This document shows, one piece after another, positions 1 to 64,000 of a stretch of 64,000 nucleotides of DNA. This DNA comes from an uncultured Anaerolineae bacterium. Lineage in GTDB: Bacteria > Chloroflexota > Anaerolineae > J036 > Brachytrichaceae. Position 1 is the first letter of the stretch, and each line of letters begins with the position of its first letter. Below the pieces are notes generated by a model. That model was not told where the DNA came from. It did no database searches and worked only from the letters and a program-made list of their open reading frames with translations. The stretch spans positions 1-64,000 of the forward strand of contig CALHLE010000026.1 in assembly GCA_938034415.1 (NCBI GenBank), given 5' to 3'. The position numbers were made by a program, and so were the translations under genes.

Positions 1-279
1 GAATACTTCGTTCAACTCGAGAGGCAAGTGAACGGCGAGCAAGACCAGGGGGGCGGTCTGGTGATGCCAACCGGATTCAACGACCTTGATGCCATCATCG
101 GCGGCGGTTTGGCGCGCGGGGATTTGTTCGTCATCGCAGCCCGCCCCGGCGTAGGGAAGACCAGCTTGATGTTGAACATAGCGAACCACCTCGCTCGAAA
201 CCAACGCAAGAAGGTGGCCTTCTTCAGCATGGAGATGAGCAAAGAGCAAATTTTGCAGCGCATGCTCGCATCGAGCTGA
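1..279 (+). pseudogene. Replicative DNA helicase (DnaB) ATPase fragment, broken
   Basis: The reading frame is open from the left edge and stops after about 92 residues. It carries the start of the RecA-like DnaB domain: PTGFNDLD, a Walker A AARPGVGKTS, and FSMEMSKEQILQRML, which is the DnaB signature order. At the point where DnaB normally continues with Ala-Ser-Glu and a short Arg/Ile-Glu-Leu-Met stretch, this frame hits TGA at 277-279. A shifted frame reads RIELMRG across the same bases, as if a few bases had been lost. Nothing DnaB-like (Walker B, arginine finger) follows. I infer a truncated, inactive remnant. Whether an intact N-terminal half lies upstream cannot be seen. Confidence 0.6.
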
Positions 280-476
280 TGCGCGGCTCGCACGGGGTGG
301 GCCGATTTGTAGAACAGGGCCGACCACCCGTATGTGACTTGAACATCAACCATATACGAGGGGGCATCGTGCGGCGCTCCGGCGCCCGTAGCCGGTGCGA
401 TCCTCAACGCCGCGCCCAACGCGTCGCGATTGCGAAATCGGTGTGAACCTGCGCTGACCGTCGGCGCAGGGTGATG

Positions 477-506
477 TTACGCGTGCGCAGCCGGAATGGG
501 GATAAT
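477..506 (+). promoter_or_regulatory. Candidate promoter of the 547 gene
   Basis: TTACGC and GATAAT are separated by 18 bp, placing transcription start about 35 bases before the ATG at 547. The -35 match is weak. If real, it excludes the longer reading starting at 496. Confidence 0.3.
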
Positions 507-546
507 AGCGGGCGGACAATGCGCGCAGCGCGCGACGGAGACGCGC

Positions 547-867
547 ATGAATTTGTTGAGACGATTGTTTGGTGGCGCAGCCGACTTGGAGGCTGCCGCC
601 CGAGACTCAGACGCGTTGATCTACTACGTCAAAGGCCACAAGTGCGGCGCGATCACATTGGTGCGCATTGACCGGCGGAACGAGCTGAGCCGGGACGATG
701 ACGACAACTTCTTCGTGCGCAAGGTGGTCGTGGACAGCAAGTGCTATGGTCAGGTTGAGATCGAACTGCGCTTTGATTCCCAATACCACGAGATTAGCCG
801 AGAGATCAGGGGGGGCGTCTTCGTCACGCGCCAGGAATGGGAAGCGCAGCAAGCGGAAAAGCGCTGA
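547..867 (+). CDS. Conserved-looking hypothetical protein, 106 aa
   Basis: A small, soluble, acidic/basic mixed protein starting MNLLRRLFGG. I recognise no named family. The middle part alternates hydrophobic and charged residues (DALIYYVKGH, ITLVRIDRRNEL, VRKVVVDSK, VEIELRFDSQ), suggesting a small beta-rich fold, and the C-terminus is helical and charged. It contains two Cys residues (in KGHKCG and DSKCYG) with spacing that could bind metal, but no convincing zinc motif. The ATG at 547 is preferred over 496 because the extra N-terminus looks random and overlaps the possible promoter. It stands alone, with no neighbour suggesting its role. Confidence 0.6.
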   Translation: MNLLRRLFGGAADLEAAARDSDALIYYVKGHKCGAITLVRIDRRNELSRDDDDNFFVRKVVVDSKCYGQVEIELRFDSQYHEISREIRGGVFVTRQEWEAQQAEKR

Positions 868-937
868 CCTTGAGCCGCGCGCCGGCTTTTAACAATGTTA
901 AAGAAAACTTTTAAGCTTGCTGGATGCGCGAATATCA

Positions 938-965
938 TTGACAAGCCCAACGCACAACATAGAAT
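938..965 (+). promoter_or_regulatory. Promoter upstream of the ATP-grasp cluster
   Basis: A perfect TTGACA at 938-943 and TAGAAT at 960-965 are separated by 16 bp. Transcription would start near 972, about 26 bases before the ATG at 998, so this promoter could drive the whole co-directional cluster up to about 6.6 kb. Confidence 0.6.
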
Positions 966-997
966 CGCGCCATAAGGATTGATGAGTCCTGGCGCAT

Positions 998-2152
998 ATG
1001 GCAGCAAGTTCGCAGCAGGCAGAAGCAGAGATTGCGCTTGCAACTGCAAGCGGTACACCGAGCGGACACCGTGCAACGAGTAAGACGGCCGGCCCGGCGC
1101 TACGGTTCACTCCCGATGCGTGGCCGGCAGCCCGCAAGATGCGGGCCGAACGCACCTACCGGGTCGCGCTGCTCGTCAACCTGGCGCGCAACGCGCCGCC
1201 AATCCGCCGCAGCAACGTGCCTCCCGACATCTGGGCCGAACTGGACTCGGACAAAAATGTAGAGTCATACGCGCAGGCTCTGCGCCAGGCCGGCCATGAA
1301 GTGCTCATCCGCGAAGGTGATCCGTATCTTGCGGCCTGGCTCGACGAAGTCCGGCCCGATATTTGCTTCAACACGTGCGAGGGCTTCGGCGGTGACAGTC
1401 GCGAGGCGCAAGTGCCGGCGCTGCTGGAGATGATCGGCGCGCGCTATACCGGCCCGACGCCGCTTGCTGCGGCGATCACGCACGACAAGCCGACTACCAA
1501 GCGCATCTTGCACTACTATGGCCTGCCGACGCCGCACTTTCAGGTGTTTAATACGCCGGATGACCCGCTGCGTCACACGTTGCGCTTCCCTTTGTTCGTC
1601 AAGCCGGCGCATGAGGGCACCGGCATAGGCGTGCACAACGAGAGCGTGGCGTACAACGAGCGCCAACTGCGCGACCGCGTCGCCTGGACGATCGAGGCTT
1701 ATCAGCAGCCTGCGCTGGTCGAGACCTACATCGCCGGGCGCGACATCACCTGTGGCCTGGTAGGCAACGGCCACGACGTGCACTTCTTCCCGATTACCGA
1801 GGTGGATTTCAGCGGCTACCCCCCTGAACTGTTGCCGATCTACGGCTCGGTGCAAAAGGTCGAGCTAGACCATCTCTATCGAAACAAGTGCCCGGCACCG
1901 CTTGGCGAGGCGCTGACCCGCAAAATCCAGCGGCTGACGCACCAGACCTTCCTCGTCACCGGTTGTCGCGACTTTGCGCGCGTGGACTTCCGCGTGGACG
2001 AGCGAAACCGGCCGTTCATCCTTGAAATCAACGCGCTGCCCGGCATCGCCCCACGCAGCGACTTGACGCTGATGGCTGAAGCGGAGGGCTGGACGCACGG
2101 CGACTTGGTTCGGGCGGTGCTGGATGCAGGTTTGAAGCGGTATGGCATGTGA
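998..2152 (+). CDS. ATP-grasp ligase, D-Ala-D-Ala ligase-like (first of three)
   Basis: A 384-residue carboxylate-amine ligase of the ATP-grasp superfamily. An NTCEG motif near residue 125, the nucleotide-binding loop KPAHEGTGIGV near 202, and the metal/ATP site CRDFARVDFR (about 323) followed by EINALPG (about 345) follow the order seen in D-alanine-D-alanine ligase. Of the three ligases in this cluster it is the closest to Ddl. The first 47 residues are Ala/Ser/Thr-rich and unlike the family; an alternative ATG at 1139 would begin directly at the fold. I kept 998 because the promoter at 938-965 fits it. The substrate is unknown. The surrounding ligases and acetyltransferases suggest a dedicated peptide- or amide-forming pathway and not peptidoglycan synthesis. 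Confidence 0.8.
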   Translation: MAASSQQAEAEIALATASGTPSGHRATSKTAGPALRFTPDAWPAARKMRAERTYRVALLVNLARNAPPIRRSNVPPDIWAELDSDKNVESYAQALRQAGHEVLIREGDPYLAAWLDEVRPDICFNTCEGFGGDSREAQVPALLEMIGARYTGPTPLAAAITHDKPTTKRILHYYGLPTPHFQVFNTPDDPLRHTLRFPLFVKPAHEGTGIGVHNESVAYNERQLRDRVAWTIEAYQQPALVETYIAGRDITCGLVGNGHDVHFFPITEVDFSGYPPELLPIYGSVQKVELDHLYRNKCPAPLGEALTRKIQRLTHQTFLVTGCRDFARVDFRVDERNRPFILEINALPGIAPRSDLTLMAEAEGWTHGDLVRAVLDAGLKRYGM

Positions 2153-2198
2153 CGCGCGCGGATGCGAGCGACGCGCGATAGCCGGCCCCTAGGCACCG

Positions 2199-3221
2199 AT
2201 GACCCCTCCGCTGCTTCTCCTCTACGGACTTGACGAAGCCAGTCGCGACTTCGAGATTGCGTCCACGCTGGCGTTGATCAAAGCTGTGACGGAAGCGCTT
2301 TTGTCGCGCGGTTGGCGCGCGCTTCCCCTACAAGTTGCTCATGACCTGATCGCACTGCTCCGACCGTTCGACCCCGGCGAGTGGCTGATCTTCAACCTGT
2401 GCGAGGGCGCGCCGGCGCAGGAGTTCTACTACGCTCGCGTCACCCGCGCGTTAGCGGAGCTGGGCTACACCTTCACCGGCTCGGACGCCTGGGCGCTGGA
2501 TGAGACGCAATACAAGTGGCGCATGAAAGCGCTCCTGGATGCACATGGCGTGCCGACGCCGACTTGGGCGGTCGTCGAACGCGCGGAGGACTTAGCTTTC
2601 GACATCTTCCCCGCCATTGTCAAACCGGCTGCCGAACATTGCTCCTACGGCATCACGCGCGACTCGGTGGTGATGAACGCCGATGAGGCGCGCGCGCAGG
2701 TTGCCCGCATCGTTGCCGAGTTTCGCCAGCCGGCGCTCATCGAGGCGTTCTTGGATAGCCCCGAGTACAACGTGTCGCTGTGGGGCGGCAACGACAACGA
2801 TGATGTAAGCGTGCTCGGCATCAGCACGATGACCTACGACGCCTTCGATGACATCCGAGACCGACTCTGCACGTTCGATGCGAAGTGGAATCCGGAGTCG
2901 GAAGCCTACCGGCGCATCCCGGCCATCTGCCCGGCGCCGGTTTCTCCGGCGCTGCGGGCGAAGATCGAAGCGGTTGCAATCGCTGCCTATCGCGCGACCG
3001 GCTGCCGCGACTACGGTCGGGTTGACTTGCGATTGTGGGGGGAGCAGCCGATGGTCCTCGACGTGAACGCCAACTGCGACGTGAGCCCGGATGGCGGCTT
3101 CGCCAACGCCGCGCGCGCCGCCGGCCTGGACTACGCCGACATGCTCGAGCACATCATCAGGCTGGCCATGCGTCGCATGCCGGCCTGTAATTCCCATGCC
3201 GTGATGGAGGCAGCGCGATGA
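2199..3221 (+). CDS. ATP-grasp ligase, D-Ala-D-Ala ligase-like (second of three)
   Basis: A 340-residue ATP-grasp protein with NLCEG near residue 66, the loop KPAAEHCSYGI near 142 and CRDYGRVDLR near 269. The final Ddl motif, usually Glu-x-Asn-x-x-Pro-Gly, is replaced by DVNANCDVSPDGGF. The third ligase (3753-4841) shares this Asp-x-Asn...Pro-Asp-Gly-Gly-Phe ending and the His-Cys-Ser loop, so these two form a subfamily apart from the first. The catalytic Asn/Asp metal ligands are kept, so it is probably active. Its stop overlaps the start of the acetyltransferase at 3218, implying translational coupling. The substrate cannot be read from the sequence. Confidence 0.8.
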   Translation: MTPPLLLLYGLDEASRDFEIASTLALIKAVTEALLSRGWRALPLQVAHDLIALLRPFDPGEWLIFNLCEGAPAQEFYYARVTRALAELGYTFTGSDAWALDETQYKWRMKALLDAHGVPTPTWAVVERAEDLAFDIFPAIVKPAAEHCSYGITRDSVVMNADEARAQVARIVAEFRQPALIEAFLDSPEYNVSLWGGNDNDDVSVLGISTMTYDAFDDIRDRLCTFDAKWNPESEAYRRIPAICPAPVSPALRAKIEAVAIAAYRATGCRDYGRVDLRLWGEQPMVLDVNANCDVSPDGGFANAARAAGLDYADMLEHIIRLAMRRMPACNSHAVMEAAR

Positions 3222-3739
3222 TGCGCGCATCGCATGCGACTGCCGGCGCACCGACGCCGGTGCAGTTCGAGGTGCGTCCTTCCAATTTCGATGACCGGCA
3301 GGCCATCTACGACGTCCTGATGCGCTCGGAGGTCTTTGGTCGCGCGGACGCTGAGTGTGTGGACGCGATGTTTCTCGAAACCTGGCAGTCTCCGCCGCGC
3401 GAGGATAGCTATCGCTGGCTGTCATGCTGGCACGACGGGCGCATGATTGGCTTTGCCTGCTACGGGCCGGAATCGCTCACCGATCGCACCTGGGATTTGT
3501 TCTGGATTTGCGTGTCGTCGGAGGCGCGGGGCAGAGGGGCCGGCCAGGCCTTGATAGCTGCGGCCGAATCCCAAGCGCGCCAAGCCGGCGGACGGTTGAT
3601 GGTGATCTACACCTCGTCCACACCGAAGTATGCGCCGGCGCGCCGTTTGTATGAACGCGCCGGATTTGCCCGCGTCGCCGTCGTGCCCGATTACTACGCC
3701 GAAGGCGACGATTTGAACATTTACTGGAAGCGTTTATAG
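3218..3739 (+). CDS. GNAT-family N-acetyltransferase
   Basis: A 173-residue GCN5-related acetyltransferase. The acetyl-CoA-binding motif appears as SSEARGRGAGQALIAAAE (about residues 93-110), followed by the C-terminal YAPARRLYERAGFARVAVVPDYY, where Tyr is the usual general acid position. The fold is complete and family-length. The ATG overlaps the stop of the preceding ATP-grasp gene by 4 bases, and the next ATP-grasp gene follows 13 bases later, so it is locked into the same transcript. It most likely acetylates the substrate or product of the ligases, which is an inference from position. Confidence 0.85.
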   Translation: MMRASHATAGAPTPVQFEVRPSNFDDRQAIYDVLMRSEVFGRADAECVDAMFLETWQSPPREDSYRWLSCWHDGRMIGFACYGPESLTDRTWDLFWICVSSEARGRGAGQALIAAAESQARQAGGRLMVIYTSSTPKYAPARRLYERAGFARVAVVPDYYAEGDDLNIYWKRL

Positions 3740-3752
3740 GGAGAAGGAGCGT

Positions 3753-4841
3753 ATGTCAAAAGACAAAGCGCGCGTGCCGGTCATCGTGCTCTACAACATC
3801 TACCGGAGCTGGTCGCCGCAGGATAGGGCGGAGGCCGACCGCCTGACCCAAATCATGGTGGACGGCCTGCGCGAGCTGGGCCACAGGGTGGCCGTCGCTG
3901 AGTTCTGGAAGGATGTGCGGCCGGCGCTGCGCCCCTACGACCCAGCGGAGTGGATCGTCTTCAACTGGTGCGAAGGCGTTGAGGACGAGATCGGCGGAGA
4001 CGCGCGTGTGTGCGCCGACATGGAGGCGATGGGCTTCACCTACACCGGCAACTCGCCCTACACGCTCCGGCTCTCGGTGGAGAAGGGGCGCGTCAAGAAG
4101 ATGTTGCAGCGTTGGAAGATCCCGACGCCCGACGGGCGCGAGTTCAAGCATCCGGATGAAGTGACGCCGTCCAACTGGGATGCAGCTAACTTCCCGGCGA
4201 TCGTCAAGCCGGTCAGCTCGCATTGTTCGGTGGCCGTCACGCGGGATGCGGTGGTGCACGACCTGGAATCGCTGCGTCGGCGGGTGGCCTACGTGCTGGA
4301 GACGGTGAAAGAGCCGGCCCTGGCCGAGCGGTTCATCGCCGGGCGCGAGATCAACGTGGCCATCTGGGGCAACGGCCGCCCGCGCGTGCTGCCGCTGCGT
4401 GAGATTGACTTCTCGCGCGTGGCTGACCCGTTCCACCGCATGGTGACATGGGATAGCAAGTGGGTGCCTGATAGCCCGGAGTGGAACAGCATGCCGGTCA
4501 TCACGCAGCCGAGCGTGTCCGATGTGTTGCGCGCGCGCGTCGAGAAAATCGCCTTGGACACGTATCGCGCCTTCGACTGCCGCGACTATGCCCGGGTGGA
4601 TTTGCGCATTGACGCCAACGAGCAGCCGTATGTGGTGGATGTGAACCCGAACCCCGACATTTGCCCGGATGGCGGCTTCGCCGGCGCGTGTTACGCCGCC
4701 GGCTACACCTACGCCGAGGCCGTGAGTCATATCATCTCGATGGCGGTGGCGCGGCGCAACCGGCGTCAGGCGTTGTTCAGCACGCTGGCGCGGCTGGGTC
4801 GGTCGGAACGGCGCCGCGTAGCCGTGCCGGAGCCGGCATGA
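3753..4841 (+). CDS. ATP-grasp ligase, D-Ala-D-Ala ligase-like (third of three)
   Basis: A 362-residue ATP-grasp enzyme. NWCEG is near residue 71, KPVSSHCSVAV near 152, CRDYARVDLR near 276 and DVNPNPDICPDGGF near 296. It is the sister of the second ligase, sharing the altered C-terminal metal motif and the sequence PYDPAEWIVFNWCEG, which mirrors PFDPGEWLIFNLCEG. A strong ribosome-binding site (GGAGAAGGAG) precedes the ATG. The last 25 residues are Arg-rich and outside the fold. Two sister ligases plus one more Ddl-like member in one operon suggest successive condensations on one scaffold, which is inference. Confidence 0.8.
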   Translation: MSKDKARVPVIVLYNIYRSWSPQDRAEADRLTQIMVDGLRELGHRVAVAEFWKDVRPALRPYDPAEWIVFNWCEGVEDEIGGDARVCADMEAMGFTYTGNSPYTLRLSVEKGRVKKMLQRWKIPTPDGREFKHPDEVTPSNWDAANFPAIVKPVSSHCSVAVTRDAVVHDLESLRRRVAYVLETVKEPALAERFIAGREINVAIWGNGRPRVLPLREIDFSRVADPFHRMVTWDSKWVPDSPEWNSMPVITQPSVSDVLRARVEKIALDTYRAFDCRDYARVDLRIDANEQPYVVDVNPNPDICPDGGFAGACYAAGYTYAEAVSHIISMAVARRNRRQALFSTLARLGRSERRRVAVPEPA

Positions 4842-4875
4842 GGCTACATCGCGACGCCGCAATAGAATTTGCCGC

Positions 4876-5352
4876 ATGGCGCGCGAGGTGTTCTTTGCAA
4901 AAGCTGCCGACGATGGTGCGATTGAGGCCGCGATAAACTTCGATGAAGCGACATTCGGCGTTGCCGAACGCGGCGTCTCGCCCTGGACGATTGCGATCAG
5001 CGACGGGCAAAAAGACCTGGGCCGGCTGGTCGGCTTCGAGGGCACAGGGCAGACCATCATCGGCATGCATCAACTCAAACCCGATCCTTCGGCAAAGCGC
5101 GGGTTGGAAATCACCGTCTTTCGCGTCAGCGAAGCCCTGCGCGCTACAGGTCTGGACGCCGCGTTGTTTGGCGCATTCGAGCGCTGGCTGTTGAGACGCG
5201 GCTGGCGGGGGAACGTGATCAAGCGCATGAAATTCACCGACCCGCAGTTGGTCGTGCCCATTCGCGAGTTCTGGGTTAAGCGCCTGGGCTTCGAGTTGAT
5301 CCTGGCCGAAGACGGTAAGTGGGACGAGCACGTGGTGAAGCGCTGGCGCTGA
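4876..5352 (+). CDS. Divergent GNAT-like acetyltransferase
   Basis: A 158-residue protein that I place in the GNAT fold with reservations. The stretch EALRATGLDAALFGAFERWL has the shape of the acetyl-CoA loop and following helix, and IREFWVKRLGFELI resembles the terminal beta-hairpin Phe-Tyr-x-x-x-Gly-Phe-Glu of the family. The strict Arg/Gln-x-x-Gly-x-Gly/Ala signature is imperfect (RATGLDA), so cofactor use is uncertain. It follows the third ATP-grasp gene by 34 bases on the same strand and is probably part of the same pathway. Confidence 0.55.
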   Translation: MAREVFFAKAADDGAIEAAINFDEATFGVAERGVSPWTIAISDGQKDLGRLVGFEGTGQTIIGMHQLKPDPSAKRGLEITVFRVSEALRATGLDAALFGAFERWLLRRGWRGNVIKRMKFTDPQLVVPIREFWVKRLGFELILAEDGKWDEHVVKRWR

Positions 5353-5445
5353 TTGCGCCGGCGACGCAGGCCGAGCGATGCCGCGCGCATCGCATGCGGC
5401 GCCTGCTCCGCCAATACGTTGGTCAGCCTACATACAATTCGCCGC

Positions 5446-6582
5446 ATGAACTTCGAGACTCTCGCCATCCACGCCGGCCAGCCGCCCGATCCAGCCTATG
5501 GCGCGGTGATGACGCCGATTTATCAGACCTCGACCTACGCGCAGAAGAAGATGGGCGAGGCGGCTTACGATTACGCGCGAACCGCCAACCCCACCCGCAC
5601 TGCGCTGCAGGACTGCATCGCCGCGCTGGAAGGCGGCAAGTATGGCTTGGCGTTTGCTTCCGGCATGGCGGCGATTGACTGCGTGATCCGGCTGCTCAAG
5701 CCCGGCGATCACGTGCTGGTCAGCAACGACGTGTATGGCGGTACCTATCGCATCTTTAAGCGCGTCTATGAGGATTACGGCGTGCAAGCCTCATTTGTCG
5801 AGATGAGCGATCTGGACGCCGTGCGCGCCGCCGTTCAGCCCAATACGCGCATGATCTGGATCGAGACGCCGTCCAATCCGCTGCTCAAGGTGGCCGACAT
5901 CGCCGCGATTGCCCGTTTGCGCGACGCCGTCCAGGCCGCGCCGCAAATCGTCGTGGACAACACCTTTGCCTCGCCATATGCGCAGCAGCCGCTCCAGCTC
6001 GGCGCAGACATTGTGGTGCACAGCGCGACCAAGTATCTGGGCGGACACAGCGACGTGGTGAATGGCCTGGTTGCCTTGAACGACGACGCCACGTTTGCGC
6101 GATTGAAATTCTTGCAAAACGCCGTTGGGGCGGTGCCTGGGCCGTTCGATTGTTTCCTCGTCCTGCGCGGCATCAAGACCCTGCACGTGCGGATGGAGCG
6201 CCACAGCGCCAACGCGATGGCCGTCGCGGCCTGGCTCGAATCACATCCGCGAGTGGAGCGCGTGATCTACCCCGGCTTGCCCTCGCATCCGCAGCACGCG
6301 ATCGCCCGGCGGCAGATGCGTGCGTTTGGCGGCATGATCTCGTTCATCGTGAAAGGTGGGCCGGAGGAAGCGCGCCGCGTCGCCGAGGGGACGAAGCTGT
6401 TTGCGCTGGCCGAATCGCTGGGCGGCGTCGAGTCGCTGATCGAAGTGCCGGCGGCGATGACGCATATGAGCGTTGCCAACTCGCCCCTCGAAGTCAGCCC
6501 GGCGCTCATCCGCCTTTCCGTCGGCATCGAACATGTGGACGATTTGATCGCCGATCTGAAGCAGGCGCTTGAAGCGCGCTGA
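5446..6582 (+). CDS. Cystathionine gamma-synthase/lyase family PLP enzyme
   Basis: A 378-residue Cys/Met-metabolism PLP-dependent enzyme. Landmarks in order: the N-terminal FETLAIHAGQ, PIYQTSTYAQ, the substrate-phosphate region YDYARTANPTR, FASGMAAID, DNTFASPYAQQP, and the PLP lysine (about residue 196) in SATKYLGGHSD. The length is normal for the family. The sequence alone does not separate synthase (homoserine ester plus cysteine) from gamma-lyase. The ATG at 5446 starts at the conserved N-terminus; the upstream in-frame codons look random. It lies 93 bases after the ATP-grasp/GNAT genes on the same strand and may supply sulfur amino acids to that pathway, or may simply be adjacent. Confidence 0.9.
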   Translation: MNFETLAIHAGQPPDPAYGAVMTPIYQTSTYAQKKMGEAAYDYARTANPTRTALQDCIAALEGGKYGLAFASGMAAIDCVIRLLKPGDHVLVSNDVYGGTYRIFKRVYEDYGVQASFVEMSDLDAVRAAVQPNTRMIWIETPSNPLLKVADIAAIARLRDAVQAAPQIVVDNTFASPYAQQPLQLGADIVVHSATKYLGGHSDVVNGLVALNDDATFARLKFLQNAVGAVPGPFDCFLVLRGIKTLHVRMERHSANAMAVAAWLESHPRVERVIYPGLPSHPQHAIARRQMRAFGGMISFIVKGGPEEARRVAEGTKLFALAESLGGVESLIEVPAAMTHMSVANSPLEVSPALIRLSVGIEHVDDLIADLKQALEAR

Positions 6583-6594
6583 CCAAGGCCCACT

Positions 6595-6612
6595 GCGCGA
6601 TGTTTATCGCGC
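6595..6612. terminator. Hairpin between convergent genes
   Basis: Perfect 7-bp stem GCGCGAT/ATCGCGC with loop GTTT, lying between the stop codons of the converging PLP-enzyme and murJ genes and overlapping the murJ stop. It is short with no long T-run, so its strength as a terminator is uncertain. Confidence 0.35.
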
Positions 6613-8202
6613 GAACCGCCTGCGCGCCATCCCTGCCGCGAACAGCGCCTCTTCGCTGCGCAACATCAGGGCGACGCCGAAGTAGGCTGCTGCGCCGATG
6701 ACGATCGCGGCGATTGTGGCCGGCGCGCTATTGCCGGCGAGTTGCATCCATCCCCATAGGGCGATCCCCATGGCCAGCGCCGCGAGCCCGCTCTTGGCCA
6801 ACGCGACCCACGTCGAGCGCGGCCGTATGCGCCTTTCGCGGCGGACGAGCAGCGCATATAGGATGAGCGTTTCCAGGATCGTGGCGATCGCATTGGCCAG
6901 CGCCAGCCCGCCGAACGGCAGCCGGCCGGCGCGGTCGAACATCTGATATAGCCCTATGCTCAGCAGGATGTTCAGGGCGACGCTGAACACGGCCAGCATC
7001 GCCGGCCGCGCGCTGTCCTTCAGCGCGTAAAACGCCCGCGTGATCAGCTCGAGTGCCGCATGAGCCGGCAGGCCGATCGCCAGCAGCGCCAGCGCAAACG
7101 CTACCCATTCGGTCGAGCGCGCGTCGAACGCGCCCCGCTCGAACAGCAAGCGGATCAGCGGTTGGCCGAGGATGATCAGCCCAACTGCCGCCGGCAGGCT
7201 AAGCGCGATGACGGCGTTGATCGCGCGGGTGAACGACGCTGCGAACAATGCGCCCTCACCCCGCGCCGCGTGCGCGCTGATCGCCGGGAACAGCGCTGTG
7301 CCGACGGCTTGGCCGATCACAGCGATGGGCAAAACCAGGATGGCAAATGCATTGTTAAACGCCGACACGCCGCCGGAGATGCCCGAGGCCAGCGTGGTGT
7401 TCACCAAGCTGTTGAGCTGCACTGCCCCTAGCCCCAACATGCGCGGCGGCATCAGCGCCAAGATTTGGCGCAGGTCGCTGCGTATCGCGTGATCTACGCG
7501 CTGCGCGCCATGCGCATGGGCAGCGGAAGACGAAAGTCGCATGACCGAGCGCAGCGACGGCAACTGCACGCCCATATGCATCAGCGCGCCGAGCACCACG
7601 CCCACGGCCAGTCCATATACCCCCAGGCCGCTCAGCACGGTGGCGCCCAGGATCATGCCGAGCTGGTACATGCTGGGAGCAATCGCCGGCGCAAGGAAGG
7701 CGTCGTTCGATTGCAGCACGCCCATCAGCAGGCCGCTGACGCCGAAGATCACGGTCGCAAGCAACATGATGCGCATGAGCGATGCGGTGAGCGCCACCTG
7801 CGCGGGGCCGAATTGGCGCGCGACGACGTGCTGGATCAGCGCCGGTGCGGATGCGGCGGCCATGATCGCCAGCGCGCTCAGCACACCGAACACGATCTGC
7901 GCAACTGCGCGCGCCAGCCGCCAGGCAATATCGGTTTCGCCCCGGCTCAGCCGCCCCACGTAGACCGGGATGAACGCCGAAGCCAGCGCCCCGCCGGCCA
8001 GCACGTTGAACATCAGATCCGGGATGACGAACGCGGCGCGGAAGGCGTCTTGCTCGGCGCCGGCGCCGAAGCGCGCGTTGATCAGCAAGCGCGCGACGAA
8101 GCCGGCGATGTTGCTGAGCACATAGAACCCGCCGACGATGGCAGCGGATCGGGCGAGGGAGCGGCGCGACATCGGGCGACGAAGGGCATGATCACCAGTC
8201 AT
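6604..8202 (-). CDS. murJ: Lipid II flippase MurJ (MviN family)
   Basis: A 532-residue, very hydrophobic protein with about 14 predicted membrane segments, the number expected for MurJ of the MOP exporter superfamily. The N-terminus (FYVLSNIAGFVARLLINARFGAG with the following DAFRAAFVIPD) and the GGALASAFIPVY segment are typical MviN features. It would flip the lipid-linked peptidoglycan precursor across the cytoplasmic membrane. Its start lies inside the last codons of mfd (11-base overlap), so the two are likely cotranscribed. No peptidoglycan synthesis genes are adjacent. Confidence 0.92.
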   Translation of the reverse strand: MTGDHALRRPMSRRSLARSAAIVGGFYVLSNIAGFVARLLINARFGAGAEQDAFRAAFVIPDLMFNVLAGGALASAFIPVYVGRLSRGETDIAWRLARAVAQIVFGVLSALAIMAAASAPALIQHVVARQFGPAQVALTASLMRIMLLATVIFGVSGLLMGVLQSNDAFLAPAIAPSMYQLGMILGATVLSGLGVYGLAVGVVLGALMHMGVQLPSLRSVMRLSSSAAHAHGAQRVDHAIRSDLRQILALMPPRMLGLGAVQLNSLVNTTLASGISGGVSAFNNAFAILVLPIAVIGQAVGTALFPAISAHAARGEGALFAASFTRAINAVIALSLPAAVGLIILGQPLIRLLFERGAFDARSTEWVAFALALLAIGLPAHAALELITRAFYALKDSARPAMLAVFSVALNILLSIGLYQMFDRAGRLPFGGLALANAIATILETLILYALLVRRERRIRPRSTWVALAKSGLAALAMGIALWGWMQLAGNSAPATIAAIVIGAAAYFGVALMLRSEEALFAAGMARRRFAR

Positions 8203-11200
8203 CCTGCGTGATCGGCGGCAGGCGCGACGCTGCTTGCTTTTCGAGCGCCGCCGGCTCTGAGCGCGTCGGCGGCTCCGGCCTAGCCGACTCCTGCGGCAGC
8301 GCCGCCTTGATCTCGGCTAGCTTGCGCAGCACGTCCATCAGTCGCTGCTTCCATTGCTCCGGCGTCCCGTGGCGCCGGAAGGCAACCTGCGTTCGGCCGA
8401 TTAACGCATCTTCGCCGATCAGGCGGCGCACGCGGCGCGCATCCATCTGGCCGATGGCCTCGGCGCGGATGATGAAGCGGTCGCCGTCGCTGGTGATGCT
8501 CTGCGCGCCGAGCGCGTTGGCCAGCAGCTTCAAGCGCAGTTGGTAGGTCAGGTTGCGTGCCGCCGGCGGCAGCTTGCCGAAGCGGTCCTCCAGTTCTGCC
8601 TCGAACGCGCGGATCTCCTCTTCGCTGTTCAAGCTGGCAGCGCGGCGGTACAACTGCACGCGCAAAGGCGCATCGCCGATGTAGCCCTCCGGCAAGCCCA
8701 CGGTGAGCGGCAGGTCTATCGTCACGGCTTTCGGCTCCGGCGGCGGCAACGGCGCGCCGTCGCGCATGGCGCGCAGCGTTTGCACCTGGTTGGCCAGCAG
8801 GCGTGTGTATAGGTCGAAGCCGATGGCGGCGATGTGGCCGCTCTGCTTTGCGCCGAGCAACTCGCCGGCGCCGCGCATCTCCAGGTCGCGCAGGGCGATG
8901 GAGTAACCGGCGCCGATGCCGGCCGTCTCGCGCAGCGTCGCTAGCCGCTCGCGCGCTTCCGGCGTCATGGGTGAGTGGCGCGCGTGCAGAAAGTACGCAT
9001 ACGCCTGGATCGTGGATCGTCCGACGCGCCCGCGCAGTTGATACAGCTCGGCCAACCCGAAGTGATCGGCGTGATCCACGATGATCGTGTTGGCGTTGGG
9101 GATGTCCAGGCCGCTCTCGATGATGTTCGTGCACAGCAGCACGTCTATGCGGTCTGCTCCTGCGCCGCCTTCGGCGAAGCGCGCCATGACTTGGGCCAGC
9201 GCCCGTTCGCTCATCTGGCCGTGCGCCACGGCGATGTTGGCTTCCGGCGTCAGCCGGCGCAGCTTTTGCTCGACCAGGTGAATCGTCTGCACGCGGTTGT
9301 GCACGAAGAACACCTGCCCCTCGCGATCCAATTCCCGGCGGATGGCCTGCTGCACGATGGCATCGTCCCATGGGCCGACGAAGCTGATGATCGGCAGGCG
9401 CTCGGCCGGCGGCGTCTCGATGCGGCTGATGGCGCGCACGCCGCTCAAGCCCAAATACAGCGTGCGCGGGATGGGTGTGGCGGTCAAGGTGAGCACATCC
9501 ACCTGGGTGCGCAGGCGCTTGAGCTTCTCCTTGGCGGCGACGCCGAAACGATGCTCCTCGTCAATGACAAGCAGGCCGAGGTCGTGGAACTTGACCTCCT
9601 GGCTCAGCAGCGCGTGGGTGCCGATGACGATGTCCACAGCGCCATCGCGCAGCCCTTCTAGCACGGCCCGTCTTTCCGCCGGCGTGCGGAAGCGCGACAG
9701 CATCTCGATCCGAATGGGATATGACGCCAACCGCTGGGTGAAAGTGTTCCAGTGCTGCTGCGCCAGCACGGTGGTCGGCACAAGCACGGCGACCTGCTTG
9801 CCATCCTGCACGGCCTTGAACGCGGCGCGCAGCGCCACCTCGGTCTTGCCGAAGCCGACATCGCCCACCACCAGCCGATCCATGGGTTGCGGCTTCTCCA
9901 TGTCGGCCTTCACCTCGCGGATGGCCTGGAGCTGATCGTCGGTCTCGATGAACGGGAAGGCCGATTCCATCTCGATCTGCCAGGGTGTGTCTTTGCTGAA
10001 CGGCGGTCGGCGGGCCAGCTCGCGCTCGGCGTAGAGCTGCAGCAGGTCGCGCGCCAGTTCTGCGGCTGCGCCGCGGGCCTTTTGTTTTGCGCGCTCCCAC
10101 TGGCCGCTGCCGAGTTTGTCGAGTGGCGGCCGGGCATCGTCGCTGCCCACGTAGCGCGACACGCGGTCGAGCTGGTGCAGCGGCACGTAGAGCCGATCGC
10201 CATCCGCGTATTCGAGCAGCAGATACTCGCGCTCGCCTTCGACCGGCTGGGTGGCCGTGCCAGTGTTGACGGTGAGCCGCGCCAGGCCGCGATAGATGCC
10301 GATGCCGTAGTCCTCGTGCACCACGGCGTCGCCCGGCTGCCAATCGGCAAACGCCTTCTCCGGCGCAGCTTTGCGCGCCCGCCCACGCAAGAACCATTCC
10401 GGCCGCACGTAGCCGTAGATTTCGCCGTCGGTCAGGAGGACGAGCGTGGCATTGCGCCTTTGCGCCTGCCCGTCCGCCTCGGGCCGCCAGATGAAACCCG
10501 CGGGCAGCGCGGCGCTGATGAAGGTGAGCGCGCCGGACGGCGGTTCATCGAGCGCAGTCTGCGCGGCGATGGCCGCGTGGCGCTCGGACCACAATTCGGC
10601 TAGTCGGGCGGCTTGTCGCGAGACCACGACCGTCTTGATGCTATCGTCCGCGCTGCGTTGCGTCTTCAGGTAGTCCAGCAGCGGGGTGATCTGGGCGGCG
10701 AAGTGCGGCGGATTGACGAATTGCCTGGCCAGCGGATGCGCGCTCAACGCGCCGGCTTCGCCTTGGCCCAGCACCAATGTTTGGACGCGATCGCGGGCCG
10801 CAGCAAACTCGTCCCAGGAAATGTAGGGTGCGTGTGCGTCTACAGGCATCCCGGATTCGGCCAGCGTCTCACGCTCGCGCCGGGCTTTCTCCTCCAGCGC
10901 GCGCCACGCTTCGCGCAGCTCTTCCTCGTCGTCAATCGCCAGCAGCGCGCGGTCGTCGAGGTAATCGAGCAGCGAGCTTCGGTTGGCGCGTGAGGGTTGA
11001 TGGCCGCTCCCCAGTTGCGGGTTGCCGATCTCCGCTACGTCCAACGGCGCGATGACGACTTGCGCTAGCGCCTCGCTGCTGCGCTGTGTGCCCGGATCGA
11101 AAGCGCGGATCGAATCGGCGGTGTTGCCGAACAACTCGATGCGCACCGGCAGCGGGTGCGCCGGTGACCACACATCCACGATGCCGCCGCGCCGGCTGAA

Positions 11201-11728
11201 CGCGCCGATGCGTTCGACCACCGGCTCGACCTCGTAGCCGATCTTGACCCAGTGCTCCAGCGTGCCTTCCAGGTTGATCGCGGCATCGCGCCGGATCACG
11301 CGTGTGTTCAGCGCAAATGTCGCCGACGGCAAGACGGGGTGCATCAGCGCACGTGGGCTGGTGACGATGATGGGCGACCCGTGATCTGCGCGCAGGCTCA
11401 GCGTCGCAAGCACGACCGACCGCTGCGCGATTACCTCGCGCACCGGCGCGACGCTATCGTAGAAAGCCGTGTTTGGTTCGGCGAAGCGCAGCGGCGGCGC
11501 GTCGGCCAGATTGCTCAGCGCGTCGGTTGCGATGCGCGAAGACTCCACCGATGAGGTGACGTAGATGATCGGCCGTTGTAGGCGGCGATGCAAGGCGGCC
11601 AGGACGAACAGTCGCGCGGCGCGGGGCAGGCCGAGGCTAACCGGCGCTTGCCCGGAGCGAATCTCGGCAGCCAGGGCCTCCAGCACCGGCGCATCGGCGA
11701 TGACCTCGGTAAGCCCGCGCAACGGCAT
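8192..11728 (-). CDS. mfd: Transcription-repair coupling factor Mfd
   Basis: An 1178-residue superfamily 2 translocase that removes RNA polymerase stalled at lesions and recruits UvrA. Visible modules: UvrB-like N-terminal region (FYDSVAPVREVIAQRSVVL, RRGGIVDVWSPAHPLPVRIE), the CarD-like RNA polymerase-interaction module (PGDAVVHEDYGIGIYRG), a Walker A GDVGFGKTEVALRAAF, DEEH box VIDEEHRFGV, TATPIPRTLY, the NTNIIESGLDIP-type motif (CTNIIESGLDIPNANT), QLRGRVGRS, and the C-terminal UvrA-regulating domain. The length matches the family (about 1150). A Pro/Glu-rich tail of about 30 residues extends past the last domain. It overlaps murJ downstream. Confidence 0.97.
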   Translation of the reverse strand: MPLRGLTEVIADAPVLEALAAEIRSGQAPVSLGLPRAARLFVLAALHRRLQRPIIYVTSSVESSRIATDALSNLADAPPLRFAEPNTAFYDSVAPVREVIAQRSVVLATLSLRADHGSPIIVTSPRALMHPVLPSATFALNTRVIRRDAAINLEGTLEHWVKIGYEVEPVVERIGAFSRRGGIVDVWSPAHPLPVRIELFGNTADSIRAFDPGTQRSSEALAQVVIAPLDVAEIGNPQLGSGHQPSRANRSSLLDYLDDRALLAIDDEEELREAWRALEEKARRERETLAESGMPVDAHAPYISWDEFAAARDRVQTLVLGQGEAGALSAHPLARQFVNPPHFAAQITPLLDYLKTQRSADDSIKTVVVSRQAARLAELWSERHAAIAAQTALDEPPSGALTFISAALPAGFIWRPEADGQAQRRNATLVLLTDGEIYGYVRPEWFLRGRARKAAPEKAFADWQPGDAVVHEDYGIGIYRGLARLTVNTGTATQPVEGEREYLLLEYADGDRLYVPLHQLDRVSRYVGSDDARPPLDKLGSGQWERAKQKARGAAAELARDLLQLYAERELARRPPFSKDTPWQIEMESAFPFIETDDQLQAIREVKADMEKPQPMDRLVVGDVGFGKTEVALRAAFKAVQDGKQVAVLVPTTVLAQQHWNTFTQRLASYPIRIEMLSRFRTPAERRAVLEGLRDGAVDIVIGTHALLSQEVKFHDLGLLVIDEEHRFGVAAKEKLKRLRTQVDVLTLTATPIPRTLYLGLSGVRAISRIETPPAERLPIISFVGPWDDAIVQQAIRRELDREGQVFFVHNRVQTIHLVEQKLRRLTPEANIAVAHGQMSERALAQVMARFAEGGAGADRIDVLLCTNIIESGLDIPNANTIIVDHADHFGLAELYQLRGRVGRSTIQAYAYFLHARHSPMTPEARERLATLRETAGIGAGYSIALRDLEMRGAGELLGAKQSGHIAAIGFDLYTRLLANQVQTLRAMRDGAPLPPPEPKAVTIDLPLTVGLPEGYIGDAPLRVQLYRRAASLNSEEEIRAFEAELEDRFGKLPPAARNLTYQLRLKLLANALGAQSITSDGDRFIIRAEAIGQMDARRVRRLIGEDALIGRTQVAFRRHGTPEQWKQRLMDVLRKLAEIKAALPQESARPEPPTRSEPAALEKQAASRLPPITQDDW

Positions 11729-11798
11729 GAGATGCCATTGTAGTATTGCGACGCCACAGCGACGGCGCGCCCCGGTTGCGCCGCGCAGCCGCCCCCAA

Positions 11799-13832
11799 TC
11801 ATTGCACGACGATGGTGCAGAGCATCACCAGGTCGTTGAGCGCTGCCGCATTGCCGGGGTTGATCACGCGCAGACGGCCATCGCCGTCATACATCCCAAT
11901 CACCAGGCGATAGGTGCCGGGCAATAGACCGTCGGGGATGCGCAGCGCGTAGGTGTCTTCGATGATCATGCCGCTGTCCCAGGCCGAAGTTGGCGCTGGC
12001 AAGCCGTTGTGGCGCGGCGCGCGGTCTTCGCCTTGCGCCAGCACGACCGTCATTTCGGGGTTGAAGAGATACCAACCCACCTTGTAATCGCGCCCGACCG
12101 GCTGGTTGGCGCGCCAGGTGACATGAAACTGCACGGCCTGTCCGGGGAAGTAAGTCGAGCGCTGCAGCGTCACCGCGTCCAGCGTCACCGGCCCCATGTC
12201 CACGTTCAGCGCGATGCGCCCGCCGCTGCTCACGGTCAGCGTCAGCGTCTCACCGACAGCCAGCTTGCTGCCCGCCGGGGGGTGTATTGCCAAGATAACC
12301 CCGCGAGGCGCGAAGTCCAACGCTTCGGTGACGACGACGTTCCAGCCCAGCGCGGCCAGCGTCTGGCTGATTGCGGCGTCCAGCGCGCGGCCGATCAGGT
12401 CGCCAGGCACTTCGCGCGCCTCGGCGGGTTTGCTGATCGCCACTTCGATCACCGCGCCTGGGTCCACCAGTGCATCTGCCGGCGGTCGCTGTTCGAGCAC
12501 GACGCGCTGCGTCGCGCTGTTGTCCGGCCGTTCCTCGGCGACGCGAATGCTGAGGCCAAGCAGGGCCAGCTCGCGGGCGGCCTCTTCGAGCGTCCTGCCG
12601 GCCAGTGCCGGCGTTTTCACCTTGAGGTTGCCGCTCGCGATGGGCAGCCCAGGTGGGGGATTCGGGGGGGTGGCCGTTGGCGCGAGCGACGCCGGCGGCG
12701 TTTGATATGCCTGGTAGACCAGCACGTAGAGGGGAATCAGCCCCAACACGCACAAGAACGCGATAGCGGCGAGCAACCATAGCAGCACATCTGGGCCGGT
12801 CTGCGCCGGCGTGGCCAGTGGCGCTGCCGCGCGTGACGTGACCATCGGTGCGCTCGGCGCGTCGGTTGGTGGCTGTGGGGTGGGGCGTCGGACGAGCGCA
12901 GCGGGCGGCGGTGCAACCGGCGGCAGGTTCACCAGTGTTTGTTCCGCGCTTTGCAGGACGTAAGCCGACAGCGCGCGAGCGAGCTGGTCGGCGTCGCGGT
13001 AGCGCTGGGTCGGATCTTTTGCCAGCGCGTGCATGACGATGTCCTCCAATTGCGGCGAGACGCTCGGGTTCAAGGCGCACAGCGGCGGCGGCGGCGCTGT
13101 CTGGTGCATGTGCGCCAGGCGCAGCGGGTCGGACGAGTCGAAGGGCAACCGGCCGGCCAACATCTCGTAGAACATCACGCCGATGCTGTAGACGTCGCTG
13201 GCAGGCGTGGGCGCTGCGCCGGCGGCCTGTTCCGGCGCGTAGTATTGCGGCGAACCCCACACTACGTCGGCGCGCTCGCCGGTGTTCGGCATGGCGGTGT
13301 AGGCGCGCGCAATGCCGAAGTCGGTCACTTTAGCTCGGTCGTCGGCCGTGAGCATGACGTTTTGCGGCTTCAAGTCACAATGCACCAGCCCGCGCCGATG
13401 CGCATAGCCGACGCCTTCGCAGATCTGGCGGGCCGTATCCACTGCCTCTTCTATTGTGAATGGTCGGCCGTTGGCAGCGCGCCAGCGCAGCGCTTGCTTG
13501 AGGTCTTGTCCCTCTATCAACTCCATGACGATGTAGTGGCGCTCGCGTCCGCTCACTACGTCGCGCCCAACGTCGTAGATCGTGACGATGTTGGGGTGGT
13601 TGAGGTTGGCGGCGGCCTGCGCCTCCTGGCGGAAGCGTTGCACGAACTGGGGGTCGCCGGCGTAACGATCGCGCAGCAGTTTGACGGCAACCAGGCGACC
13701 GAGCAGCATGTCCTGTCCCTTGTACACCGTTGCCATGCCGCCGGCGGCCAGCGTGGCCAGTAAGCGGTAGCGACCGTTGAGCACGGTGAACTGCGGCGCT
13801 GGGCTTTCGGCACCGGGCTGAGAACTGCTCAT
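11799..13832 (-). CDS. PASTA-domain Ser/Thr protein kinase with extra C-terminal beta-sandwich
   Basis: A 677-residue membrane kinase of the PknB/StkP type. The kinase domain runs from about residue 20 to 280: glycine loop LAAGGMATVYKG, VAVKLL lysine, catalytic loop HCDLKPQNVML, and TDFGIARA. The Arg of the usual His-Arg-Asp is Cys, making it a non-RD kinase. A Pro-rich juxtamembrane stretch and one membrane helix (about 345-375) follow, then two PASTA repeats (about 397-533), which in this family sense muropeptides. The last 140 residues form a separate beta-rich domain with PTSAWDSGMIIEDTYAL and GTYRLVIGMYD, similar to extracytoplasmic domains I associate with Chloroflexota membrane proteins. 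Start at 13832: the longer frame adds an unrelated 16 residues. Confidence 0.9.
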   Translation of the reverse strand: MSSSQPGAESPAPQFTVLNGRYRLLATLAAGGMATVYKGQDMLLGRLVAVKLLRDRYAGDPQFVQRFRQEAQAAANLNHPNIVTIYDVGRDVVSGRERHYIVMELIEGQDLKQALRWRAANGRPFTIEEAVDTARQICEGVGYAHRRGLVHCDLKPQNVMLTADDRAKVTDFGIARAYTAMPNTGERADVVWGSPQYYAPEQAAGAAPTPASDVYSIGVMFYEMLAGRLPFDSSDPLRLAHMHQTAPPPPLCALNPSVSPQLEDIVMHALAKDPTQRYRDADQLARALSAYVLQSAEQTLVNLPPVAPPPAALVRRPTPQPPTDAPSAPMVTSRAAAPLATPAQTGPDVLLWLLAAIAFLCVLGLIPLYVLVYQAYQTPPASLAPTATPPNPPPGLPIASGNLKVKTPALAGRTLEEAARELALLGLSIRVAEERPDNSATQRVVLEQRPPADALVDPGAVIEVAISKPAEAREVPGDLIGRALDAAISQTLAALGWNVVVTEALDFAPRGVILAIHPPAGSKLAVGETLTLTVSSGGRIALNVDMGPVTLDAVTLQRSTYFPGQAVQFHVTWRANQPVGRDYKVGWYLFNPEMTVVLAQGEDRAPRHNGLPAPTSAWDSGMIIEDTYALRIPDGLLPGTYRLVIGMYDGDGRLRVINPGNAAALNDLVMLCTIVVQ

Positions 13833-13962
13833 CGTGACCTCGCGCATTCTACCCGTCGCTGCATTGTTCGCTGTCGGCATACTGTTTTCGGACGCTCGAC
13901 GCCGATTGCCGTCGCTTCGTCCTCGCGCAATAGACGCTTGTGTTGCCGGATTGGTTTCAAGG

Positions 13963-13988
13963 GCCGCCGGCAGATGGCTGCCGGCGGC
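13963..13988 (-). terminator. Hairpin downstream of glpK
   Basis: A perfect 11-bp stem (GCCGCCGGCAG with CTGCCGGCGGC) and a 4-base loop lie 23 bases past the glpK stop and before the kinase gene. There is no T-run on the minus-strand side, so it may be a weak or Rho-assisted terminator, or only an RNA-stabilising hairpin. Confidence 0.45.
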
Positions 13989-14010
13989 GCGCTGCGAGGC
14001 GCGCGCAGAA

Positions 14011-15510
<1,500 letters not shown>

Positions 15511-15542
15511 GGCTTTGTGAGTGACTCGGTTTTGGATTTTGG

Positions 15543-16556
15543 CTATCGCGCGTGTTCTGGCAGGCCAGTGAGCGCCCGCACATCTTTCATCGTCGCGCGC
15601 GCGATGGCGCGCGCCTTCTCCGCGCCTTCTTGCATCAGATGGCGAATGCGTGCGCGGTCGGCGCCGATTGCCTCGCGGCGCGCGCGCAGGCCGCTGGTCA
15701 GCTCCACCAGCGCGTCGGCGACGGCGTCTTTGAGCGGCGCATAGCGGCGGTTGCCTGCCGCATACTCCCGCTCGAACGCATCGGCCTGCTCATGCTTGCC
15801 GCACGCGCGCAGCAGCCCCAGCAGGTTGCGCGCGCCCTCGCCCATCGGCGTGCCCGCTTCGCCGGCGTCCGTCACTGCCGCGCGCACTTTGCTGCGCACC
15901 GTCTGCTCGTCCTCGAACAGTCCGATATACGACTTCGGGCCGAGGCTCTTGCTCATCTTCTTGGTCGGCTCGTTGAGCGAAAGGATCTTCGGCGTCTCGG
16001 TCGCCAGCATCTGCGGCTCGGGGAAGTACTCCCCGAACTGTGTGTTGAAGCGGTTGGCGATGGTGCGCGATAGCTCCAGGTGTTGTTTCTGGTCTTGTCC
16101 AACCGGCACATGTGCCGCCCGATATAGCAGGATGTCCGCCGCCTGTAGCACCGGATAAGTGAATAGGCCGGCGGAGATGAAGGCATCTTGCTTGCCTTCG
16201 AGCTGTTCGCTCTTCTCCTTGAACTGCGCCTGGCGCGTTAGGTCGCCGTAGGAGCACACGCAGCCGAAGATCCACGCCAGCTCGGTGTGCTCGGGCACCA
16301 TGGACTGCACGAAGACGATGGACTTATCCGGGTCGAGGCCGCACGCCAGCAGGTCAATGAACATCTGCTCGGTGTTCCGGCGCAGCACGGCTGGCTCGTA
16401 GGGGATGGTCATCGCGTGCAGGTCCACCACGCAGTAGATGGTGCGATACATGCCGGTGTTTTGCAACCGCACGTAGTTCACCACCGCGCCGAAGTAATTG
16501 CCGATATGCATGTCGCCGGTCGGTTGAATGCCGGAGAAGACGATGTTGTTGGTCAT
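15543..16556 (-). CDS. trpS: Tryptophanyl-tRNA synthetase
   Basis: A 337-residue class I aminoacyl-tRNA synthetase charging tRNA-Trp. The start [23 protein letters not shown] contains the HIGH-type motif (HIGN), and KKMSKSLGP is the KMSKS loop. The GIQPTG opening and the [17 protein letters not shown] and GQDQKQHLE segments are standard for bacterial TrpS. The ATG at 16556 is chosen because it begins exactly at the family N-terminus and lies after the T-box terminator; longer frames run into that RNA element. It is regulated by the T-box at 16646-16879 and probably cotranscribed with glpK. Confidence 0.97.
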
Positions 16557-16645
16557 GTTTCCCTCTCGATGATTCATGATTGCCGATTCTCTACTCTTGA
16601 CTCCTGGTCGGGTCGCAGAAGTCGAAAGATGGCACTTGTCAAGAC

Positions 16646-16692
16646 AAAAGCGCCCGCCCTCTAACTCCTCTTCGGAATCTGAGGACGGGCGC
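16646..16692 (-). terminator. T-box terminator hairpin
   Basis: GCGCCCGTCCTC pairs with GAGGGCGGGCGC over 12 bp (one G-U) with a 19-base loop, followed by TTTTGTCTT. The 5' arm follows the T-box motif, so it is mutually exclusive with the antiterminator. Confidence 0.9.
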
Positions 16693-16879
16693 ATGAATCA
16701 CGCACTCGCGGTGCCACCTCAGTTGACGCGCGTCGGCGCGTCCACTCATCGCGTTGGCCATCGCTGATGTTTTGTTCCCTTCCAATTCGGCTTCGCGCGC
16801 GCGCTGGCTCGCACCGACCGCCAGCTCCCTGAATTACGCGTCCGCAAATCCTACTCCGCGGGGACGATCAGCCTGGTCA
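16646..16879 (-). promoter_or_regulatory. T-box riboswitch, tRNA-Trp specific (UGG specifier)
   Basis: Reading the minus strand, the leader shows the T-box landmarks in order. AGTAGGA occurs near the stem I base. A distal stem I motif with GGGAGCTGGCGG and GGTGCGAGCCAGC follows. The specifier loop GAATTGGAAGG has TGG at 16784-16782. The antiterminator T-box sequence TGAGGTGGCACCGCG lies at 16721-16707, and then comes an intrinsic terminator. In this class uncharged tRNA pairs with the specifier codon and, through its 3' end, with the T-box bulge to block termination. A UGG specifier matches the downstream trpS gene. Low charged tRNA-Trp should therefore raise trpS and probably glpK expression. 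Confidence 0.93.
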
Positions 16880-16885
16880 TCGAAG

Positions 16886-16891
16886 ATTATA
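16886..16891 (-). promoter_or_regulatory. -10 element of the trpS T-box transcript
   Basis: A consensus TATAAT on the minus strand, placed just before the T-box leader. No good -35 hexamer is visible at 16-18 bp, so the promoter assignment rests on the perfect -10 and its position. Confidence 0.55.
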
Positions 16892-16970
16892 CAGACGACG
16901 GACGACCGCTGCGCATTGTGGGCGAACCGCGCCGACGAGCAGGCAATCGGCGCATGATGGAGAAACCGGA

Positions 16971-17000
16971 TTGGCATAAGTTGAGGGCATGTAGTACAAT
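16971..17000 (+). promoter_or_regulatory. Promoter of the 17059 membrane protein
   Basis: TTGGCA at 16971 and TACAAT at 16995 are separated by 18 bp, about 50 bases before the ribosome-binding site. It diverges from the trpS promoter about 80 bases away. Confidence 0.55.
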
Positions 17001-17058
17001 ATGATCCGCGCGGTTGCGCACGCGGATTTATCTCTCGTTATCTTTCAGGAGGTCTTTT

Positions 17059-17322
17059 ATGAGCACCTTACAGATCTGGAGCCCGTTTATCGGACTCGCC
17101 GTTGCCGGCTTGCTTTTCGTGTGTGGCTTCGCCACCTTGCTGTTGCCGCAAGAGAAAGCGCTGGGCATGCCGCTCGCCGGCCGCATCAACGAAGCTTTCG
17201 GGCCGGATGACACTTGGCGCTTCGTGCGCTTCATTGGCGTATTTCTGATGGTCGTTGGCGCGATGATCGTCATCGCATCGCTCGCTGCGCTCCTGAACAA
17301 CGTGAAGTTGTTCGTGCCCTAG
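17059..17322 (+). CDS. Small two-helix membrane protein, 87 aa
   Basis: A short membrane protein with two hydrophobic segments (about residues 8-28 and 58-81) joined by a loop that contains GRINEAFGPDDTWRFVRFIG. I do not recognise a named family. An excellent Shine-Dalgarno sequence, AGGAGGT, sits 9 bases before the ATG, a promoter lies upstream and a strong terminator follows, so this is a self-contained, probably well-expressed gene. The reading frames from 17001 and 17014 begin inside the leader and are rejected in favour of 17059. Function unknown. Confidence 0.75.
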   Translation: MSTLQIWSPFIGLAVAGLLFVCGFATLLLPQEKALGMPLAGRINEAFGPDDTWRFVRFIGVFLMVVGAMIVIASLAALLNNVKLFVP

Positions 17323-17345
17323 GCCATATTTCAACTCAGGCATTG

Positions 17346-17386
17346 GAAGCCAGGCTTCGTCACGAAGCCTGGCTTCGTCTTTGTTA
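17346..17386 (+). terminator. Strong intrinsic terminator
   Basis: A perfect 14-bp inverted repeat (GAAGCCAGGCTTCG with CGAAGCCTGGCTTC) and a TCA loop are followed by GTCTTTGTT. It ends the small membrane protein gene just before galK. Confidence 0.85.
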
Positions 17387-17401
17387 CACTTTTGCACCGG
17401 C

Positions 17402-18559
17402 ATGAACGTTGCAGATCTCGTCGCACACTTTATGCAGACCTTTGGCCGGCAACCAGCCTTTGTGGCGCGCGCGCCCGGCCGCGTGAACTTGATCGGCGAA
17501 CATACCGACTACAATGACGGCTTCGTATTGCCGATGGCCATTGACCGCGATGTCACCATCATCGGCGCATCGCGGGATGACCGCGTCGTGCGGTTGCGCT
17601 CCGTCAACTTCGGCGATGAAACCAGCTTTGCGCTCGACCGCATCGAGAAAGCGCACGACGGCGCCTGGAGCAACTACGCGCGCGGCGTGGCCGACGTGTT
17701 GCAGCGGGCCGGCTTTGCCTTGTGTGGCTTTGACGGCGTGATCTACGGCGAAGTGCCGATCGGCAGCGGGCTATCGTCGTCGGCCGCCATTGAGATGGCG
17801 ACCCTGATGGCCTTCGCCGCGGCAGGGGCGGGTGGCTCGGCACCTTTGGCTTTGGACGGCGCGCAGGCCGCCCGGCTGGCCCAACGCGCCGAGAACGAGT
17901 TCGTCGGCGTGAACTGCGGCATCATGGATCAGTTCATCGCATCGCTTGGCAAAGCCGGCCATGCGCTGTTCATTGACTGTCGCTCGCTGGCCTATGAGCT
18001 GACGCCCATGCCCAAGGGCGTGACCGTGTTGGTGGTGGATACGTCCGCGCCGCGCAGTTTGGCTGCCAGCGCCTACAACGAGCGCCGCGCCCAGTGCGAA
18101 GCGGCGGCGCGCCTGCTCGGCGCGCCGGCGTTGCGCGATGTGTCGGCCGAGACGTTTGAGCGACGGCGCGGCGAATTGCCCGACCTGATCGCGCGGCGCG
18201 CGGCGCACGTGATCTACGAGAACCGGCGCGTGCTGGATGCCGTCGCTGCGCTCCGCGCCAGTGACGTGGCGACGTTCGGCCGGCTGATGAACCAATCGCA
18301 CGCCAGCCTGCGCGACGCATACGAGGTGAGCAGCAAGGAGCTGGACGCAGTGGTGGAGATTGCGCAGCGCGTCCCCGGCGTATATGGTGCGCGCATGACC
18401 GGCGCAGGCTTTGGCGGTTGCGCCATCGCCTTGGTGGACGATGCGCAGGTCGGCGCGCTGACGCAGGCCGTCCTGCATGAGTATCCGCGACGCACCGGCC
18501 GTGCACCGAAGGTCTATGCCTGTGTGGCGAGCAACGGCGCAAGCTGGAGGACGCTATGA
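17402..18559 (+). CDS. galK: Galactokinase
   Basis: A 385-residue GHMP kinase phosphorylating galactose at C1 in the Leloir pathway. It has the galactokinase signature [21 protein letters not shown] near the N-terminus, the GHMP ATP loop [13 protein letters not shown], and the C-terminal [17 protein letters not shown]. The catalytic Asp is in NCGIMDQF. The ATG at 17402 gives the expected N-terminus. Its stop overlaps the ATG of the epimerase gene by 4 bases, so the two are translationally coupled, which suits galactose or related sugar metabolism. No galT is in the window. Confidence 0.95.
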
Positions 18560-19590
18560 AATTTCTGATCACCGGTGGTTCTGGTTTCCTCGGCATCAAT
18601 TTGACGCGATACCTGCTGAATAAAGGGCATCAGGTCATCTGCTACGACATTGCGGATTTCGACTACCCGGAGCGCGACCGCATCACGTTCTTCAAGGCTG
18701 ACATCCGCGACCGCGCGACGCTCGACCGCGCAATGCCCGGCGTGAACATCGTCGTGCACACCGCTGCTGCGTTGCCGCTCTATTCCAAGGAGGATATCTA
18801 TACGACCGACATCGTGGGCACGCGCAACGTGGTGGATGCAGCCTACCAGGCCGGCGTGGAACGGCTCATCCATATCTCTTCGACCGCGGTCTATGGCATC
18901 CCGGATCATCATCCGCTCCACGAAGACGACAAGCTGCAGGGCGTTGGTCCATACGGCGAAGCCAAGATTGAAGCGGAGCGCATCTGCCTGGAGTACCGCG
19001 AAAAGGGCATGTGCATTCCGATCATCCGGCCCAAGTCGTTCATCGGCCCGGAGCGGCTCGGCGTGTTCGCGCTGCTCTACGACTGGGCGCGTGACGGGCG
19101 CGGATTCCCCGTGCTCGGCAACGGCAAGAATCGCTACCAGTACCTCGACGTGGAAGATCTGTGCGACGCGATCTATCTGTGTTGCACCTTGCCGTGCGAG
19201 AAGACCAATGACACGTTCAACATCGGCGCGAAGGAGTTTGGCACGGTGGCCGAGGACTTCCAGGCCGTGCTCGACTACGCCGGCCATGGCAAGCGGGTCA
19301 AGCCCTTCCCCGCCGCGCCGATGATCTGGGGGTTGCGCATCTTGGAGGCACTCAGGCTCTCGCCGTTGTATAAGTGGGTGTACGAGACGATCGCCAAAGA
19401 CTCCTTTGTGTCCATCGAGAAAGCCGAACGCGTGCTGGGCTTCAAGCCAAAATACTCTAACAAAGACGCGCTGCTGAGGAATTACCAGTGGTACCTGGAC
19501 AACTACGAGAAGTTCGCCAATAAATCCGGAGTCTCGCATCGCGTGCCGTGGAAGCAGGGGGTGCTGGGAATCGTCAAGCGGTTCTTCTGA
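18556..19590 (+). CDS. NAD-dependent sugar epimerase/dehydratase (extended SDR)
   Basis: A 344-residue extended short-chain dehydrogenase/reductase. The NAD-binding GGSGFLG loop is at residues 7-13, HTAAALP around 71, the Ser of ISSTAVYG around 112, and the catalytic Tyr-x-x-x-Lys in [11 protein letters not shown] around 135. The fold resembles GalE-type nucleotide-sugar epimerases, and coupling to galK supports a role in galactose or nucleotide-sugar conversion. However, [23 protein letters not shown] and the RVPWKQG tail differ from classical GalE, so exact activity is open. Confidence 0.85.
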
Positions 19591-19614
19591 TAGCTCCCGC
19601 CTTCGGCAGCGGCC

Positions 19615-21933
19615 ATGCTTGGCTATGGGGTAACGCGCAGTTCGCCGTTCGCTCTGATCGCCCTGGCGGTCGCTGCCGGCATCTGGTTGGCGTCGCAGTT
19701 CCCGATGCCGGCGTGGTTGCCGGCGCTGGCGCTCGGCATCGGTTTATTGGCGTCGCTCGGCGCGCAGCGGCTGCGCAGCACGGCTGAGGCGAGCTGGGCG
19801 GCGGCGTTTTGCGCGTTGGTTGCGTTCGGCGCGCTGCGTTACACCCTGAGCGCGCCGCTTCCTTCGCCGGAATCTATCGCGCGCTACAACGGCCAGCGCG
19901 TGACGTTAGAGGGTGTGATCGTCGCGGAACCGGATGTACGCCCGACGCACACCAACCTGCGCCTGCGGCCGTGGCGCGTGCTCGGCGCATCCGGCTCCGA
20001 CGAAGCGCTCGATGATCTCGCGCTCGTCCGAATCGCCGCTGGAACCGACGCGACGCGCTGGCGCTACGGCGACGCCGTGCGCGCCACCGGCCTGCTCGAC
20101 GCCCCGCCGCGCATGAGCGCGTTCGACTACCGCGAGTATCTGGCCCGGCAGGGCGTGTTCTCGTGGATGCCGCGACCGCGCGACCTGGCGCGCATCGGCG
20201 AGGGCTATGGCAACCCGATCTTCGCGCGCCTGCTCGACGCTAAGGATGCTGTGCGCCAGGCCGTGCGGCGCATCTTGCCTCGGCCGGAGGCGGCGCTGCT
20301 GAACGGCATCTTGATCGGCGACGACAAGGACATCCCCGAAGACCTGCAAGAGGCCTTCCGGCGCACCGGTACATCACACATCGTCGCTATCTCCGGCTTC
20401 AACGTCAGCATCGTCATCGCGTTGGTGGTTCCGTTGATCGGCCGGCTGCTGAACCCGCGCCGGGCGGCGCTCTTCGCCATCCCGGTCATCGCGGTCTACA
20501 CTGTCTTCGTCGGCGCGTCCGCCTCGGTCGTGCGCGCCGCGACGATGGCCGGCATCGGCTTGTTTGGCGCCTTGTTCTGGCGCAAAGGCTTCACGCTGAA
20601 CACGCTGTGCGCGGCGGCGTGCCTGATGCTGATCGCCAACCCACAGACGTTGTTCGACGTCGGCTTCCAACTCAGCTTCACGGCTACGTTGGGGTTGGTG
20701 TTGTATGCTGAACGGCTGTCCGGGCCGGTGCGGGCGTGGGCGCAAGTGCGCCTGCGCGACGAACGTGTGCAGAAGGCGGCCACGTTGATCTCGGACGGCG
20801 CGCTGGTGACGCTGGCGGCGCAACTGACGACGCTGCCGCTCATCCTCGCGACCTACAACCAGTTCTCAAACGTCGCCCTGCTGGCCAACGTCCTCATCCT
20901 GCCGCTGCAACCGCCGATCATGATCCTCGGCGGCCTTGCGGCCTTTATCGCGCTCTTCACACCGCCGGCGATCGGCGCGTTTGCGGCGCTGCCGGCCCAC
21001 GCCTTCCTCACCGCGACGATCCGCATCATCACCTGGCTCGGCGAGTTTGAGGCGGCGGTGCTTCCGGTGTATGGCTTTGGCCCTCCGGCGGTGCTGGGGT
21101 ATTACACCATCCTGCTGGCGCTCACGGTTTTCGCGCTGCAGCCGGCCCTGGAGCGACGCGCCATCACCGACCTCCTTCGCACGCATTTCAAGACGACGGC
21201 GATCTTGGGCATCGCGTGTGTCGCTCTTGCGCTTGGCGGCGTGTATTGGTTTCAACGGCCGGACGGCAAGTTGCATGTGGTCTTCGTGGGCGGCAGCGCC
21301 ATCATCCAATCGCCATCCGGCCATCAAGCGGTGTTCGCCGGTGGTGGCGGCGATGTGGCTGCAGTAGTTGAACGCATTGCGCCGCTGTGGGATCGCAAGA
21401 TCGAACTGTTGGTCGTGCCGCAACGCGGCGAGTACAGCCGAAGGGACGCGCTGCCGCTGCTCCATCGCTATCGCGTTGAGACGCTCGTTGTTCCTGGCGG
21501 CAGCGAAGCCGAGGGCGACTCGTTGGCCGAATGGCAACGCGCGCTCGCGTCCAACGTGGGGCGCGTGGTGACGACCTCAGCAGGGATGTCATTCACGCTT
21601 GATGCTGATGTGTCGGTTGTGGTTGCGATACGCGCGCCCGAGCGCGATGGGTCGCAGGTCATCGGCGCGCATCTGATTCACCGTTCGGTGGTGATTGACC
21701 TGGTGGGCCGTTACAAGGCTATCGAGCATCCGGCGCGGCCTGACCTGATCTTTCTAGGCCCGACCAAAGCCGATGCAGCGAAGCTGAACCGCGCGCAGCC
21801 GCGCTGGGTCGTCTGGGCAGACACGTCAGGCGCGCCGTTGACGGGGCTTGATCCGCGCATCCGCGTGGTCAACTTGCGGGAGTTTAGGCAAGTTGCTTAT
21901 ACGAGCGACGGCATTCGCCTCATCGCGCGGTAG
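19615..21933 (+). CDS. comEC: ComEC/Rec2-type DNA uptake channel with degenerate C-terminal domain
   Basis: A 772-residue polytopic membrane protein. It contains the N-terminal DUF4131-like part with an OB-like segment (VTLEGVIVAEPDVR), then the competence domain with LLNGILIGDDKDIPEDLQEAFRRTGTSHIVAISGFNVSIV and VGASASVVRAATMA, which are hallmark ComEC motifs. The C-terminal metallo-beta-lactamase-like domain begins near residue 552, but its metal motifs are gone. The usual Asp-Val-Gly-Gln-Gly-Asp is VGGSAII, and the His-x-His-x-Asp-His region reads VVPQRGEYS. The channel may work while the nuclease-like domain is inactive. It starts 24 bases after the epimerase gene. Confidence 0.9.
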   Translation: MLGYGVTRSSPFALIALAVAAGIWLASQFPMPAWLPALALGIGLLASLGAQRLRSTAEASWAAAFCALVAFGALRYTLSAPLPSPESIARYNGQRVTLEGVIVAEPDVRPTHTNLRLRPWRVLGASGSDEALDDLALVRIAAGTDATRWRYGDAVRATGLLDAPPRMSAFDYREYLARQGVFSWMPRPRDLARIGEGYGNPIFARLLDAKDAVRQAVRRILPRPEAALLNGILIGDDKDIPEDLQEAFRRTGTSHIVAISGFNVSIVIALVVPLIGRLLNPRRAALFAIPVIAVYTVFVGASASVVRAATMAGIGLFGALFWRKGFTLNTLCAAACLMLIANPQTLFDVGFQLSFTATLGLVLYAERLSGPVRAWAQVRLRDERVQKAATLISDGALVTLAAQLTTLPLILATYNQFSNVALLANVLILPLQPPIMILGGLAAFIALFTPPAIGAFAALPAHAFLTATIRIITWLGEFEAAVLPVYGFGPPAVLGYYTILLALTVFALQPALERRAITDLLRTHFKTTAILGIACVALALGGVYWFQRPDGKLHVVFVGGSAIIQSPSGHQAVFAGGGGDVAAVVERIAPLWDRKIELLVVPQRGEYSRRDALPLLHRYRVETLVVPGGSEAEGDSLAEWQRALASNVGRVVTTSAGMSFTLDADVSVVVAIRAPERDGSQVIGAHLIHRSVVIDLVGRYKAIEHPARPDLIFLGPTKADAAKLNRAQPRWVVWADTSGAPLTGLDPRIRVVNLREFRQVAYTSDGIRLIAR

Positions 21934-21966
21934 TGCGGGCTTTGATTTGCCCCCGTGCGTGTCCTG

Positions 21967-21972
21967 TATAAT
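21967..21972 (+). promoter_or_regulatory. Consensus -10 element upstream of the Xer-like gene
   Basis: TATAAT is 21 bases before the ATG at 21993, giving a very short leader. No convincing -35 hexamer is present at normal spacing. Confidence 0.45.
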
Positions 21973-21992
21973 CTCTCGCTAGGTGGCTACTT

Positions 21993-22883
21993 ATGGAATG
22001 GCGCAGCACGGTTGACGAATTTCTGGCATCCCTTCAAACAGAGCGTAACGCTTCGATCAATACGGTCATGGCCTATCGCAACGACCTTACGCAGTTCACT
22101 CACTATTTGAGCGTAACGCTGCCACAGGATGCGAATTGGTCGAACGTAACTCTCGAAGTGGCAGAGGCCTACGTCCAGCGGCTTGCGGAACAGAACTACA
22201 CGGCCTCGACGATTGCGCGCAAAGTTGCCGCACTGAAAACTTTCTTTCACTGGCTGAGCCAGCGTGGATTCGTGCCGGAGGATCCGACGCTGCGGCTGCG
22301 TTCGCCGAAAGTGGAAAGACGCGCGCCTCGCCTGCTGAGCGAGGAAGAAGTGAATCGCCTATTAGAGAGCGCCTCAAAGATGTCGCCGCCGCGTTCGTTG
22401 CGCGACCGGGCGCTGCTCGAGGTGCTCTACGCGACCGGCATGCGCGTGTCGGAGGCCATCAACCTGCGCTTGGGCGATGTGGACCTTGAAGCGAACACCG
22501 TGCGCTGCGTGGGTCATGGCATGCGCCAGCGCACGATTCCATTGACCCCGCGAGCATCGGCGGTGTTGCGCGACTATCTGGAGAATGCGCGCGGCAACAT
22601 GGTGAACGATAAGAACACTGACTTCGTGTTCATTAACCCGCTGGGGGGCAAGCTAACGCGCCAAGCTGTGTGGCAGCTCACACGCCAGTATGCCCAGGCA
22701 GCCGGCATCGAAGGCGAGCTGACCCCTCACACCCTGCGACACTCGCGCGCTGCCCACATGTTGAACAACGGCGAAGACATCCGGCGCGTGCAGGAGTGGC
22801 TCGGCCATGCCAACCTGGCGACGACGCAAATGTATCGGCCGCGCCCGGATAAAGAGAGCACACTCGTCCCCGTCAATTCGTGA
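21993..22883 (+). CDS. Tyrosine recombinase, XerC/XerD-like, altered catalytic Lys
   Basis: A 296-residue site-specific recombinase of normal Xer length: N-terminal SAM-like core-binding domain (residues 1-90) and C-terminal catalytic domain. The catalytic Arg in ATGMRVSEA (151), His and Arg in HTLRHS (246, 249), His in WLGHAN (272) and Tyr nucleophile in TTQMYR (281) are present. The beta-hairpin Lys of XerD (Gly-Lys-Gly) is replaced by His (GHGMRQR, about 175). It could be the chromosome-dimer resolvase or a mobile-element integrase; no attachment repeats were found. It is a stand-alone gene with its own -10 box. Confidence 0.88.
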   Translation: MEWRSTVDEFLASLQTERNASINTVMAYRNDLTQFTHYLSVTLPQDANWSNVTLEVAEAYVQRLAEQNYTASTIARKVAALKTFFHWLSQRGFVPEDPTLRLRSPKVERRAPRLLSEEEVNRLLESASKMSPPRSLRDRALLEVLYATGMRVSEAINLRLGDVDLEANTVRCVGHGMRQRTIPLTPRASAVLRDYLENARGNMVNDKNTDFVFINPLGGKLTRQAVWQLTRQYAQAAGIEGELTPHTLRHSRAAHMLNNGEDIRRVQEWLGHANLATTQMYRPRPDKESTLVPVNS

Positions 22884-22941
22884 GCGCTCGATGAGGCGCG
22901 CAGGGTAAGGGAAGGCGATAAGCGCGCTTGCGCCGACGGCG

Positions 22942-22950
22942 TGATATACT
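22942..22950 (+). promoter_or_regulatory. Extended -10 promoter of the RRM gene
   Basis: TGATATACT fits the extended -10 pattern (TG-n-TATACT). Transcription would start near 22957. Confidence 0.5.
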
Positions 22951-22956
22951 CCCAAC

Positions 22957-23311
22957 AGCCGGCCATGAGGCCGGAGTAAGGTTCAGTAAGGTGCTGGCGC
23001 TGTTTCACCGCATGGTTCGCTTCGCTCACGAGACCCCCTTTGCCTCGCCCGCTTTTGCTTGTCTCCGTTTCGTCCTCTGTCTTTGACCCTTCGGCGCATC
23101 GCGCGTTGAGGATTCATCGGTGAGCACACGAGCCACACCCTAGTGCGCGCGCCCGTCGCGCTTAGCAGGAGAGAGCCACGCGAAAGGAAAGAACAATCTA
23201 ATCATCTGCCATCCCATCCACTTTTCGGCTCCGCTGCGGAGCCTTCCATCGTTCGTTGAGTTTGAGTGAGAGATAAACGCTTTTGAAACAAGACAAAAAG
23301 ACACACACGTC
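22957..23311 (+). other. Long gene-free leader of the RRM gene
   Basis: About 355 bases without a credible gene. The predicted 5' end folds into CCGGCC-ATGA-GGCCGG (22959-22974). A second hairpin, GGCTCCGC-T-GCGGAGCC, lies at 23227-23243, followed by an A-rich stretch before the ATG. The downstream product is an RNA-binding protein, so autoregulation through this leader is plausible but unproven. Confidence 0.5.
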
Positions 23312-23728
23312 ATGACCAGCAGACTGTATGTGGGTAACCTCGCATATTCCACGACCGACGAGGGGCTGCGCGCCTTCTTTGCAGTAGCCGGCGAGGTGAA
23401 ATCTGTGGAGATTGTGCTTGAGCGCGGCAGCGGACGTTCAAAGGGCTTCGGCTTCGTCGAGATGGCCACCAGCGCAGGCGCGCAGAACGCCATCAACATG
23501 CTCAACGGCAAGCTGCTCGATCAGCGTCCGATCCGCATAGATTTTGCCAGACCCAAAGAAGAGCGACCGCGCAATGTGAGCAGCTATGCGCCGGAGCGGA
23601 TGAGTCGCCTCGACAGCAGCGGGAATCGCGGCAATGCCCGTGGCAATCGCGACCGCCGCGATTCCGAGCGCGGGCGCGATCGCAATCGCGATCGCGATCG
23701 GCGGCGAGACGACTACGACGACTTCTAG
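23312..23728 (+). CDS. RRM-domain RNA-binding protein with Arg/Asp/Asn-rich tail
   Basis: A 138-residue protein with a single RNA recognition motif at residues 1-83: RNP2 is LYVGNL and RNP1 is KGFGFVEM, both with the aromatic residues that stack on RNA. The C-terminal 50 residues are a low-complexity Arg/Asp/Asn/Gly tail ending DDYDDF, encoded partly by repeated GATCGC units. This matches the small RRM proteins of cyanobacteria and Chloroflexota, often cold-inducible and acting on mRNA. It has its own promoter, a long leader and a strong terminator, so it is monocistronic. Confidence 0.92.
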   Translation: MTSRLYVGNLAYSTTDEGLRAFFAVAGEVKSVEIVLERGSGRSKGFGFVEMATSAGAQNAINMLNGKLLDQRPIRIDFARPKEERPRNVSSYAPERMSRLDSSGNRGNARGNRDRRDSERGRDRNRDRDRRRDDYDDF

Positions 23729-23748
23729 GCGCACGACCTGACCCATGC

Positions 23749-23782
23749 GCGAGGGGTGGCCTTCGGGCTGCCCCTCGCTTTT
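23749..23782 (+). terminator. Strong intrinsic terminator after the RRM gene
   Basis: GCGAGGGG pairs with CCCCTCGC, extended inward by TGGCC/GGCTG around a TTCG loop (13 bp in all, two G-U), then TTTT. It overlaps the longer possible N-terminus of the next gene, arguing for that gene's start at 23808. Confidence 0.85.
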
Positions 23783-23807
23783 CCAGCAGTTAAAATCGTG
23801 TGCGATC

Positions 23808-25361
23808 ATGACCAGCGAGTCCACGCTCGGCGATGCGCTGTTGGAGGTCGAGGCCGCGATTGCGGCCGGGGATTGCGACCGCGCGATCGCGCTCACCGAC
23901 GATTTGCTGCAGTCTTACCCGGACGCGATCGGCGTTTGGCGCGCGCGGGCCGAAGCGTTCGACGCGTCGGGGCGGCCGTTCCAGGCGTCGGAGGCGTATC
24001 AGCGCACGCTCGACATTGCGCCGGCCGACGTCAACGCGATGCGGCGCCTGGCGCTGGCGCTGAGCGCTTCCGGCAGGGGCGCCGAGGCGAAACTCGTCGC
24101 CCGGCAAGCGCTCGACTACGAGCCGGAGGATGAGGCGCTTCTGCGCATCATCGCATCCCCCAGCGTCGAAGATGCCGAGTGGCCGGATGTGGGCGCGGAT
24201 TTGCGAGAAGGCTTGAGCGACGTGCGCGCCGGACTGCTCGACCGAGGCATCGCGCGGCTGCATAGCGTCGTCGCACGATGCCCAGACCGCGCCGATGTGC
24301 TGGTGGCGCTGGCCCATGCGCTCTGGAAGGCCGGGTTGCGCGTCGCCGCCGCCGAGGCATGTCAGTTCATCCTGGATATCCAGCCGGATTGCCTGAACGC
24401 ACATGCGTTGCTGTTGGCGCTCTGGCGGCAGATCGGCCCGTCCGGCTTGGAGCAGGCGCATCTGAACGCCATCGAGCGCCTCGATCCCGAACATCGCCAC
24501 GTCAAGGCGTTGCTCGGCGACGATTCACCGCTCGAAGTGTCAAGCGTCCCGGCGGTTCGTCAGCCCCTCGCCCGTCCGGCGGCGGAAGCGGAAGCGCTGG
24601 ATCGCGCAGACTGGGTGGACGATTTGGTGGCCGCGGCTTCATCCGCGCCCAAGCCGCTGGAGCGCATCGCGCGGCCGGTTGCGCCCGACGACGTAGCGCA
24701 TCCGTTGGAGCGCGATGACGCGCTGATCGCCGCCGCCTCGAGCGGCGAGTTTGCAACGGCGGTCGCCGGCGACGATGTCGTCCACCTCGACGACACTGCA
24801 GCGACCGACGATGACGTGATCCCTATTGAATCGCTCATCCCGCTAGAGTGGGAGGAAGCCGAGGATATGTCCGGCGAAGGCAGCGAGGCGGCTTCGGTAT
24901 GGCTGACCGACGCGGCGGATGCCGAGCCGGGCGGCTTCGTCCCGACGCGCTCACAACCCACGACGCCAGATGCGTCGGCGCACGGCGCGTCGTCAGAATG
25001 GGAGGCGAACGAAGCGGTGATTCCTGCGCGGGTCGCCGAGCCAAAGCTGCACGCGCTTGGTCGAGGTGCATCGAGCACGCCATCCGCCGGCCCGACGGCG
25101 ACCAGCAGGACGGTGGCCGCGCGCGAGGCAATCAGCCAGGGCCGCTGGCAGGAGGCGGTGAGCCTCTACGAGAAAGCCATTGCGCTGGGGCGGGGGAGGG
25201 CGCTGGATGAGATCATCGCCGACCTGGAGGCCCTGCGCGCCGCGCAGCCCCTGACGCGCGCGGTGCACGAGTTGCTCGGCATGGCCTACGCCCGCAAGGG
25301 CGATATGGACGCTGCGCTAGAAGCCTACCACCGCGCTATGGCGCTGGCGGCAGATGACTGA
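23808..25361 (+). CDS. Tetratricopeptide-repeat protein
   Basis: A 517-residue protein with no signal peptide. TPR-like helices occur at the N-terminus (about residues 8-110, for example [23 protein letters not shown]), in the middle (about 140-230, [16 protein letters not shown]) and at the C-terminus ([15 protein letters not shown], and [23 protein letters not shown]). Between about 240 and 430 lies a long acidic, Ala/Asp/Ser-rich, probably disordered linker. It is a likely protein-interaction scaffold; I cannot name a partner. The upstream terminator and the ATG at 23808 define the start. ndk follows 50 bases later. Confidence 0.8.
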
Positions 25362-25411
25362 ATCATCGCTATCCTTCTCCGCTCAACACGCAAAACAGGA
25401 CAATACGACCT

Positions 25412-25861
25412 ATGGAACGCACATTGATCATCATCAAACCCGACGGCGTGCAACGCGCGCTGGTCGGCGAGGTCATCAAACGATTTGAGGCGCGCGGCCT
25501 GCGCATCGCCGGCTTGAAGCTGATGCAAATCTCGCGCGAGCTGGCCGAAGCGCATTACGCCGAACACAGAGGCAAGCCGTTCTTTGAGAGCACGGTGAAG
25601 TTCATCACCTCGGCGCCGGTCGTGGTGATGTGCCTGGAAGGGCCGAACGCCATCGCTGCAGCGCGCCAGACCATGGGCGCGACGCGCCCCAACGAGGCGG
25701 CGCCGGGCAGCATCCGCGCCGACTTCGGGCTGGACGTTTCGCGCAACATCGTGCACGGCAGCGACGGCCCGGAGACCGCCGCGCGCGAGATCGCGCTCTA
25801 CTTCAAGCCGGAGGAGCTGATCGCGTATCAGCGGGCCGGCGATGTTTGGCTGAAGGAGTGA
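25412..25861 (+). CDS. ndk: Nucleoside diphosphate kinase
   Basis: A 149-residue enzyme equilibrating NDPs and NTPs through a phosphohistidine. [22 protein letters not shown] is the classical N-terminus. The active-site His sits in [20 protein letters not shown], and [17 protein letters not shown] contains the nucleotide-binding Arg residues. The length is exactly that of the family. Two bases separate its stop from the gltX start, so the two are cotranscribed. Confidence 0.97.
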
Positions 25862-25863
25862 GC

Positions 25864-27381
25864 GTGAAGGCGCGCACTCGCTTTGCGCCCTCGCCGACGG
25901 GCGAGCTGCACATCGGCGGCGTGCGCACCGCCATCTTTAGCTGGCTGCTGGCCAAGCACACCGGCGGCGAGTTCTACCTGCGCATTGAGGACACCGATCA
26001 GGAGCGCTACGTCCCCGGCTCCACCCGGCGCATCCTGGAATCGTTCGACTGGCTGGGCATCACGCTGGACGGCGGGCCAGATCACGAGGAGCTGCGGGCG
26101 ATGAAGACGAACGAGGACTATCCTGGCGCGCTTGAGGATGGCGAATACAAGGGCGTGCCGGGGCCGTTCGTCCAGTCGCATCGCCTGCATCTCTACAAGC
26201 AGTGGGCCGAATGGCTGGTCGAGCACGGCTACGCCTACCGCGCTAACGAGACGCCGGAAGAGCTGCAACGCATGCGCGAGGAAGCGCAGGCGCGCAAGCA
26301 GACCTTCATCTTTCGCGAGGAGATGCGCCTGCGTCCCGACGTGCGGCCGGATGAGCCGCACGTCATCCGCATGCGCGTCTTGCCGCGCGATGGCCGCACC
26401 GAATTCGACGACTTGATCAAGGGGCGGGTGAGCTTCGACAACGCCCAGGTGGATGATCAAGTGTTGTTGAAGATGGACGGCTTTCCAACGTATCACCTGG
26501 CCGTCGTCGTGGACGACCACCTGCAAGGGGTGACGCACGTGTTGCGCGGCGACGACTGGCTGCCCAGCGCGCCCAAGCATGTGCTGCTCTATCGTTACTT
26601 CGGCTGGCCTGAGCCGCAGTGGGCACATGTGCCCAACGTGCTGGGCACCGACGGCAAGAAACTGAGCAAGCGCCACGGCGCGCAGAGCGTGTTCGAGTTC
26701 CGCGACCAGGGCTACATCCCCGAAGCGCTGATCAACTTCCTTGCGCTGCTGGGCTGGGCGCCCGGCGGCGGGGACGAGCAGAACGTCTTCACCCGGGAGG
26801 AGCTGATCGCCAAGTTCTCGATGGCGGGCGTGGGCAGCTCGCCGGCCGTGTTCGACTACAACAAGCTCGACTGGTTGAACGGGGTGCACATCCGGCGGCT
26901 GTCGCCCGACGACCTGGCCGAGCGACTGGTGCCCTTCCTCGCCCGGGCGGGCGTGAGCGTGGACACGCCGGAGAAGCGCGCCCTGCTGCGGCGGATCGTC
27001 CCGCACATCCAGGAGCGCACCAAGAAGCTGACCGACGCTGCGCCGCTGGTGGACTTTTTCTTCGGCGACATCCAGACGCCGCCGGCCGAGATGCTGATCG
27101 GCCCGAAGATGGAGCAGCCCCTCGCGCTGCACGCGCTGCGCGAGACGCGCCGGGTGGTCGCGTCGGTCGAGCCGTTCGAGGACGCGCCGCTGGAGCAGGC
27201 CATGCGCGCGCTGTGCGAGGCGCTAGGACTGAAGCCGACGCAACTGTTCACCATCGTGCGCAACGCAGTGACCGGCAAATCCGTCACGCCGCCGCTGTTC
27301 GCCACCATGGCCATCCTGGGCCGCGAGACCTGCCTGACCCGCCTCGATCGCGCCATCGCCCGCTTGCAGGCGAGCGCGTAA
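25864..27381 (+). CDS. gltX: Glutamyl-tRNA synthetase
   Basis: A 505-residue class I synthetase. RFAPSPTGELHIGGVRTAIF contains the HIGH motif (HIGG), and KKLSKRHGAQSV is the KMSKS loop. The connecting region with RGDDWLPSAPKHVLLY and the C-terminal anticodon-binding helices are present. GTG at 25864 is chosen because it begins right at the family N-terminus, 2 bases after ndk; the longer frame from 25630 lies inside ndk and is an artefact. It may be discriminating or non-discriminating for tRNA-Gln, which is not decidable by eye. Confidence 0.96.
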   Translation: MKARTRFAPSPTGELHIGGVRTAIFSWLLAKHTGGEFYLRIEDTDQERYVPGSTRRILESFDWLGITLDGGPDHEELRAMKTNEDYPGALEDGEYKGVPGPFVQSHRLHLYKQWAEWLVEHGYAYRANETPEELQRMREEAQARKQTFIFREEMRLRPDVRPDEPHVIRMRVLPRDGRTEFDDLIKGRVSFDNAQVDDQVLLKMDGFPTYHLAVVVDDHLQGVTHVLRGDDWLPSAPKHVLLYRYFGWPEPQWAHVPNVLGTDGKKLSKRHGAQSVFEFRDQGYIPEALINFLALLGWAPGGGDEQNVFTREELIAKFSMAGVGSSPAVFDYNKLDWLNGVHIRRLSPDDLAERLVPFLARAGVSVDTPEKRALLRRIVPHIQERTKKLTDAAPLVDFFFGDIQTPPAEMLIGPKMEQPLALHALRETRRVVASVEPFEDAPLEQAMRALCEALGLKPTQLFTIVRNAVTGKSVTPPLFATMAILGRETCLTRLDRAIARLQASA

Positions 27382-27389
27382 GAAAGAGA

Positions 27390-27420
27390 AACCCCGGCTC
27401 CTCGCGGAGTCGGGGTTCTG
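27390..27420. terminator. Bidirectional terminator between gltX and the subtilase
   Basis: AACCCCGGCTCC and GGAGTCGGGGTT form a 12-bp stem (one G-T) around TCGC, with A-rich sequence on one side and TTCTG on the other, between convergent genes. Confidence 0.8.
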
Positions 27421-27437
27421 CCTGTGACGCCTCGGTG

Positions 27438-29474
27438 TTACGGCCCTGCCTGGAACGCCAGGTCATCCACCAGCCAACTGCTTGTGTATAAGCCGTCAGT
27501 CTTGGCGTGCAGCTCAAGCACGACGGTCTGGCCGGCGTAAGCGCTCAGGTTGACCGAGGTCTTCGTCCAGTTGGGATTGTGGGTGGTCAAGCACAGATGG
27601 GTCTTCTTGACCTCGGTGTTGTTGACCTTGATGCGGGCGACGTCGTAGGCGTCGTTGCACGCGTCTTCCGAGTCGATGATTTGCCAGAAGCCGAGATACG
27701 GCGCGCCGGCGGGCACGGTGACGGTCTGCTTCAACGAGGCGTTCTCGTTGTTAATGCCGCCGAACCAGGCGGCCCAGTTGCCGCTGCGCGGACTGAAGAA
27801 CGGCGACAAGTCGGCCTGATTACAGATCAGGCAATAGGCTGGGTAGTTCGAGCTGATCGTCCAGCCCACGCTCGGCCCTTGCTCGAAGTTGCCGTTCACC
27901 AGGCCGCCTCCGGCGGATGATCCGAAAGACCTTGCTACGAAGGGGAGACGGGCGCGCGGGCTGAGGGATGGCAAACTCTGCGCGGCCTGGACGGCGGCCG
28001 CAGCGTTCACGATGCCGGCGCCGCAGATCGTCGTGTTGCACGTGCTGCCGGATGGGAAGGGCGTCGCTGTGCTCTGTAGCAGGTTGCGAACCTGTGCCGG
28101 CGTGAGCGACGGCCTAACCGACAGCATGAGCGAAGCGACGCCGGCCACGTGCGGCGCTGCCATGCTCGTGCCTTGGTAGAACACATAGTTGTGCGCTCCC
28201 GGTGCCGTCGTGCCGGCGTTCAGCGTGGAGAGCACGCCGTTGCCGGCGGTCGGGGAGGTCTCGCCGCCCGGCGCGCTGATCTTGACGACGGCGCCGTAGT
28301 TGCTGTACCACGCCCTATTACCCTGGCGGTTGGTGGCGGCAACGGTGATGACGCCGTTGCAGTTGGCTGGCATGAAGCCGCCGGCCGACGTGTTCGAGTT
28401 GCCTGCAGCGACCACGACCACCGAGCCGGCAGCGACGACTGCGTTGATGGCGTTCTGCATCGCAGTGCTGCACGATCCGGGTCCGCCCAGGCTCAGGTTG
28501 ATCACCCGCGCAGGATTAGGATTGGCGGGCACAGCCGGCACGCTCAAGCCGGCCGCCCAGCGTATGCCGTCAATGATGTCGCTGTCGACGCCACCGCACC
28601 GGCCTAGGACGCGCACCGGCAGGATCTTCGAGGCCCAGTTGATCCCGGCCACGCCGGTGCTGTTGTTCGTCGCCGCGCCGATTGTGCCGGCCACGTGGGT
28701 GCCGTGCCATGAGCTGTTCCGCGCGCCGCACCAGTCGCTGCTGGTGGACCAGTCTCCTGGGTCGCTGGCGTCGGCGTCGCGCCCGTTGCCGTCATTAGCG
28801 GTATACGGGTTGCTGATGAAATCGTAGCCCGGCACGGTGCGCCCGGCCAGGTCGGGGTGGCCGAAGAGGATGCCGGTGTCTATGACGGCGACGACGAGGC
28901 CGGCTGCGCCGGTGGTGATGTTCCAGGCCGCGGGCAAATTGGCGCCGTAGTTGCCGGGCGTCGGCGCGAAGTAGTGCCACTGTTGATTGTAGAGCGGATC
29001 GTTGGGCGTGAGCGCGATGAACATTCGGCCGGAAGGCGAGGCATATTCCACCTCGTCGAGTTGCTCAAGCTGCTTAGCGATGCGCGCAACCTCGTCATAG
29101 GGCAGGGGCTGCGGCAGCCGGAGGACGTGCGCCTCATCGGACATCTCGCGCACATGGGTTAAGGCGACGCCGGCTTGCGCGCTGAGCGTGCCCATTGCCT
29201 CGGCGGTCAGGATGTGCGTAGGCGGCACGTCGCGGCCGGCGGCGAAAGCGGCCATCTGTGTCGCGTCAGCATCCAGCACGCGGAATTGCTCCGGCGACTT
29301 GTATTTGAGGATGATCTCATCGGTGGGGAGGGGCGTGTCCACCGCGTCCACAGCCGCGGCGCGCCGTTGCGCTGTGCCGTCGCTGCCTTGAGCGTGGGTT
29401 ATCGGGAGCGGCGTCTTGGCCGAACAGATCAATGCGGCTGCGATGAGTATAGGGAGGCCGAAGCTCTTTGTCAT
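27438..29474 (-). CDS. Secreted subtilisin-like serine protease (S8)
   Basis: A 678-residue exported protease. A signal peptide (MTKSFGLPILIAAALICSA) is followed by an inhibitor-type propeptide (about residues 45-160). The S8 domain has Asp in VAVIDTGI, His in HGTHVAGTIG, oxyanion Asn in AAGNSN and Ser in GTSMAAPHVAG. After residue 500 comes an RLPFVARSF linker and a C-terminal beta-rich domain (NGNFEQGPSVGW through LVDDLAF) that resembles carbohydrate-binding or MAM-like jelly-roll modules. Cys pairs in the catalytic part suggest disulfides. It is 16 bases downstream of queG, probably cotranscribed. Role: extracellular protein degradation. Confidence 0.95.
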   Translation of the reverse strand: MTKSFGLPILIAAALICSAKTPLPITHAQGSDGTAQRRAAAVDAVDTPLPTDEIILKYKSPEQFRVLDADATQMAAFAAGRDVPPTHILTAEAMGTLSAQAGVALTHVREMSDEAHVLRLPQPLPYDEVARIAKQLEQLDEVEYASPSGRMFIALTPNDPLYNQQWHYFAPTPGNYGANLPAAWNITTGAAGLVVAVIDTGILFGHPDLAGRTVPGYDFISNPYTANDGNGRDADASDPGDWSTSSDWCGARNSSWHGTHVAGTIGAATNNSTGVAGINWASKILPVRVLGRCGGVDSDIIDGIRWAAGLSVPAVPANPNPARVINLSLGGPGSCSTAMQNAINAVVAAGSVVVVAAGNSNTSAGGFMPANCNGVITVAATNRQGNRAWYSNYGAVVKISAPGGETSPTAGNGVLSTLNAGTTAPGAHNYVFYQGTSMAAPHVAGVASLMLSVRPSLTPAQVRNLLQSTATPFPSGSTCNTTICGAGIVNAAAAVQAAQSLPSLSPRARLPFVARSFGSSAGGGLVNGNFEQGPSVGWTISSNYPAYCLICNQADLSPFFSPRSGNWAAWFGGINNENASLKQTVTVPAGAPYLGFWQIIDSEDACNDAYDVARIKVNNTEVKKTHLCLTTHNPNWTKTSVNLSAYAGQTVVLELHAKTDGLYTSSWLVDDLAFQAGP

Positions 29475-29490
29475 ATTTTTGTTCTTTTTA

Positions 29491-30633
29491 TCACTGATAT
29501 CGCACGGACAACGTAGATTGCGCAGGCGGCGTGGGGCTGCGCATCGCGGCGATGGCCCATGCGGCGTGCTCGCGCACCAGCGGCTCTTCGTCGTCGAGCA
29601 AGCGGCGCAACGCCGGCAGGGCTTCTTCGTTTCCCCAGTTGCCGGCCGCCACGCAGGCGTTGCGCACCAGGCCGCGCCGCTTTGCGCGCATGATAGCCGT
29701 GCCCTTGAAGCGCGCGTTAAACGCTGTCCGATCCATCCTCAACAAGTCTAGCAGCCGCGGCGCGATGCGCTCGACGTTTGATGGGCGAAATGCCTTCGCC
29801 AGCGGCGAGTCCGAGGGGCGCGAGAAGCGTCGGACATAAGGGCAAACGTCCTGGCAGATGTCGCAGCCGAACACCCAATTGCCCATCAGCGGCCGCAGCT
29901 CAACCGGGATGCTGCCTTTGAGTTCGATGGTGAGGTAGGAGATGCAGCGGGATGCATCGAGCACGCCCGGCGCCGGCAGGGCGTTGGTCGGGCAGGCAGC
30001 GAGGCAGCGCGCGCAGCGGCCGCACCGGCTGAACGGCGCGTCTGGGCCTGCGCTGCGGCGCAGGGCGCCGGTCGCGTCCGATGACGGCGCAGCAGCGGTT
30101 CCCCCATCTGCTCCCTCGTCAACAATTTCCTCGCCCAGGAGCACCGCGCCCAGGAACAGGTAGCTGCCCCGCTTGGGGTGGATCAGGCAGGTGTTTTTGC
30201 CAATGAAGCCCAGGCCACAGCGCTCGGCCCAGGCGCGTTCCAGGACTGGGCCGGTGTCCACATAGGCGCGCGATTCCTTGGCCAGCCATTCGCCGAAGGC
30301 GCGCAACACCGGCGTGATCACGTCGTGGTAATCGGCACCCCAGGCGTAGCGCGCGATGCGCCCGCGGGAGGGGTCGCGCAGGATCTCCTCCGGCACAGCC
30401 AGCGTCTCGTAGCTCAGCCCGACGATGACGACGCTGCGCGCGCCCGGCATCACGCGCCGGGGGTCCAGCCGGCGTTCCGGCTCGCGCGCCAGGTAGGCCA
30501 TCTGGCCGTGATGGCCGGCGCTGAGCCACTCGAGGAATCGCTCGGCGCCCGGCGTCGGCCCGGCCGGCGCAAACCCGACCAGATCAAATCCCAGCTCGAC
30601 GGCGCGTTCGCGCACCAATTTCGCGCTCAGCAT
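29491..30633 (-). CDS. queG: Epoxyqueuosine reductase
   Basis: A 380-residue cobalamin- and iron-sulfur-dependent enzyme performing the last step of queuosine tRNA modification. The N-terminal half is the QueG/TCE-dehalogenase-like domain (ELGFDLVGFAPAG, GADYHDVI). Two 4Fe-4S clusters are indicated by CGRCARCLAACPTNAL and GCDICQDVCPY. The C-terminal HEAT-like repeat (GNWGNEEALPALRRLLDDEEPLVREHAAWAI) that contacts tRNA is present. An Ala/Gly-rich insertion separates the cofactor domains. The need for B12 fits the cobalamin-binding protein at 43950-44927. No other queuosine genes are in the window. Confidence 0.95.
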   Translation of the reverse strand: MLSAKLVRERAVELGFDLVGFAPAGPTPGAERFLEWLSAGHHGQMAYLAREPERRLDPRRVMPGARSVVIVGLSYETLAVPEEILRDPSRGRIARYAWGADYHDVITPVLRAFGEWLAKESRAYVDTGPVLERAWAERCGLGFIGKNTCLIHPKRGSYLFLGAVLLGEEIVDEGADGGTAAAPSSDATGALRRSAGPDAPFSRCGRCARCLAACPTNALPAPGVLDASRCISYLTIELKGSIPVELRPLMGNWVFGCDICQDVCPYVRRFSRPSDSPLAKAFRPSNVERIAPRLLDLLRMDRTAFNARFKGTAIMRAKRRGLVRNACVAAGNWGNEEALPALRRLLDDEEPLVREHAAWAIAAMRSPTPPAQSTLSVRYQ

Positions 30634-30704
30634 GAGTGCCTACAAGCTGCACGCTCCGCGCCTCTGCCCTCTCGTCCGGCTCGTTGCCTGCAGCCGGCAG
30701 CCGA

Positions 30705-32657
30705 TCAGTCCATGTTTTCGATCTTGATCGGCGCGATGGGGTCGGCCGGCGTGAAGCCGAACACTCGTCCGTAGAAATATAGTTCGGCCTCCAGCGCCCG
30801 CTTGATGTTTTCGGCCTTGCGGAAGCCGTGCTGTTCGCCCTCGAAAGCCAGATAGGCCGTCGGCAGCCCTTTGGCGCGCGCGGCGGCGAACATCGCTTCG
30901 GATTGGCCGGGCGGCACGATCACGTCCTCCAGGCCCTGCAACAAGAGCAGCGGCGCGCTGATGCGGTCGGCGAAGTGTATTGGCGAGCGCTGCGCGTAGC
31001 GCTCGCGCTGTTCGGGGTAGGGGCCGATGAGCCGGTCGAGGTAGCGCGACTCGAACTTGTGCGTGTCGCGCGCCAGCGCCTCGGCGTCGCTCACGCCGTA
31101 GTAGCTGGCGCCGGCCTTGAAGGTGTCGCGGAAGGTCAACGCGCATAGCGTGGTGTAGCCGCCGGCGCTGCTGCCGCTGATCATCAGCCGTTCGCCGTCC
31201 ACCAGGCCTTGTTGAACCAGATAGCGCGCGCCGTTCACGCAATCGTCCACATCCACGATGCCCCATTGGCCGTTGAGCCGCTCCCGGTAGGCGCGTCCGT
31301 AGCCGGTGCTGCCGCCGTAGTTCACGTCGAGCACGGCAATCCCCCGGCTGGTCCAGAATTGGATCTTCAAGCTGAGTGCGTTGGTAGTGGCGCCGGTGGG
31401 GCCGCCGTGACTCATGACCAGCAGCGGCGGGCGTTCGCCTTCGGGCGCGGCGTAGTCGCGATTGCGCGGCGGGTAGAAGAAAGCGTGCGCGCTTAGGCCG
31501 CCAGCGGTGGGAAAGGTGATCGGTTGGCCGATGGAGATGTAGCCTGGGTCAATTTGCAGGTCGCTCGCTCGCTTGAGCGTGGTGAATGTGCCCGAGGCGA
31601 CGTCGAGCCAGACGATGGCGGCGAACTGATCTGGTGCGCCGGCATGGAAGACGAGCCGCTTCCCGTTTGCGCATAGGCTGCTGATGGCGGTGTAAGGTGA
31701 GGCGATTTCGCGCCATGCGCCCGTCTCGGTGTTCAGCAGGCCCAGGCGCTCAATGCCGTCTTGCGCGTAGGCGCACGCAATCAGCGTCGGCGCGATGAAG
31801 GCGTAGGTGCGCTGGCCGAAGGTCCATTGCGGCTCGCCGAACTCGGCCTCCATCGGATGCAGGGCCTGGGGTTCGCCGTCGCGCCGGCGGTAGAGGTTCC
31901 ACCAGCCGCTGCAGTCGGAGACGAAATGCAACACGCCGTCGGGCGACCATTCCGGCTGAAAGATGGATTCACGCGCTCCGCCGGCGATTTGGCGCGGGTT
32001 GCTCAACGTTCCGTCTGCGCCGACCTCGGCTAGCCATAGCTCGGTGCCGTCCCAGGGCATGTTGGGATGGTTCCAGGCGAGCCAGGCTAAGCGCGTCCCG
32101 TCGGGGCTGAGGCGCGGCGCGGCGTAGAAGTCGTAGCCGCTGGCGAGCGTCGCGCCGCCGCGTTCGTCGCCGTCGCAATGAACGGCGACGAGGGTATTGA
32201 CCGGCTCGCGGCCGCCGGTGTGGTCTTCGCGCACGCAAATCAAGCGGTGGCGCTGCTCATCCATTGTCGCGTCGGCGTAGCGCAGCTTGGCGCCGGTTTC
32301 GGGCGTGATCGGCGTGGGCGCGCCGCCCTCGGCAACGCGATACAGCCGCTGGTCGTCGAAGTTGGAGAAGTAAACCGTCCCGCGATGAACGAGATAGGCG
32401 CCGCCGCCGTATTCGTGCACGCGCGTGCGGACGTTGAAGGGCGCGGGGGTGATCTCTTGGTAGGCGCCATCCCGCAAGCGGATGAGGGTATAGCGACCGC
32501 CCTCAGACGGCCGGCCCTCGATCCAGTAGGTGTCGTCGCCGTCCAGGGCGATCTGGCCCAGGCCGATGGTCTGGCCGACGATCAGGTCGGCGGTGATGGG
32601 CGATCGCCAAGTGCCGTAGGGGGCGACGATGGGCGCGCGCATGGCGAGCTGGTTCAT
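30705..32657 (-). CDS. S9 prolyl-oligopeptidase-family peptidase
   Basis: A 650-residue cytosolic peptidase of the dipeptidyl-/acylaminoacyl-peptidase type. The N-terminal part (about 1-370) is a beta-propeller with repeated blades. The C-terminal alpha/beta hydrolase has the nucleophile in [10 protein letters not shown] (about 490), Asp in [13 protein letters not shown] and His in [21 protein letters not shown] provides the oxyanion region. No signal peptide is seen. The ATG directly follows the icd stop (no spacer), implying coupling to icd upstream, although the two functions are unrelated. Confidence 0.94.
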
Positions 32658-34070
<1,413 letters not shown>

Positions 34071-34115
34071 GGCTGATTGCGATGCTCCTGTGAGGATTGA
34101 GACAGACATTATCAC

Positions 34116-35312
34116 TCACGTGCGGTATTTGCCGTTGATCGTCACGTAGTCGTGTGAGAGGTCGCACGTCCAGATCGTCGCGCTGGCATTGCCCAGCCCC
34201 AGGTCGAGCCGCACGACGATCTCGCGCGATTTCATCGCCGCGGTTGCCTCCGCTTCGGCGTATGAAGTCGGGACGCCTTTGGCGAACACATGCACGCCGC
34301 CGAACCACAGCGACATCTTCTCCGGCTGCACGTCCTCGCCGCTGTAGCCGGCGGCGGCGATGATGCGCCCCCAGTTGGCATCCTCGCCGTAGAACGCCGT
34401 CTTCACCAGCGGTGACCTGGCGATCGTCCGCCCTACGTTCTCGGCCATGCGTTCGTCGCGCGCGCCGACGACTTCAATGGTGATGAACTTGGTCGCGCCC
34501 TCGCCGTCGCGCACGATCTGCTTGGCTAGATCGGTGCAAATGCTGGTGAGCAGGATCTCGAACTCCAGCGGCGTGGGCTGCAGGCCGCTGGTGCCGTTGG
34601 CCAGCACGACCAGCGTGTCGTTGGTGCTGGTGTCGCCGTCCACGCTGATGCGGTTGAACGACTTGCGCACGGCGTTGCTCAGCGCCTTCTTCAGCACCTC
34701 CGGCGCGACGATGGCATCGGTCAGCACAACAGCCAGCAGAGTGGCCATGTTAGGGTGGATCATGCCGGCGCCTTTGGCGATGCCGACCAGACGCGCCATG
34801 CGTGGGCCGCCTTGCTTCTCGTCGCCGGTCACGGTGATGTCGTCGGCGGCCATCTTGGGGACGGTGTCGGTCGTCATGATGGCGCGCGCGGCGGCCTCTA
34901 GTCCGTCTTCCGACAGCGCCTGCGCCGCGAGGGGGATGCCGGCGCGCAGCTTGTCCATCGGCAGCGGGACGCCGATGACGCCGGTGGACATGACGAAGAC
35001 TTGCTGCGGCGCGATCGAGAGCGCCTCGGCGGTCAGGCGGGCCATTTCTTCGCAGTCGCGCAGGCCCGGTTCGCCGGTGCAGGCGTTCGCGCAGCCGGAG
35101 TTGACTACCACGGCGCGCAGCGGATGGCCTGCGGCCATGAGCTGTTGGTCATAGATCACCGGCGCCGCCTTCACCCTGTTCTGGGTGAAGACCGCCGCGG
35201 CCACGCAGTCGGCCTCGCTGGCGATCAGCGCCAGGTCGAGGTTGCCGTTCTTCTTGATGCCGACGGCGACGCCGGCCGCGCGAAAGCCTCTGGGAAGTGT
35301 GGGGTTCAACAT
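34116..35312 (-). CDS. argJ: Glutamate N-acetyltransferase / amino-acid N-acetyltransferase ArgJ
   Basis: A 398-residue enzyme that transfers acetyl from N-acetylornithine to glutamate in cyclic arginine biosynthesis. It is made as a precursor that cuts itself before a Thr. The site is in HPNMATLLAVVLTDA, and the upstream KGAGMIHPN and downstream DGDTSTNDTLVVLANG segments are characteristic. The start at 35312 (MLNPTLPRGF) is favoured over the 6-residue longer frame. A degraded oxidoreductase remnant ends just upstream. No other arg genes are visible. Bifunctional use of acetyl-CoA cannot be decided. Confidence 0.95.
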   Translation of the reverse strand: MLNPTLPRGFRAAGVAVGIKKNGNLDLALIASEADCVAAAVFTQNRVKAAPVIYDQQLMAAGHPLRAVVVNSGCANACTGEPGLRDCEEMARLTAEALSIAPQQVFVMSTGVIGVPLPMDKLRAGIPLAAQALSEDGLEAAARAIMTTDTVPKMAADDITVTGDEKQGGPRMARLVGIAKGAGMIHPNMATLLAVVLTDAIVAPEVLKKALSNAVRKSFNRISVDGDTSTNDTLVVLANGTSGLQPTPLEFEILLTSICTDLAKQIVRDGEGATKFITIEVVGARDERMAENVGRTIARSPLVKTAFYGEDANWGRIIAAAGYSGEDVQPEKMSLWFGGVHVFAKGVPTSYAEAEATAAMKSREIVVRLDLGLGNASATIWTCDLSHDYVTINGKYRT

Positions 35313-35314
35313 AG

Positions 35315-35713
35315 CTAGGTCACATTGCACAAAAACGCGCCGCGCGCGGCTCTGACGAATGCGCCCACGGATCGTAGCCAGCCGCGCTCGTTGGGGTGGG
35401 CTGCAAGGCCGGGTTCCTCGGCGATGATCTTGCCATCCTGTGCGGGATGGTATTCGAGCGACGGCGACTTGCCAAAGAAGCCGCTGTGCTGGTTGACGCT
35501 GAGCAACCGACCTTTCTCCCGCGCGGCTGCGATTATCCTGGCGGCCAGCGCGCTCCTCGATGTCGTCATCCGCGCGACTTCCTGGGCGCGCGCGAAGTTT
35601 GAATCGCAGATCGCAGCGATTTCGACGTCGGCGGCCTGAAATCCGGGAATATGGCCTTGTTGGCCGATTGCGCCGTCTCCAATGACGGCGGCGCGCAGGG
35701 GATATGTGCCCAT
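35315..35713 (-). pseudogene. Gfo/Idh/MocA oxidoreductase remnant, internally deleted
   Basis: A 132-residue frame beginning with a good Rossmann start (LRAAVIGDGAIGQQGHIPGF, then IAAICDSNFARAQEVAR), which abruptly joins a segment like the middle of the same family (ARIIAAAREKGRLLSVNQH), and then an ending like the family C-terminus (ERGWLRSVGAFVRAARG). Full-length members have about 350 residues, so some 200 are missing in at least two internal deletions. The frame stayed open across the joins, but the substrate-binding beta-sheet domain is gone. A functional paralogue lies at 44951-46039. Confidence 0.7.
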
Positions 35714-35864
35714 GTATGCAGTGCTGCTCTTTCGATGGCGGAAGTGCGTCGCGCGCTAGTTTAGCACCGGCGCAGCCGCCACACGTCGCGCCGATTCGAC
35801 GTGCAGGCTCTCGTCGTCAGACATAGAATTCACATAGCACAACAACAAGAGGCACGATTTACTC

Positions 35865-37562
35865 ATGGCAAAGTCAACCGAACACCTCAAGACCCGCAGT
35901 CGAGAATTGGAAGGCATCGCTCGCGCGCCGCATCGCGCGTTCCTGCGCGCGATGGGCCTGACCGATCAGGATTTGCGACAACCGCTGGTCGGCGTGGCGC
36001 ACACCTGGAACGAAGCGACCCCGTGCAACATGTCTATGAATTTCTTGGCGCAGGAAGCCAAGCGCGGCATTTGCGAACTGGGCGGTACGCCGCGCGAGTT
36101 CGTCAGCATCGCCGTCAGCGACGGCATCGGCATGGGCCACGAGGGGATGAAGGCGTCGCTTCCCAGCCGCGAGGTCATCGCCGACTCGATCGAGCTAATG
36201 ATGCGCGCGCATTGCTACGACGCGCTCTACGGCATGGCCGGGTGCGACAAAAGCCTGCCCGGCACGCTGATGGCCATCGCGCGACTGAACTTGCCCAGCA
36301 TTTTCGTGTATGGCGGCACGATCAAACCCGGCAAGTTCCGTGGTCGCGACGTGACCATCCAGACGGTCTACGAGGCGGTCGGCCAACGCGAAGCCGGCCA
36401 AATTACCGATGAGGATCTCTACGAGCTGGAATGCGTGGCCTGTCCGGGCATCGGTTCGTGCGGCGGCTTGTTCACGGCGAACACCATGTCCAGCGTGAGC
36501 GAGGCGTTGGGCATAGCGCTGCCGGGCAACGCCTCGCCGCCGGCGGTGGACGAGGCGCGCAAGGTCATCGCCTATGAGAGCGGCAAGGCGTTGATGCGCC
36601 TGATGCAGCGCGGCATCTTGCCCAGCGACATCATGACCAAGGAGGCATTCGAGAATGCCCTGGCCGTGGTGTTTGCGATGGGCGGCTCGACCAACGCGGC
36701 GCTGCATCTGCCGGCCATCGCTCATGAACTGGGCATCAAGCTCACCTTCGACGACTTCACGCGCGTCACCTGCCGGACGCCTCACATTGCCGACATGACC
36801 CCCGGCGGCAAATACGTGATGGAGGACTTGCATCGCATTGGCGGCGTGCCGGTGGTGATGAAGACGCTGCTCGACGCCGGCTTGTTGCACGGCGATTGCA
36901 TGACCGTCACCGGCAAGACGGTGGCCGAAAACCTGAAGAAGGTGAAAAACGCCGAGCAGCTCACCAAACAGGATGTCGTGTATCCGGTGAGCCGTCCCCT
37001 GCGCGAGAGCGGCGGTATGGTGATCGTGAAAGGCAATCTGGCGCCGGAGGGCGGCGTGGTGAAGGTGGCCGGCGTGAAGAACCTGCGACACGTCGGGCCG
37101 GCGCGCGTGTTCGACGATGAGCAGTCGTGCGCCGAGGCGGTGGCGCGGCGGGAGATCAAACCGGGCGACGTGGTGGTGATCCGCTACGTCGGCCCGAAGG
37201 GGGCGCCCGGCATGCCGGAGATGCTGTCGGTCACGGCTGCGATTCGTGGGCAGGGCTTGGGCTACGACGTCGCCTTGCTCACCGATGGCCGTTTCTCCGG
37301 CGCAACGACCGGCCTGATGGTGGGGCATATCGGTCCAGAAGCGTTCGTCGGCGGGCCGATCGCCGCGCTGCGCGATGGCGACATCATCGAAATTGACGCC
37401 TCGAACCCGGCCAAGGGCAAGCTCAACGTCAAGCTCAGCCGTGAAGAGATCGCCCGACGCTTGAAGAAGTGGAAGCAGCCCGAGCCGCATTACGCCAGCG
37501 GCGCGTTGGCTAAGTATGCGCGCTTGGTGGGCCGCGCCTGCGACGGCGCCGTGACGCACTAA
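35865..37562 (+). CDS. ilvD: Dihydroxy-acid dehydratase
   Basis: A 565-residue IlvD/Edd-family iron-sulfur dehydratase in valine, leucine and isoleucine synthesis. Cluster ligands are expected in [11 protein letters not shown] and [17 protein letters not shown], with a third Cys near the N-terminus ([12 protein letters not shown]). [22 protein letters not shown] near the C-terminus is the family signature. Family-length and intact. It is monocistronic: no other ilv or leu genes are adjacent and a hairpin follows. No attenuator or T-box was found in the 150 bases upstream. Confidence 0.96.
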
Positions 37563-37583
37563 GAACGGCGCTCAACATCGGTG

Positions 37584-37611
37584 CAGGGATCGCCGAGCAG
37601 TGCGATCCCTG
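37584..37611. terminator. Hairpin between ilvD and spoVS
   Basis: A perfect 10-bp stem, CAGGGATCGC with GCGATCCCTG, with an 8-base loop lies between convergent genes. The following bases are only moderately T-rich. Confidence 0.6.
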
Positions 37612-37722
37612 GCTTTGCCAGGGTTTATCCGCGCTTTGCGCGAGGCAAGGGAGGCGGACAGGGACGCTGGCGCACCCCAGGCATTTTGCAGGCGCGCGTG
37701 ACGTTGGGGGCGCGCCGCTTGG

Positions 37723-37983
37723 TCAGCGTGGCTCGATAGTGAACTTGATGGCGGTGCGCTCGACGCCGTCAATGTTTACCTCGCCGAACGAGGGGATCAA
37801 CACCACGTCAATGCCGTCGAGCAGCAGATAACCGCGCGCGATGGCCGCCGCCTTGACGGCTTGATTGACGGCGCCCGCGCCGATAGCCTGAACTTCGGCT
37901 CGTCCGTGCTCGCGCACCACGCCGGCGATCGCCCCCGCGACTGCCGTTGAACGCGACGTAGCAGATACCTTGATGAGTTCCAT
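37723..37983 (-). CDS. Stage V sporulation protein S (SpoVS) family
   Basis: An 86-residue Alba-like protein. MELIKVSATSRSTAVAGAIAG and the following AIGAGAVNQAVKAAAIARGYL and VDGVERTAIKFTIEPR pattern are the SpoVS signature and cover the whole family length. SpoVS affects spore coat assembly and septation in Bacillus, but homologues are common in non-sporulating Thermus and Chloroflexota, where the role is unclear and nucleic-acid binding is suspected. A good AGGAG precedes the ATG. A GAAC-N4-GTTC palindrome lies about 90 bases upstream. No other sporulation gene is in the window. Confidence 0.92.
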   Translation of the reverse strand: MELIKVSATSRSTAVAGAIAGVVREHGRAEVQAIGAGAVNQAVKAAAIARGYLLLDGIDVVLIPSFGEVNIDGVERTAIKFTIEPR

Positions 37984-38068
37984 GGCTGCTTTCTCCTCTT
38001 TGCTGTCGTGGCTACTCTACCAAGCACGCAATCGTGGCGTATTCTCAAAATCAAGTGTTAACGATTTT

Positions 38069-38082
38069 TGAACGGTTGTTCA
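38069..38082. promoter_or_regulatory. Candidate LexA-like operator upstream of spoVS
   Basis: TGAACGGTTGTTCA is a perfect 5-bp-arm palindrome with a 4-base centre and matches the GAAC-N4-GTTC core of Gram-positive-type LexA boxes. It lies in an unusually AT-rich intergenic stretch (37984-38105). One such core is expected by chance in about 65 kb, so this is only suggestive. Confidence 0.3.
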
Positions 38083-38138
38083 TCTTTTGCAAACGGCGAT
38101 TGTATGACTAAGCTGCGTTCGGGCGAGGATGCGGAGCG

Positions 38139-39782
38139 TCACCGGTTGCCCTGGTTGGGGTCGAGCGAGCTAAAGTAGTCGCGCACGTAGTCGCGCATGT
38201 CGGGCGGCACACGGCCGCTGCGCAGCGCTTCGTCGGCGGCCTTCGAGTAGTCGCCGTAGACCTGTTCGTAGGGCACGCTGCTATTGCCGCCCGGCGCGGT
38301 GGAGGCGCGCCCGCTGGGGTCGGGTGCGGTCTGGTTCTGCGCTTCGGGCAGCACGACCGGCCGGCCTTCGCCGCCGATGCGGCGCGGCGCATACACCGTA
38401 TTGTCGGAGCCGAAATCATCGCTCTTGCGCGATGAATTTGTGCCGTTTAGCTCGTCGTTAGCCGTCGCGCCGACGCGCGCTGACGAGTTGCCGTCCTCGC
38501 CGCGGCCGGACGTTTGCGCCTGGCCCTGGCCGGGTTGTCGGCCCTGCGCGCCAGCCGGGGTGTTCGAGCCGGCCTGACCGACCTGGTTCTGGCCAGGGCG
38601 CTGCGATTGTGATTGTGATTGCGACGCCTGTTGGGCAATGGCTTGGCGCGCTGCTTCGGCCTGGGCTTGAGCGCGGTCTAGCGCTTGAGAAGCCTCGCGC
38701 GTTTCTTGGGCGCGTTCGAGCGATTGCGCGGCCTGGTCGAGCTGCTGTTGCGCCGCCTGCATGTTGCCCTCGCGCATATTTTGGGCCGCCTCGCGCAGCC
38801 GTCGCGCCAATTCGGGGTCGCTGTTCTGCACGCTGCGGGCCATCTGATCCAGTTGATTGGCGGCGCGCTGCATTTCCTCCTCGCTCAACGGTTGGCCGGT
38901 TTCGCTCGAATTCGTCAGGTTGCGCATCTCGTTGGCTGCGCGGTCGAAGTTCTCGTTGGCCAGCGCGTTAGCCAGCGCATTTGTCAGCGCGTCGGGTGCG
39001 AGGCTCTCGCCGGCGCGCCGCAGGTCCTCGGCTCGCTGTCGGGCGGCCTGGTCGTTTAAGGCGTCGAGCTGCGATTGGGCCTCGTTAATCGCGGCCAGCG
39101 CTTCCTCCGGGGTGACGTCTGGATCTTCCAGCTTGCGGCGTGCCTCGTCTAGCGCCTGGATGGCGGCCTGCTTTTGCGCGTCGCTCAGCGCCGAGTTCTC
39201 GATCATCTGCTTGGCCTGCTCTAGCTGCTCGATCTGTTGGGCGATTGCCTGGCGCAGTTGCTCGCGCTGGGCCAACACTTGCTGTTGCGGGTTGGGCAGG
39301 AGGATGGCGACGATCAGGGCGATCAGGAAGATGAGCGAGACGATGGCATCGCGCCGCGAGATGCGCAGCGGCATGAGCCGTCGGGCGTCCACGCTTTCGA
39401 TGACGCGCTCGGCGTCCCGGCGCTGGATGTTGCGGATCAGGTCGTTCCTGACGCTGAGGCGGCCTTCGCCGATCTCGAGCGCGGTGGAAGTTCGCTCTTG
39501 TAGGCCAAAGCGTTGATCGAAGGTGCGCGCCCACTGCATCGGCGAGGTGCGCGCATGGCGTAGCCAGGGGTAGGCGAGCGCGCTCACCAGGCCGATGACG
39601 ACCAGCGCGATGGACAAACCGATGAGCGTCGCCGTGCTCATCAGTGGGAACACGCGCGAGGCGAGGGCGATCAACAGCGCGATGCCCAAGCCGCAGGCCA
39701 GCCCGAAGAAAGCCAGGCTGACGCTATGTTGCAGGCGCGCGCGGCGCGACCATGCTCGGATGCTTTCCGTCAGTTCGTCCAT
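38139..39782 (-). CDS. Membrane-anchored coiled-coil protein (DUF4175-like)
   Basis: A 547-residue protein. Two N-terminal hydrophobic hairpin segments (about 20-65) and a third (about 150-170) anchor it. From about 180 to 400 it is a Gln/Ala/Glu-rich coiled coil. A disordered Gln/Gly/Ser linker follows, and the C-terminus ends with PYEQVYGDYSKAADEALRSGRVPPDMRDYVRDYFSSLDP. This architecture, including that ending, resembles DUF4175-type proteins that I associate with MoxR-ATPase/VWA gene clusters. No moxR or VWA gene is here. Start at 39782 (MDELTESIRAW), since the longer frame adds an implausible N-terminus. Confidence 0.65.
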   Translation of the reverse strand: MDELTESIRAWSRRARLQHSVSLAFFGLACGLGIALLIALASRVFPLMSTATLIGLSIALVVIGLVSALAYPWLRHARTSPMQWARTFDQRFGLQERTSTALEIGEGRLSVRNDLIRNIQRRDAERVIESVDARRLMPLRISRRDAIVSLIFLIALIVAILLPNPQQQVLAQREQLRQAIAQQIEQLEQAKQMIENSALSDAQKQAAIQALDEARRKLEDPDVTPEEALAAINEAQSQLDALNDQAARQRAEDLRRAGESLAPDALTNALANALANENFDRAANEMRNLTNSSETGQPLSEEEMQRAANQLDQMARSVQNSDPELARRLREAAQNMREGNMQAAQQQLDQAAQSLERAQETREASQALDRAQAQAEAARQAIAQQASQSQSQSQRPGQNQVGQAGSNTPAGAQGRQPGQGQAQTSGRGEDGNSSARVGATANDELNGTNSSRKSDDFGSDNTVYAPRRIGGEGRPVVLPEAQNQTAPDPSGRASTAPGGNSSVPYEQVYGDYSKAADEALRSGRVPPDMRDYVRDYFSSLDPNQGNR

Positions 39783-39840
39783 CGTCTTCGTCGGTGCATC
39801 ATTCCATAGCTGCTGTTCACAGCTTCCATCATCCCACATC

Positions 39841-40251
39841 TCATGGGGTGGCGCGGCCGGTGGCGCCGCTCAGCAGTTCGATGCATCGGCGCGCCCACGC
39901 GAATGGCCGCTCCGGGCGTGACCAGATTAAGCTCATCACGCTTTTGATAACGCAGTTGCGACTCACCCAGTTCCGCACGCGCGCCGAGCTGCGGGCGAAG
40001 CAGAAAAGCGCGACCAGCGCGAATGGCCATACCGGCATGACCGGCGTAATCGCGCCGACGCCGGCCAGGCCCAGCGCACCGAATCCGGCGCAGATCACCA
40101 GTGCGCGCTTGACCGGATGCGTGACCGGCGCGATGTGAATCGGCCGGTGGTTCGCCGGGTCGGCGTGGTGTCTGACCTCACGCAGCAGCTCGCCGAAGAG
40201 CCGCTCGAGCAGATGCGTATTGCCGACGCCTCGCGGACGATCCGTGCTCAT
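39841..40251 (-). CDS. DUF454 (YbaN-like) small membrane protein
   Basis: A 136-residue protein with two close hydrophobic segments around residues 47-85. The core GAITPVMPVWPFALVALFCFARSS followed by RVRNWV is the DUF454/YbaN pattern (Gly-x-x-x-Pro-x-x-Pro-x-x-Pro-Phe, then Phe-Ala-Arg-Ser-Ser). The function of the family is unknown. The start at 40251 (MSTDRPRG) is preferred over the upstream ATGs. It precedes the coiled-coil membrane protein by 58 bases on the same strand and may be its operon partner. Confidence 0.75.
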   Translation of the reverse strand: MSTDRPRGVGNTHLLERLFGELLREVRHHADPANHRPIHIAPVTHPVKRALVICAGFGALGLAGVGAITPVMPVWPFALVALFCFARSSARVRNWVSRNCVIKSVMSLIWSRPERPFAWARRCIELLSGATGRATP

Positions 40252-40667
40252 CTCTCGCATTTGCGCGTTGGGCAATTCTTAGCAAGCCAGGATAAGAATC
40301 CGGTGAGAGTGAAGAGTGAGCAGCGCTTACGCTTGGCCAGCGAAGAGCCGATCGGTTAGTATGTGACCGAGGCGACTGACCGCAGTGCGCCGGACAAAGG
40401 CGGCTTGACGGACTATCTCAAGCGCCTGCCGCAGATGGGCGCTCCCATCGAAGCAGTCGCAGCCGTTGAGCCGGAGGCAAGCTGTTGCGCGCCAAGCGGG
40501 GCTGGAGCGGTTTCGCAGAAGAAGGCACGATCGAGACCTTTCGCTTCTTCTGCGGCACGCGCGTTGTGGGCGCGGAAGGGTAAGGCGGCCGGCAGTGTCA
40601 TTCTGCGCCATTCACCCGTGTCATTTTGTACTGCGCCGTGCGCCGGGGCGGTGCTATATTCTTCGCC
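40252..40667. other. Divergent intergenic region, no gene seen
   Basis: About 415 bases between divergent genes. Short frames on both strands have random composition and no family resemblance. TGCTATATT just before 40668 could be an extended -10 for the plus-strand gene; I see no matching -35. Confidence 0.5.
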
Positions 40668-41708
40668 ATGGCGCCGCTGCTCGACGTTCTGAAGGTCGAA
40701 CTTCGCATCGAGGTTAACGATCAACCGCTGGTCATCAGTGCGCAAGTGCAAGGGGAAGGGGAATATGCGCGCCGCGCCGCGGCCGAACTGTCTGCGGCCA
40801 TTGTCGCCGTGCTGACCGCAGTAGATAAGCCGACCGATTCCACTGCGCCCGAGGGCGATGCGGCATCCCGATTGGCGCAACCCGCCATGGGGTTAGCCGC
40901 GCAAGTCGCGCCGGAGGCGTCGGCTTCCGCCGCCATTGCCGATGCTTCGCGGAACGAAACCGCCGATGGGGCGCGCGCGCTGCGTGCCGATACCCCGGCC
41001 GGTCCGCCGCCGTCGCTGCTTGTAGGCCAAATGCAACGCTATCGCGCGCAGATCAACCTCGGCCTGGGCGGGTTGTTGCTTGCGCTGGCCGTGCTGGTGC
41101 CGGCGGTTGTCCCGCCCGATCAGCGCCGTGAGGTGTTGATCATGACCATCCTGTTTGGGTTGACTGGCGCCCTGTTGTTGTTCACGGCGATGTTGCCCGG
41201 TCAGGGGCAGCGAGCGGCGTTTGCGGATGCGGCGCCGGCGCACAGGCCGTCCGCATCGGCAGCGATGAAAGGGGAGGCTGCGGCCATGCGGCTTCGTTTG
41301 TCCGCCAAACGCCGGACGCCGATGAAAGCCGGATGGGGGATTGCTCTTGGCGCGGCGTTTGCGTTGCTGGGGATGCTGGCGCCGTTCACGCTCGGCGCAA
41401 CGACGGCGGACGAGCGCTTCGTCATCATGCTTGGCTTTGCGCCCATCACCGTCATAGGCTTCTTCCTGATCGCTATCTTTGGGCGCGGCCTCGTCGCCGG
41501 GCGGCTCCCGCAGCACGCGGCCGTTCAGCCTCAGCCCGCGATCCAGCCATCGAACGCGCCGGCGGCTAAGCGCCCGCCGGTGGCGCGCGTGCCGCAGACG
41601 TTTGAGTATCGGGCCATCGTGCCGGCGGCGATCATCGGCTTGCTGGTAGTGATGATCGCCGTCGTGGGTTTGGTGATCTACGCTACCGTCGCATCGGCTC
41701 TGCGATAG
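40668..41708 (+). CDS. Uncharacterised four-helix membrane protein
   Basis: A 346-residue protein of no family I recognise. A cytoplasmic-looking N-terminal part (LKVELRIEVNDQPLVISAQVQGEGEYARRAAAEL) and an Ala/Ser-rich spacer are followed by four hydrophobic segments in two pairs: about 126-145 with 155-172, and about 222-245 with 252-270. A Pro/Ala/Gln linker then precedes a last hydrophobic segment near the C-terminus (about 312-338). It lies 8 bases before the 41717 membrane protein, so the two are probably cotranscribed. Function unknown. Confidence 0.7.
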   Translation: MAPLLDVLKVELRIEVNDQPLVISAQVQGEGEYARRAAAELSAAIVAVLTAVDKPTDSTAPEGDAASRLAQPAMGLAAQVAPEASASAAIADASRNETADGARALRADTPAGPPPSLLVGQMQRYRAQINLGLGGLLLALAVLVPAVVPPDQRREVLIMTILFGLTGALLLFTAMLPGQGQRAAFADAAPAHRPSASAAMKGEAAAMRLRLSAKRRTPMKAGWGIALGAAFALLGMLAPFTLGATTADERFVIMLGFAPITVIGFFLIAIFGRGLVAGRLPQHAAVQPQPAIQPSNAPAAKRPPVARVPQTFEYRAIVPAAIIGLLVVMIAVVGLVIYATVASALR

Positions 41709-41716
41709 CGGGCGGT

Positions 41717-42490
41717 ATGGATTGGGTTGCTATGAGTTTGAATTTCATCATCGGTTTTTTGACGGCGATCGTCTCCGGCGTCTTCGCGTATCTGGTGCTA
41801 AACCGTTACCGCCTGCGCGGCGGGACGCATCTGTTGGTATGGGGGTTGGGCCTGGTGCTGTATTTCATCGGCGGCCTGACCGAGACCTGGTTGAACTTCG
41901 GCTGGAATGCGCTCGCCTTCCGGCTGTGGTACTGGTCTGGCGCGTTGATGGTGGCGCCGGTGCTGGGGCAGGGCACGCTGCACTTGCTCGTGCGAAAGCC
42001 CTATGTCGCCAGCATCCTTTCCATCGTCGTCGGCATCGTCGCGTTCGTCAGTTTGGTGTGGATGCTCTCGCTGCCGCTTGATGCGTCGCAGTTCACGCCG
42101 GGGGCCGACGTGGGCAAGTTCCTCACCGAGAGCTATCGCACTATCTTGCCGGATACACCGGTGCGGCGCATCCTGCCGCCGGTGTTGAACGCCTATGGCA
42201 CGACCTTGCTGGTGGGCGGCGCCGTCTATTCAGCCTATCTCTTCCTGCGCAAGCAAATCCTGCCCAATCGGGTGATCGGCAACATCTTCATCGCCATCGG
42301 TGGATTGTTGCCGGCGCTGGGCGGCGCAATCATTAAGCTGGCCGAGACGTCGCCGATGCTGAGTGAGGCCGGCTCGGCGCTGAAATACCTGGGCATCTTC
42401 CTGGGCGTGGTTTTCTTGTTCGTCGGCTTCCAACTGGCGACCATGGGCGCGCCGCAGCCGCGGCCGATGGTGGCGAAGTCCGCCGCTTGA
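41717..42490 (+). CDS. Seven-helix membrane protein of unknown function
   Basis: A 257-residue, strongly hydrophobic protein with about seven membrane segments (FIIGFLTAIVSGVFAYLV, LLVWGLGLVLYFIGGL, ALMVAPVLGQGTLHLLV and others). Features such as GGLTETWLNFGWNALAFRLWYWSGALM are reminiscent of small sensor-like 7TM proteins, but I cannot assign a family. The ATG at 41717 could be replaced by the one at 41732. It is translationally coupled to the EamA gene, whose TTG start overlaps its stop. Confidence 0.75.
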   Translation: MDWVAMSLNFIIGFLTAIVSGVFAYLVLNRYRLRGGTHLLVWGLGLVLYFIGGLTETWLNFGWNALAFRLWYWSGALMVAPVLGQGTLHLLVRKPYVASILSIVVGIVAFVSLVWMLSLPLDASQFTPGADVGKFLTESYRTILPDTPVRRILPPVLNAYGTTLLVGGAVYSAYLFLRKQILPNRVIGNIFIAIGGLLPALGGAIIKLAETSPMLSEAGSALKYLGIFLGVVFLFVGFQLATMGAPQPRPMVAKSAA

Positions 42491-43446
42491 GGACGAGACG
42501 CCGGCTACGTGTGCAGCCGCACGAGGCTGCCTCACCCTCGACCGGAGTCGCCCGCGCTGAGTCGCGGCGTGGGTTGCTCTGGGTGATGCTTGCCGCCGTG
42601 CTCTGGGGCACGGTGGGCGTGACGACGAAATCGCTCTACGCCTTATCGGAGACCAACCCGCTTTCGGTGGGGTTCTTTCGGCTGGCGCTCTCGGCACCGG
42701 CGCTGCTGGCAGCGTGCGGGCTGGCGGTCGGCGCGCGGATGTTTGCCATCGCCCGGCGTGATGCAGTCGCGGTCGTCGTAATCGGCGCGATGATGGCGCT
42801 GTATCAGGCGTGCTACTTCGCTGCGATTCCGCGCGTAGGCGTCGCCATTGCGACGCTGGTCACCCTGTGCACGGCGCCGGTGATCGTCGCGGCGTCGTCG
42901 GCGCTTTTCATGGGTGAGCGGTTCACGCGGGTGATTGGCGGGGCGATGGCCTGCGCGTTGGCCGGCACGGCGCTGCTGGTCGGCTTCGCGCCCGGCGCGT
43001 CGTCGCAGGCAGATGCTCCGAGCGGCGTGCTGCTCGCGCTCGGCTCGGCTACGGCGTATGCCGTGCTGACGTTGTGCAGCCGGCATCTGGCCGGCCGCTA
43101 TCATCCGCTGCAGCCGATCGCTCTCGGGTTTACTCTGGGCGCGCTGGCGCTGGCCGCGTTTGCCGTTGCGTCGCCGGGCGGCTTGGTCGTGAGCTACCCG
43201 GCCGTCGGCTGGCTGCACCTGCTCTACCTCGGCCTTGTGCCGACGGCATTCGGCTACTTTGTCTTCCTGGCCGGCATGCGCACGACGCCAGCGACGGTCG
43301 CCACCCTCGTCACGCTGGTCGAGCCGCTCACGTCAACCTTTCTGGCGTGGTTAATCTTCGACGAGCGATTGGGGCCGACCGGTGCGCTAGGCGCGCTGTT
43401 GTTGTTGGCCGCGATGGTCGTTCTGTATCGCGACGCCCGGCAGTAA
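42487..43446 (+). CDS. EamA/DMT-family transporter
   Basis: A protein of about 319 residues with ten membrane segments in two five-helix EamA halves (for example LLWVMLAAVLWGTVGVTTK at the start of the first and LGLVPTAFGYFVFLAGMRTTPATVATLVTLVEPL in the second). Family members export metabolites or amino acids. The frame has no ATG before the first helix. TTG at 42487 overlaps the previous stop (TTGA), and GTG at 42511 is the alternative; the first 28 residues are not conserved-looking. The substrate cannot be predicted. Confidence 0.88.
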   Translation: MRTRRRLRVQPHEAASPSTGVARAESRRGLLWVMLAAVLWGTVGVTTKSLYALSETNPLSVGFFRLALSAPALLAACGLAVGARMFAIARRDAVAVVVIGAMMALYQACYFAAIPRVGVAIATLVTLCTAPVIVAASSALFMGERFTRVIGGAMACALAGTALLVGFAPGASSQADAPSGVLLALGSATAYAVLTLCSRHLAGRYHPLQPIALGFTLGALALAAFAVASPGGLVVSYPAVGWLHLLYLGLVPTAFGYFVFLAGMRTTPATVATLVTLVEPLTSTFLAWLIFDERLGPTGALGALLLLAAMVVLYRDARQ

Positions 43447-43462
43447 GTCCGGCTCGTTGCAG

Positions 43463-43889
43463 TTACGCCGCCGGGCGCCTGGCGACGTAGTGCGCTTCTA
43501 GCGTATCGCGCGGTTGCCATCCCTCGTCCATGCGAAACTGAGCCGGTACGTCGGCGAACAGCGCCAGTGCGCTGCCCAGCACGATGCGCCTGGCGCCGGA
43601 CTTTGCCGCAGCGTCCATCAATATGGAATGTGCCGCGCGTGGCATGGTCGAGCGACGCATCATCGCTCGCCAGCCGCGTTTAGAGCGGCGCGAGATGAGT
43701 CACGTCGGCCACGCCCTCACAAATGGCCTGTGCGAAGGCCAAGTCGCGCAGGTCGCCTGCGTGCGCCTCGCCCCCTTCGGGAAGCGCGCAGTCGAACTGT
43801 ATGTCCACTGCGCGGATGTGCCGGGTCTTGTGAAGGGCTTCGATGGCGTGATGCGCCAGGAGGCTGTTGGCGCCGTTGATCAAAAGCAA
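43463..43889 (-). pseudogene. NAD-dependent SDR epimerase remnant
   Basis: On the minus strand a frame opens with LLINGANSLLAHHAIEAL and continues to GDLRDLAFAQAICEGVADVTHLAPL, the start of an extended SDR, then meets TAA at 43682-43680. The same frame continues with DDASLDHATRGTFHI, the expected next SDR segment. It then shifts to another frame reading LMDAAAKSGARRIVLGSALALF, the family's Ser region, and ends after PRDTLEAHYVARRPAA. One nonsense codon, one frameshift and loss of the C-terminal half indicate a dead gene. It lies downstream of the cobalamin-binding protein gene. Confidence 0.8.
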
Positions 43890-43949
43890 GTCGCTTATCT
43901 GATGTGGGATGCTAGGCAGGCGGCCAGAAAGGGCAAGCGCAGATAGGCG

Positions 43950-44927
43950 CTAGTGCACCGAGCGCCAGCTCGGAACAAGGTCGTTCACGCGCAGCGCGCG
44001 ATCCGGGCCAGGCGCCGGCCAGCGGTTAGGGTGCAGCAGGCCGGCCAGGATTTCCACGCCGTCCACGACGCGCGGGCCGGGCCGGCTGAAGTATGACGTT
44101 GCATCCACGGCGTAGAGCTGCCACAGGTAGGTCGCCGGCAGATCGCGCCAGATCTCGCGCGCGGCGACGTTTTGGAACTCCCGCGCGCTGCCGGCCAGGT
44201 CAAAGCCACAAGGCATGGCGATCACGCACTCGGCTTGTGTGCGCGCGACATCATCCCAGGCGCAGCGGAAGCTGGGCTTGCCTTTGCGGCCGAGCACTGG
44301 GTTGCCGCCAGCGATTTCGATCTGCTCCGGCACCCAGTGGCCAGGGGCGAATGGCGGGTCTAGCCATTCCAATGCGGCGACGGTCGGGCGATGGACGATG
44401 TTGGCCAGCGCTTCGCGCACGCGCTCCAGCCGGTCGCGCAACGCTTGCACGCGCGCCCTGGCTACCGCGCTCACCCCGGCCAGCTCGCCGACGGTGAGAA
44501 TGGTCTGGAAGATGCCCTCGATGTCGGTTGGCTCCAGCGAGACGACTTGCGCCGGGCCTTCCCACTTGTGGCTGAGGTCGCGCACTGCGGCGCGCACCGT
44601 GGCGTATGAGACGGCGCATACGTCGCACAACTCCTGGGTCAGGATGAGGTCGGGCTTGGCGGCGTCGAGCCGATCGGTGTGCAGGCCGTAGAGGCTGAGG
44701 CCGTCGCGCAGTTGTTGCGATACGCGCGCATCTATCTCTGCGCTGGTCAGCTCGGGGTTGATCGCGCCGTCGTCGCCGGTGACGCCGATGCTGCTGTAGG
44801 TCATCACCGGCACGTCGGCGACGTCGGGCGGGTAGTCGCACTCGTGGCTGCGGCCGACCAGCGAATCGCGCAGGCCGAGCAAGCACACGATTTCCGTTGC
44901 GCTGGGCAGGAGGGAGACGATGCGCAT
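43950..44927 (-). CDS. BtuF-like periplasmic-binding-fold cobalamin-binding protein
   Basis: A 325-residue protein of the class III substrate-binding fold. RIVSLLPSATEIVCLLGLRDSLVGRSHECDYP is the characteristic start, followed by PDLILTQELCDVCAVSY, a central long helix and LEWLDPPFAPGHWVPEQIEIAGG. It has no signal peptide or lipobox and no ABC permease or ATPase beside it, so it may be cytosolic or a stand-alone corrinoid binder rather than part of a transporter. It lies 23 bases after the Gfo/Idh/MocA gene on the same strand. Confidence 0.85.
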   Translation of the reverse strand: MRIVSLLPSATEIVCLLGLRDSLVGRSHECDYPPDVADVPVMTYSSIGVTGDDGAINPELTSAEIDARVSQQLRDGLSLYGLHTDRLDAAKPDLILTQELCDVCAVSYATVRAAVRDLSHKWEGPAQVVSLEPTDIEGIFQTILTVGELAGVSAVARARVQALRDRLERVREALANIVHRPTVAALEWLDPPFAPGHWVPEQIEIAGGNPVLGRKGKPSFRCAWDDVARTQAECVIAMPCGFDLAGSAREFQNVAAREIWRDLPATYLWQLYAVDATSYFSRPGPRVVDGVEILAGLLHPNRWPAPGPDRALRVNDLVPSWRSVH

Positions 44928-44950
44928 TTGGATAGGTGTTCAGAGGGTGC

Positions 44951-46039
44951 TTAGTCGGCGCTTGGCTCGATTGTCACCTCCCGCCCCTCTTGTGATGAGC
45001 GGTAGATGGCGTCGATGATCTGCAAGCCGATCAGGCCGTGCTCGCCGGGCGATTCCGGCGTAGCGCCGCTCAGCACGCAGTCCACGAAGTGATGCACGGC
45101 GATGCGATGGCCGCTGACGCCGGCCGGCAGGCGCGGCACGATCGCCGCCGGCTGGTCGTTGACGAGTTTGTACATCACCACGGTCTCGCCGTTCGGTGCG
45201 CCGGTGTAGAAATTTGCGCCGGCCTCGCTGCCAAACAGCCTGACGTAAAAGCCGTCTTGCAGTGGCTCGCGGTGCGATGCCCAGGCCGACTCGAACTGCA
45301 GCACGGCGCCGTTGGCGAAGCGCACGAAGCCGAGCCCCATGTCGTCCACGTCAAAGTGGGCCGGCTTGACATCGCGCGGTTGGGTCTTCTGCCCACGTGG
45401 GCCGAACTCGGCGAACGCCGCGCCGCTCACGGCGACCGGCTGCGGGTAGCCCATCAGCCACAGCGCCAAGTCGAGCACGTGCACGCCCAGGTCAATCAAC
45501 GCGCCGCCGCCGGCGCGCTCCTTCTGCGTGAACCATTGGCCATGCGTCGGGATCCAACCCTCGCGCAGCCAGCCTGCTTTGGCTGCGTAGATGTGGCCGA
45601 AGTCGCCGGCGCGGATCTCACCTTTCAGCCAGACGATCTCCGGGCGATAGCGATGGTTGTAGCACACCATCAGCGTTTTGTTTGCGGCGCGCGCGGCCTC
45701 GATCATGCGCCGGCCGGACTCGACCGACACGGTGAGCGGCTTCTCGCACAGCACATGCTTGCCATGGGCGAACGCTTCTAGGGCGACCGGCTCGTGTAGC
45801 CAGTTGGGCAGGGCGATGCTAATCGCGTCTATCTCGCTCGACTTCAGCACCTCGCGATAGTCGGTGAAGCGGCGCGACTCAGGGACGTTAAACCGATCGC
45901 CGCGTTCCTTTAAGATGGCCGGGTTGATGTCGCAGATTGCGGCCAGCTCGCAGTTGGGGTGGGTTTGGTAGCCCTCGATGTGGTTCCAACCCACGCCTAC
46001 GCCGATCACGGCGGCGCGGAGTTTCGATGCGGACGTCAT
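44951..46039 (-). CDS. Gfo/Idh/MocA-family oxidoreductase
   Basis: A 362-residue NAD(P)-dependent dehydrogenase, usually acting on sugars or cyclitols. The Rossmann loop is VIGVGVGWNHIEGY, the cofactor/substrate motif is HVLCEKPLTVSVESGRRMIEAA, and the catalytic region includes GGGALIDLGVHVLDLALWLMG, with Asp and His in the usual positions. The length is standard. Its start overlaps the stop of gcvPA by 4 bases, so it is cotranscribed with the glycine cleavage genes although no functional link is evident. The remnant at 35315-35713 is from the same family. Confidence 0.92.
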   Translation of the reverse strand: MTSASKLRAAVIGVGVGWNHIEGYQTHPNCELAAICDINPAILKERGDRFNVPESRRFTDYREVLKSSEIDAISIALPNWLHEPVALEAFAHGKHVLCEKPLTVSVESGRRMIEAARAANKTLMVCYNHRYRPEIVWLKGEIRAGDFGHIYAAKAGWLREGWIPTHGQWFTQKERAGGGALIDLGVHVLDLALWLMGYPQPVAVSGAAFAEFGPRGQKTQPRDVKPAHFDVDDMGLGFVRFANGAVLQFESAWASHREPLQDGFYVRLFGSEAGANFYTGAPNGETVVMYKLVNDQPAAIVPRLPAGVSGHRIAVHHFVDCVLSGATPESPGEHGLIGLQIIDAIYRSSQEGREVTIEPSAD

Positions 46040-47355
46040 AGTTCTGCTAGGGCTTCTACCAGCGCGTCAATCTCCTCGCGCGTGTTCGTCTCGGTGCAGC
46101 ACAGCAGCATGTGATCTTGCAGTTCGGGGTAGTCCTGCCCCAAGTCATAGCCGCCGATGATGTCGTGCTCATCGAGCAGATAGTCGTTGATCTCCTTCAC
46201 CGGCGCGGGACAGGCCGCGACGAACTCGTTGAAGAAGGGTTTATCCGTCCAGACGCGCCAGCCGTCCAGCTTGCCGATTTGGTCGGCGGCATAGTGCGCT
46301 TTCTGATAACACAGGTTCGCGACCTGGCGCAAGCCTTGCTTGCCCATCACGCTCATATAGACGCAGGCGGCCAGTGCCATCAGTCCCTGGTTGGTGCAAA
46401 TGTTGCTGGTGGCCTTCTCGCGACGAATGTCTTGCTCGCGCGTCTTGAGCGTGAGCACGTAGCCGCGCCTGCCTTCGCGATCTACCGTCTCGCCGACGAT
46501 CCGGCCGGGGATGCGGCGCATGAATTCGCGGCGGGTGCAGAAAAAGCCGAGATACGGCCCGCCAAAGCTCAGCGGGATGCCGAGCGGCTGACCCTCGCCG
46601 ATGACGACGTCTGCGCCGTACTCGGCCGGCGGCTTGAACAAGCCTAGGGCAATCGGATTGGTCGCGACGACGAATAGCGCGCCGGCGGCGTGGATGTGGT
46701 CGGCCAGGCCGTTGACCTCCTCGAACTGACCGAAGAAATTCGGATTCTGGATGCAAACGCAGGCGGTATTCAGGTCAATCGAGTCGGTCAGGGTTGCCAA
46801 GTCGCCCTCGATGACCTCGATGTTGGGGTGAAATTGAGTGTAGGTGCGGAGCACCTGGCGGTAATGCGGGTGAACGGCGCGCGAGATGATCACCTTGCGA
46901 CGCTGCGTGACCGCCATGCTCATCAACACGGCTTCGGCGAACGCTGTCGCGCCGTCGTAATGGGAAGCCGTGCTGATCTCCATGCCGGTCAGCGCGCTCA
47001 TCATGCTCTGGAACTCGAAGATGGCCTGCAGCGTGCCTTGGCTGACCTCCGGCTGGTAGGGCGTATAGGCGGTGAAGAACTCGCCGCGCCGGATGATGTG
47101 ATCCACCAGGCTGGGGATGTAGTGGTTATAGGCGCCGGCGCCGAGGAAGCAGGCATGGTGGTTCACATCGGCGTTCGCGTCGGCCAGCGCGCCCAGCTCC
47201 CACATCGCCTCCATCTCGGTCACGGCCTCGGGCAGATTGAGCCGGGGGAAGCGGAACTTTTCAGGGATTGCCTGGAACAGGTCTTCGATGCGCTCAACAC
47301 CGATGCGCGCAAGCATCTCGCGGCGCTCGTCGTCGGTGTGCGGGATGTAGTGCAT
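46036..47355 (-). CDS. gcvPA: Glycine dehydrogenase (decarboxylating) subunit 1
   Basis: A 439-residue alpha subunit of the split P-protein of the glycine cleavage system. It has MHYIPHTDDERREMLARIG, the FLGAGAYNHYIPSLVDHIIRRGEFFTAYTPYQPEVSQGTLQAIFEFQ block, and GEGQPLGIPLSFGGPYLGFF, all typical of GcvPA. The PLP lysine is in the partner subunit GcvPB, which is not in this window, and gcvT is also missing here. Three bases separate it from gcvH upstream, and it overlaps the next oxidoreductase gene. Confidence 0.96.
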   Translation of the reverse strand: MHYIPHTDDERREMLARIGVERIEDLFQAIPEKFRFPRLNLPEAVTEMEAMWELGALADANADVNHHACFLGAGAYNHYIPSLVDHIIRRGEFFTAYTPYQPEVSQGTLQAIFEFQSMMSALTGMEISTASHYDGATAFAEAVLMSMAVTQRRKVIISRAVHPHYRQVLRTYTQFHPNIEVIEGDLATLTDSIDLNTACVCIQNPNFFGQFEEVNGLADHIHAAGALFVVATNPIALGLFKPPAEYGADVVIGEGQPLGIPLSFGGPYLGFFCTRREFMRRIPGRIVGETVDREGRRGYVLTLKTREQDIRREKATSNICTNQGLMALAACVYMSVMGKQGLRQVANLCYQKAHYAADQIGKLDGWRVWTDKPFFNEFVAACPAPVKEINDYLLDEHDIIGGYDLGQDYPELQDHMLLCCTETNTREEIDALVEALAEL

Positions 47356-47358
47356 GTC

Positions 47359-47763
47359 CTAGTCTTCGGTATCTTCGGTTTCGTTCAGCAGTTGCGCGTA
47401 GGCGTCTGCGTCGAGCAGGTTGTTGAACTCAGCCATGTCGTCGGGCTTGATGCGGATCATCCAACCGCCCTGATACGGGTCTTGGTTGATGATCTCCGGC
47501 TTGCTTTCGAGCTGGGTGTTCACGGCCGTGATCGTGCCGCTGACAGGCATGTAAACGTCAGAGGCTGCTTTGACGGACTCCACCACTCCGAATGCTTCGC
47601 CGGCTTTGTATGTCGCGCCGACGCGCGGCAGTTCCACATAGACGAGATCGTTCATCGCCGATTGCGCGTGGTCGCTGATGCCGCACACGATCTCATCGCC
47701 TTCGATGCGCGCCCACTCGTGGGTTTTCAGATAGCGCGCGGATGGATCAATTTTGGATGCCAT
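47359..47763 (-). CDS. gcvH: Glycine cleavage system H protein
   Basis: A 134-residue lipoyl carrier shuttling the aminomethyl group between P, T and L proteins. KTHEWARIEGDEIVCGISDHAQ and the lipoylation lysine in VVESVKAASDVYMPVSG are intact, and the length is normal. It is the first gene of the minus-strand operon gcvH-gcvPA-oxidoreductase-cobalamin-binding protein. I looked for a glycine riboswitch in the 170 bases upstream and saw none. The divergent gene is the O-antigen ligase-like protein. Confidence 0.97.
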   Translation of the reverse strand: MASKIDPSARYLKTHEWARIEGDEIVCGISDHAQSAMNDLVYVELPRVGATYKAGEAFGVVESVKAASDVYMPVSGTITAVNTQLESKPEIINQDPYQGGWMIRIKPDDMAEFNNLLDADAYAQLLNETEDTED

Positions 47764-47935
47764 GTTGTTTCTCTCTGTAGATTCGTGGCTTGGCGCTGCG
47801 ATGCGGAAGCTCGCGTGCTATGATGCTCGCCTCGCTCGAATAATACCAAAGCGCCGCGACTGTGCTAGAGTTCTACATCGCCCCACGTGATGATGGGGAT
47901 ATTCCGACTTTGCTTCAGTTCTGAGGTGACATCGC

Positions 47936-50900
47936 ATGTCGAATACGCTTGCGGGGGTGCAGACTTCTGGGGTGACAGCAGACAGTAGGCTGAACACAGC
48001 GGCTGAGCCAGTGGCCTTCGCCAGCCGGCTGAGCATTTGGTGCGACCGGCTGATCGAGGCCGGCTGGTTGGCGGCGGTGATTGTCGTGCCGCTGTTCTTC
48101 AACATCTACTCCAGCCGGGTCTTTGAACCCGACAAGTTGACCACCCTGCGCTCGATTGCCCTGGTCATGGCCATGGCTTGGGTGGTGAAGTGGATCGAGG
48201 AGCGCCGCAACCCGCGACGCGATCGCAACGTGACTTGGCGCACGCCGCTAGTGTTGCCGACGCTAATCACCGTTGTGGTTTACATGATCAGCACTGCGTT
48301 CTCAATTGCGCCGCGCACCAGCCTCCTCGGATCGTATCAGCGCCTGCAAGGCACTTACACCACCTTTGCCTACATCGTCGTCTTCCTCATGATTCTGCAG
48401 GGGATGCGCCGGCGCGCGCAACTGGATCGCCTGCTCACGCTCATGATCGTCACTTCGCTGCCAATCGCGTTTTATGGCCTTTTGCAGCGCTTGCAGCTTG
48501 ACCCGTTGCCGTGGGGTGGGGATACGGTGGAGCGCGTGGCCGGCAATATGGGCAACTCGATCTTCATCGCGGCCTATCTGGTCATCATCTTCTTCATCAC
48601 CGTCTACCGCATCGCCGATAGCCTTGCGTCCATCCTGCAAAGCGACCAGCCCCGATGGTCAGACGTCGTGCGCGCTGCGTGTTACATCATCGTCGCGCTG
48701 TTTAACGCGATTGTCGTGCTGATCCTGGCAGGCAGTCGCGGGCCGCAGCTTGGTTGGCTGGTCGGCGTGCTGTTTGTCGTGCTGTTATTGGCGCAGCTCG
48801 TCCGCCGCCGAAAGGCGCGATTGCAGCTTACTGCGGGGTTGATCGGCCTCGGCATAGCCGGGCTGGCTTTCTTGTATTTCATCAACGTCACGCGCAACGA
48901 CCCGAACTATGAGTGGCTGCGTCAGTTCCCTCTGTTTCGTCGCTTGAGCACCGTGTTTACGACGCAAGAGGGCACCAATGCCGTGCGCGTGCTGATTTGG
49001 GAGGGTGCGGCTGAATTGATCTTGCCGCACGACCCAATCGCTGGGCCGGACGGCACGCCTGACGCTTTCAATGCCATTCGGCCGCTGGTCGGTTATGGGC
49101 CGGAATCCATGTATGTCGCCTACAACCGCTTCTACCCGCCGATGTTGGCGAACTTTGAGGCGCGCAACGCCTCGCCGGATCGCAGCCACAACGAGACGTG
49201 GGATGCGCTGGTCATCACCGGCCTCCTCGGTTTGCTGGCCTACATGTTCCTCTTCGGCAGCGTGCTTTTCTATGGCTGTCGCTGGATTGGGCTGATTGCG
49301 TCGCGCTTCGAAGCTGGGCTATTCATCGTGATGTGGATTGCCGGCGCGGCGCTGTTTGGGGCGGGGGCGATTGCGCTTGGGCGTCGGGAGCTGTTCGGCA
49401 TCGGCGTAGGCGCTGGCGTGGTATTCGGCATGACCGTATTCCTGTTCGTCAGCGCGCTGATCAACGCTCGTCGCGGCGATAATGAGTCGTTGCCCGTTCA
49501 GCTTTCGCTGCGCGACCAATTGTTGCTCATCGCCATCGTCTCCGCCATCATTGCGCACTTTGTGGAGATCCACACCGGCATCGCCATCGCAGCAACCCGG
49601 ACCTATTTCTGGGCCTTGAGCGGCGTGATGGTCGTAGTGGGCGCCGGCTGGCTGCAGGGTGACTTGCCGAACTCAAAAGAGGGAAAGCCTGAGGGCGAAG
49701 CCGCCGCGGCGAAAGCTGCTTCGTCTGTGGGCGGCGGCTCATCGGAAGGGCGTCAGAATGTAGGCGGCACGCGCCGACAGCAGCGCGCCGCACAACAGCG
49801 CGCTGCCGCAGCGCGGCGTGCGGCGGCCCCGGCCAGGCGTGGCTTTGTGCTGCCCGGATGGTTTGCCGGTGTCTCCGTCTATGGCGCCTTTCTGGGCCTG
49901 ATCTTGGGCATCATGGCCTTCGACTTCACCAACAACATCGAGCGCAGCGTGACCGCCGGCCAGGTCTTCATCGGCGCGATGACCCGCGTAAAGGGCCAGC
50001 CCAGCTTTGGCGTGTTGGCGATGTTCCTCATCACGCTCATCGTTGGCCTCGCCGTCGTCCTGGCCGAGCTGCGGTCGGGCGGCGCGCTGCGCGACAACGA
50101 GCACACCGTGGCCGCCGGCGCGCTCCTCACATCGATCGCGGCGTTTGTGTGGGTGTCGTTCGGCACATTCATCGCCGGCCGCCTGGTAGCGTTCTCCGCT
50201 TCGCAGCAGAACTCCGTCAGCAGCATCCTCACCATCGCCGACGAACTAGCCGCCTTCCCGGCCTACGTGTACCTCTTGATCGCCGCAGTCATGGTCGCCA
50301 GCGCCTTCTTGTTACGCGGCGAAGAGCTGGTTTTGCCCACGCAGAGTGCTTCCTACGCCGGCCTAACCGGATTGTTCGTCGGCATCATCGCCGTGCCGAT
50401 CGCTGTTGCTTACAGCAATTTGCAGCCGATTGCCGCAGACATCATCTACAAGCAAGCCAGCCCATGGGATCAACGCGGCTCGGGCGAGTTGATGCAGGGC
50501 ACCGGCGTTCAAGGCTGGGACATGGCCATTGAACATTACCGCCGCTCGATCCAACTTGCGCCGAACGAGGATTTCTATTACCTCTGGCTCGGTCGGGCGC
50601 TGCTGGAGAAGGCGAAGGCCACGCCGAATCAATCGCTGAACAGAACGATCCCCGACGATGCGACATTTATGCGCATCATCGGGAATGAGCCACAGAACTG
50701 GAATCGCCCCTATGGCTCCAACGATCTGCCCTCGGCCAGGTTAAGTCGCCAAGACTTGCTTGCGGCGGCGCGCATCATCCTGGAGGAGGCGCGCGTGATC
50801 AACCCGTTCAACACCGACCACAGCGCCAATTTGGCCCGCATGTGGCAGCAGTCTGGCGACATCGCGCGGGCAGAGCTGGACGCGGCGCGCGCGCAGGGGA

Positions 50901-51505
50901 GCGCAGACGCAGCACGCATTGCCGAGCTGGAGGCCGATGTGCAGCGCCGCTTTGAGAACGCCTCGCGGGAATACGCGACGGCTACCCGCCTAAGCCCGAA
51001 CAATGCGCAGTTGTGGAACGAATGGGCCAGCCTGTATCTCTATCGCCTAGGCGATTTAGAAGAAGCAAAGGCCCGGCTCGACCGATCGCTGGCGCTCGAT
51101 AAGAAATTTGGTCAGACCTATCTGCTGCGCGCCGCCTGGCATCTGGAGAAAGCGCGCGCGCTTGATCGGCAGGCCAACCCGGCCGAATGGCGCGCCCAGT
51201 TAGAGCGCGCGCGCGAAGAACTGACTCAGGCTGTCGCTGTGGATCCCGGCTTGCTCCAGGCGTATCAGGAACTGGCGCGGATTGCGCTGGATTTGGGCGA
51301 CGCGCCGGGGGCGATCAACGCGCTGCAGGAATTGCTGGCCCGCAACTCGAATGACTGGAACACCCTCAAGAATCTCGCTTTGCTCTACAGGGACACAAAC
51401 CAGATTACGCTGGCGGTTGAATACGCCCGTCGCGCGCTTGCGCTGGCGCCGGCAGACCAGCAGCCGATACTACAATCGTTTATCCAGCAGCTCGGCTCAC
51501 CCTAG
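47936..51505 (+). CDS. O-antigen ligase/polymerase-like membrane protein fused to TPR domain
   Basis: An 1189-residue protein. The first half has about ten membrane helices with the Wzy/WaaL-type region (AGSRGPQLGWLVGVL, and a large loop containing GYGPESMYVAYNRFYPP and DRSHNETWDALVITGLLGLLAYM). A highly basic Arg/Ala/Gln linker (about residues 609-640) follows, then a second membrane block, and from about 860 a soluble TPR domain (AIEHYRRSIQLAPNEDFYYLWLGRALL, YATATRLSPNNAQLWNEWASLYL, GAINALQELLARNSNDWNTLKNLALLY). It probably joins or polymerises lipid-linked glycans at the cell surface. A GAGGTGA ribosome-binding site precedes the ATG. It is the first gene of the polysaccharide cluster. Confidence 0.88.
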   Translation: MSNTLAGVQTSGVTADSRLNTAAEPVAFASRLSIWCDRLIEAGWLAAVIVVPLFFNIYSSRVFEPDKLTTLRSIALVMAMAWVVKWIEERRNPRRDRNVTWRTPLVLPTLITVVVYMISTAFSIAPRTSLLGSYQRLQGTYTTFAYIVVFLMILQGMRRRAQLDRLLTLMIVTSLPIAFYGLLQRLQLDPLPWGGDTVERVAGNMGNSIFIAAYLVIIFFITVYRIADSLASILQSDQPRWSDVVRAACYIIVALFNAIVVLILAGSRGPQLGWLVGVLFVVLLLAQLVRRRKARLQLTAGLIGLGIAGLAFLYFINVTRNDPNYEWLRQFPLFRRLSTVFTTQEGTNAVRVLIWEGAAELILPHDPIAGPDGTPDAFNAIRPLVGYGPESMYVAYNRFYPPMLANFEARNASPDRSHNETWDALVITGLLGLLAYMFLFGSVLFYGCRWIGLIASRFEAGLFIVMWIAGAALFGAGAIALGRRELFGIGVGAGVVFGMTVFLFVSALINARRGDNESLPVQLSLRDQLLLIAIVSAIIAHFVEIHTGIAIAATRTYFWALSGVMVVVGAGWLQGDLPNSKEGKPEGEAAAAKAASSVGGGSSEGRQNVGGTRRQQRAAQQRAAAARRAAAPARRGFVLPGWFAGVSVYGAFLGLILGIMAFDFTNNIERSVTAGQVFIGAMTRVKGQPSFGVLAMFLITLIVGLAVVLAELRSGGALRDNEHTVAAGALLTSIAAFVWVSFGTFIAGRLVAFSASQQNSVSSILTIADELAAFPAYVYLLIAAVMVASAFLLRGEELVLPTQSASYAGLTGLFVGIIAVPIAVAYSNLQPIAADIIYKQASPWDQRGSGELMQGTGVQGWDMAIEHYRRSIQLAPNEDFYYLWLGRALLEKAKATPNQSLNRTIPDDATFMRIIGNEPQNWNRPYGSNDLPSARLSRQDLLAAARIILEEARVINPFNTDHSANLARMWQQSGDIARAELDAARAQGSADAARIAELEADVQRRFENASREYATATRLSPNNAQLWNEWASLYLYRLGDLEEAKARLDRSLALDKKFGQTYLLRAAWHLEKARALDRQANPAEWRAQLERAREELTQAVAVDPGLLQAYQELARIALDLGDAPGAINALQELLARNSNDWNTLKNLALLYRDTNQITLAVEYARRALALAPADQQPILQSFIQQLGSP

Positions 51506-51534
51506 ACAGCCGGCTTGCTGCCAAAACGAAAAGG

Positions 51535-52632
51535 ATGGTTGAACTCGTACTGCTCTTCTTCGGCGCGCTGGCAATTGCGGTAGCAGCCACGCCGCTCAGC
51601 AAGTGGCTTGCGCCTCGCGTCGGCGTCGTTGCTCAGCCGCGCGCGCGCGATATTCACGCCCGGCCGGTGCCGAAGTTGGGCGGGCTGGCCATCCTGCTCG
51701 GCGTGTTGAGCGTGGCGCTGATCTTGGGCCGCCGACTGGAGTTTCAGCAGTTAGCAGCCATCGTCGTGGCTGCTACGCTGATGTCATTCATGGGCCTCGT
51801 GGATGATCGCTTCAGCCTCAACGCCTACGCCAAGCTGGTCATCCAGTTGTGCGCTGCGTTGGTGGTCTATCTGTTCGATGTGCGCGTCGCGCTGTTCGGC
51901 AGTCCGGCGCTGGATGCGCTGCTCACCGTGGTCTGGATCGTCGGCATCACCAACGCCATGAACTTTCTCGACAACATGGACGGCTTGCTCGCCGGCGTCA
52001 GCGCTGTGATCTCCGCCTTCTTTTTAGTATTGGCCATCATCAATGGGCAATACCTGGTCGGCCTGCTCAGCGCAGCCGTGCTGGGTGCGTGCATCGGATT
52101 CTTGGCCTGGAACTTCAATCCGGCGAGCGTGTTCATGGGCGATTCGGGCAGCATGTTCCTCGGCTTTCTGCTGGCGTGCATCGCCGTTAAGCTGCGCTTT
52201 TGGGGGCAAAGTCCGCTGGTTTCATGGATGGTGCCGGTGATCCTCATGGGCTTGCCGATCTTTGACATGACCCTGGTGACGCTTTCTCGGCTGCGACGCG
52301 GCAAGAACCCGCTCACATCGCCGGGCAAAGACCACACTTCCCACCGCATAGCCAATCACGGCTTTAGCCGGCGCGAAGCGGTGATGATCCTCTACCTCGT
52401 GTGTGGCGCGCTTGGCATCGTGGCCATCATCGCCTCGGTGGCCAACCTCTGGGCCAACCTCATCATCGCCGTTGCGCTGTTGATTGCCGGGGGATACATG
52501 TTGTGGTTCATGGAGTTTGGACCGTGGAAGCTGACAACGATAGACTGGGAAAGCCCGGGGCTGGGGACGCCGCCCAGCGCGCGCCAGCCCGTTCCATCGC
52601 CTACCGAACCGACCAGCGCATCGCAGTCCTAG
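51535..52632 (+). CDS. WecA/MraY-like polyprenyl-phosphate sugar-1-phosphate transferase
   Basis: A 365-residue membrane enzyme with ten to eleven helices. GLVDDRFSL carries the Asp-Asp motif, NAMNFLDNMDGLLAG and FMGDSGSMFLGFLLA are the catalytic loops, and GKDHTSHRI is the His-box shared by WecA/TagO. It should load UDP-HexNAc onto undecaprenyl phosphate to start surface glycan synthesis. A Pro/Ser/Thr-rich tail ends the protein. The last 109 bases overlap, in another frame, the proposed start of the UDP-sugar dehydrogenase gene. Confidence 0.94.
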   Translation: MVELVLLFFGALAIAVAATPLSKWLAPRVGVVAQPRARDIHARPVPKLGGLAILLGVLSVALILGRRLEFQQLAAIVVAATLMSFMGLVDDRFSLNAYAKLVIQLCAALVVYLFDVRVALFGSPALDALLTVVWIVGITNAMNFLDNMDGLLAGVSAVISAFFLVLAIINGQYLVGLLSAAVLGACIGFLAWNFNPASVFMGDSGSMFLGFLLACIAVKLRFWGQSPLVSWMVPVILMGLPIFDMTLVTLSRLRRGKNPLTSPGKDHTSHRIANHGFSRREAVMILYLVCGALGIVAIIASVANLWANLIIAVALLIAGGYMLWFMEFGPWKLTTIDWESPGLGTPPSARQPVPSPTEPTSASQS

Positions 52633-53915
52633 GGCTGGGCTACGTTGGCCTGCCGCTGGCGATAGCGTTCGCCAAAGCCGGCCGGAGCGTCTTCGGCGTA
52701 GACACAGACGCGCGCAAGGTGGCACAACTCAATGCTGGCGTCAGCTATATCGCCGACGTGCCGAGCGAAGATGTCGCGCAGGTTGTGCAAGCTGGCGCAT
52801 TCACGGCCACTGGCGATTACGACGCGCTGCGCGACTGCGACGTTATCTTCATTTGCGTCCCGACTCCCTTCGACGCCATGCGCGCGCCTGACCTCTCGTA
52901 TGTGGTCAGCGCAGTCGAGGGCATCCAGCCCCGCCTGTCAAAGGGGCAATTGGTCATCCTGCAAAGCACGACCTATCCCGGTACAACGCAGGAGATCGTC
53001 CAACCCATCCTAGAGCGCAGCGGCCTAAAAGCCGGTGTGGACTTTGATCTAGCATTCTGCCCTGAGCGCATTGACCCCGGCCGCACCGATTGGACTGTGA
53101 CAAACACGCCTAGGGTGGTTGGCGGAGTGACGCCTGCGGGCACGCAGCGCGCGGCTGTTGTGCTAGGCGCGCTGGGGGCGCCGGTGCATTGCGTGTCTTC
53201 CCCGCGCGCAGCCGAGATGACCAAGCTGTTGGAGAACATCTTTCGCTCGGTCAATATCGCGCTGGTCAACGAATTGGCGCTGTTGAGCGAGCGCATGGGC
53301 ATTGACATCTGGGAAGTGATCGAAGCAGCCAAGACCAAGCCTTTTGGTTTTATGCCCTTTACGCCGGGAGCAGGGGTGGGCGGGCACTGCATCGGGGTGG
53401 ATCCATACTACCTGTCCTGGAAGGCTCGCGAGTATGACTTCTACACTCGCTTCATCGAATTGGCCGCCGAGATGAACCAAAGCATGCCCTTCCATGTTCT
53501 AGACCTGATTGAGCAGGCGCTCGATCGCGTGCACATCGCCCTGCGCGATGCGACAGTGATGGTGCTCGGCGTGGCCTTTAAGCGCGACGTGGACGATCCG
53601 CGCAACTCGCCGGCTGAGCGTGTGATCGAGCTGTTGCTGCGGCGAGGCGCCAAAGTCATGTATCATGATCCATACGTACCGCGCTTCCAAGTCGGCGGCA
53701 GCGTTTTCCACCGCGAGTCTGTTGAGCTGCTGTCTCAGCCACTTAGCGAATCAAATTTGCGCAGGACGCACTGCGCTGTGATCGTCACGGGCCATCGCGC
53801 GGTGGATTATGGCTTCGTAGTGCGCACCGTGCCCGCGGTCGTAGATTGTTGCAACGCGACTATGGCCGTTGACGGGGATAAGCGCCACGTGGTGCGTCTG
53901 GGCGTAGGGCGCTGA
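52524..53915 (+). CDS. UDP-sugar 6-dehydrogenase (WbpA/WecC-like)
   Basis: An approximately 463-residue enzyme oxidising a UDP-hexosamine (or hexose) to the uronate. It shows RIAVLGLGYVGLPLAIAFA (NAD loop), the catalytic Cys in GVGGHCIGVDPYYLSW, LLENIFRSVNIALVNEL, and GVAFKRDVDDPRNSPA. The FIELAAEMN segment is closer to UDP-GlcNAc dehydrogenases than to UDP-glucose ones. No ATG precedes the NAD loop. GTG at 52524, with GGAG 8 bases before it, is the best start but overlaps the preceding gene by 109 bases; the conserved fold begins near 52614. Confidence 0.9.
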   Translation: MEADNDRLGKPGAGDAAQRAPARSIAYRTDQRIAVLGLGYVGLPLAIAFAKAGRSVFGVDTDARKVAQLNAGVSYIADVPSEDVAQVVQAGAFTATGDYDALRDCDVIFICVPTPFDAMRAPDLSYVVSAVEGIQPRLSKGQLVILQSTTYPGTTQEIVQPILERSGLKAGVDFDLAFCPERIDPGRTDWTVTNTPRVVGGVTPAGTQRAAVVLGALGAPVHCVSSPRAAEMTKLLENIFRSVNIALVNELALLSERMGIDIWEVIEAAKTKPFGFMPFTPGAGVGGHCIGVDPYYLSWKAREYDFYTRFIELAAEMNQSMPFHVLDLIEQALDRVHIALRDATVMVLGVAFKRDVDDPRNSPAERVIELLLRRGAKVMYHDPYVPRFQVGGSVFHRESVELLSQPLSESNLRRTHCAVIVTGHRAVDYGFVVRTVPAVVDCCNATMAVDGDKRHVVRLGVGR

Positions 53916-53979
53916 TCGCGTCACCGTTTGGATGCGCAGTCACGGTGGATGCGCTGATTCGGTGAACTTGTTGTGGCGG

Positions 53980-55104
53980 ATGAATGCTGAGCTGCCGTAT
54001 TACTTGGCCTTTGCCCGAGTGAAGGGCATCGGCGCTGTGCGCGTTCGCAAGCTGAAGGCCCACTTTGGCTCGCTACAAGCGGCTTGGTCTGCCGGCGAGT
54101 TCGATCTTGCAGCGTCCGGCTTGGACGCGAGATCAATCGCGGCGCTGGCGCAGGCGCGCCGGCATATTGTCCCGGAACAAGAGGTCGAACGCTTGGCCGG
54201 CGCCGGCGCGATGGCGCTCACCTGGGAAGACGCCGGCTATCCTAAATTGCTGCGCGAAGTGGCCGACCCGCCCCCGGTGTTGTTTGTGAAGGGCACACTG
54301 GCCGAGGCCGATGCGTGGGCAGTGAGCATCGTCGGCACGCGCCGCGCGACGGTGTATGGCCGGGAGGTGACCGAGATGTTGGCCGGCGAATTGGCGCGCA
54401 ATGGCATCACCATCGTCAGCGGCATGGCACGCGGCATTGACGCGATCGCCCACACGGCCGCGCTGAAGGCCGGCGGCCGCACGCTTGCCGTGCTGGGCTG
54501 CGGCGTGGATGTGGTGTATCCGCCGGAACATCGCAAGCTGGCGCAGCAGATCGCCGAGCACGGCGCCTTGATCAGCGACTATCCCCTCGGCACGCCGCCG
54601 GATGCGTTGAACTTCCCGCCGCGCAACCGCATCATCAGTGGGCTGAGCCTGGGCGTAGTGGTGGTCGAGGCCGATGAGCGCAGCGGCGCGCTGATCACGG
54701 CCGAGTTTGCCGCCGACCAGGGACGCGATGTATTCGCCGTGCCGGGTAACATCTTCAACCGCACCAGCCGCGGAACCAACCGCTTAATTCAGCAGGGCGC
54801 GCATATCGTGCTTGATGCGCAGAGCATTCTGGAGGAGCTAAATCTGAACATGGTGACGGATCGTGTGGAAGTCGAGGCGGTGATGCCGGAAAGTGATGCG
54901 GAACGAGAGATCTTGGCGCGTCTCTCTCATGAGCCAACATCCGTAGATGAGCTTGTGCGCAATTTGGCGATGCCTGCTGCTGATGTGACAGCTACACTGG
55001 CGCTCATGGAATTGAAAGGCCTGGTGCGTCAAGCGACCGGCACAAGCTATGTGCTGGCCCGCGAAGCGCCCGCAGCCTATACAGTAGGTGACAGGGACTA
55101 TTAG
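53980..55104 (+). CDS. dprA: DNA processing protein DprA
   Basis: A 374-residue competence protein that loads RecA onto incoming single-stranded DNA. The N-terminal helix-hairpin-helix-like part (ARVKGIGAVRVRKLKAHFGSL) is followed by the Rossmann-like core, with SIVGTRRATVYGREV, VSGMARGIDAIAHTAAL, VLGCGVDVVYPPEHRKLA, PPRNRIISGLS, and GALITAEFAADQGRDVFAVPGN. A winged-helix C-terminal domain is seen from about 320. The ATG at 53980 gives the usual start. It lies in the middle of polysaccharide genes; comEC is 32 kb away. Confidence 0.95.
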   Translation: MNAELPYYLAFARVKGIGAVRVRKLKAHFGSLQAAWSAGEFDLAASGLDARSIAALAQARRHIVPEQEVERLAGAGAMALTWEDAGYPKLLREVADPPPVLFVKGTLAEADAWAVSIVGTRRATVYGREVTEMLAGELARNGITIVSGMARGIDAIAHTAALKAGGRTLAVLGCGVDVVYPPEHRKLAQQIAEHGALISDYPLGTPPDALNFPPRNRIISGLSLGVVVVEADERSGALITAEFAADQGRDVFAVPGNIFNRTSRGTNRLIQQGAHIVLDAQSILEELNLNMVTDRVEVEAVMPESDAEREILARLSHEPTSVDELVRNLAMPAADVTATLALMELKGLVRQATGTSYVLAREAPAAYTVGDRDY

Positions 55105-55165
55105 CAGACGGGAGGATGTGCGCCGCCTTACAGGCGGCAAAAGCGGGTTCATCATCCATCAAGAT

Positions 55166-56239
55166 ATGTATCACGCATTGATCATGGCCGGCGGGAGCGG
55201 CACGCGACTTTGGCCGCTCAGCCGCAAAGATCGCCCCAAGCAATCATTGGCGCTCGTCGAAGGGCGGACGATGTTTCAAGTGACCGCCTATCGGTTGCAG
55301 CCGCTGATCCCGCTTGAGCGTGTGCACGTGGTGACCAACGCTCAGATGGCTGCAATCTTCAAAGAGCAAGTGCCGGGCATCCCGGACGACAACTACATCA
55401 TTGAGCCTAGCGCAAAAGATAACGGCCCGGCAGTAGGTCTGGCGCTTACGCACATTGCGCATGCCGACCCGGATGCCACAGTCGCAATTCTGACCGCCGA
55501 CCATCACATCGGCAAGACGGCGGAATTCCATAGGGCGCTGCAAGCGGCTTATGAAGTGGCCCAGGATGGCTACATCGTTACCCTGGGCATCATGCCAACG
55601 TATCCCGCGACCAGCTTCGGTTACATCGAGCGCGGTGACGCAATAGGTGCGCGATACGGCCTCGACATCTTTTGCGCGCGCCGCTTCACCGAGAAGCCGA
55701 AACAAGAGGTCGCAGAGGCCTATCTGGCCGATGGACAGCACTTCTGGAACAGCGGCATGTTCATCATGCGCTGCCGAGTAGGGTTGCGCGAGTTTCAACG
55801 CCAGCAGCCGGAGTTTGCCGCGGCCCTGGCTCGGCTTGAGACAACGATCGGCAGCCCGGCCTATGACGACGCGCTACAAGCTGCCTGGGATGTTGCGCCG
55901 AAGAAGTCCATAGACTATGCCATCATGGAAGGCGCCGAACGCGTTGCCGTCATCCCTGTGGATATTGAGTGGAGCGACATCGGCAGTTGGGCTTCGCTGT
56001 TGGATATTCTGCCGAAAGACGCGCAGGGCAACGCTTTCTTCGGCGACCGAGTCTTAGCGATCGAGACCAGCAACACCCTTGTGCGCACCAGTGATCGTTT
56101 TGTCGCCGTCATGGGCTTGAAGGACGCTGTCATCGTGGACACGCCTGATGTGTTGCTGGTATGCTCCTTAGACCGCGTGTCCGATCTGAAGCAGATTGTG
56201 GAACGGCTGCGCCAGGATCGGCGCGACGATCTGCTTTGA
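55166..56239 (+). CDS. Mannose-1-phosphate guanylyltransferase
   Basis: A 357-residue nucleotidyltransferase forming GDP-mannose. MAGGSGTRLWPLSRKDRPKQ is the nucleotide-binding signature of this family, FGYIERGD and FTEKPKQEVAEAYLADGQHFWNSGMF are the sugar-binding blocks, and EWSDIGSWASL is the C-terminal active-site segment. It lacks the fused isomerase domain of longer ManC proteins. The start at 55166 is preferred because the longer frame overlaps dprA. It supplies mannose-type precursors for the surrounding surface-glycan genes and is followed by the first Wzz-like gene after 4 bases. Confidence 0.95.
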   Translation: MYHALIMAGGSGTRLWPLSRKDRPKQSLALVEGRTMFQVTAYRLQPLIPLERVHVVTNAQMAAIFKEQVPGIPDDNYIIEPSAKDNGPAVGLALTHIAHADPDATVAILTADHHIGKTAEFHRALQAAYEVAQDGYIVTLGIMPTYPATSFGYIERGDAIGARYGLDIFCARRFTEKPKQEVAEAYLADGQHFWNSGMFIMRCRVGLREFQRQQPEFAAALARLETTIGSPAYDDALQAAWDVAPKKSIDYAIMEGAERVAVIPVDIEWSDIGSWASLLDILPKDAQGNAFFGDRVLAIETSNTLVRTSDRFVAVMGLKDAVIVDTPDVLLVCSLDRVSDLKQIVERLRQDRRDDLL

Positions 56240-56243
56240 ATGC

Positions 56244-56924
56244 ATGATTGCCGATTACGCTCGAATCCTGCTGCGGCGTTGGTGGCTGGCGCTGTTGCCG
56301 GTGGCGCTGATCGCGGCGGTCACCCTGTTGACGACGCGGCCCGCGCCGCCGACTTATGTGGTGACGCTGTCGTTCGCAGTCGGCCTAGTGCCGGAGCCGT
56401 TGCGCGAGCAAGCCTATAACTACGACCGCCATTACAACTGGCTGGCGTCGGAATACGTCACGCAAGGCTTCTCATTAATCATCGGCAAGGGCGTATTTGC
56501 CGACAACGTCGCCAGGCGTCTGGCGCGGCGCGATATATCCCTGCCCGCGCCGCTCGCCGGCGCGATTCGTTCCGAGTATCGCTCCAGCGTGCTGGTTGTC
56601 TACGTGTCGTGGCCTGACGCTGAGCAAGCAGCGCAGATTGCCCAGGCCGTGGTGGATGAACTGGACGAGAACTACGAAGCCTACTGGCCACAACTGAAGG
56701 GCGCCGGCGCTTCGCCGGTGCGGCTGATGGATCCGATCGTGCCTGTGCCGACGGCGGCGCCCCTGCGCGACCGCTTTGATTTGCCGGTGCGCCTCGCGCT
56801 CGGCGTGCTCGCCGGAGCGGCCCTGGTTCTGTTGTGGCATTATTTTGACCCGGTGATCAGGGAGCGCCGCGAAATCGAGCGCATGGGGCTGAACATCATC
56901 GGCGAAATTCCTGAGCGGTTCTAG
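56244..56924 (+). CDS. Wzz-like polysaccharide co-polymerase, first
   Basis: A 226-residue protein with an N-terminal helix (about 11-30), a periplasmic-side domain, a second helix near 186-206 and a short cytoplasmic tail ending in IIGEIPERF. This two-helix layout with a Pro-rich segment before the second helix (LMDPIVPVPTAAPLRDRFDLP) is that of Wzz/YveK chain-length regulators. It starts 4 bases after the guanylyltransferase stop (ATG at 56244). Together with the next two genes it forms a split chain-length control module. Confidence 0.8.
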   Translation: MIADYARILLRRWWLALLPVALIAAVTLLTTRPAPPTYVVTLSFAVGLVPEPLREQAYNYDRHYNWLASEYVTQGFSLIIGKGVFADNVARRLARRDISLPAPLAGAIRSEYRSSVLVVYVSWPDAEQAAQIAQAVVDELDENYEAYWPQLKGAGASPVRLMDPIVPVPTAAPLRDRFDLPVRLALGVLAGAALVLLWHYFDPVIRERREIERMGLNIIGEIPERF

Positions 56925-56941
56925 AACCGACCTGCAGAAAG

Positions 56942-57592
56942 ATGGAGTTACAGGATTACATTCAAATCGTCAAACGACGCTGGTGGATCGTCGTGCTGAC
57001 GGCGCTGATCGCGGCGGCCAGCGCGTTCGTCTTCAGCCGGCTGCAGACGCCGATCTACAAATCATCCATGAAGCTGACGATTCAACCGGCGCGCACCGAC
57101 TTCGGCCAAACCCAGGCCGCCAAGCAGTTGTTGTCTTCCTACATTAGCATCATTCGCACCGAGCGCAACGCGGCGGAGGTTGGCAAGCGCTTACAGTTGG
57201 ATTACTCGCCTGCCTACATCTATGGCCAGACGCGCATGGCTGACGACGCTGCCAGCTATGGGGTGGAGATCGAAGTGCGCGATTACGACGGCGAAACGGC
57301 CAATCGCATCGCGCGCGAGTGGGCGCAGTTGTTCGTCGAGTTTCGCAACCGCGACAACGCCAAGCAGCGGCGCGAAGATCGCGTCGAAGCGATCCTGGGT
57401 GATGACCCGCGCTACACGCAGGATTACCCGCGCACCGGTGTGAACACAGCGGCAGGCCTGCTCCTGGGCCTGGCTGCCGGCGCAGCAATTGTGGCGTTGC
57501 TCGAATGGCGTCAGTCCGCGCTGCTCCGCGCGCCGAAGGACGTCGAACGCAATCTGTCGCTGCCTATCGTCGGCGACATCCCGGCTCACTAA
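56942..57592 (+). CDS. Wzz/YveK-like polysaccharide co-polymerase, second
   Basis: A 216-residue membrane protein. MELQDYIQIVKRRWWIVVLTALIAAASAFVF is a typical Wzz N-terminus with its first helix, YKSSMKLTIQP is the following strand, and the second helix is near 165-185. The C-terminus (LPIVGDIPAH) matches the end of the previous Wzz-like protein in style, suggesting tandem duplication and divergence. It precedes the CpsD-like gene by 6 bases, the usual arrangement for a co-polymerase with its tyrosine kinase partner. Confidence 0.87.
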   Translation: MELQDYIQIVKRRWWIVVLTALIAAASAFVFSRLQTPIYKSSMKLTIQPARTDFGQTQAAKQLLSSYISIIRTERNAAEVGKRLQLDYSPAYIYGQTRMADDAASYGVEIEVRDYDGETANRIAREWAQLFVEFRNRDNAKQRREDRVEAILGDDPRYTQDYPRTGVNTAAGLLLGLAAGAAIVALLEWRQSALLRAPKDVERNLSLPIVGDIPAH

Positions 57593-57598
57593 TTCGCC

Positions 57599-58225
57599 AT
57601 GAACCTCATCACGCTCACTGAACCGAAATCCCCCGCTGCCGAGGCATATCGCACGCTGCGCACGAATTTGCACTTTGCGATGCTCGACGCGCCGATGCGG
57701 ACGCTGCTTGTGGCCTCGCCGGATTCCGGCCGGAACGCGGCGAAGGTGCTGGCAAACCTGGGCGTCACGTTGGCGCAAGCCGGAAAGCGCACCATCGCCG
57801 TAGATGCCGATCTGCGCGAACCGGCATTACACATCGCTTTTAGCGTGCCGAACGCAACCGGCCTGGCCGATTGGCTCGCAGGCGGCGCGAACGGCCTGGG
57901 CGAGCCGCCGTTGCGCTCAACGTCGCTGCCTAACCTCAGCCTGCTCACAAGCGGAACGCCGCCGGCTATTCCTGCCGATCTGATCAGCTCAGATCGCATG
58001 ACCTATGCCATCGAGCGACTTGCGAGCATGGCCGACCTGGTCTTGTTCAACGCGCCGCCGCTCGGCTGGGTCAGCGATGCCGCCGTGCTGGCTTCTCGCG
58101 TAGATGGAGTGTTGCTCGTCATCGAAGCCGGCAAGACGCGACTCGATCGTGCGCAGCAAGCCAAGGACATCCTCGCCCGCGCGCATGCGCGGGTGATCGG
58201 CGCGGTGATGCTAGGCGCGAAGTAA
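57599..58225 (+). CDS. CpsD/BY-kinase-like P-loop protein with degenerate ATP site
   Basis: A 208-residue protein aligned by eye with the cytoplasmic bacterial tyrosine kinase CpsD/YwqD. SPAAEAYRTLRTNLHFA is the family N-terminus, and IAVDADLREPALH is the Walker A' motif. The Walker A loop, normally Gly-x-Gly-Lys-Ser/Thr, reads SPDSGRNAAK (about 40-49), losing the Lys and the Ser/Thr. The Walker B Asp before the Pro-Pro is Asn (LFNAPP, about 149). There is no Tyr-rich tail. It is probably a catalytically dead partner or regulator of the two Wzz-like proteins. Confidence 0.85.
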   Translation: MNLITLTEPKSPAAEAYRTLRTNLHFAMLDAPMRTLLVASPDSGRNAAKVLANLGVTLAQAGKRTIAVDADLREPALHIAFSVPNATGLADWLAGGANGLGEPPLRSTSLPNLSLLTSGTPPAIPADLISSDRMTYAIERLASMADLVLFNAPPLGWVSDAAVLASRVDGVLLVIEAGKTRLDRAQQAKDILARAHARVIGAVMLGAK

Positions 58226-58292
58226 CGCTGCGGATCGCACGCCGGCGAGGGGCGCGCGCACCCTATCGAGCTATGTGCGATTGCGCGTCGGG

Positions 58293-58298
58293 TATAAT
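58293..58298 (+). promoter_or_regulatory. Consensus -10 element before the 58313 gene
   Basis: TATAAT 15 bases before the GTG start would yield an mRNA with only a few leader bases, that is, near-leaderless. No matching -35 is obvious. Confidence 0.5.
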
Positions 58299-58312
58299 CG
58301 CGGTGCTAATCC

Positions 58313-59896
58313 GTGGAGAAGGTCCTCGATCGCGTGATACATCGCCCAACCCAAACCGCAGATTACTGGTCCGCCCTCACCATTACTGCGGATGATGCGG
58401 ATTTCCTTTACAGTTTCATTCTTGAAGCGGGAAAGCCTCAGCGCATCGCCGATCTGGCGCTGGCGCTTGTCCGCCACCGTGTTGACCAAGAGAATGCTGC
58501 GCTGCGCCGCCAATGGTCTGATAACAACGTCTACCAACCGAAGAAGCGTTATGCAATTGGGGAAAGACTGGTCTTCCCGGCGCTGAAGTTTGCTTCCGGC
58601 CAAGTCGTTGGGGTGCGTCCGGGCAATAACCCAGACCTGGGTGAGTTCGAAGTCATCTCCGTGCAGTTCGACGATGGCCGGCGCCGCGAATTTGCGGCCA
58701 ACTACCATCGCCCGCATCGTCTGAACGATGAAGATGCGACAGCGCTTTTCGATTCAGCATCGCTTCAATCGCCTGAAGCGTTGTACGAGGCGTACGGCCG
58801 ATACGTCGTTGCCGCGCTAGAAGCCGCGCTTGAGGGCAACCGCGAATTCATCCGCATCGGCGATGAGTGGTTCCTGCGCGCCCTCATGGCTGAAGTGAAC
58901 ATCGGCCACCTGAACTTGGCGGAAGCGGTGCTCGATATGGCGAACGGTGGGCCGCTGACGACGGATGTGATTCTGCGCGATTTGGGGTTGCCGCCGGACG
59001 TAAGCGCTAACGTGCAGGAAGTCTCGCTGAATAGCGCGCTGGCCGCGGATCCGCGCTTCGACGAAGTCAGCTTGAACGACACGCCGGCTTGGTTCCTTCG
59101 GCGGTTGGAGCCGGTAGAGGCGCGAGAGATGCCGGAAGTGTTGCGCGCCGAACGGCCATCGGGGCGCGCCGCGCTAAGCCCTGAACTTGCCGCGCTGGCC
59201 TATGAGCTGGACGATGAGCTGGAGTTCGACGAAGCAGCGCCGGTGTCGCCGGCGCAGAGCGCCACGCTTATCCTAACCTATCCGCACCGCCGCGCCGGCA
59301 CGCTGGGGTGGTCGCGCGCCGCAGCGTCCGTTTTGCCGCAGTCGCGCAAGCCGCGCATCCCGATGCGCTTCAAAGACCGCTTGACGCAGAAAGAGATGAC
59401 CGTGTGGTTGGTGCGCGAAGGGCGCTACATTTGGGGGCTGGGTGACTGGTTCAAGGCCAATGACCTCCCCGCCGGCGCCTACATCGAACTGGCGCGCAGC
59501 GACGCCGAAAACGTCGTGTGGATAGACTATCGCCGGCGAAGGCCCAAGCGCGAGTGGGTGCGCGTGGCCAGCGTGCGCGATGGCCGGCTGTGCCTGGAGA
59601 CGGCGCAGCGCGCGGTAGCGTGCGAGGTAGATGAGCTGATGTCCGTGTTCGTGGATGACCCACGCGCGCTAGATGTGCTGCGCGCCGAGCGACGGCGCGA
59701 CCCCTTGCAAGCAGTGCGCGAGGCCTTCCCCGAGATCGCCAAGCTGAGTCCACAGGGCAACGTGCACGCCCGGACGCTCTACGCGGTGGTGAACGCGATC
59801 ACGCGCAGCACGCCGACCGACGTGTTCGCGGCATTGGCGGCGAGCGGCGCGTATGTGCCGGTGGGAGACAACTACTGGCATCTGGGCGAGCGTTGA
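58313..59896 (+). CDS. Uncharacterised protein with winged-helix-like C-terminus
   Basis: A 527-residue soluble protein that I cannot assign to a named family. The GTG at 58313 fits the nearby -10 box. The N-terminal 150 residues include a helix-rich part and a small beta-rich region (IGERLVFPALKFASGQVVGV, FEVISVQFDDGRRREF). An Ala/Glu-rich linker lies around 290-330. A second beta-rich module spans 345-450. The end, LYAVVNAITRSTPTDVFAALAASGAYVPVGDNYWHLGE, looks like a winged helix of the HARE/RpoE-delta kind, suggesting a transcription or DNA-linked role. The next gene is similar in style, so they may act together. Confidence 0.65.
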   Translation: MEKVLDRVIHRPTQTADYWSALTITADDADFLYSFILEAGKPQRIADLALALVRHRVDQENAALRRQWSDNNVYQPKKRYAIGERLVFPALKFASGQVVGVRPGNNPDLGEFEVISVQFDDGRRREFAANYHRPHRLNDEDATALFDSASLQSPEALYEAYGRYVVAALEAALEGNREFIRIGDEWFLRALMAEVNIGHLNLAEAVLDMANGGPLTTDVILRDLGLPPDVSANVQEVSLNSALAADPRFDEVSLNDTPAWFLRRLEPVEAREMPEVLRAERPSGRAALSPELAALAYELDDELEFDEAAPVSPAQSATLILTYPHRRAGTLGWSRAAASVLPQSRKPRIPMRFKDRLTQKEMTVWLVREGRYIWGLGDWFKANDLPAGAYIELARSDAENVVWIDYRRRRPKREWVRVASVRDGRLCLETAQRAVACEVDELMSVFVDDPRALDVLRAERRRDPLQAVREAFPEIAKLSPQGNVHARTLYAVVNAITRSTPTDVFAALAASGAYVPVGDNYWHLGER

Positions 59897-59912
59897 AACA
59901 TACGAGCATGCG

Positions 59913-60329
59913 ATGAAGCTTTTGCGACCAACCGAGAACACGCCGTTTCACATTGACTATTCCTGGTTTGAAAAGAACGGCCAGGATGTCAACGTGCTGA
60001 TCTACAAATGTCTGACGCCGGAGCAACAGGAACGGCTAGCTGGTTTGCCGGCCGATGAAGCACTTGACTTTGTTGACGAAGCGACCGGCGAGGTGCGGCG
60101 CGTGACGCGCGCACTGCAGATGATTCGCGCCGAGCGCGCCGGCGATGCGACGTTCATCAGTGCGCGTCTGCCTTTGGCCGAATCCGTCTTCCGCGTCTTT
60201 TTGCTTAACGACAATGAGCCGTTGACGCCGATCGAGCTGGCAGCGCGCATCGGGCGCAAACCTTCTGAGATCCTCGCTCAACTTGGCGGCCGCGCTGTTT
60301 ATAATGGCATACGGCCGATTATGAACTAG
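59913..60329 (+). CDS. Uncharacterised small protein, possible HTH C-terminus
   Basis: A 138-residue protein, start ATG at 59913 (MKLLRPTENTPFHIDYSWF); the frame from 59853 overlaps the previous gene and is rejected. The C-terminal PLTPIELAARIGRKPSEILAQLGGRAVYNGIRPI has helix-turn-helix spacing. The middle contains CLTPEQQERLAGLPADEALDFVDEATGEVRRV. No named family is recognised. It is cotranscribed with the 58313 gene (16-base gap). Its stop codon TAG shares its last base with the first base of tRNA-Arg, so the tRNA is likely cut from the same transcript. Confidence 0.7.
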   Translation: MKLLRPTENTPFHIDYSWFEKNGQDVNVLIYKCLTPEQQERLAGLPADEALDFVDEATGEVRRVTRALQMIRAERAGDATFISARLPLAESVFRVFLLNDNEPLTPIELAARIGRKPSEILAQLGGRAVYNGIRPIMN

Positions 60330-60402
60330 CCCCCGTAGCTCAATCGGATAGAGCAGGGCACTTCTAATGCCGAGGTTGTGAGTTCGAGTCTCGCCGGGGG
60401 CG
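60329..60402 (+). tRNA. tRNA-Arg (anticodon UCU)
   Basis: A cloverleaf can be folded by eye: acceptor GCCCCCG/CGGGGGC, D-arm GCTC...GAGC, anticodon stem GGGCA/TGCCG around CTTCTAA (anticodon TCT), a 5-base variable region and T-arm GTGAG-TTCGAGT-CTCGC. Discriminator is G and CCA is not encoded (CCT follows). Pair 27-43 is a G-G mismatch at the base of the anticodon stem. The TCT anticodon reads AGA/AGG codons, which are rare in this GC-rich segment. Confidence 0.95.
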
Positions 60403-60777
60403 CCTTTGGCTGTCCTCTATGCTCGTTGCCCACCCGTTCTAAGTCTTGCCCGCCCCGCCGCTGCCCTGGCCTCAAGGCGCAAACGGCCGATGTGTTCGGC
60501 GAAGTCGCCCCTTGGTGGTAGCGCTTGTTGCTGCATGCTGTCAGCCTGGCGCTGATCGTCCTGCTTTGGTTATCGTTGCGCCGTCTGCCTGCTCATATGT
60601 AGAGCGGCTGAAGCCGCAGGCCAGAGGACTTGGCAGTGCGGCTTATCGGGATCGACCGCACGCTGGCGCATGGTGACCGCCCATGCCGTTGTCGCGTGTG
60701 CCACCATTCATGCTTGTCACAATGCGCTAGTTGAGATACTCTCGGAGGCATTCTTCCACCACACGGAGTGACACATC
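60403..60777. other. Intergenic stretch between tRNA-Arg and xylB
   Basis: About 375 bases without a credible gene. One frame encodes a short Leu-rich stretch (LLLHAVSLALIVLLWLSLRR) near 60527-60590 that could be a membrane-segment remnant, but it has no start context. No terminator with a T-run was seen after the tRNA. A GGAG lies 12 bases before the xylB ATG (60763-60766). Confidence 0.4.
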
Positions 60778-62307
60778 ATGACGCTGCTTGGCATTGACCT
60801 AGGCACGACTGCCGTCAAAGCGTTGCTCATCAACGAAAGTGGCGATACGCTGGCCAGCGCGACGGTCGAGTATCCGCTTAGCACGCCGCGCCCGCTGTGG
60901 AGCGAACAGGACCCTGCCGACTGGTGGCGCGGAACGAGCGAAGCAATTCGCCAGGTCCTGGCGAAGGCCGGCGTCTCGGGTCGAGATGTGCGCGGCATCG
61001 GCTTGAGCGGCCAGATGCACGGGCTGACCCTGCTCGACCGCGCCGGCCAGGTGCTGCGCCCGGCAATCCTGTGGAACGACCAGCGCACCGCAGCGCAGTG
61101 CGATGAGCTGGTGCGACGCGCGGGCGGGCCGATGCGCACCCGCGAACTCATCGCCAATATCCCCAGCCCCAGTTACACCGCGCCGAAGCTGCTCTGGGTG
61201 CGCAAGCACGAGCCGGATGTCTACGCGCGCGTGGCGCATGTGTTGTTGCCCAAAGACTACATCCGCTACAAGCTCAGCGGTGAATTCGCCACCGAGGTTG
61301 GCGACGCTACTGGCATGGGCTTGCTCGACGTGCGGCATCGCCGCTGGTCGGATGAGATGTTGGCTTTGCTGGACATTCCGCGCGAGTGGCTGCCGTTGTG
61401 CGCCGAGTCGCACGAGCCGACGGCGCAGGTGAGCGACGCGGCGGCGCGCGAGACCGGCTTGGCTGCCGGCACGCCTATCGTCGGCGGCAGCGGCGACCAG
61501 CCGGCGGCGGCCGTCGGGCTAGGCTCGGTGCGCGAGGGCATCGTCAACGTCACGCTCGGCACGTCGGGCGTCGTGTTTGCGTCGGTGGAGCACTACCCGC
61601 CGATCCGCGACACGGCCATCGAAGTGTTCTGCCACGCCGTGCCGGAGACCTGGTTCTTCATGGGGGTGATGCTCTCTGCCGGCGGCAGCCTGCGCTGGCA
61701 TCGCGATGTGATCGCCAACGGCCATCCGGTTCTCGTGGCGCAGCGCGATGCCGTTGAGCCATACGACGCGCTGCTCAGCAGCGCTGCTGAGGCGCCGATC
61801 GGGGCAGAGGGGCTGATCTTTTTGCCTTACCTGACCGGCGAGCGCACGCCGCATCGCGACTCGCTGGCGCGCGGCGCATTTGTCGGCCTGACGCTGCGCC
61901 ATACACAAGCGCATCTCGCCCGTGCGGTGGTCGAGGGCATCAGCTTCGGCCTGCGCGACTCGATCGAGTTGATGCGTGAACTGGGTTTGCATGTGAACGA
62001 GGTGCGCGCGGCCGGCGGCGGGGCGCGCAGCGCAATCTGGCGGCAGATGCTGGCCGACATCTTTCAAGCCGACATCACGCTGGTCAATTCGACAGAGGGC
62101 GGGGCGTTCGGCGTAGCATTGTTGGCCGGCGTGGGCATTGGCCTGTGGCGCAATACGCGCGAGGCTTGCGACGCCGTGATCCGCGTGACTTCGCGCACGT
62201 CGCCCAGCGAGGACTCCGCCGTATTGCGTCGCTACGACGAAGCCTATGCGCGCTTCCGCGAAGCCTATCCGGCGCTGAAGCCGATCTTTGCGCGAGCTGC
62301 GCAGTGA
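60778..62307 (+). CDS. xylB: Xylulokinase
   Basis: A 509-residue FGGY kinase phosphorylating D-xylulose or a related ketose. LGIDLGTTAVKALLINESGD is the phosphate loop, and GLSGQMHGLTLLDRAGQVLRPAILWNDQRTAAQCDEL is the XylB-type substrate block. PSYTAPKLLWVRKHEP, the DYIRYKLSGEFATEVGDATGMGLLDV region and the C-terminal VRAAGGGARSAIWRQMLADIF complete it. It is the first of three co-directional genes (kinase, triosephosphate-isomerase-family, aldolase), so its true substrate may be a deoxy-ketose or rare ketose, not xylulose. Confidence 0.92.
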   Translation: MTLLGIDLGTTAVKALLINESGDTLASATVEYPLSTPRPLWSEQDPADWWRGTSEAIRQVLAKAGVSGRDVRGIGLSGQMHGLTLLDRAGQVLRPAILWNDQRTAAQCDELVRRAGGPMRTRELIANIPSPSYTAPKLLWVRKHEPDVYARVAHVLLPKDYIRYKLSGEFATEVGDATGMGLLDVRHRRWSDEMLALLDIPREWLPLCAESHEPTAQVSDAAARETGLAAGTPIVGGSGDQPAAAVGLGSVREGIVNVTLGTSGVVFASVEHYPPIRDTAIEVFCHAVPETWFFMGVMLSAGGSLRWHRDVIANGHPVLVAQRDAVEPYDALLSSAAEAPIGAEGLIFLPYLTGERTPHRDSLARGAFVGLTLRHTQAHLARAVVEGISFGLRDSIELMRELGLHVNEVRAAGGGARSAIWRQMLADIFQADITLVNSTEGGAFGVALLAGVGIGLWRNTREACDAVIRVTSRTSPSEDSAVLRRYDEAYARFREAYPALKPIFARAAQ

Positions 62308-62441
62308 ACTTGTCAATTCGATTCGTTGCGCTTAAAAATCGCGCAAAGAACCATGCCGCTGTTGCATCGGCGTTGCCGTTGCGCGATAGCGAATCTGCAA
62401 GGCGTTGAGACGTCGCTTGCACGGACGAAGCATCCTGCGCT

Positions 62442-63206
62442 GTGTTTCTCTTCGGCACAAACTTGAAGATGCATCAGACGCCGCAGCAGACGCAGGCGTT
62501 CCTGCGGGCGCTGCGCGAGCGCGTCGCGGGCGTGCCAAAGATCGAGCGCGCGAGCTTGTGGGTGATTCCACCGTTCACATCCATTGCTGCGGCGGCGGAA
62601 GCTGCGCAAGGCTCCGGCATCCGAATCGGCGCGCAGAACATGCACTGGGCGGATGAAGGCGCATTCACCGGCGAGATTTCGCCGCTCATGCTCAAGGCCT
62701 GCGGAGCTGAATTCGTCATGCTCGGCCACGCCGAGCGCCGCGCGCTGTTTGGCGAGAGCGATGAGATGTTGAATAAGAAGGTGCTGGCTGCGGCACGGCA
62801 TGGCTTGGGCGTGATGTTGTGCGTGGGCGAGCCGGCCGCCATCAAAGCAGCCGGCGCCGGCGAGGACTACGTGGCGCAGCAGTTGAAACTGGCCCTGCGC
62901 GGTCTTCCTGCTCCGAATCACCTCCAAGTCCTCTATGAGCCGTTGTGGTCGGTCGGCGAGGGCGGCACAGCAGCCGATCCGGATTACGTCGGCGCAGCGT
63001 TCGACAACATCCGTCGTGTGTTGTGCAAAATTTTCGGCCTGGCGGGCGAGCGCGTCCCGATCCTCTATGGCGGCAGTGTGGACGCGACGAATTGCGCCCG
63101 ATACGCGCGCTTGCCCAACGGGAGCGGCATGGGGGTAGGGCGCGCCGGCTGGAACGTAGATAGTTTCGTCGCCGTGTTGGCCAACGCGCTCGCGGCGCTG
63201 GATTGA
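62442..63206 (+). CDS. Triosephosphate-isomerase-family protein
   Basis: A 254-residue TIM barrel with catalytic residues in place: Lys in GTNLKMHQT (about 10), His in LGHAERR (about 94) and Glu in YEPLWSVGEGG (about 166); the phosphate loop is YGGSV. Several positions depart from glycolytic TpiA: GTNLKM instead of Gly-Asn-Trp-Lys-Met, GHAERR instead of GHSERR, and SVGEGG instead of the usual Ala-Ile-Gly-Thr-Gly. They recall tetrose-phosphate isomerase paralogues such as EryH. The start is GTG at 62442. Position between a sugar kinase and an aldolase supports a catabolic isomerase. Confidence 0.85.
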   Translation: MFLFGTNLKMHQTPQQTQAFLRALRERVAGVPKIERASLWVIPPFTSIAAAAEAAQGSGIRIGAQNMHWADEGAFTGEISPLMLKACGAEFVMLGHAERRALFGESDEMLNKKVLAAARHGLGVMLCVGEPAAIKAAGAGEDYVAQQLKLALRGLPAPNHLQVLYEPLWSVGEGGTAADPDYVGAAFDNIRRVLCKIFGLAGERVPILYGGSVDATNCARYARLPNGSGMGVGRAGWNVDSFVAVLANALAALD

Positions 63207-63209
63207 ACG

Positions 63210-64000
63210 ATGCAAAACCTCTGGAACGATGCTGAAGCTGAAACCTTCGTGGGCGACCTGGCTCAGCGGGTCTATACGTCGCGCTTGCTGGGGCGTGAGC
63301 CGGCGCTGGTGTTGCACGGTGGGGGCAACACCTCGGTGAAGACGCGCGCGCGCAACGTCTTCGATGAGGAGGAGGACATCCTCTACGTTAAAGGCAGCGG
63401 CTGGGACCTGGCGACGATTGAGGCGGCGGGCTTTGCGCCACTGCGCTTGCAACCGACCGCGCGGCTGGCCCAGTTACCTCATCTTGCCGACACCGAGATG
63501 ATGCGTTTGCTGCGCAGCTATGCCGTTGAACCCAGCGCCCCCGCGCCTTCGGTCGAAGCCGTCTTGCATGCCATCTTGCCCTATAAGTTTGTGGATCACA
63601 CTCACGCAGATGCACTGCTGACCATCACCAACACGCCGGATGGCGAACGCCGCGTGCGCGAGTTATACGGCGACGCCGTGCTGATCGTGCCCTACGTCAT
63701 GCCAGGCTTTGCGCTGGCTAAGGCATGCGCCGAGCAGTTCGCCGCGTGCACTAACAAGGACGACCTCGTCGGCATTGTGCTGATGCAGCATGGGCTGGTC
63801 ACTTTTGGCGATACAGCGCGCCAGGCCTATGCGCGAATGATTGATTTGGTGACGCAGGCGGAGGAATACATCGCGCAGCATGGCTGTTGGCGCGTGACCT
63901 TTCCGCCGGCGCAGCGGAGCGACCGGCCCGTGCGAGTAGTGCTGGCCGAATTGCGCCGCGCCGTGTCTGATGCGGCCGGTGCGCCGATGATCCTGACCGC
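63210..64000 (+). CDS. Class II aldolase, probably N-terminal half of aldolase/dehydrogenase (incomplete)
   Basis: The frame is open to the window end (263 codons seen). It shows the class II aldolase pattern: LVLHGGGNTSVKTRA (phosphate loop), LYVKGSGWDLATIEAAGF, a catalytic acidic residue region TARLAQLPHLADTEMM, the zinc His pair in VDHTHADALL, and a later His in LMQHGLVTFG. The extra length before the end and the LAELRRAVSDAAGAP region fit the bifunctional rhamnulose-phosphate aldolase/short-chain dehydrogenase type rather than a lone FucA. It follows the isomerase by 3 bases. Cleavage would give dihydroxyacetone phosphate and an aldehyde. Confidence 0.82.
   Translation, partial: MQNLWNDAEAETFVGDLAQRVYTSRLLGREPALVLHGGGNTSVKTRARNVFDEEEDILYVKGSGWDLATIEAAGFAPLRLQPTARLAQLPHLADTEMMRLLRSYAVEPSAPAPSVEAVLHAILPYKFVDHTHADALLTITNTPDGERRVRELYGDAVLIVPYVMPGFALAKACAEQFAACTNKDDLVGIVLMQHGLVTFGDTARQAYARMIDLVTQAEEYIAQHGCWRVTFPPAQRSDRPVRVVLAELRRAVSDAAGAPMILT

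Follow-up and report, generated by a model that had tools for sequence, protein, structure and literature searches.

A conserved BY-kinase homologue lacking catalytic residues is a probable scaffold of a Wzz-type polysaccharide co-polymerase in Chloroflexota

The window, by which we mean the whole analysed stretch of 64,000 nucleotides, comes from a 98.5% complete genome (G000) that belongs to the Candidatus Roseilinea group within the Chloroflexota, and carries a row of polysaccharide genes on its forward strand. The row includes a Wzy/WaaL-like membrane protein with C-terminal TPRs (47936..51505), a candidate polymerase or ligase given its matches to TPR families and to Wzy_C (31.3 bits, just below the cut-off of 31.7). 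It continues with a WecA-like initiating phosphoglycosyltransferase (51535..52632; PF00953, 123.5 bits) and a nucleotide-sugar dehydrogenase (52401..53915; TIGR03026, 416 bits) whose true start is probably near 52626. The next gene, dprA (DNA processing protein, 53932-55104), sits inside the polysaccharide row and is kept there in all five genus loci checked. It is followed by a manC-like mannose-1-phosphate guanylyltransferase (55088..56239; TIGR01479, 317.5 bits, below the cut-off of 372.95), with a GTG at 55088 and an uncertain start, then by two Wzz-like genes, wzz1 and wzz2, and by the gene studied here (57599..58225). The order from the dehydrogenase to this last gene is the same in five further loci of the genus, at 69-96% protein identity. 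Directly downstream lies an ORF of 527 amino acids (58313-59896) that is 83-92% identical in four genus loci and for which a Pfam search returned zero families above the cut-off.

The first Wzz-like gene, wzz1 (56244..56924, 226 aa), encodes a divergent protein recognised with an iterated profile and, weakly, with TIGR03007 (19.7 bits, below cut-off), and the second, wzz2 (56942..57592, 216 aa), a Wzz-like co-polymerase (PCP; PF02706, 43.7 bits for a cut-off of 25.5). These two genes directly upstream provide the linked PCP, which has no kinase domain of its own. The C-terminus of Wzz2 is the conserved cytoplasmic strand LPIVGDIPAH, right after which the protein stops. Two Wzz-like genes also precede the stand-alone kinase-like gene, intact or eroded, in most members of the class that we examined, in a count where several loci are too short to show both. 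The Wzz2 proteins of the window's family (f1) stop soon after the LPxxGxIP strand. In L029, L047, L051, and L057, from Anaerolineae with an intact stand-alone kinase, the Wzz ORF adjoining the kinase is instead drawn out into a long extension, at the end of which lies one more hydrophobic segment that looks like a third transmembrane helix. In the window, wzz2 and the gene downstream of it share a frame across their junction (57590-57601), one stop and two codons apart, with a 9-base gap. This in-frame gap recurs in six of the nine genus genomes (the window, L008, L009, L011, L012, and L013); as stop codon, the window has TAA, and L036, L038, and L039 have TGA. Occasional read-through of the wzz2 stop would yield a Wzc-like fusion, and an AF2 prediction of this pseudo-fusion had a pTM of 0.26, too low to back an interface between the two proteins.

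The ORF at 57599-58225 starts with ATG, is undamaged, and encodes 208 amino acids. Residues 15-204 match TIGR01007 (polysaccharide biosynthesis tyrosine autokinase) with 139.5 bits for a cut-off of 108.05, a score that reports homology, not activity. The best sequence match in the PDB is the CapA1-CapB1 protein of S. aureus (E=3.2e-31, from residue 3 or 4 to 204), and further matches are to CapAB chimeras, Etk, and Wzc. The Pfam families of nucleotide-binding domains CbiA and AAA_31 match under their cut-offs, as expected with a broken P-loop. We modelled the protein with AF2 using six genus sequences as input (mean pLDDT 67.9, pTM 0.72), and Foldseek matched the model to the kinase domains of CapA2B2, CapAB-K55M, BceF, and Wzc (TM 0.72-0.77). 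By profile, sequence, and model, the protein is thus a stand-alone kinase domain of the CapB/CpsD type with the BYK fold. Profiles and model agree with the first-pass annotation, which had described an intact gene with a well-kept fold behind two Wzz-like genes. A scan of viral contigs found no relatives that could serve for structure prediction, and the gene appears in none of the abstracts retrieved by a literature search on Roseilinea exopolysaccharide.

The alignment confirms that the residues of catalysis are missing, as the first-pass annotation had read from the P-loop and Walker B segments. The Walker A motif GxGK[ST] is replaced by SPDSGRNAAK (residues 40-49, 57716..57745), of which the SGRNAAK part places Ala47 (GCG, 57737-57739) at the position of the catalytic Lys. 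The Walker B motif, normally hydrophobic residues followed by DxxP, reads LVLFNAPP (58037..58060), with Asn151 (AAC, 58049-58051) at the position of the Asp. The C-terminal part lacks Tyr and ends in GAVMLGAK. Two other motifs are kept. The Walker A' segment IAVDADLR (57794..57817) contains VDADLR (57800-57817) and reads as DxDxR in the window; Asp69 is invariant, and residues 71 and 73 vary in some relatives. The EX2RX2R motif, located in the helix that makes the octamer contact in BY-kinases (PMC3795738), reads EAYRTLR (residues 15-21, 57641..57661), and its E15, R18, and R21 are identical in all nine genus orthologues.

These losses are shared by the whole genus. The gene is present in all nine genomes (69-100% identity), always as an intact ORF, and each copy lacks GK[ST], has Ala for the Walker A Lys and Asn or Ser for the Walker B Asp, and is devoid of Tyr after residue 195, so that the earlier statement that no Tyr-rich tail remains extends to the genus. 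Orthologues with intact P-loops, which would have pointed to a recent mutation or a sequencing error, do not occur within it; the same losses in eight other genomes, surrounded by differing residues, exclude that explanation. We also considered whether some unconventional kinase or ATPase activity persists with a Lys supplied from elsewhere, e.g., Lys49 of SGRNAAK. A Lys is indeed found two residues after the canonical position in five of the nine genus orthologues, but the other four have T, V, or L there, the sister genera have E, S, V, or a gap, and none of these proteins retains the tail with its Tyr substrates. We regard such activity as highly improbable.

We then looked at the family, where a search of 28 genomes revealed the stand-alone form in 26. 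The change from Lys to Ala is fixed in all 14 members of the genus (g1) and its sister genera g3, g4, and g6. Other genera show stepwise erosion of the catalytic motifs: the Lys persists inside a damaged loop (EDKT, DDKS, EHKG) in g8, g2, and some of g7, two g7 members have lost it separately, and in g5 both the P-loop (GEGKS) and Walker B (DTPP) are intact. The tails of the family lack Tyr, except for two g7 copies with a single terminal Tyr. The earlier description of a conserved pseudokinase therefore holds for the genus and three sister genera, with the support of selection and synteny, and fails for the family as a whole, since the distant orthologues G012 and G018 still have GEGKS. By this distribution, the loss of the Lys is old yet not family-wide. 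Since g5 has an intact loop and no tail, the simplest order of events in the family would be the loss of the tail followed by that of catalysis.

We inferred a tree of 70 sequences without the alignment columns of the trait itself. It recovers the copies of the family as one group (93/84) and the Lys-less g1, g3, g4, and g6 as another (94/91), with a bootstrap that had not fully settled. A quick tree of 128 sequences retains the family group (92), and the support for the Lys-less group is only 60. At least nine changes in the presence of the Lys are needed on this larger tree. We sampled another 89 stand-alone copies from the class, of which 64 contain GK[ST], 16 a Lys without GK[ST], and nine no Lys, whereas the 15 fused Wzc-type copies are all intact; this sample is non-random, having been drawn from those copies that match the window's protein best. 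The difference between fused and all stand-alone copies is significant when relatedness is left uncorrected (Fisher p = 0.001). Stand-alone copies in Anaerolineae have lost the Lys repeatedly, and the fused ones have stayed intact. The Lys-less copies outside the family (L034, L060, L079, L080, L106, L113, L122, L123, and L137) apparently represent independent losses.

Stepwise erosion is also what one would expect from a former kinase decaying into a pseudogene. This reading is contradicted by the pattern of substitutions, and we rejected it as having almost no credibility. The pairwise dN/dS (NG86, computed within the genus only) has a median of 0.14 (range 0.07-0.22, 36 pairs), compared with 0.098 for wzz1 and 0.064 for wzz2, i.e., the gene is under purifying selection that is somewhat weaker than on its neighbours. 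All nine ORFs are intact, the gene order is kept, and Ala47 is fixed across the 14 members of the Lys-less clade in spite of being encoded by all four GCN codons (GCG, GCA, GCC, and GCT). Because it is fixed despite this synonymous variation, Ala47 is probably maintained by selection and not simply unmutated.

The constraint has been redistributed along the protein. The P-loop core belongs to the slowest segments when the stand-alone relatives are intact (rank 16 of 203 six-residue windows counted from the lowest), and to the fastest within the genus (rank 6 of 203; 0.54 versus 0.20 overall). Of the segments compared in the genus, the one with EX2RX2R evolves most slowly (0.05 versus 0.20 overall). 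Within the fast loop, Asp42 and Ala47 are identical in all 14 Lys-less clade members, with varying neighbours. The constraint on catalysis is gone, and it remains on the body of the protein, the ring-contact helix, and the rebuilt loop. In an alternative reading, the protein still binds a nucleotide or another phosphate ligand in its rebuilt pocket, through Walker A' and new contacts, and acts as a ligand-controlled switch devoid of kinase activity. The retention of VDADLR, with Asp69 in 14 of 14 members, fits such a switch, as does a loop that is not wholly free at Asp42 and Ala47. Yet no member retains Gly46 or Lys47, hardly any retains the T/S after the Lys, residue 71 is Asn in three and His in one of the 14, residue 73 varies, and the flanks of the P-loop are among the fastest-evolving residues. 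We find a ligand-controlled switch unlikely, if less so than residual catalysis; the kept Walker A' could still allow some residual ligand binding.

The presence of other BY-kinases in the same genomes raises the question of whether the protein acts as an inactive regulatory partner, in a hetero-oligomer or as a decoy, of an active one. The pairs CapB1/CapB2 and PtkB/PtkA have been suggested as precedents (PMC3795738), and four of the nine genus genomes (G001, G003, G005, and G006) have, in addition, a fused kinase of the Wzc type whose GKST is intact and whose short tail contains Tyr. However, the TIGR01007 search for another BY-kinase suggested by the first-pass annotation found none in the 98.5% complete genome of the window, where the weaker matches were read as MinD, ParA, Mrp, and SRP54, and the same holds for four further members of the genus, in which the gene is equally conserved. 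Because these five genomes contain no other BY-kinase, the protein does not need an active partner, even if such a partner may be available to it in some species, and we consider this role very improbable. Genes for LMW-PTP, which might have pointed to a cycle of Tyr phosphorylation, were uninformative, being present in all nine genomes, even those without an active BY-kinase.

The reading that we favour, and judge to be probable, is that the protein is a BY pseudokinase that has lost catalysis and its Tyr tail and is kept as a cytoplasmic subunit of the Wzz co-polymerase, where it would assemble its Wzz partner or partners by binding in place of phosphorylation. The role of a silent scaffold is made probable by the persistence of selection after the loss of the ATP-binding Lys and of the phosphorylatable tail. 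From its motifs and by analogy with known pseudokinases, we infer the absence of both ATP binding and ATP hydrolysis. Together with the neighbouring Wzz-like protein or proteins, it would make up a co-polymerase of two parts, most likely with Wzz2 as its direct partner, whose short C-terminal strand LPIVGDIPAH it may bind in the cytoplasm. The retained EX2RX2R helix would help Wzz to assemble into a ring around the polymerase, and assembly would be set by binding and unbinding in place of a cycle of phosphorylation and dephosphorylation. Binding to Wzz2, ring assembly, and an effect on chain length are all proposed here by analogy. A stand-alone tyrosine kinase of this type normally takes part in setting the length of polysaccharide chains. 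Canonically, the octamer of the co-polymerase is held together by the ring of kinase domains and dismantled by phosphorylation of the tail (PMC11986026). Wzc K540M, without the Walker A Lys, still forms a stable octamer (PMC11986026), so the loss of the Lys is compatible with a ring. The Tyr tail makes half of the ring interface of CapB (PMC3795738), and since it is gone here, ring formation is not guaranteed.

A more tentative extension, which we hold to be possible without expecting it, is that the rebuilt P-loop, with its invariant Asp42 and Ala47, is under selection as a new nucleotide-free site, perhaps for the Wzz tail, and that stand-alone BY-kinases of Anaerolineae have repeatedly become pseudokinases, in the Roseilinea family by losing the tail first. 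If so, they would constitute a natural series from phosphorylation-driven to phosphorylation-independent co-polymerases. BY pseudokinases have been described before (EcpK and HfsB; PMC12004946), and the protein at 57599-58225 is a Chloroflexota member of this class. New features are the lineage, the series of graded intermediates, and the repeated loss in stand-alone and not in fused copies; the last two should interest specialists. Most models were built on Wzc and CapAB, which makes it debatable whether co-polymerases need a phosphorylation cycle. The lineage offers this protein in intact, half-eroded, and fully eroded form within one gene order, partly in genomes that lack another BY-kinase, and so allows phosphorylation-dependent and -independent co-polymerases to be compared directly. 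The annotation as "tyrosine autokinase", which the protein would receive by passing the TIGR01007 cut-off, is misleading here.

The nearest solved relatives, in both sequence and fold, are CapA/CapB of S. aureus (PCP-2b; 2VED, 3BFV, 4JLV, and 4JMP). They share the bipartite arrangement and the EX2RX2R helix with the Roseilinea protein, but CapB has GxGK[ST], the Walker B Asp, and the Tyr cluster, and CapB2 autophosphorylates. Wzc K540M of E. coli also misses the Walker A Lys and its kinase ring forms; unlike the Roseilinea protein, it is fused to its PCP part, has a Tyr-rich tail, and is an engineered mutant. The HfsB/HfsA pair of Caulobacter crescentus, compared here through its description in PMC12004946, comes from another phylum and likewise includes a stand-alone pseudokinase, HfsB, which is needed with the PCP for holdfast polysaccharide synthesis. 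EcpK of M. xanthus lacks the catalytic motifs and the tail, is needed for EPS, and interacts with EpsV, whose C-terminus makes the contact in a model (PMC12004946). It resembles the Roseilinea protein in its stand-alone BYK fold, its lack of catalytic residues and Tyr tail, and its PCP-2 partner without a kinase domain. The two differ in that none of the three Walker motifs is left in EcpK, which has a basic helix at its end, whereas the Roseilinea protein keeps Walker A', ends directly after its last strand, and is preceded by two Wzz-like genes. In our trees, which were built without EcpK and HfsB, the Roseilinea protein belongs to a Chloroflexota stand-alone clade together with intact and half-eroded relatives.

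Follow-up and report, generated by a model that had tools for sequence, protein, structure and literature searches.

A near-universal gene pair of the Anaerolineae with a predicted B3-type fold and a candidate tRNA-Arg promoter inside its second gene

Genes A and B, two neighboring genes on the forward strand of the window (the whole 64,000-nucleotide stretch analyzed here), stand side by side in nearly all examined genomes of one Chloroflexota class, Anaerolineae. The explanation that we favor, and that we consider fairly probable when all of its parts are taken jointly, is that A and B are an old module consisting of a DNA-binding protein and its partner, and that the tRNA-Arg(UCU) gene behind them has its own promoter within B. 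The two genes would be transcribed from a conserved promoter before A (58293-58298); A would read DNA with a B3-type domain, around which lie winged helices and a barrel-like part, and B would act as its partner. In the family to which the host genome belongs (the host family), the tRNA promoter would have moved into the last codons of B, with the codons for Tyr130-Asn131 doubling as its -10 box, and the tRNA would be transcribed mainly on its own from that promoter. Transcripts of A could also run on into the tRNA and be cut within the stop codon, but nothing requires this. The features of the locus are as follows.

58293..58298, +: TATAAT, -10 box predicted for gene A; 38/51 relatives have an exact TATAAT in the 110 nt ahead of the conserved start
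58313..58333, +: upstream in-frame GTG with the Shine-Dalgarno (SD)-like GGAGAAGG (58315-58322); leader more likely than coding
58334..59896, +: gene A, most likely extent, 520 aa
58358..58519, +: A residues 16-69, N-terminal helices (AlphaFold2 secondary structure; no fold match shown)
58550..58702, +: A residues 80-130, four-strand barrel-like part, perhaps SH3/KOW-like (AlphaFold2 secondary structure)
58892..59113, +: A residues 194-267, predicted winged helix (fold matches to winged-helix chains)
59252..59542, +: A residues 314-410, predicted B3-type DNA-binding fold (AlphaFold2 model, fold search)
59702..59884, +: A residues 464-524, C-terminal winged-helix-like segment (AlphaFold2 secondary structure)
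59913..60329, +: gene B, 138 aa, C-terminal part winged-helix-like; next to A in 52/57 genomes with both
60300..60305, +: predicted -10 box of the tRNA-Arg promoter, TATAAT, inside gene B at the codons of Tyr130-Asn131
60329..60402, +: tRNA-Arg(UCU); base 60329 is common to the stop codon of gene B

The open reading frame for gene A runs on the plus strand from a GTG at 58313 to 59896 (527 aa), and residue numbers for A follow this reading throughout. That for gene B (59913-60329, plus strand, 138 aa) starts with ATG and ends with TAG; a mechanical ORF list had gene B open earlier, at 59853. ARAGORN places tRNA-Arg(TCT) at 60329-60404 and the Rfam tRNA model at 60329-60402. Since both coordinate sets put its start at 60329, G1 of the tRNA is the G of the TAG of gene B, the one-base overlap already described in the initial annotation. 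The pattern of the first 28 bases of this tRNA has a single occurrence in the host genome (2.83 Mb, 83 contigs). Taken as a whole, that annotation held up in its overlap, its reading frames, its proteins of no recognized family, and their winged-helix-like ends; its near-leaderless promoter for gene A did not.

Conservation of the gene pair

Matches to A and to B were each found in 58 of 60 genomes, the host genome included, mostly as a single match per genome. The synteny survey bore out the pairing: in 52 of the 57 genomes with both genes, A and B are adjacent and on the same strand. Four of the exceptions belong to one genus, in which A lies on another contig and B is still accompanied by the tRNA; the fifth is a genome with A and B on different contigs. 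Both genes were recovered at 77 of 80 named loci and are adjacent in all 77, 76 of them established by script and one (L151) by eye. An apparent A-B fusion at L151 was rejected; a TAA separates the genes, and the tblastn alignment had run through this stop codon. In a draw of 301 genomes across the phylum, 37 of 38 class members had A and 37 of 38 had B. "Class" here denotes the genome collection's own class that holds the named loci, and it is called Anaerolineae by the record names; titles among the best 80 named loci include Thermoflexales, Anaerolineae, Anaerolineales, Caldilineae, and Ardenticatenia. By gene A, Candidatus Roseilinea sp. NK_OTU-006 (Chloroflexota) is the closest named relative, at 92% identity.

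Among the 263 genomes of the draw that lie outside the class, distant A-like genes occurred in 39 and distant B-like genes in 36, and none had both when the lists were compared by eye. Because A-like and B-like genes occur there in different genomes, an obligatory A-B partnership is disfavored. Ten A-like and ten B-like distant loci were taken for inspection. Of the ten A-like loci, six had their downstream gene scanned, which was a HEAT-repeat gene (five loci) or a bifunctional-nuclease gene (L278), and two of the distant B-like genes lie directly 3' of YebC/TACO1 genes. Clustering of ORFs from the class neighborhoods yielded no other gene that is class-wide; the next clusters held 13 genomes or fewer, minus-strand ORFs overlying the A-B pair being exempt from this ceiling.

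Neither A nor B of the window gave a significant match in Pfam or NCBIfam, in agreement with the initial annotation; this core pair, found across a large class of bacteria, is nameless in both databases. A scan of 40 A and 43 B members returned scattered weak matches, the best of them to WH_GDS1 (E 2.6e-4) in 4 of the 43 B proteins. Searches of PDB sequences with both proteins and with the B3-like part of A gave nothing credible (best E 0.092, B against a chemotaxis protein), and the single PHROGs match (E 0.034) was to a family of unknown function and was of no use. In the titles and abstract openings of the open-access papers listed by literature searches, neither the A-B pair nor a bacterial B3 core protein is described.

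Predicted folds of A and B

The AlphaFold2 model of A, built with 75 rows, has a pLDDT of 91.3 and a pTM of 0.73. In this predicted, not solved, structure, residues 314 to 410 form a B3 pseudobarrel. They superimpose on the plant B3 domains of FUS3 (6j9b) and VAL1 (6j9a) with a Z score of 11.6 and an rmsd of 2.3, over 97 and 96 residues at 20 and 18% identity, respectively. The best 16 rows of the fold search are all plant B3 domains (Z 10.1-11.6); next come the bacterial LlaJI.R1 (Z 9.0), three plant domains (Z 8.2-8.8), and the first unrelated fold (Z 7.7). The B3 domains of BfiI (Z 7.3) and NgoAVII (Z 7.1) fall under that first unrelated row, within the unrelated range. Foldseek also placed plant B3 domains on top (E ~0.007) and gave no match to A with an E value below 0.001. 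The likeness to plant B3 domains such as FUS3, VAL1, and ARF1 is one of superposition of residues 314 to 410, whereas A is bacterial, has an architecture of its own with winged helices and a barrel-like part, and is missed by the Pfam B3 profile. That profile, PF02362, touches 1 of the 75 A members (E 0.092); a scan of 199 class genomes with it gave 0 matches above the cutoff, and among the PF02362 matches listed, none lies at gene A in nine genomes in which the place of A is known. Because the profile does not recognize A, we speak of a B3-type fold in A and leave the protein outside PF02362. Basic residues are conserved at positions 325 to 327 and 368 to 371, with His325 present in 75/75 members, Arg326 in 53/75, Arg327 in 51/75, and Arg371 in 56/75. 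The modeled structure suggests that A is most likely a sequence-specific DNA-binding protein with a chromosomal or transcriptional role.

Because restriction enzymes are a known setting of B3 folds in bacteria, we considered whether A and B might be a restriction or defense system. The B3 folds of LlaJI.R1, BfiI, and NgoAVII are bacterial and match A over the same residues (312-411) with Z scores of 6.7 to 9.0, although these matches are weaker than those to plant domains, and A is a class-wide core gene with no nuclease-domain match among those listed. The matches that carry residue ranges include 2c1l (a restriction enzyme) over A 312-411 and 6neg (a methyltransferase) over A 196-267, and none of those listed covers a catalytic domain. 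Together with the near-universal presence of the pair in the class, mostly as one match per genome, this makes a restriction or defense function very improbable. To our knowledge, bacterial B3 folds are otherwise confined to restriction enzymes, and the B3 fold is otherwise that of plant transcription factors. No counterexample to a restriction of bacterial B3 folds to restriction enzymes appeared in the titles and abstract openings of the open-access papers listed by literature searches, and passages of two papers (PMC6599366, PMC4267653) agree with the occurrence of these folds in such enzymes. If the predicted fold of A is true, it would represent a third setting for B3, with a bearing on the origin of this fold.

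A Foldseek match of A to the elongation factor EF-P (3tre; probability 0.98, E 0.52) carries no residue range, and its placement on residues 80 to 130 is therefore tentative. Residues 194 to 273 match 8x6g_E, a chain of an RNA polymerase complex, with a Z score of 7.5 over 75 residues; 9a6y_A, from an entry titled RPOE-RPOC, matches the same winged helix at 6.9, and forkhead domains match at ~7. Both polymerase chains are probably the winged helix, of HARE-HTH type, of the RNA polymerase delta subunit (RpoE). The likeness to RpoE at residues 194 to 273 is tied with that to forkhead domains and other winged helices, its Z score is below 8, and A is a much larger protein; on the model, the resemblance of residues 194 to 267 to polymerase-associated and forkhead chains may reflect only a common arrangement.

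The AlphaFold model of B has a pLDDT of 87.7. Winged-helix-like ends had been proposed for both proteins from their sequences, and the models, as predictions, contain them: residues 464 to 524 of A and residues 88 to 135 of B each form a helix-turn-helix-and-strand segment. A fold search with the model of B gave no clear match (best Z 5.6); residues 86 to 138 align with AntR (6uvu) at a Z score of 4.5, and residues 85 to 138 with Rv1404 (2nyx) at 4.4. Structure prediction, which the initial annotation had proposed as a check, thus provided a B3-type fold and a winged helix for A and no clear fold match for B. From the computed linkage, we infer that the small protein B, with its winged-helix-like end, is most likely the partner of A.

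tRNA-Arg(UCU) as a neighbor and its candidate promoter

tRNA-Arg(UCU) lies behind B in 27 of the 28 host-family genomes, and in the 28th the contig ends. The one-base overlap between stop codon and tRNA occurs in 11 of these 27 genomes, the host genome included, among them all 9 members of its genus; one other genome has a 10-nt overlap, and in the rest the genes are 0 to 72 nt apart (range, -10 to +72 nt). Among 30 tRNA genes of the host genome, only tRNA-Arg(UCU) overlaps the stop codon of an upstream ORF (at least 80 aa) by exactly one base; at one other tRNA (L234), the upstream ORF reaches 10 nt into the tRNA. The overlap is not a matter of chance, since it is common to 11 of 27 same-family genomes and stands alone among the 30 host-genome tRNA genes.

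The link to the tRNA extends well beyond the host family. From all sets, 163 B loci were reduced to 134 distinct ones by removal of identical loci, the window itself being left out. tRNA-Arg(UCU) lies within 100 nt downstream of B, overlaps counted, at 54 of the 134 loci, and at 101 to 1,500 nt at a further 20, giving 74/134 within 1.5 kb; it is absent at 51 loci with at least 1.5 kb of downstream sequence in view, and 9 loci on short contigs could not be scored. Outside the host family, the corresponding counts are 48 present within 1.5 kb, 51 absent, and 8 unscorable, of 107. Seemingly large overlaps of B with the tRNA at L164, L180, L185, and L195 were rejected, since alignments had run through a stop codon there as at L151; the gaps at these loci are 73, 22, 23, and 7 nt, respectively. 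A restriction of the tRNA link to the host family was rejected on the wider loci, which show it across the class. When 41 linked and 28 far rows were mapped onto a tree of 75 A proteins, at least 7 changes were needed, compared with a mean of 21.9 after shuffling; the tree is a quick one with weak deep forks. This difference suggests that the link probably dates far back in the class and was lost or regained several times, and on sequence evidence tRNA-Arg(UCU) is probably an old third neighbor of A and B. It was not found in a tRNA scan of the 20 distant A-like and B-like loci. RNA folding of the tRNA region (z -0.21) was uninformative.

A class-wide linkage with one tRNA species could mean that A and B bind RNA, on the tRNA or ribosome side, and that the neighborhood reflects their function. 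SelB (5lzb, 1lva), Egalitarian, and EF-P are among the weaker Foldseek matches of A, and the two distant B-like genes next to YebC/TACO1 genes fit the same idea. However, the strongest fold match of A is to a DNA-binding B3 domain, and A and B persist in 28 of the 69 scored rows with no such tRNA nearby. We regard an RNA-binding role as improbable and continue to favor a DNA-binding A.

The end of gene B contains an exact TATAAT that begins 29 nt before the tRNA, leaving 23 nt between the box and the tRNA. In the 28 host-family genomes, Tyr130 is encoded by TAT in 23 and Asn131 by AAT in 26, and TAYAAT is present in 26; 16 further two-fold sites conserved in B use the T-ending codon in 8 to 73%. 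The window has 13 Tyr-Asn pairs in the 37 ORFs taken as genes, and TATAAT occurs only at residues 130-131 of B. An Asn follows the Tyr in 28/28 genomes of the host family and in 2/30 outside it, both times encoded within TACAAC; in place of the Asn, the genomes outside the family mostly have Leu, Lys, Met, or Arg. These family counts are not independent events, as all host-family genomes share one ancestor.

We then scanned for a -10 box at close loci, where the tRNA is within 100 nt of B, allowing one mismatch and a distance of up to 55 nt. In the host family, the box lies inside B at 20 of 26 loci and in the gap at 0, and none was seen at 6; at the 28 loci outside the family, it lies in the gap at 12 (three reach the stop codon) and inside B at 0, and none was seen at 16. 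A comparable test in the host genome, which covered 30 of the 47 tRNA genes found there (tRNA-Arg(UCU) included), gave a -10-like box in the last 40 nt before 25/30 tRNA genes and in a control stretch at 1/30; exact boxes numbered 12/30 and 0/30, respectively. The five tRNA genes with no box within 40 nt (L237, L238, L239, L240, and L248) are all in tRNA clusters, and two of them stand behind another tRNA. No -35 hexamer, with 4/6 matches required, was recognized at a spacing of 16 to 18 nt from the TATAAT in B, and for this reason we call the element promoter-like and not a full -35/-10 promoter. From these patterns, we infer that the TATAAT belongs to a promoter proper to the tRNA, which in the host family has shifted into the end of B, and that the fixed Asn131 would be its trace in protein B.

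The TATAAT might instead be kept for the sake of a Tyr-Asn motif in the protein, with no promoter function and with the tRNA start elsewhere. The Tyr is nearly invariant in the alignment of B (at least 90%), as a protein motif would have it, and the missing -35 hexamer points the same way. The Asn, however, is hardly found outside the host family, where its two occurrences are AAC; within the family, both codons end in T more often than the 16 other two-fold sites; and a box within 40 nt is the rule among the host genome's tRNA genes. We therefore hold a pure protein motif to be quite unlikely and prefer the reading as a tRNA promoter.

The initial annotation had proposed that A, B, and the tRNA are cotranscribed and that processing of the tRNA, for which RNase P would be responsible, cuts at the stop codon and could so limit the translation or stability of B. 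The genes are on one strand, and there is no terminator between B and the tRNA and no space for one, so read-through from the gene A promoter into the tRNA is possible; a terminator-like site at 60284-60297, inside the end of B just before the box, is at chance level. The one-base overlap found throughout the genus also agrees with such a cut, and at the 16 of 28 close loci outside the host family where no -10 box was recognized, read-through may feed the tRNA. That part of the proposal is consistent with our results, but production of the tRNA solely by processing of the A-B mRNA does not fit a -10 box in B that is conserved at both the codon and the amino acid level. Nor is the position of the cut relative to the stop codon conserved, the distance varying from -10 to +72 nt in the 27 same-family genomes. 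Since the distance varies in this way, we interpret the overlap as close packing and not as a regulatory device, and we consider a cut that controls B unlikely. Of the two findings that the annotation had named as telling against it, a tRNA promoter within the second gene is largely borne out by an exact TATAAT as its predicted -10 box, and membership in a known family was not found. Independent transcription of the tRNA from within B thus remains the reading that we prefer.

Intragenic promoters are a known kind in bacteria, with a -10 box located in one gene's coding sequence and able to serve the gene that follows. The TATAAT of B resembles them in lying within a coding sequence ahead of the next gene, and differs in that it would serve a tRNA, is family-wide, and goes with a fixed Asn131 at a position that is free elsewhere. 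These codons offer a compact test of a promoter dictating protein sequence, with the same residue of B comparable between lineages with the promoter inside the gene and lineages with the promoter outside it. We suggest tentatively, and with somewhat less than even confidence, that the locus combines a plant-type B3 fold in a class-wide core regulator outside restriction systems with a tRNA promoter in the partner gene that fixes an otherwise free residue.

Promoter and translation start of gene A

The predicted -10 box of gene A (58293-58298) stands 14 nt ahead of the first GTG (58313), which had led to the description of the promoter as near-leaderless. Start codons were scored in 51 genomes, the rest having no anchor motif or too little upstream sequence. 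In 49 of the 51, the position that corresponds to the second GTG (58334) has a start codon no more than 2 codons away. Eight members of the genus and 1 other genome share the arrangement at 58313, an in-frame start exactly 21 nt farther upstream; 15/51 have other upstream in-frame starts, and 27/51 have none within the searched stretch. Because the relatives keep the second GTG as the start, a near-leaderless reading is unlikely. From the comparison of sequences, translation of gene A most likely starts at 58334, and gene A is probably not near-leaderless; the leader would be ~28 nt long if transcription begins ~7 nt past the -10 box. An SD-like run, loosely defined as AGGA, GGAG, GAGG, or AAGG, lies 4 to 18 nt before the place of the second GTG in 45/51 relatives, and at 12 nt in the window.

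Gene B and its association with the tRNA gene

The distance from gene B to the tRNA behind it varies within the class; at 20 distinct loci it amounts to 107-1409 nt, with the tRNA downstream of B. At one locus from another genome, L151 (position 4360 onwards), an ATG overlaps the stop codon of B in the form TGATG, which suggests that a gene may have been inserted there between B and the tRNA. A genus represented by four genomes (loci L074, L075, L078-L081, L047, and L019) retains B adjoining tRNA-Arg(UCU), with A located on a different contig; the predicted promoter inside B may lock B and the tRNA together in this genus.

Many class members carry Cys residues in B at the positions aligned with window residues 33-36 (alignment A1; consensus LCPEC, followed by a later Cys). 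These cysteines are a hint of a metal site in other members of the class. The window's own B protein lacks these residues in the same alignment.

tRNA genes of the window and its genome

ARAGORN also calls a tRNA elsewhere in the window:

38285-38354, 70-nt tRNA-Pro(GGG), antisense to a 566-aa minus-strand ORF (38139-39839)

The call is probably false, because an Rfam tRNA search of the genome gave no tRNA at this position. Upstream of most of the genome's own tRNA genes examined (L231-L260), a TATAAT-like box starts 13-31 nt before the gene, and many of the boxed genes have no evident TTGACA as judged by eye.

Distant A-like and B-like genes

Two distant B-like genes, both without A, lie immediately downstream of YebC/TACO1 genes:

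L267:1607-2125, distant B-like gene
L269:4561-5091, distant B-like gene

Outside the class, a HEAT-repeat gene takes the place of B behind the distant A-like gene in five of the six loci scanned (L272, L273, L274, L275, and L279).
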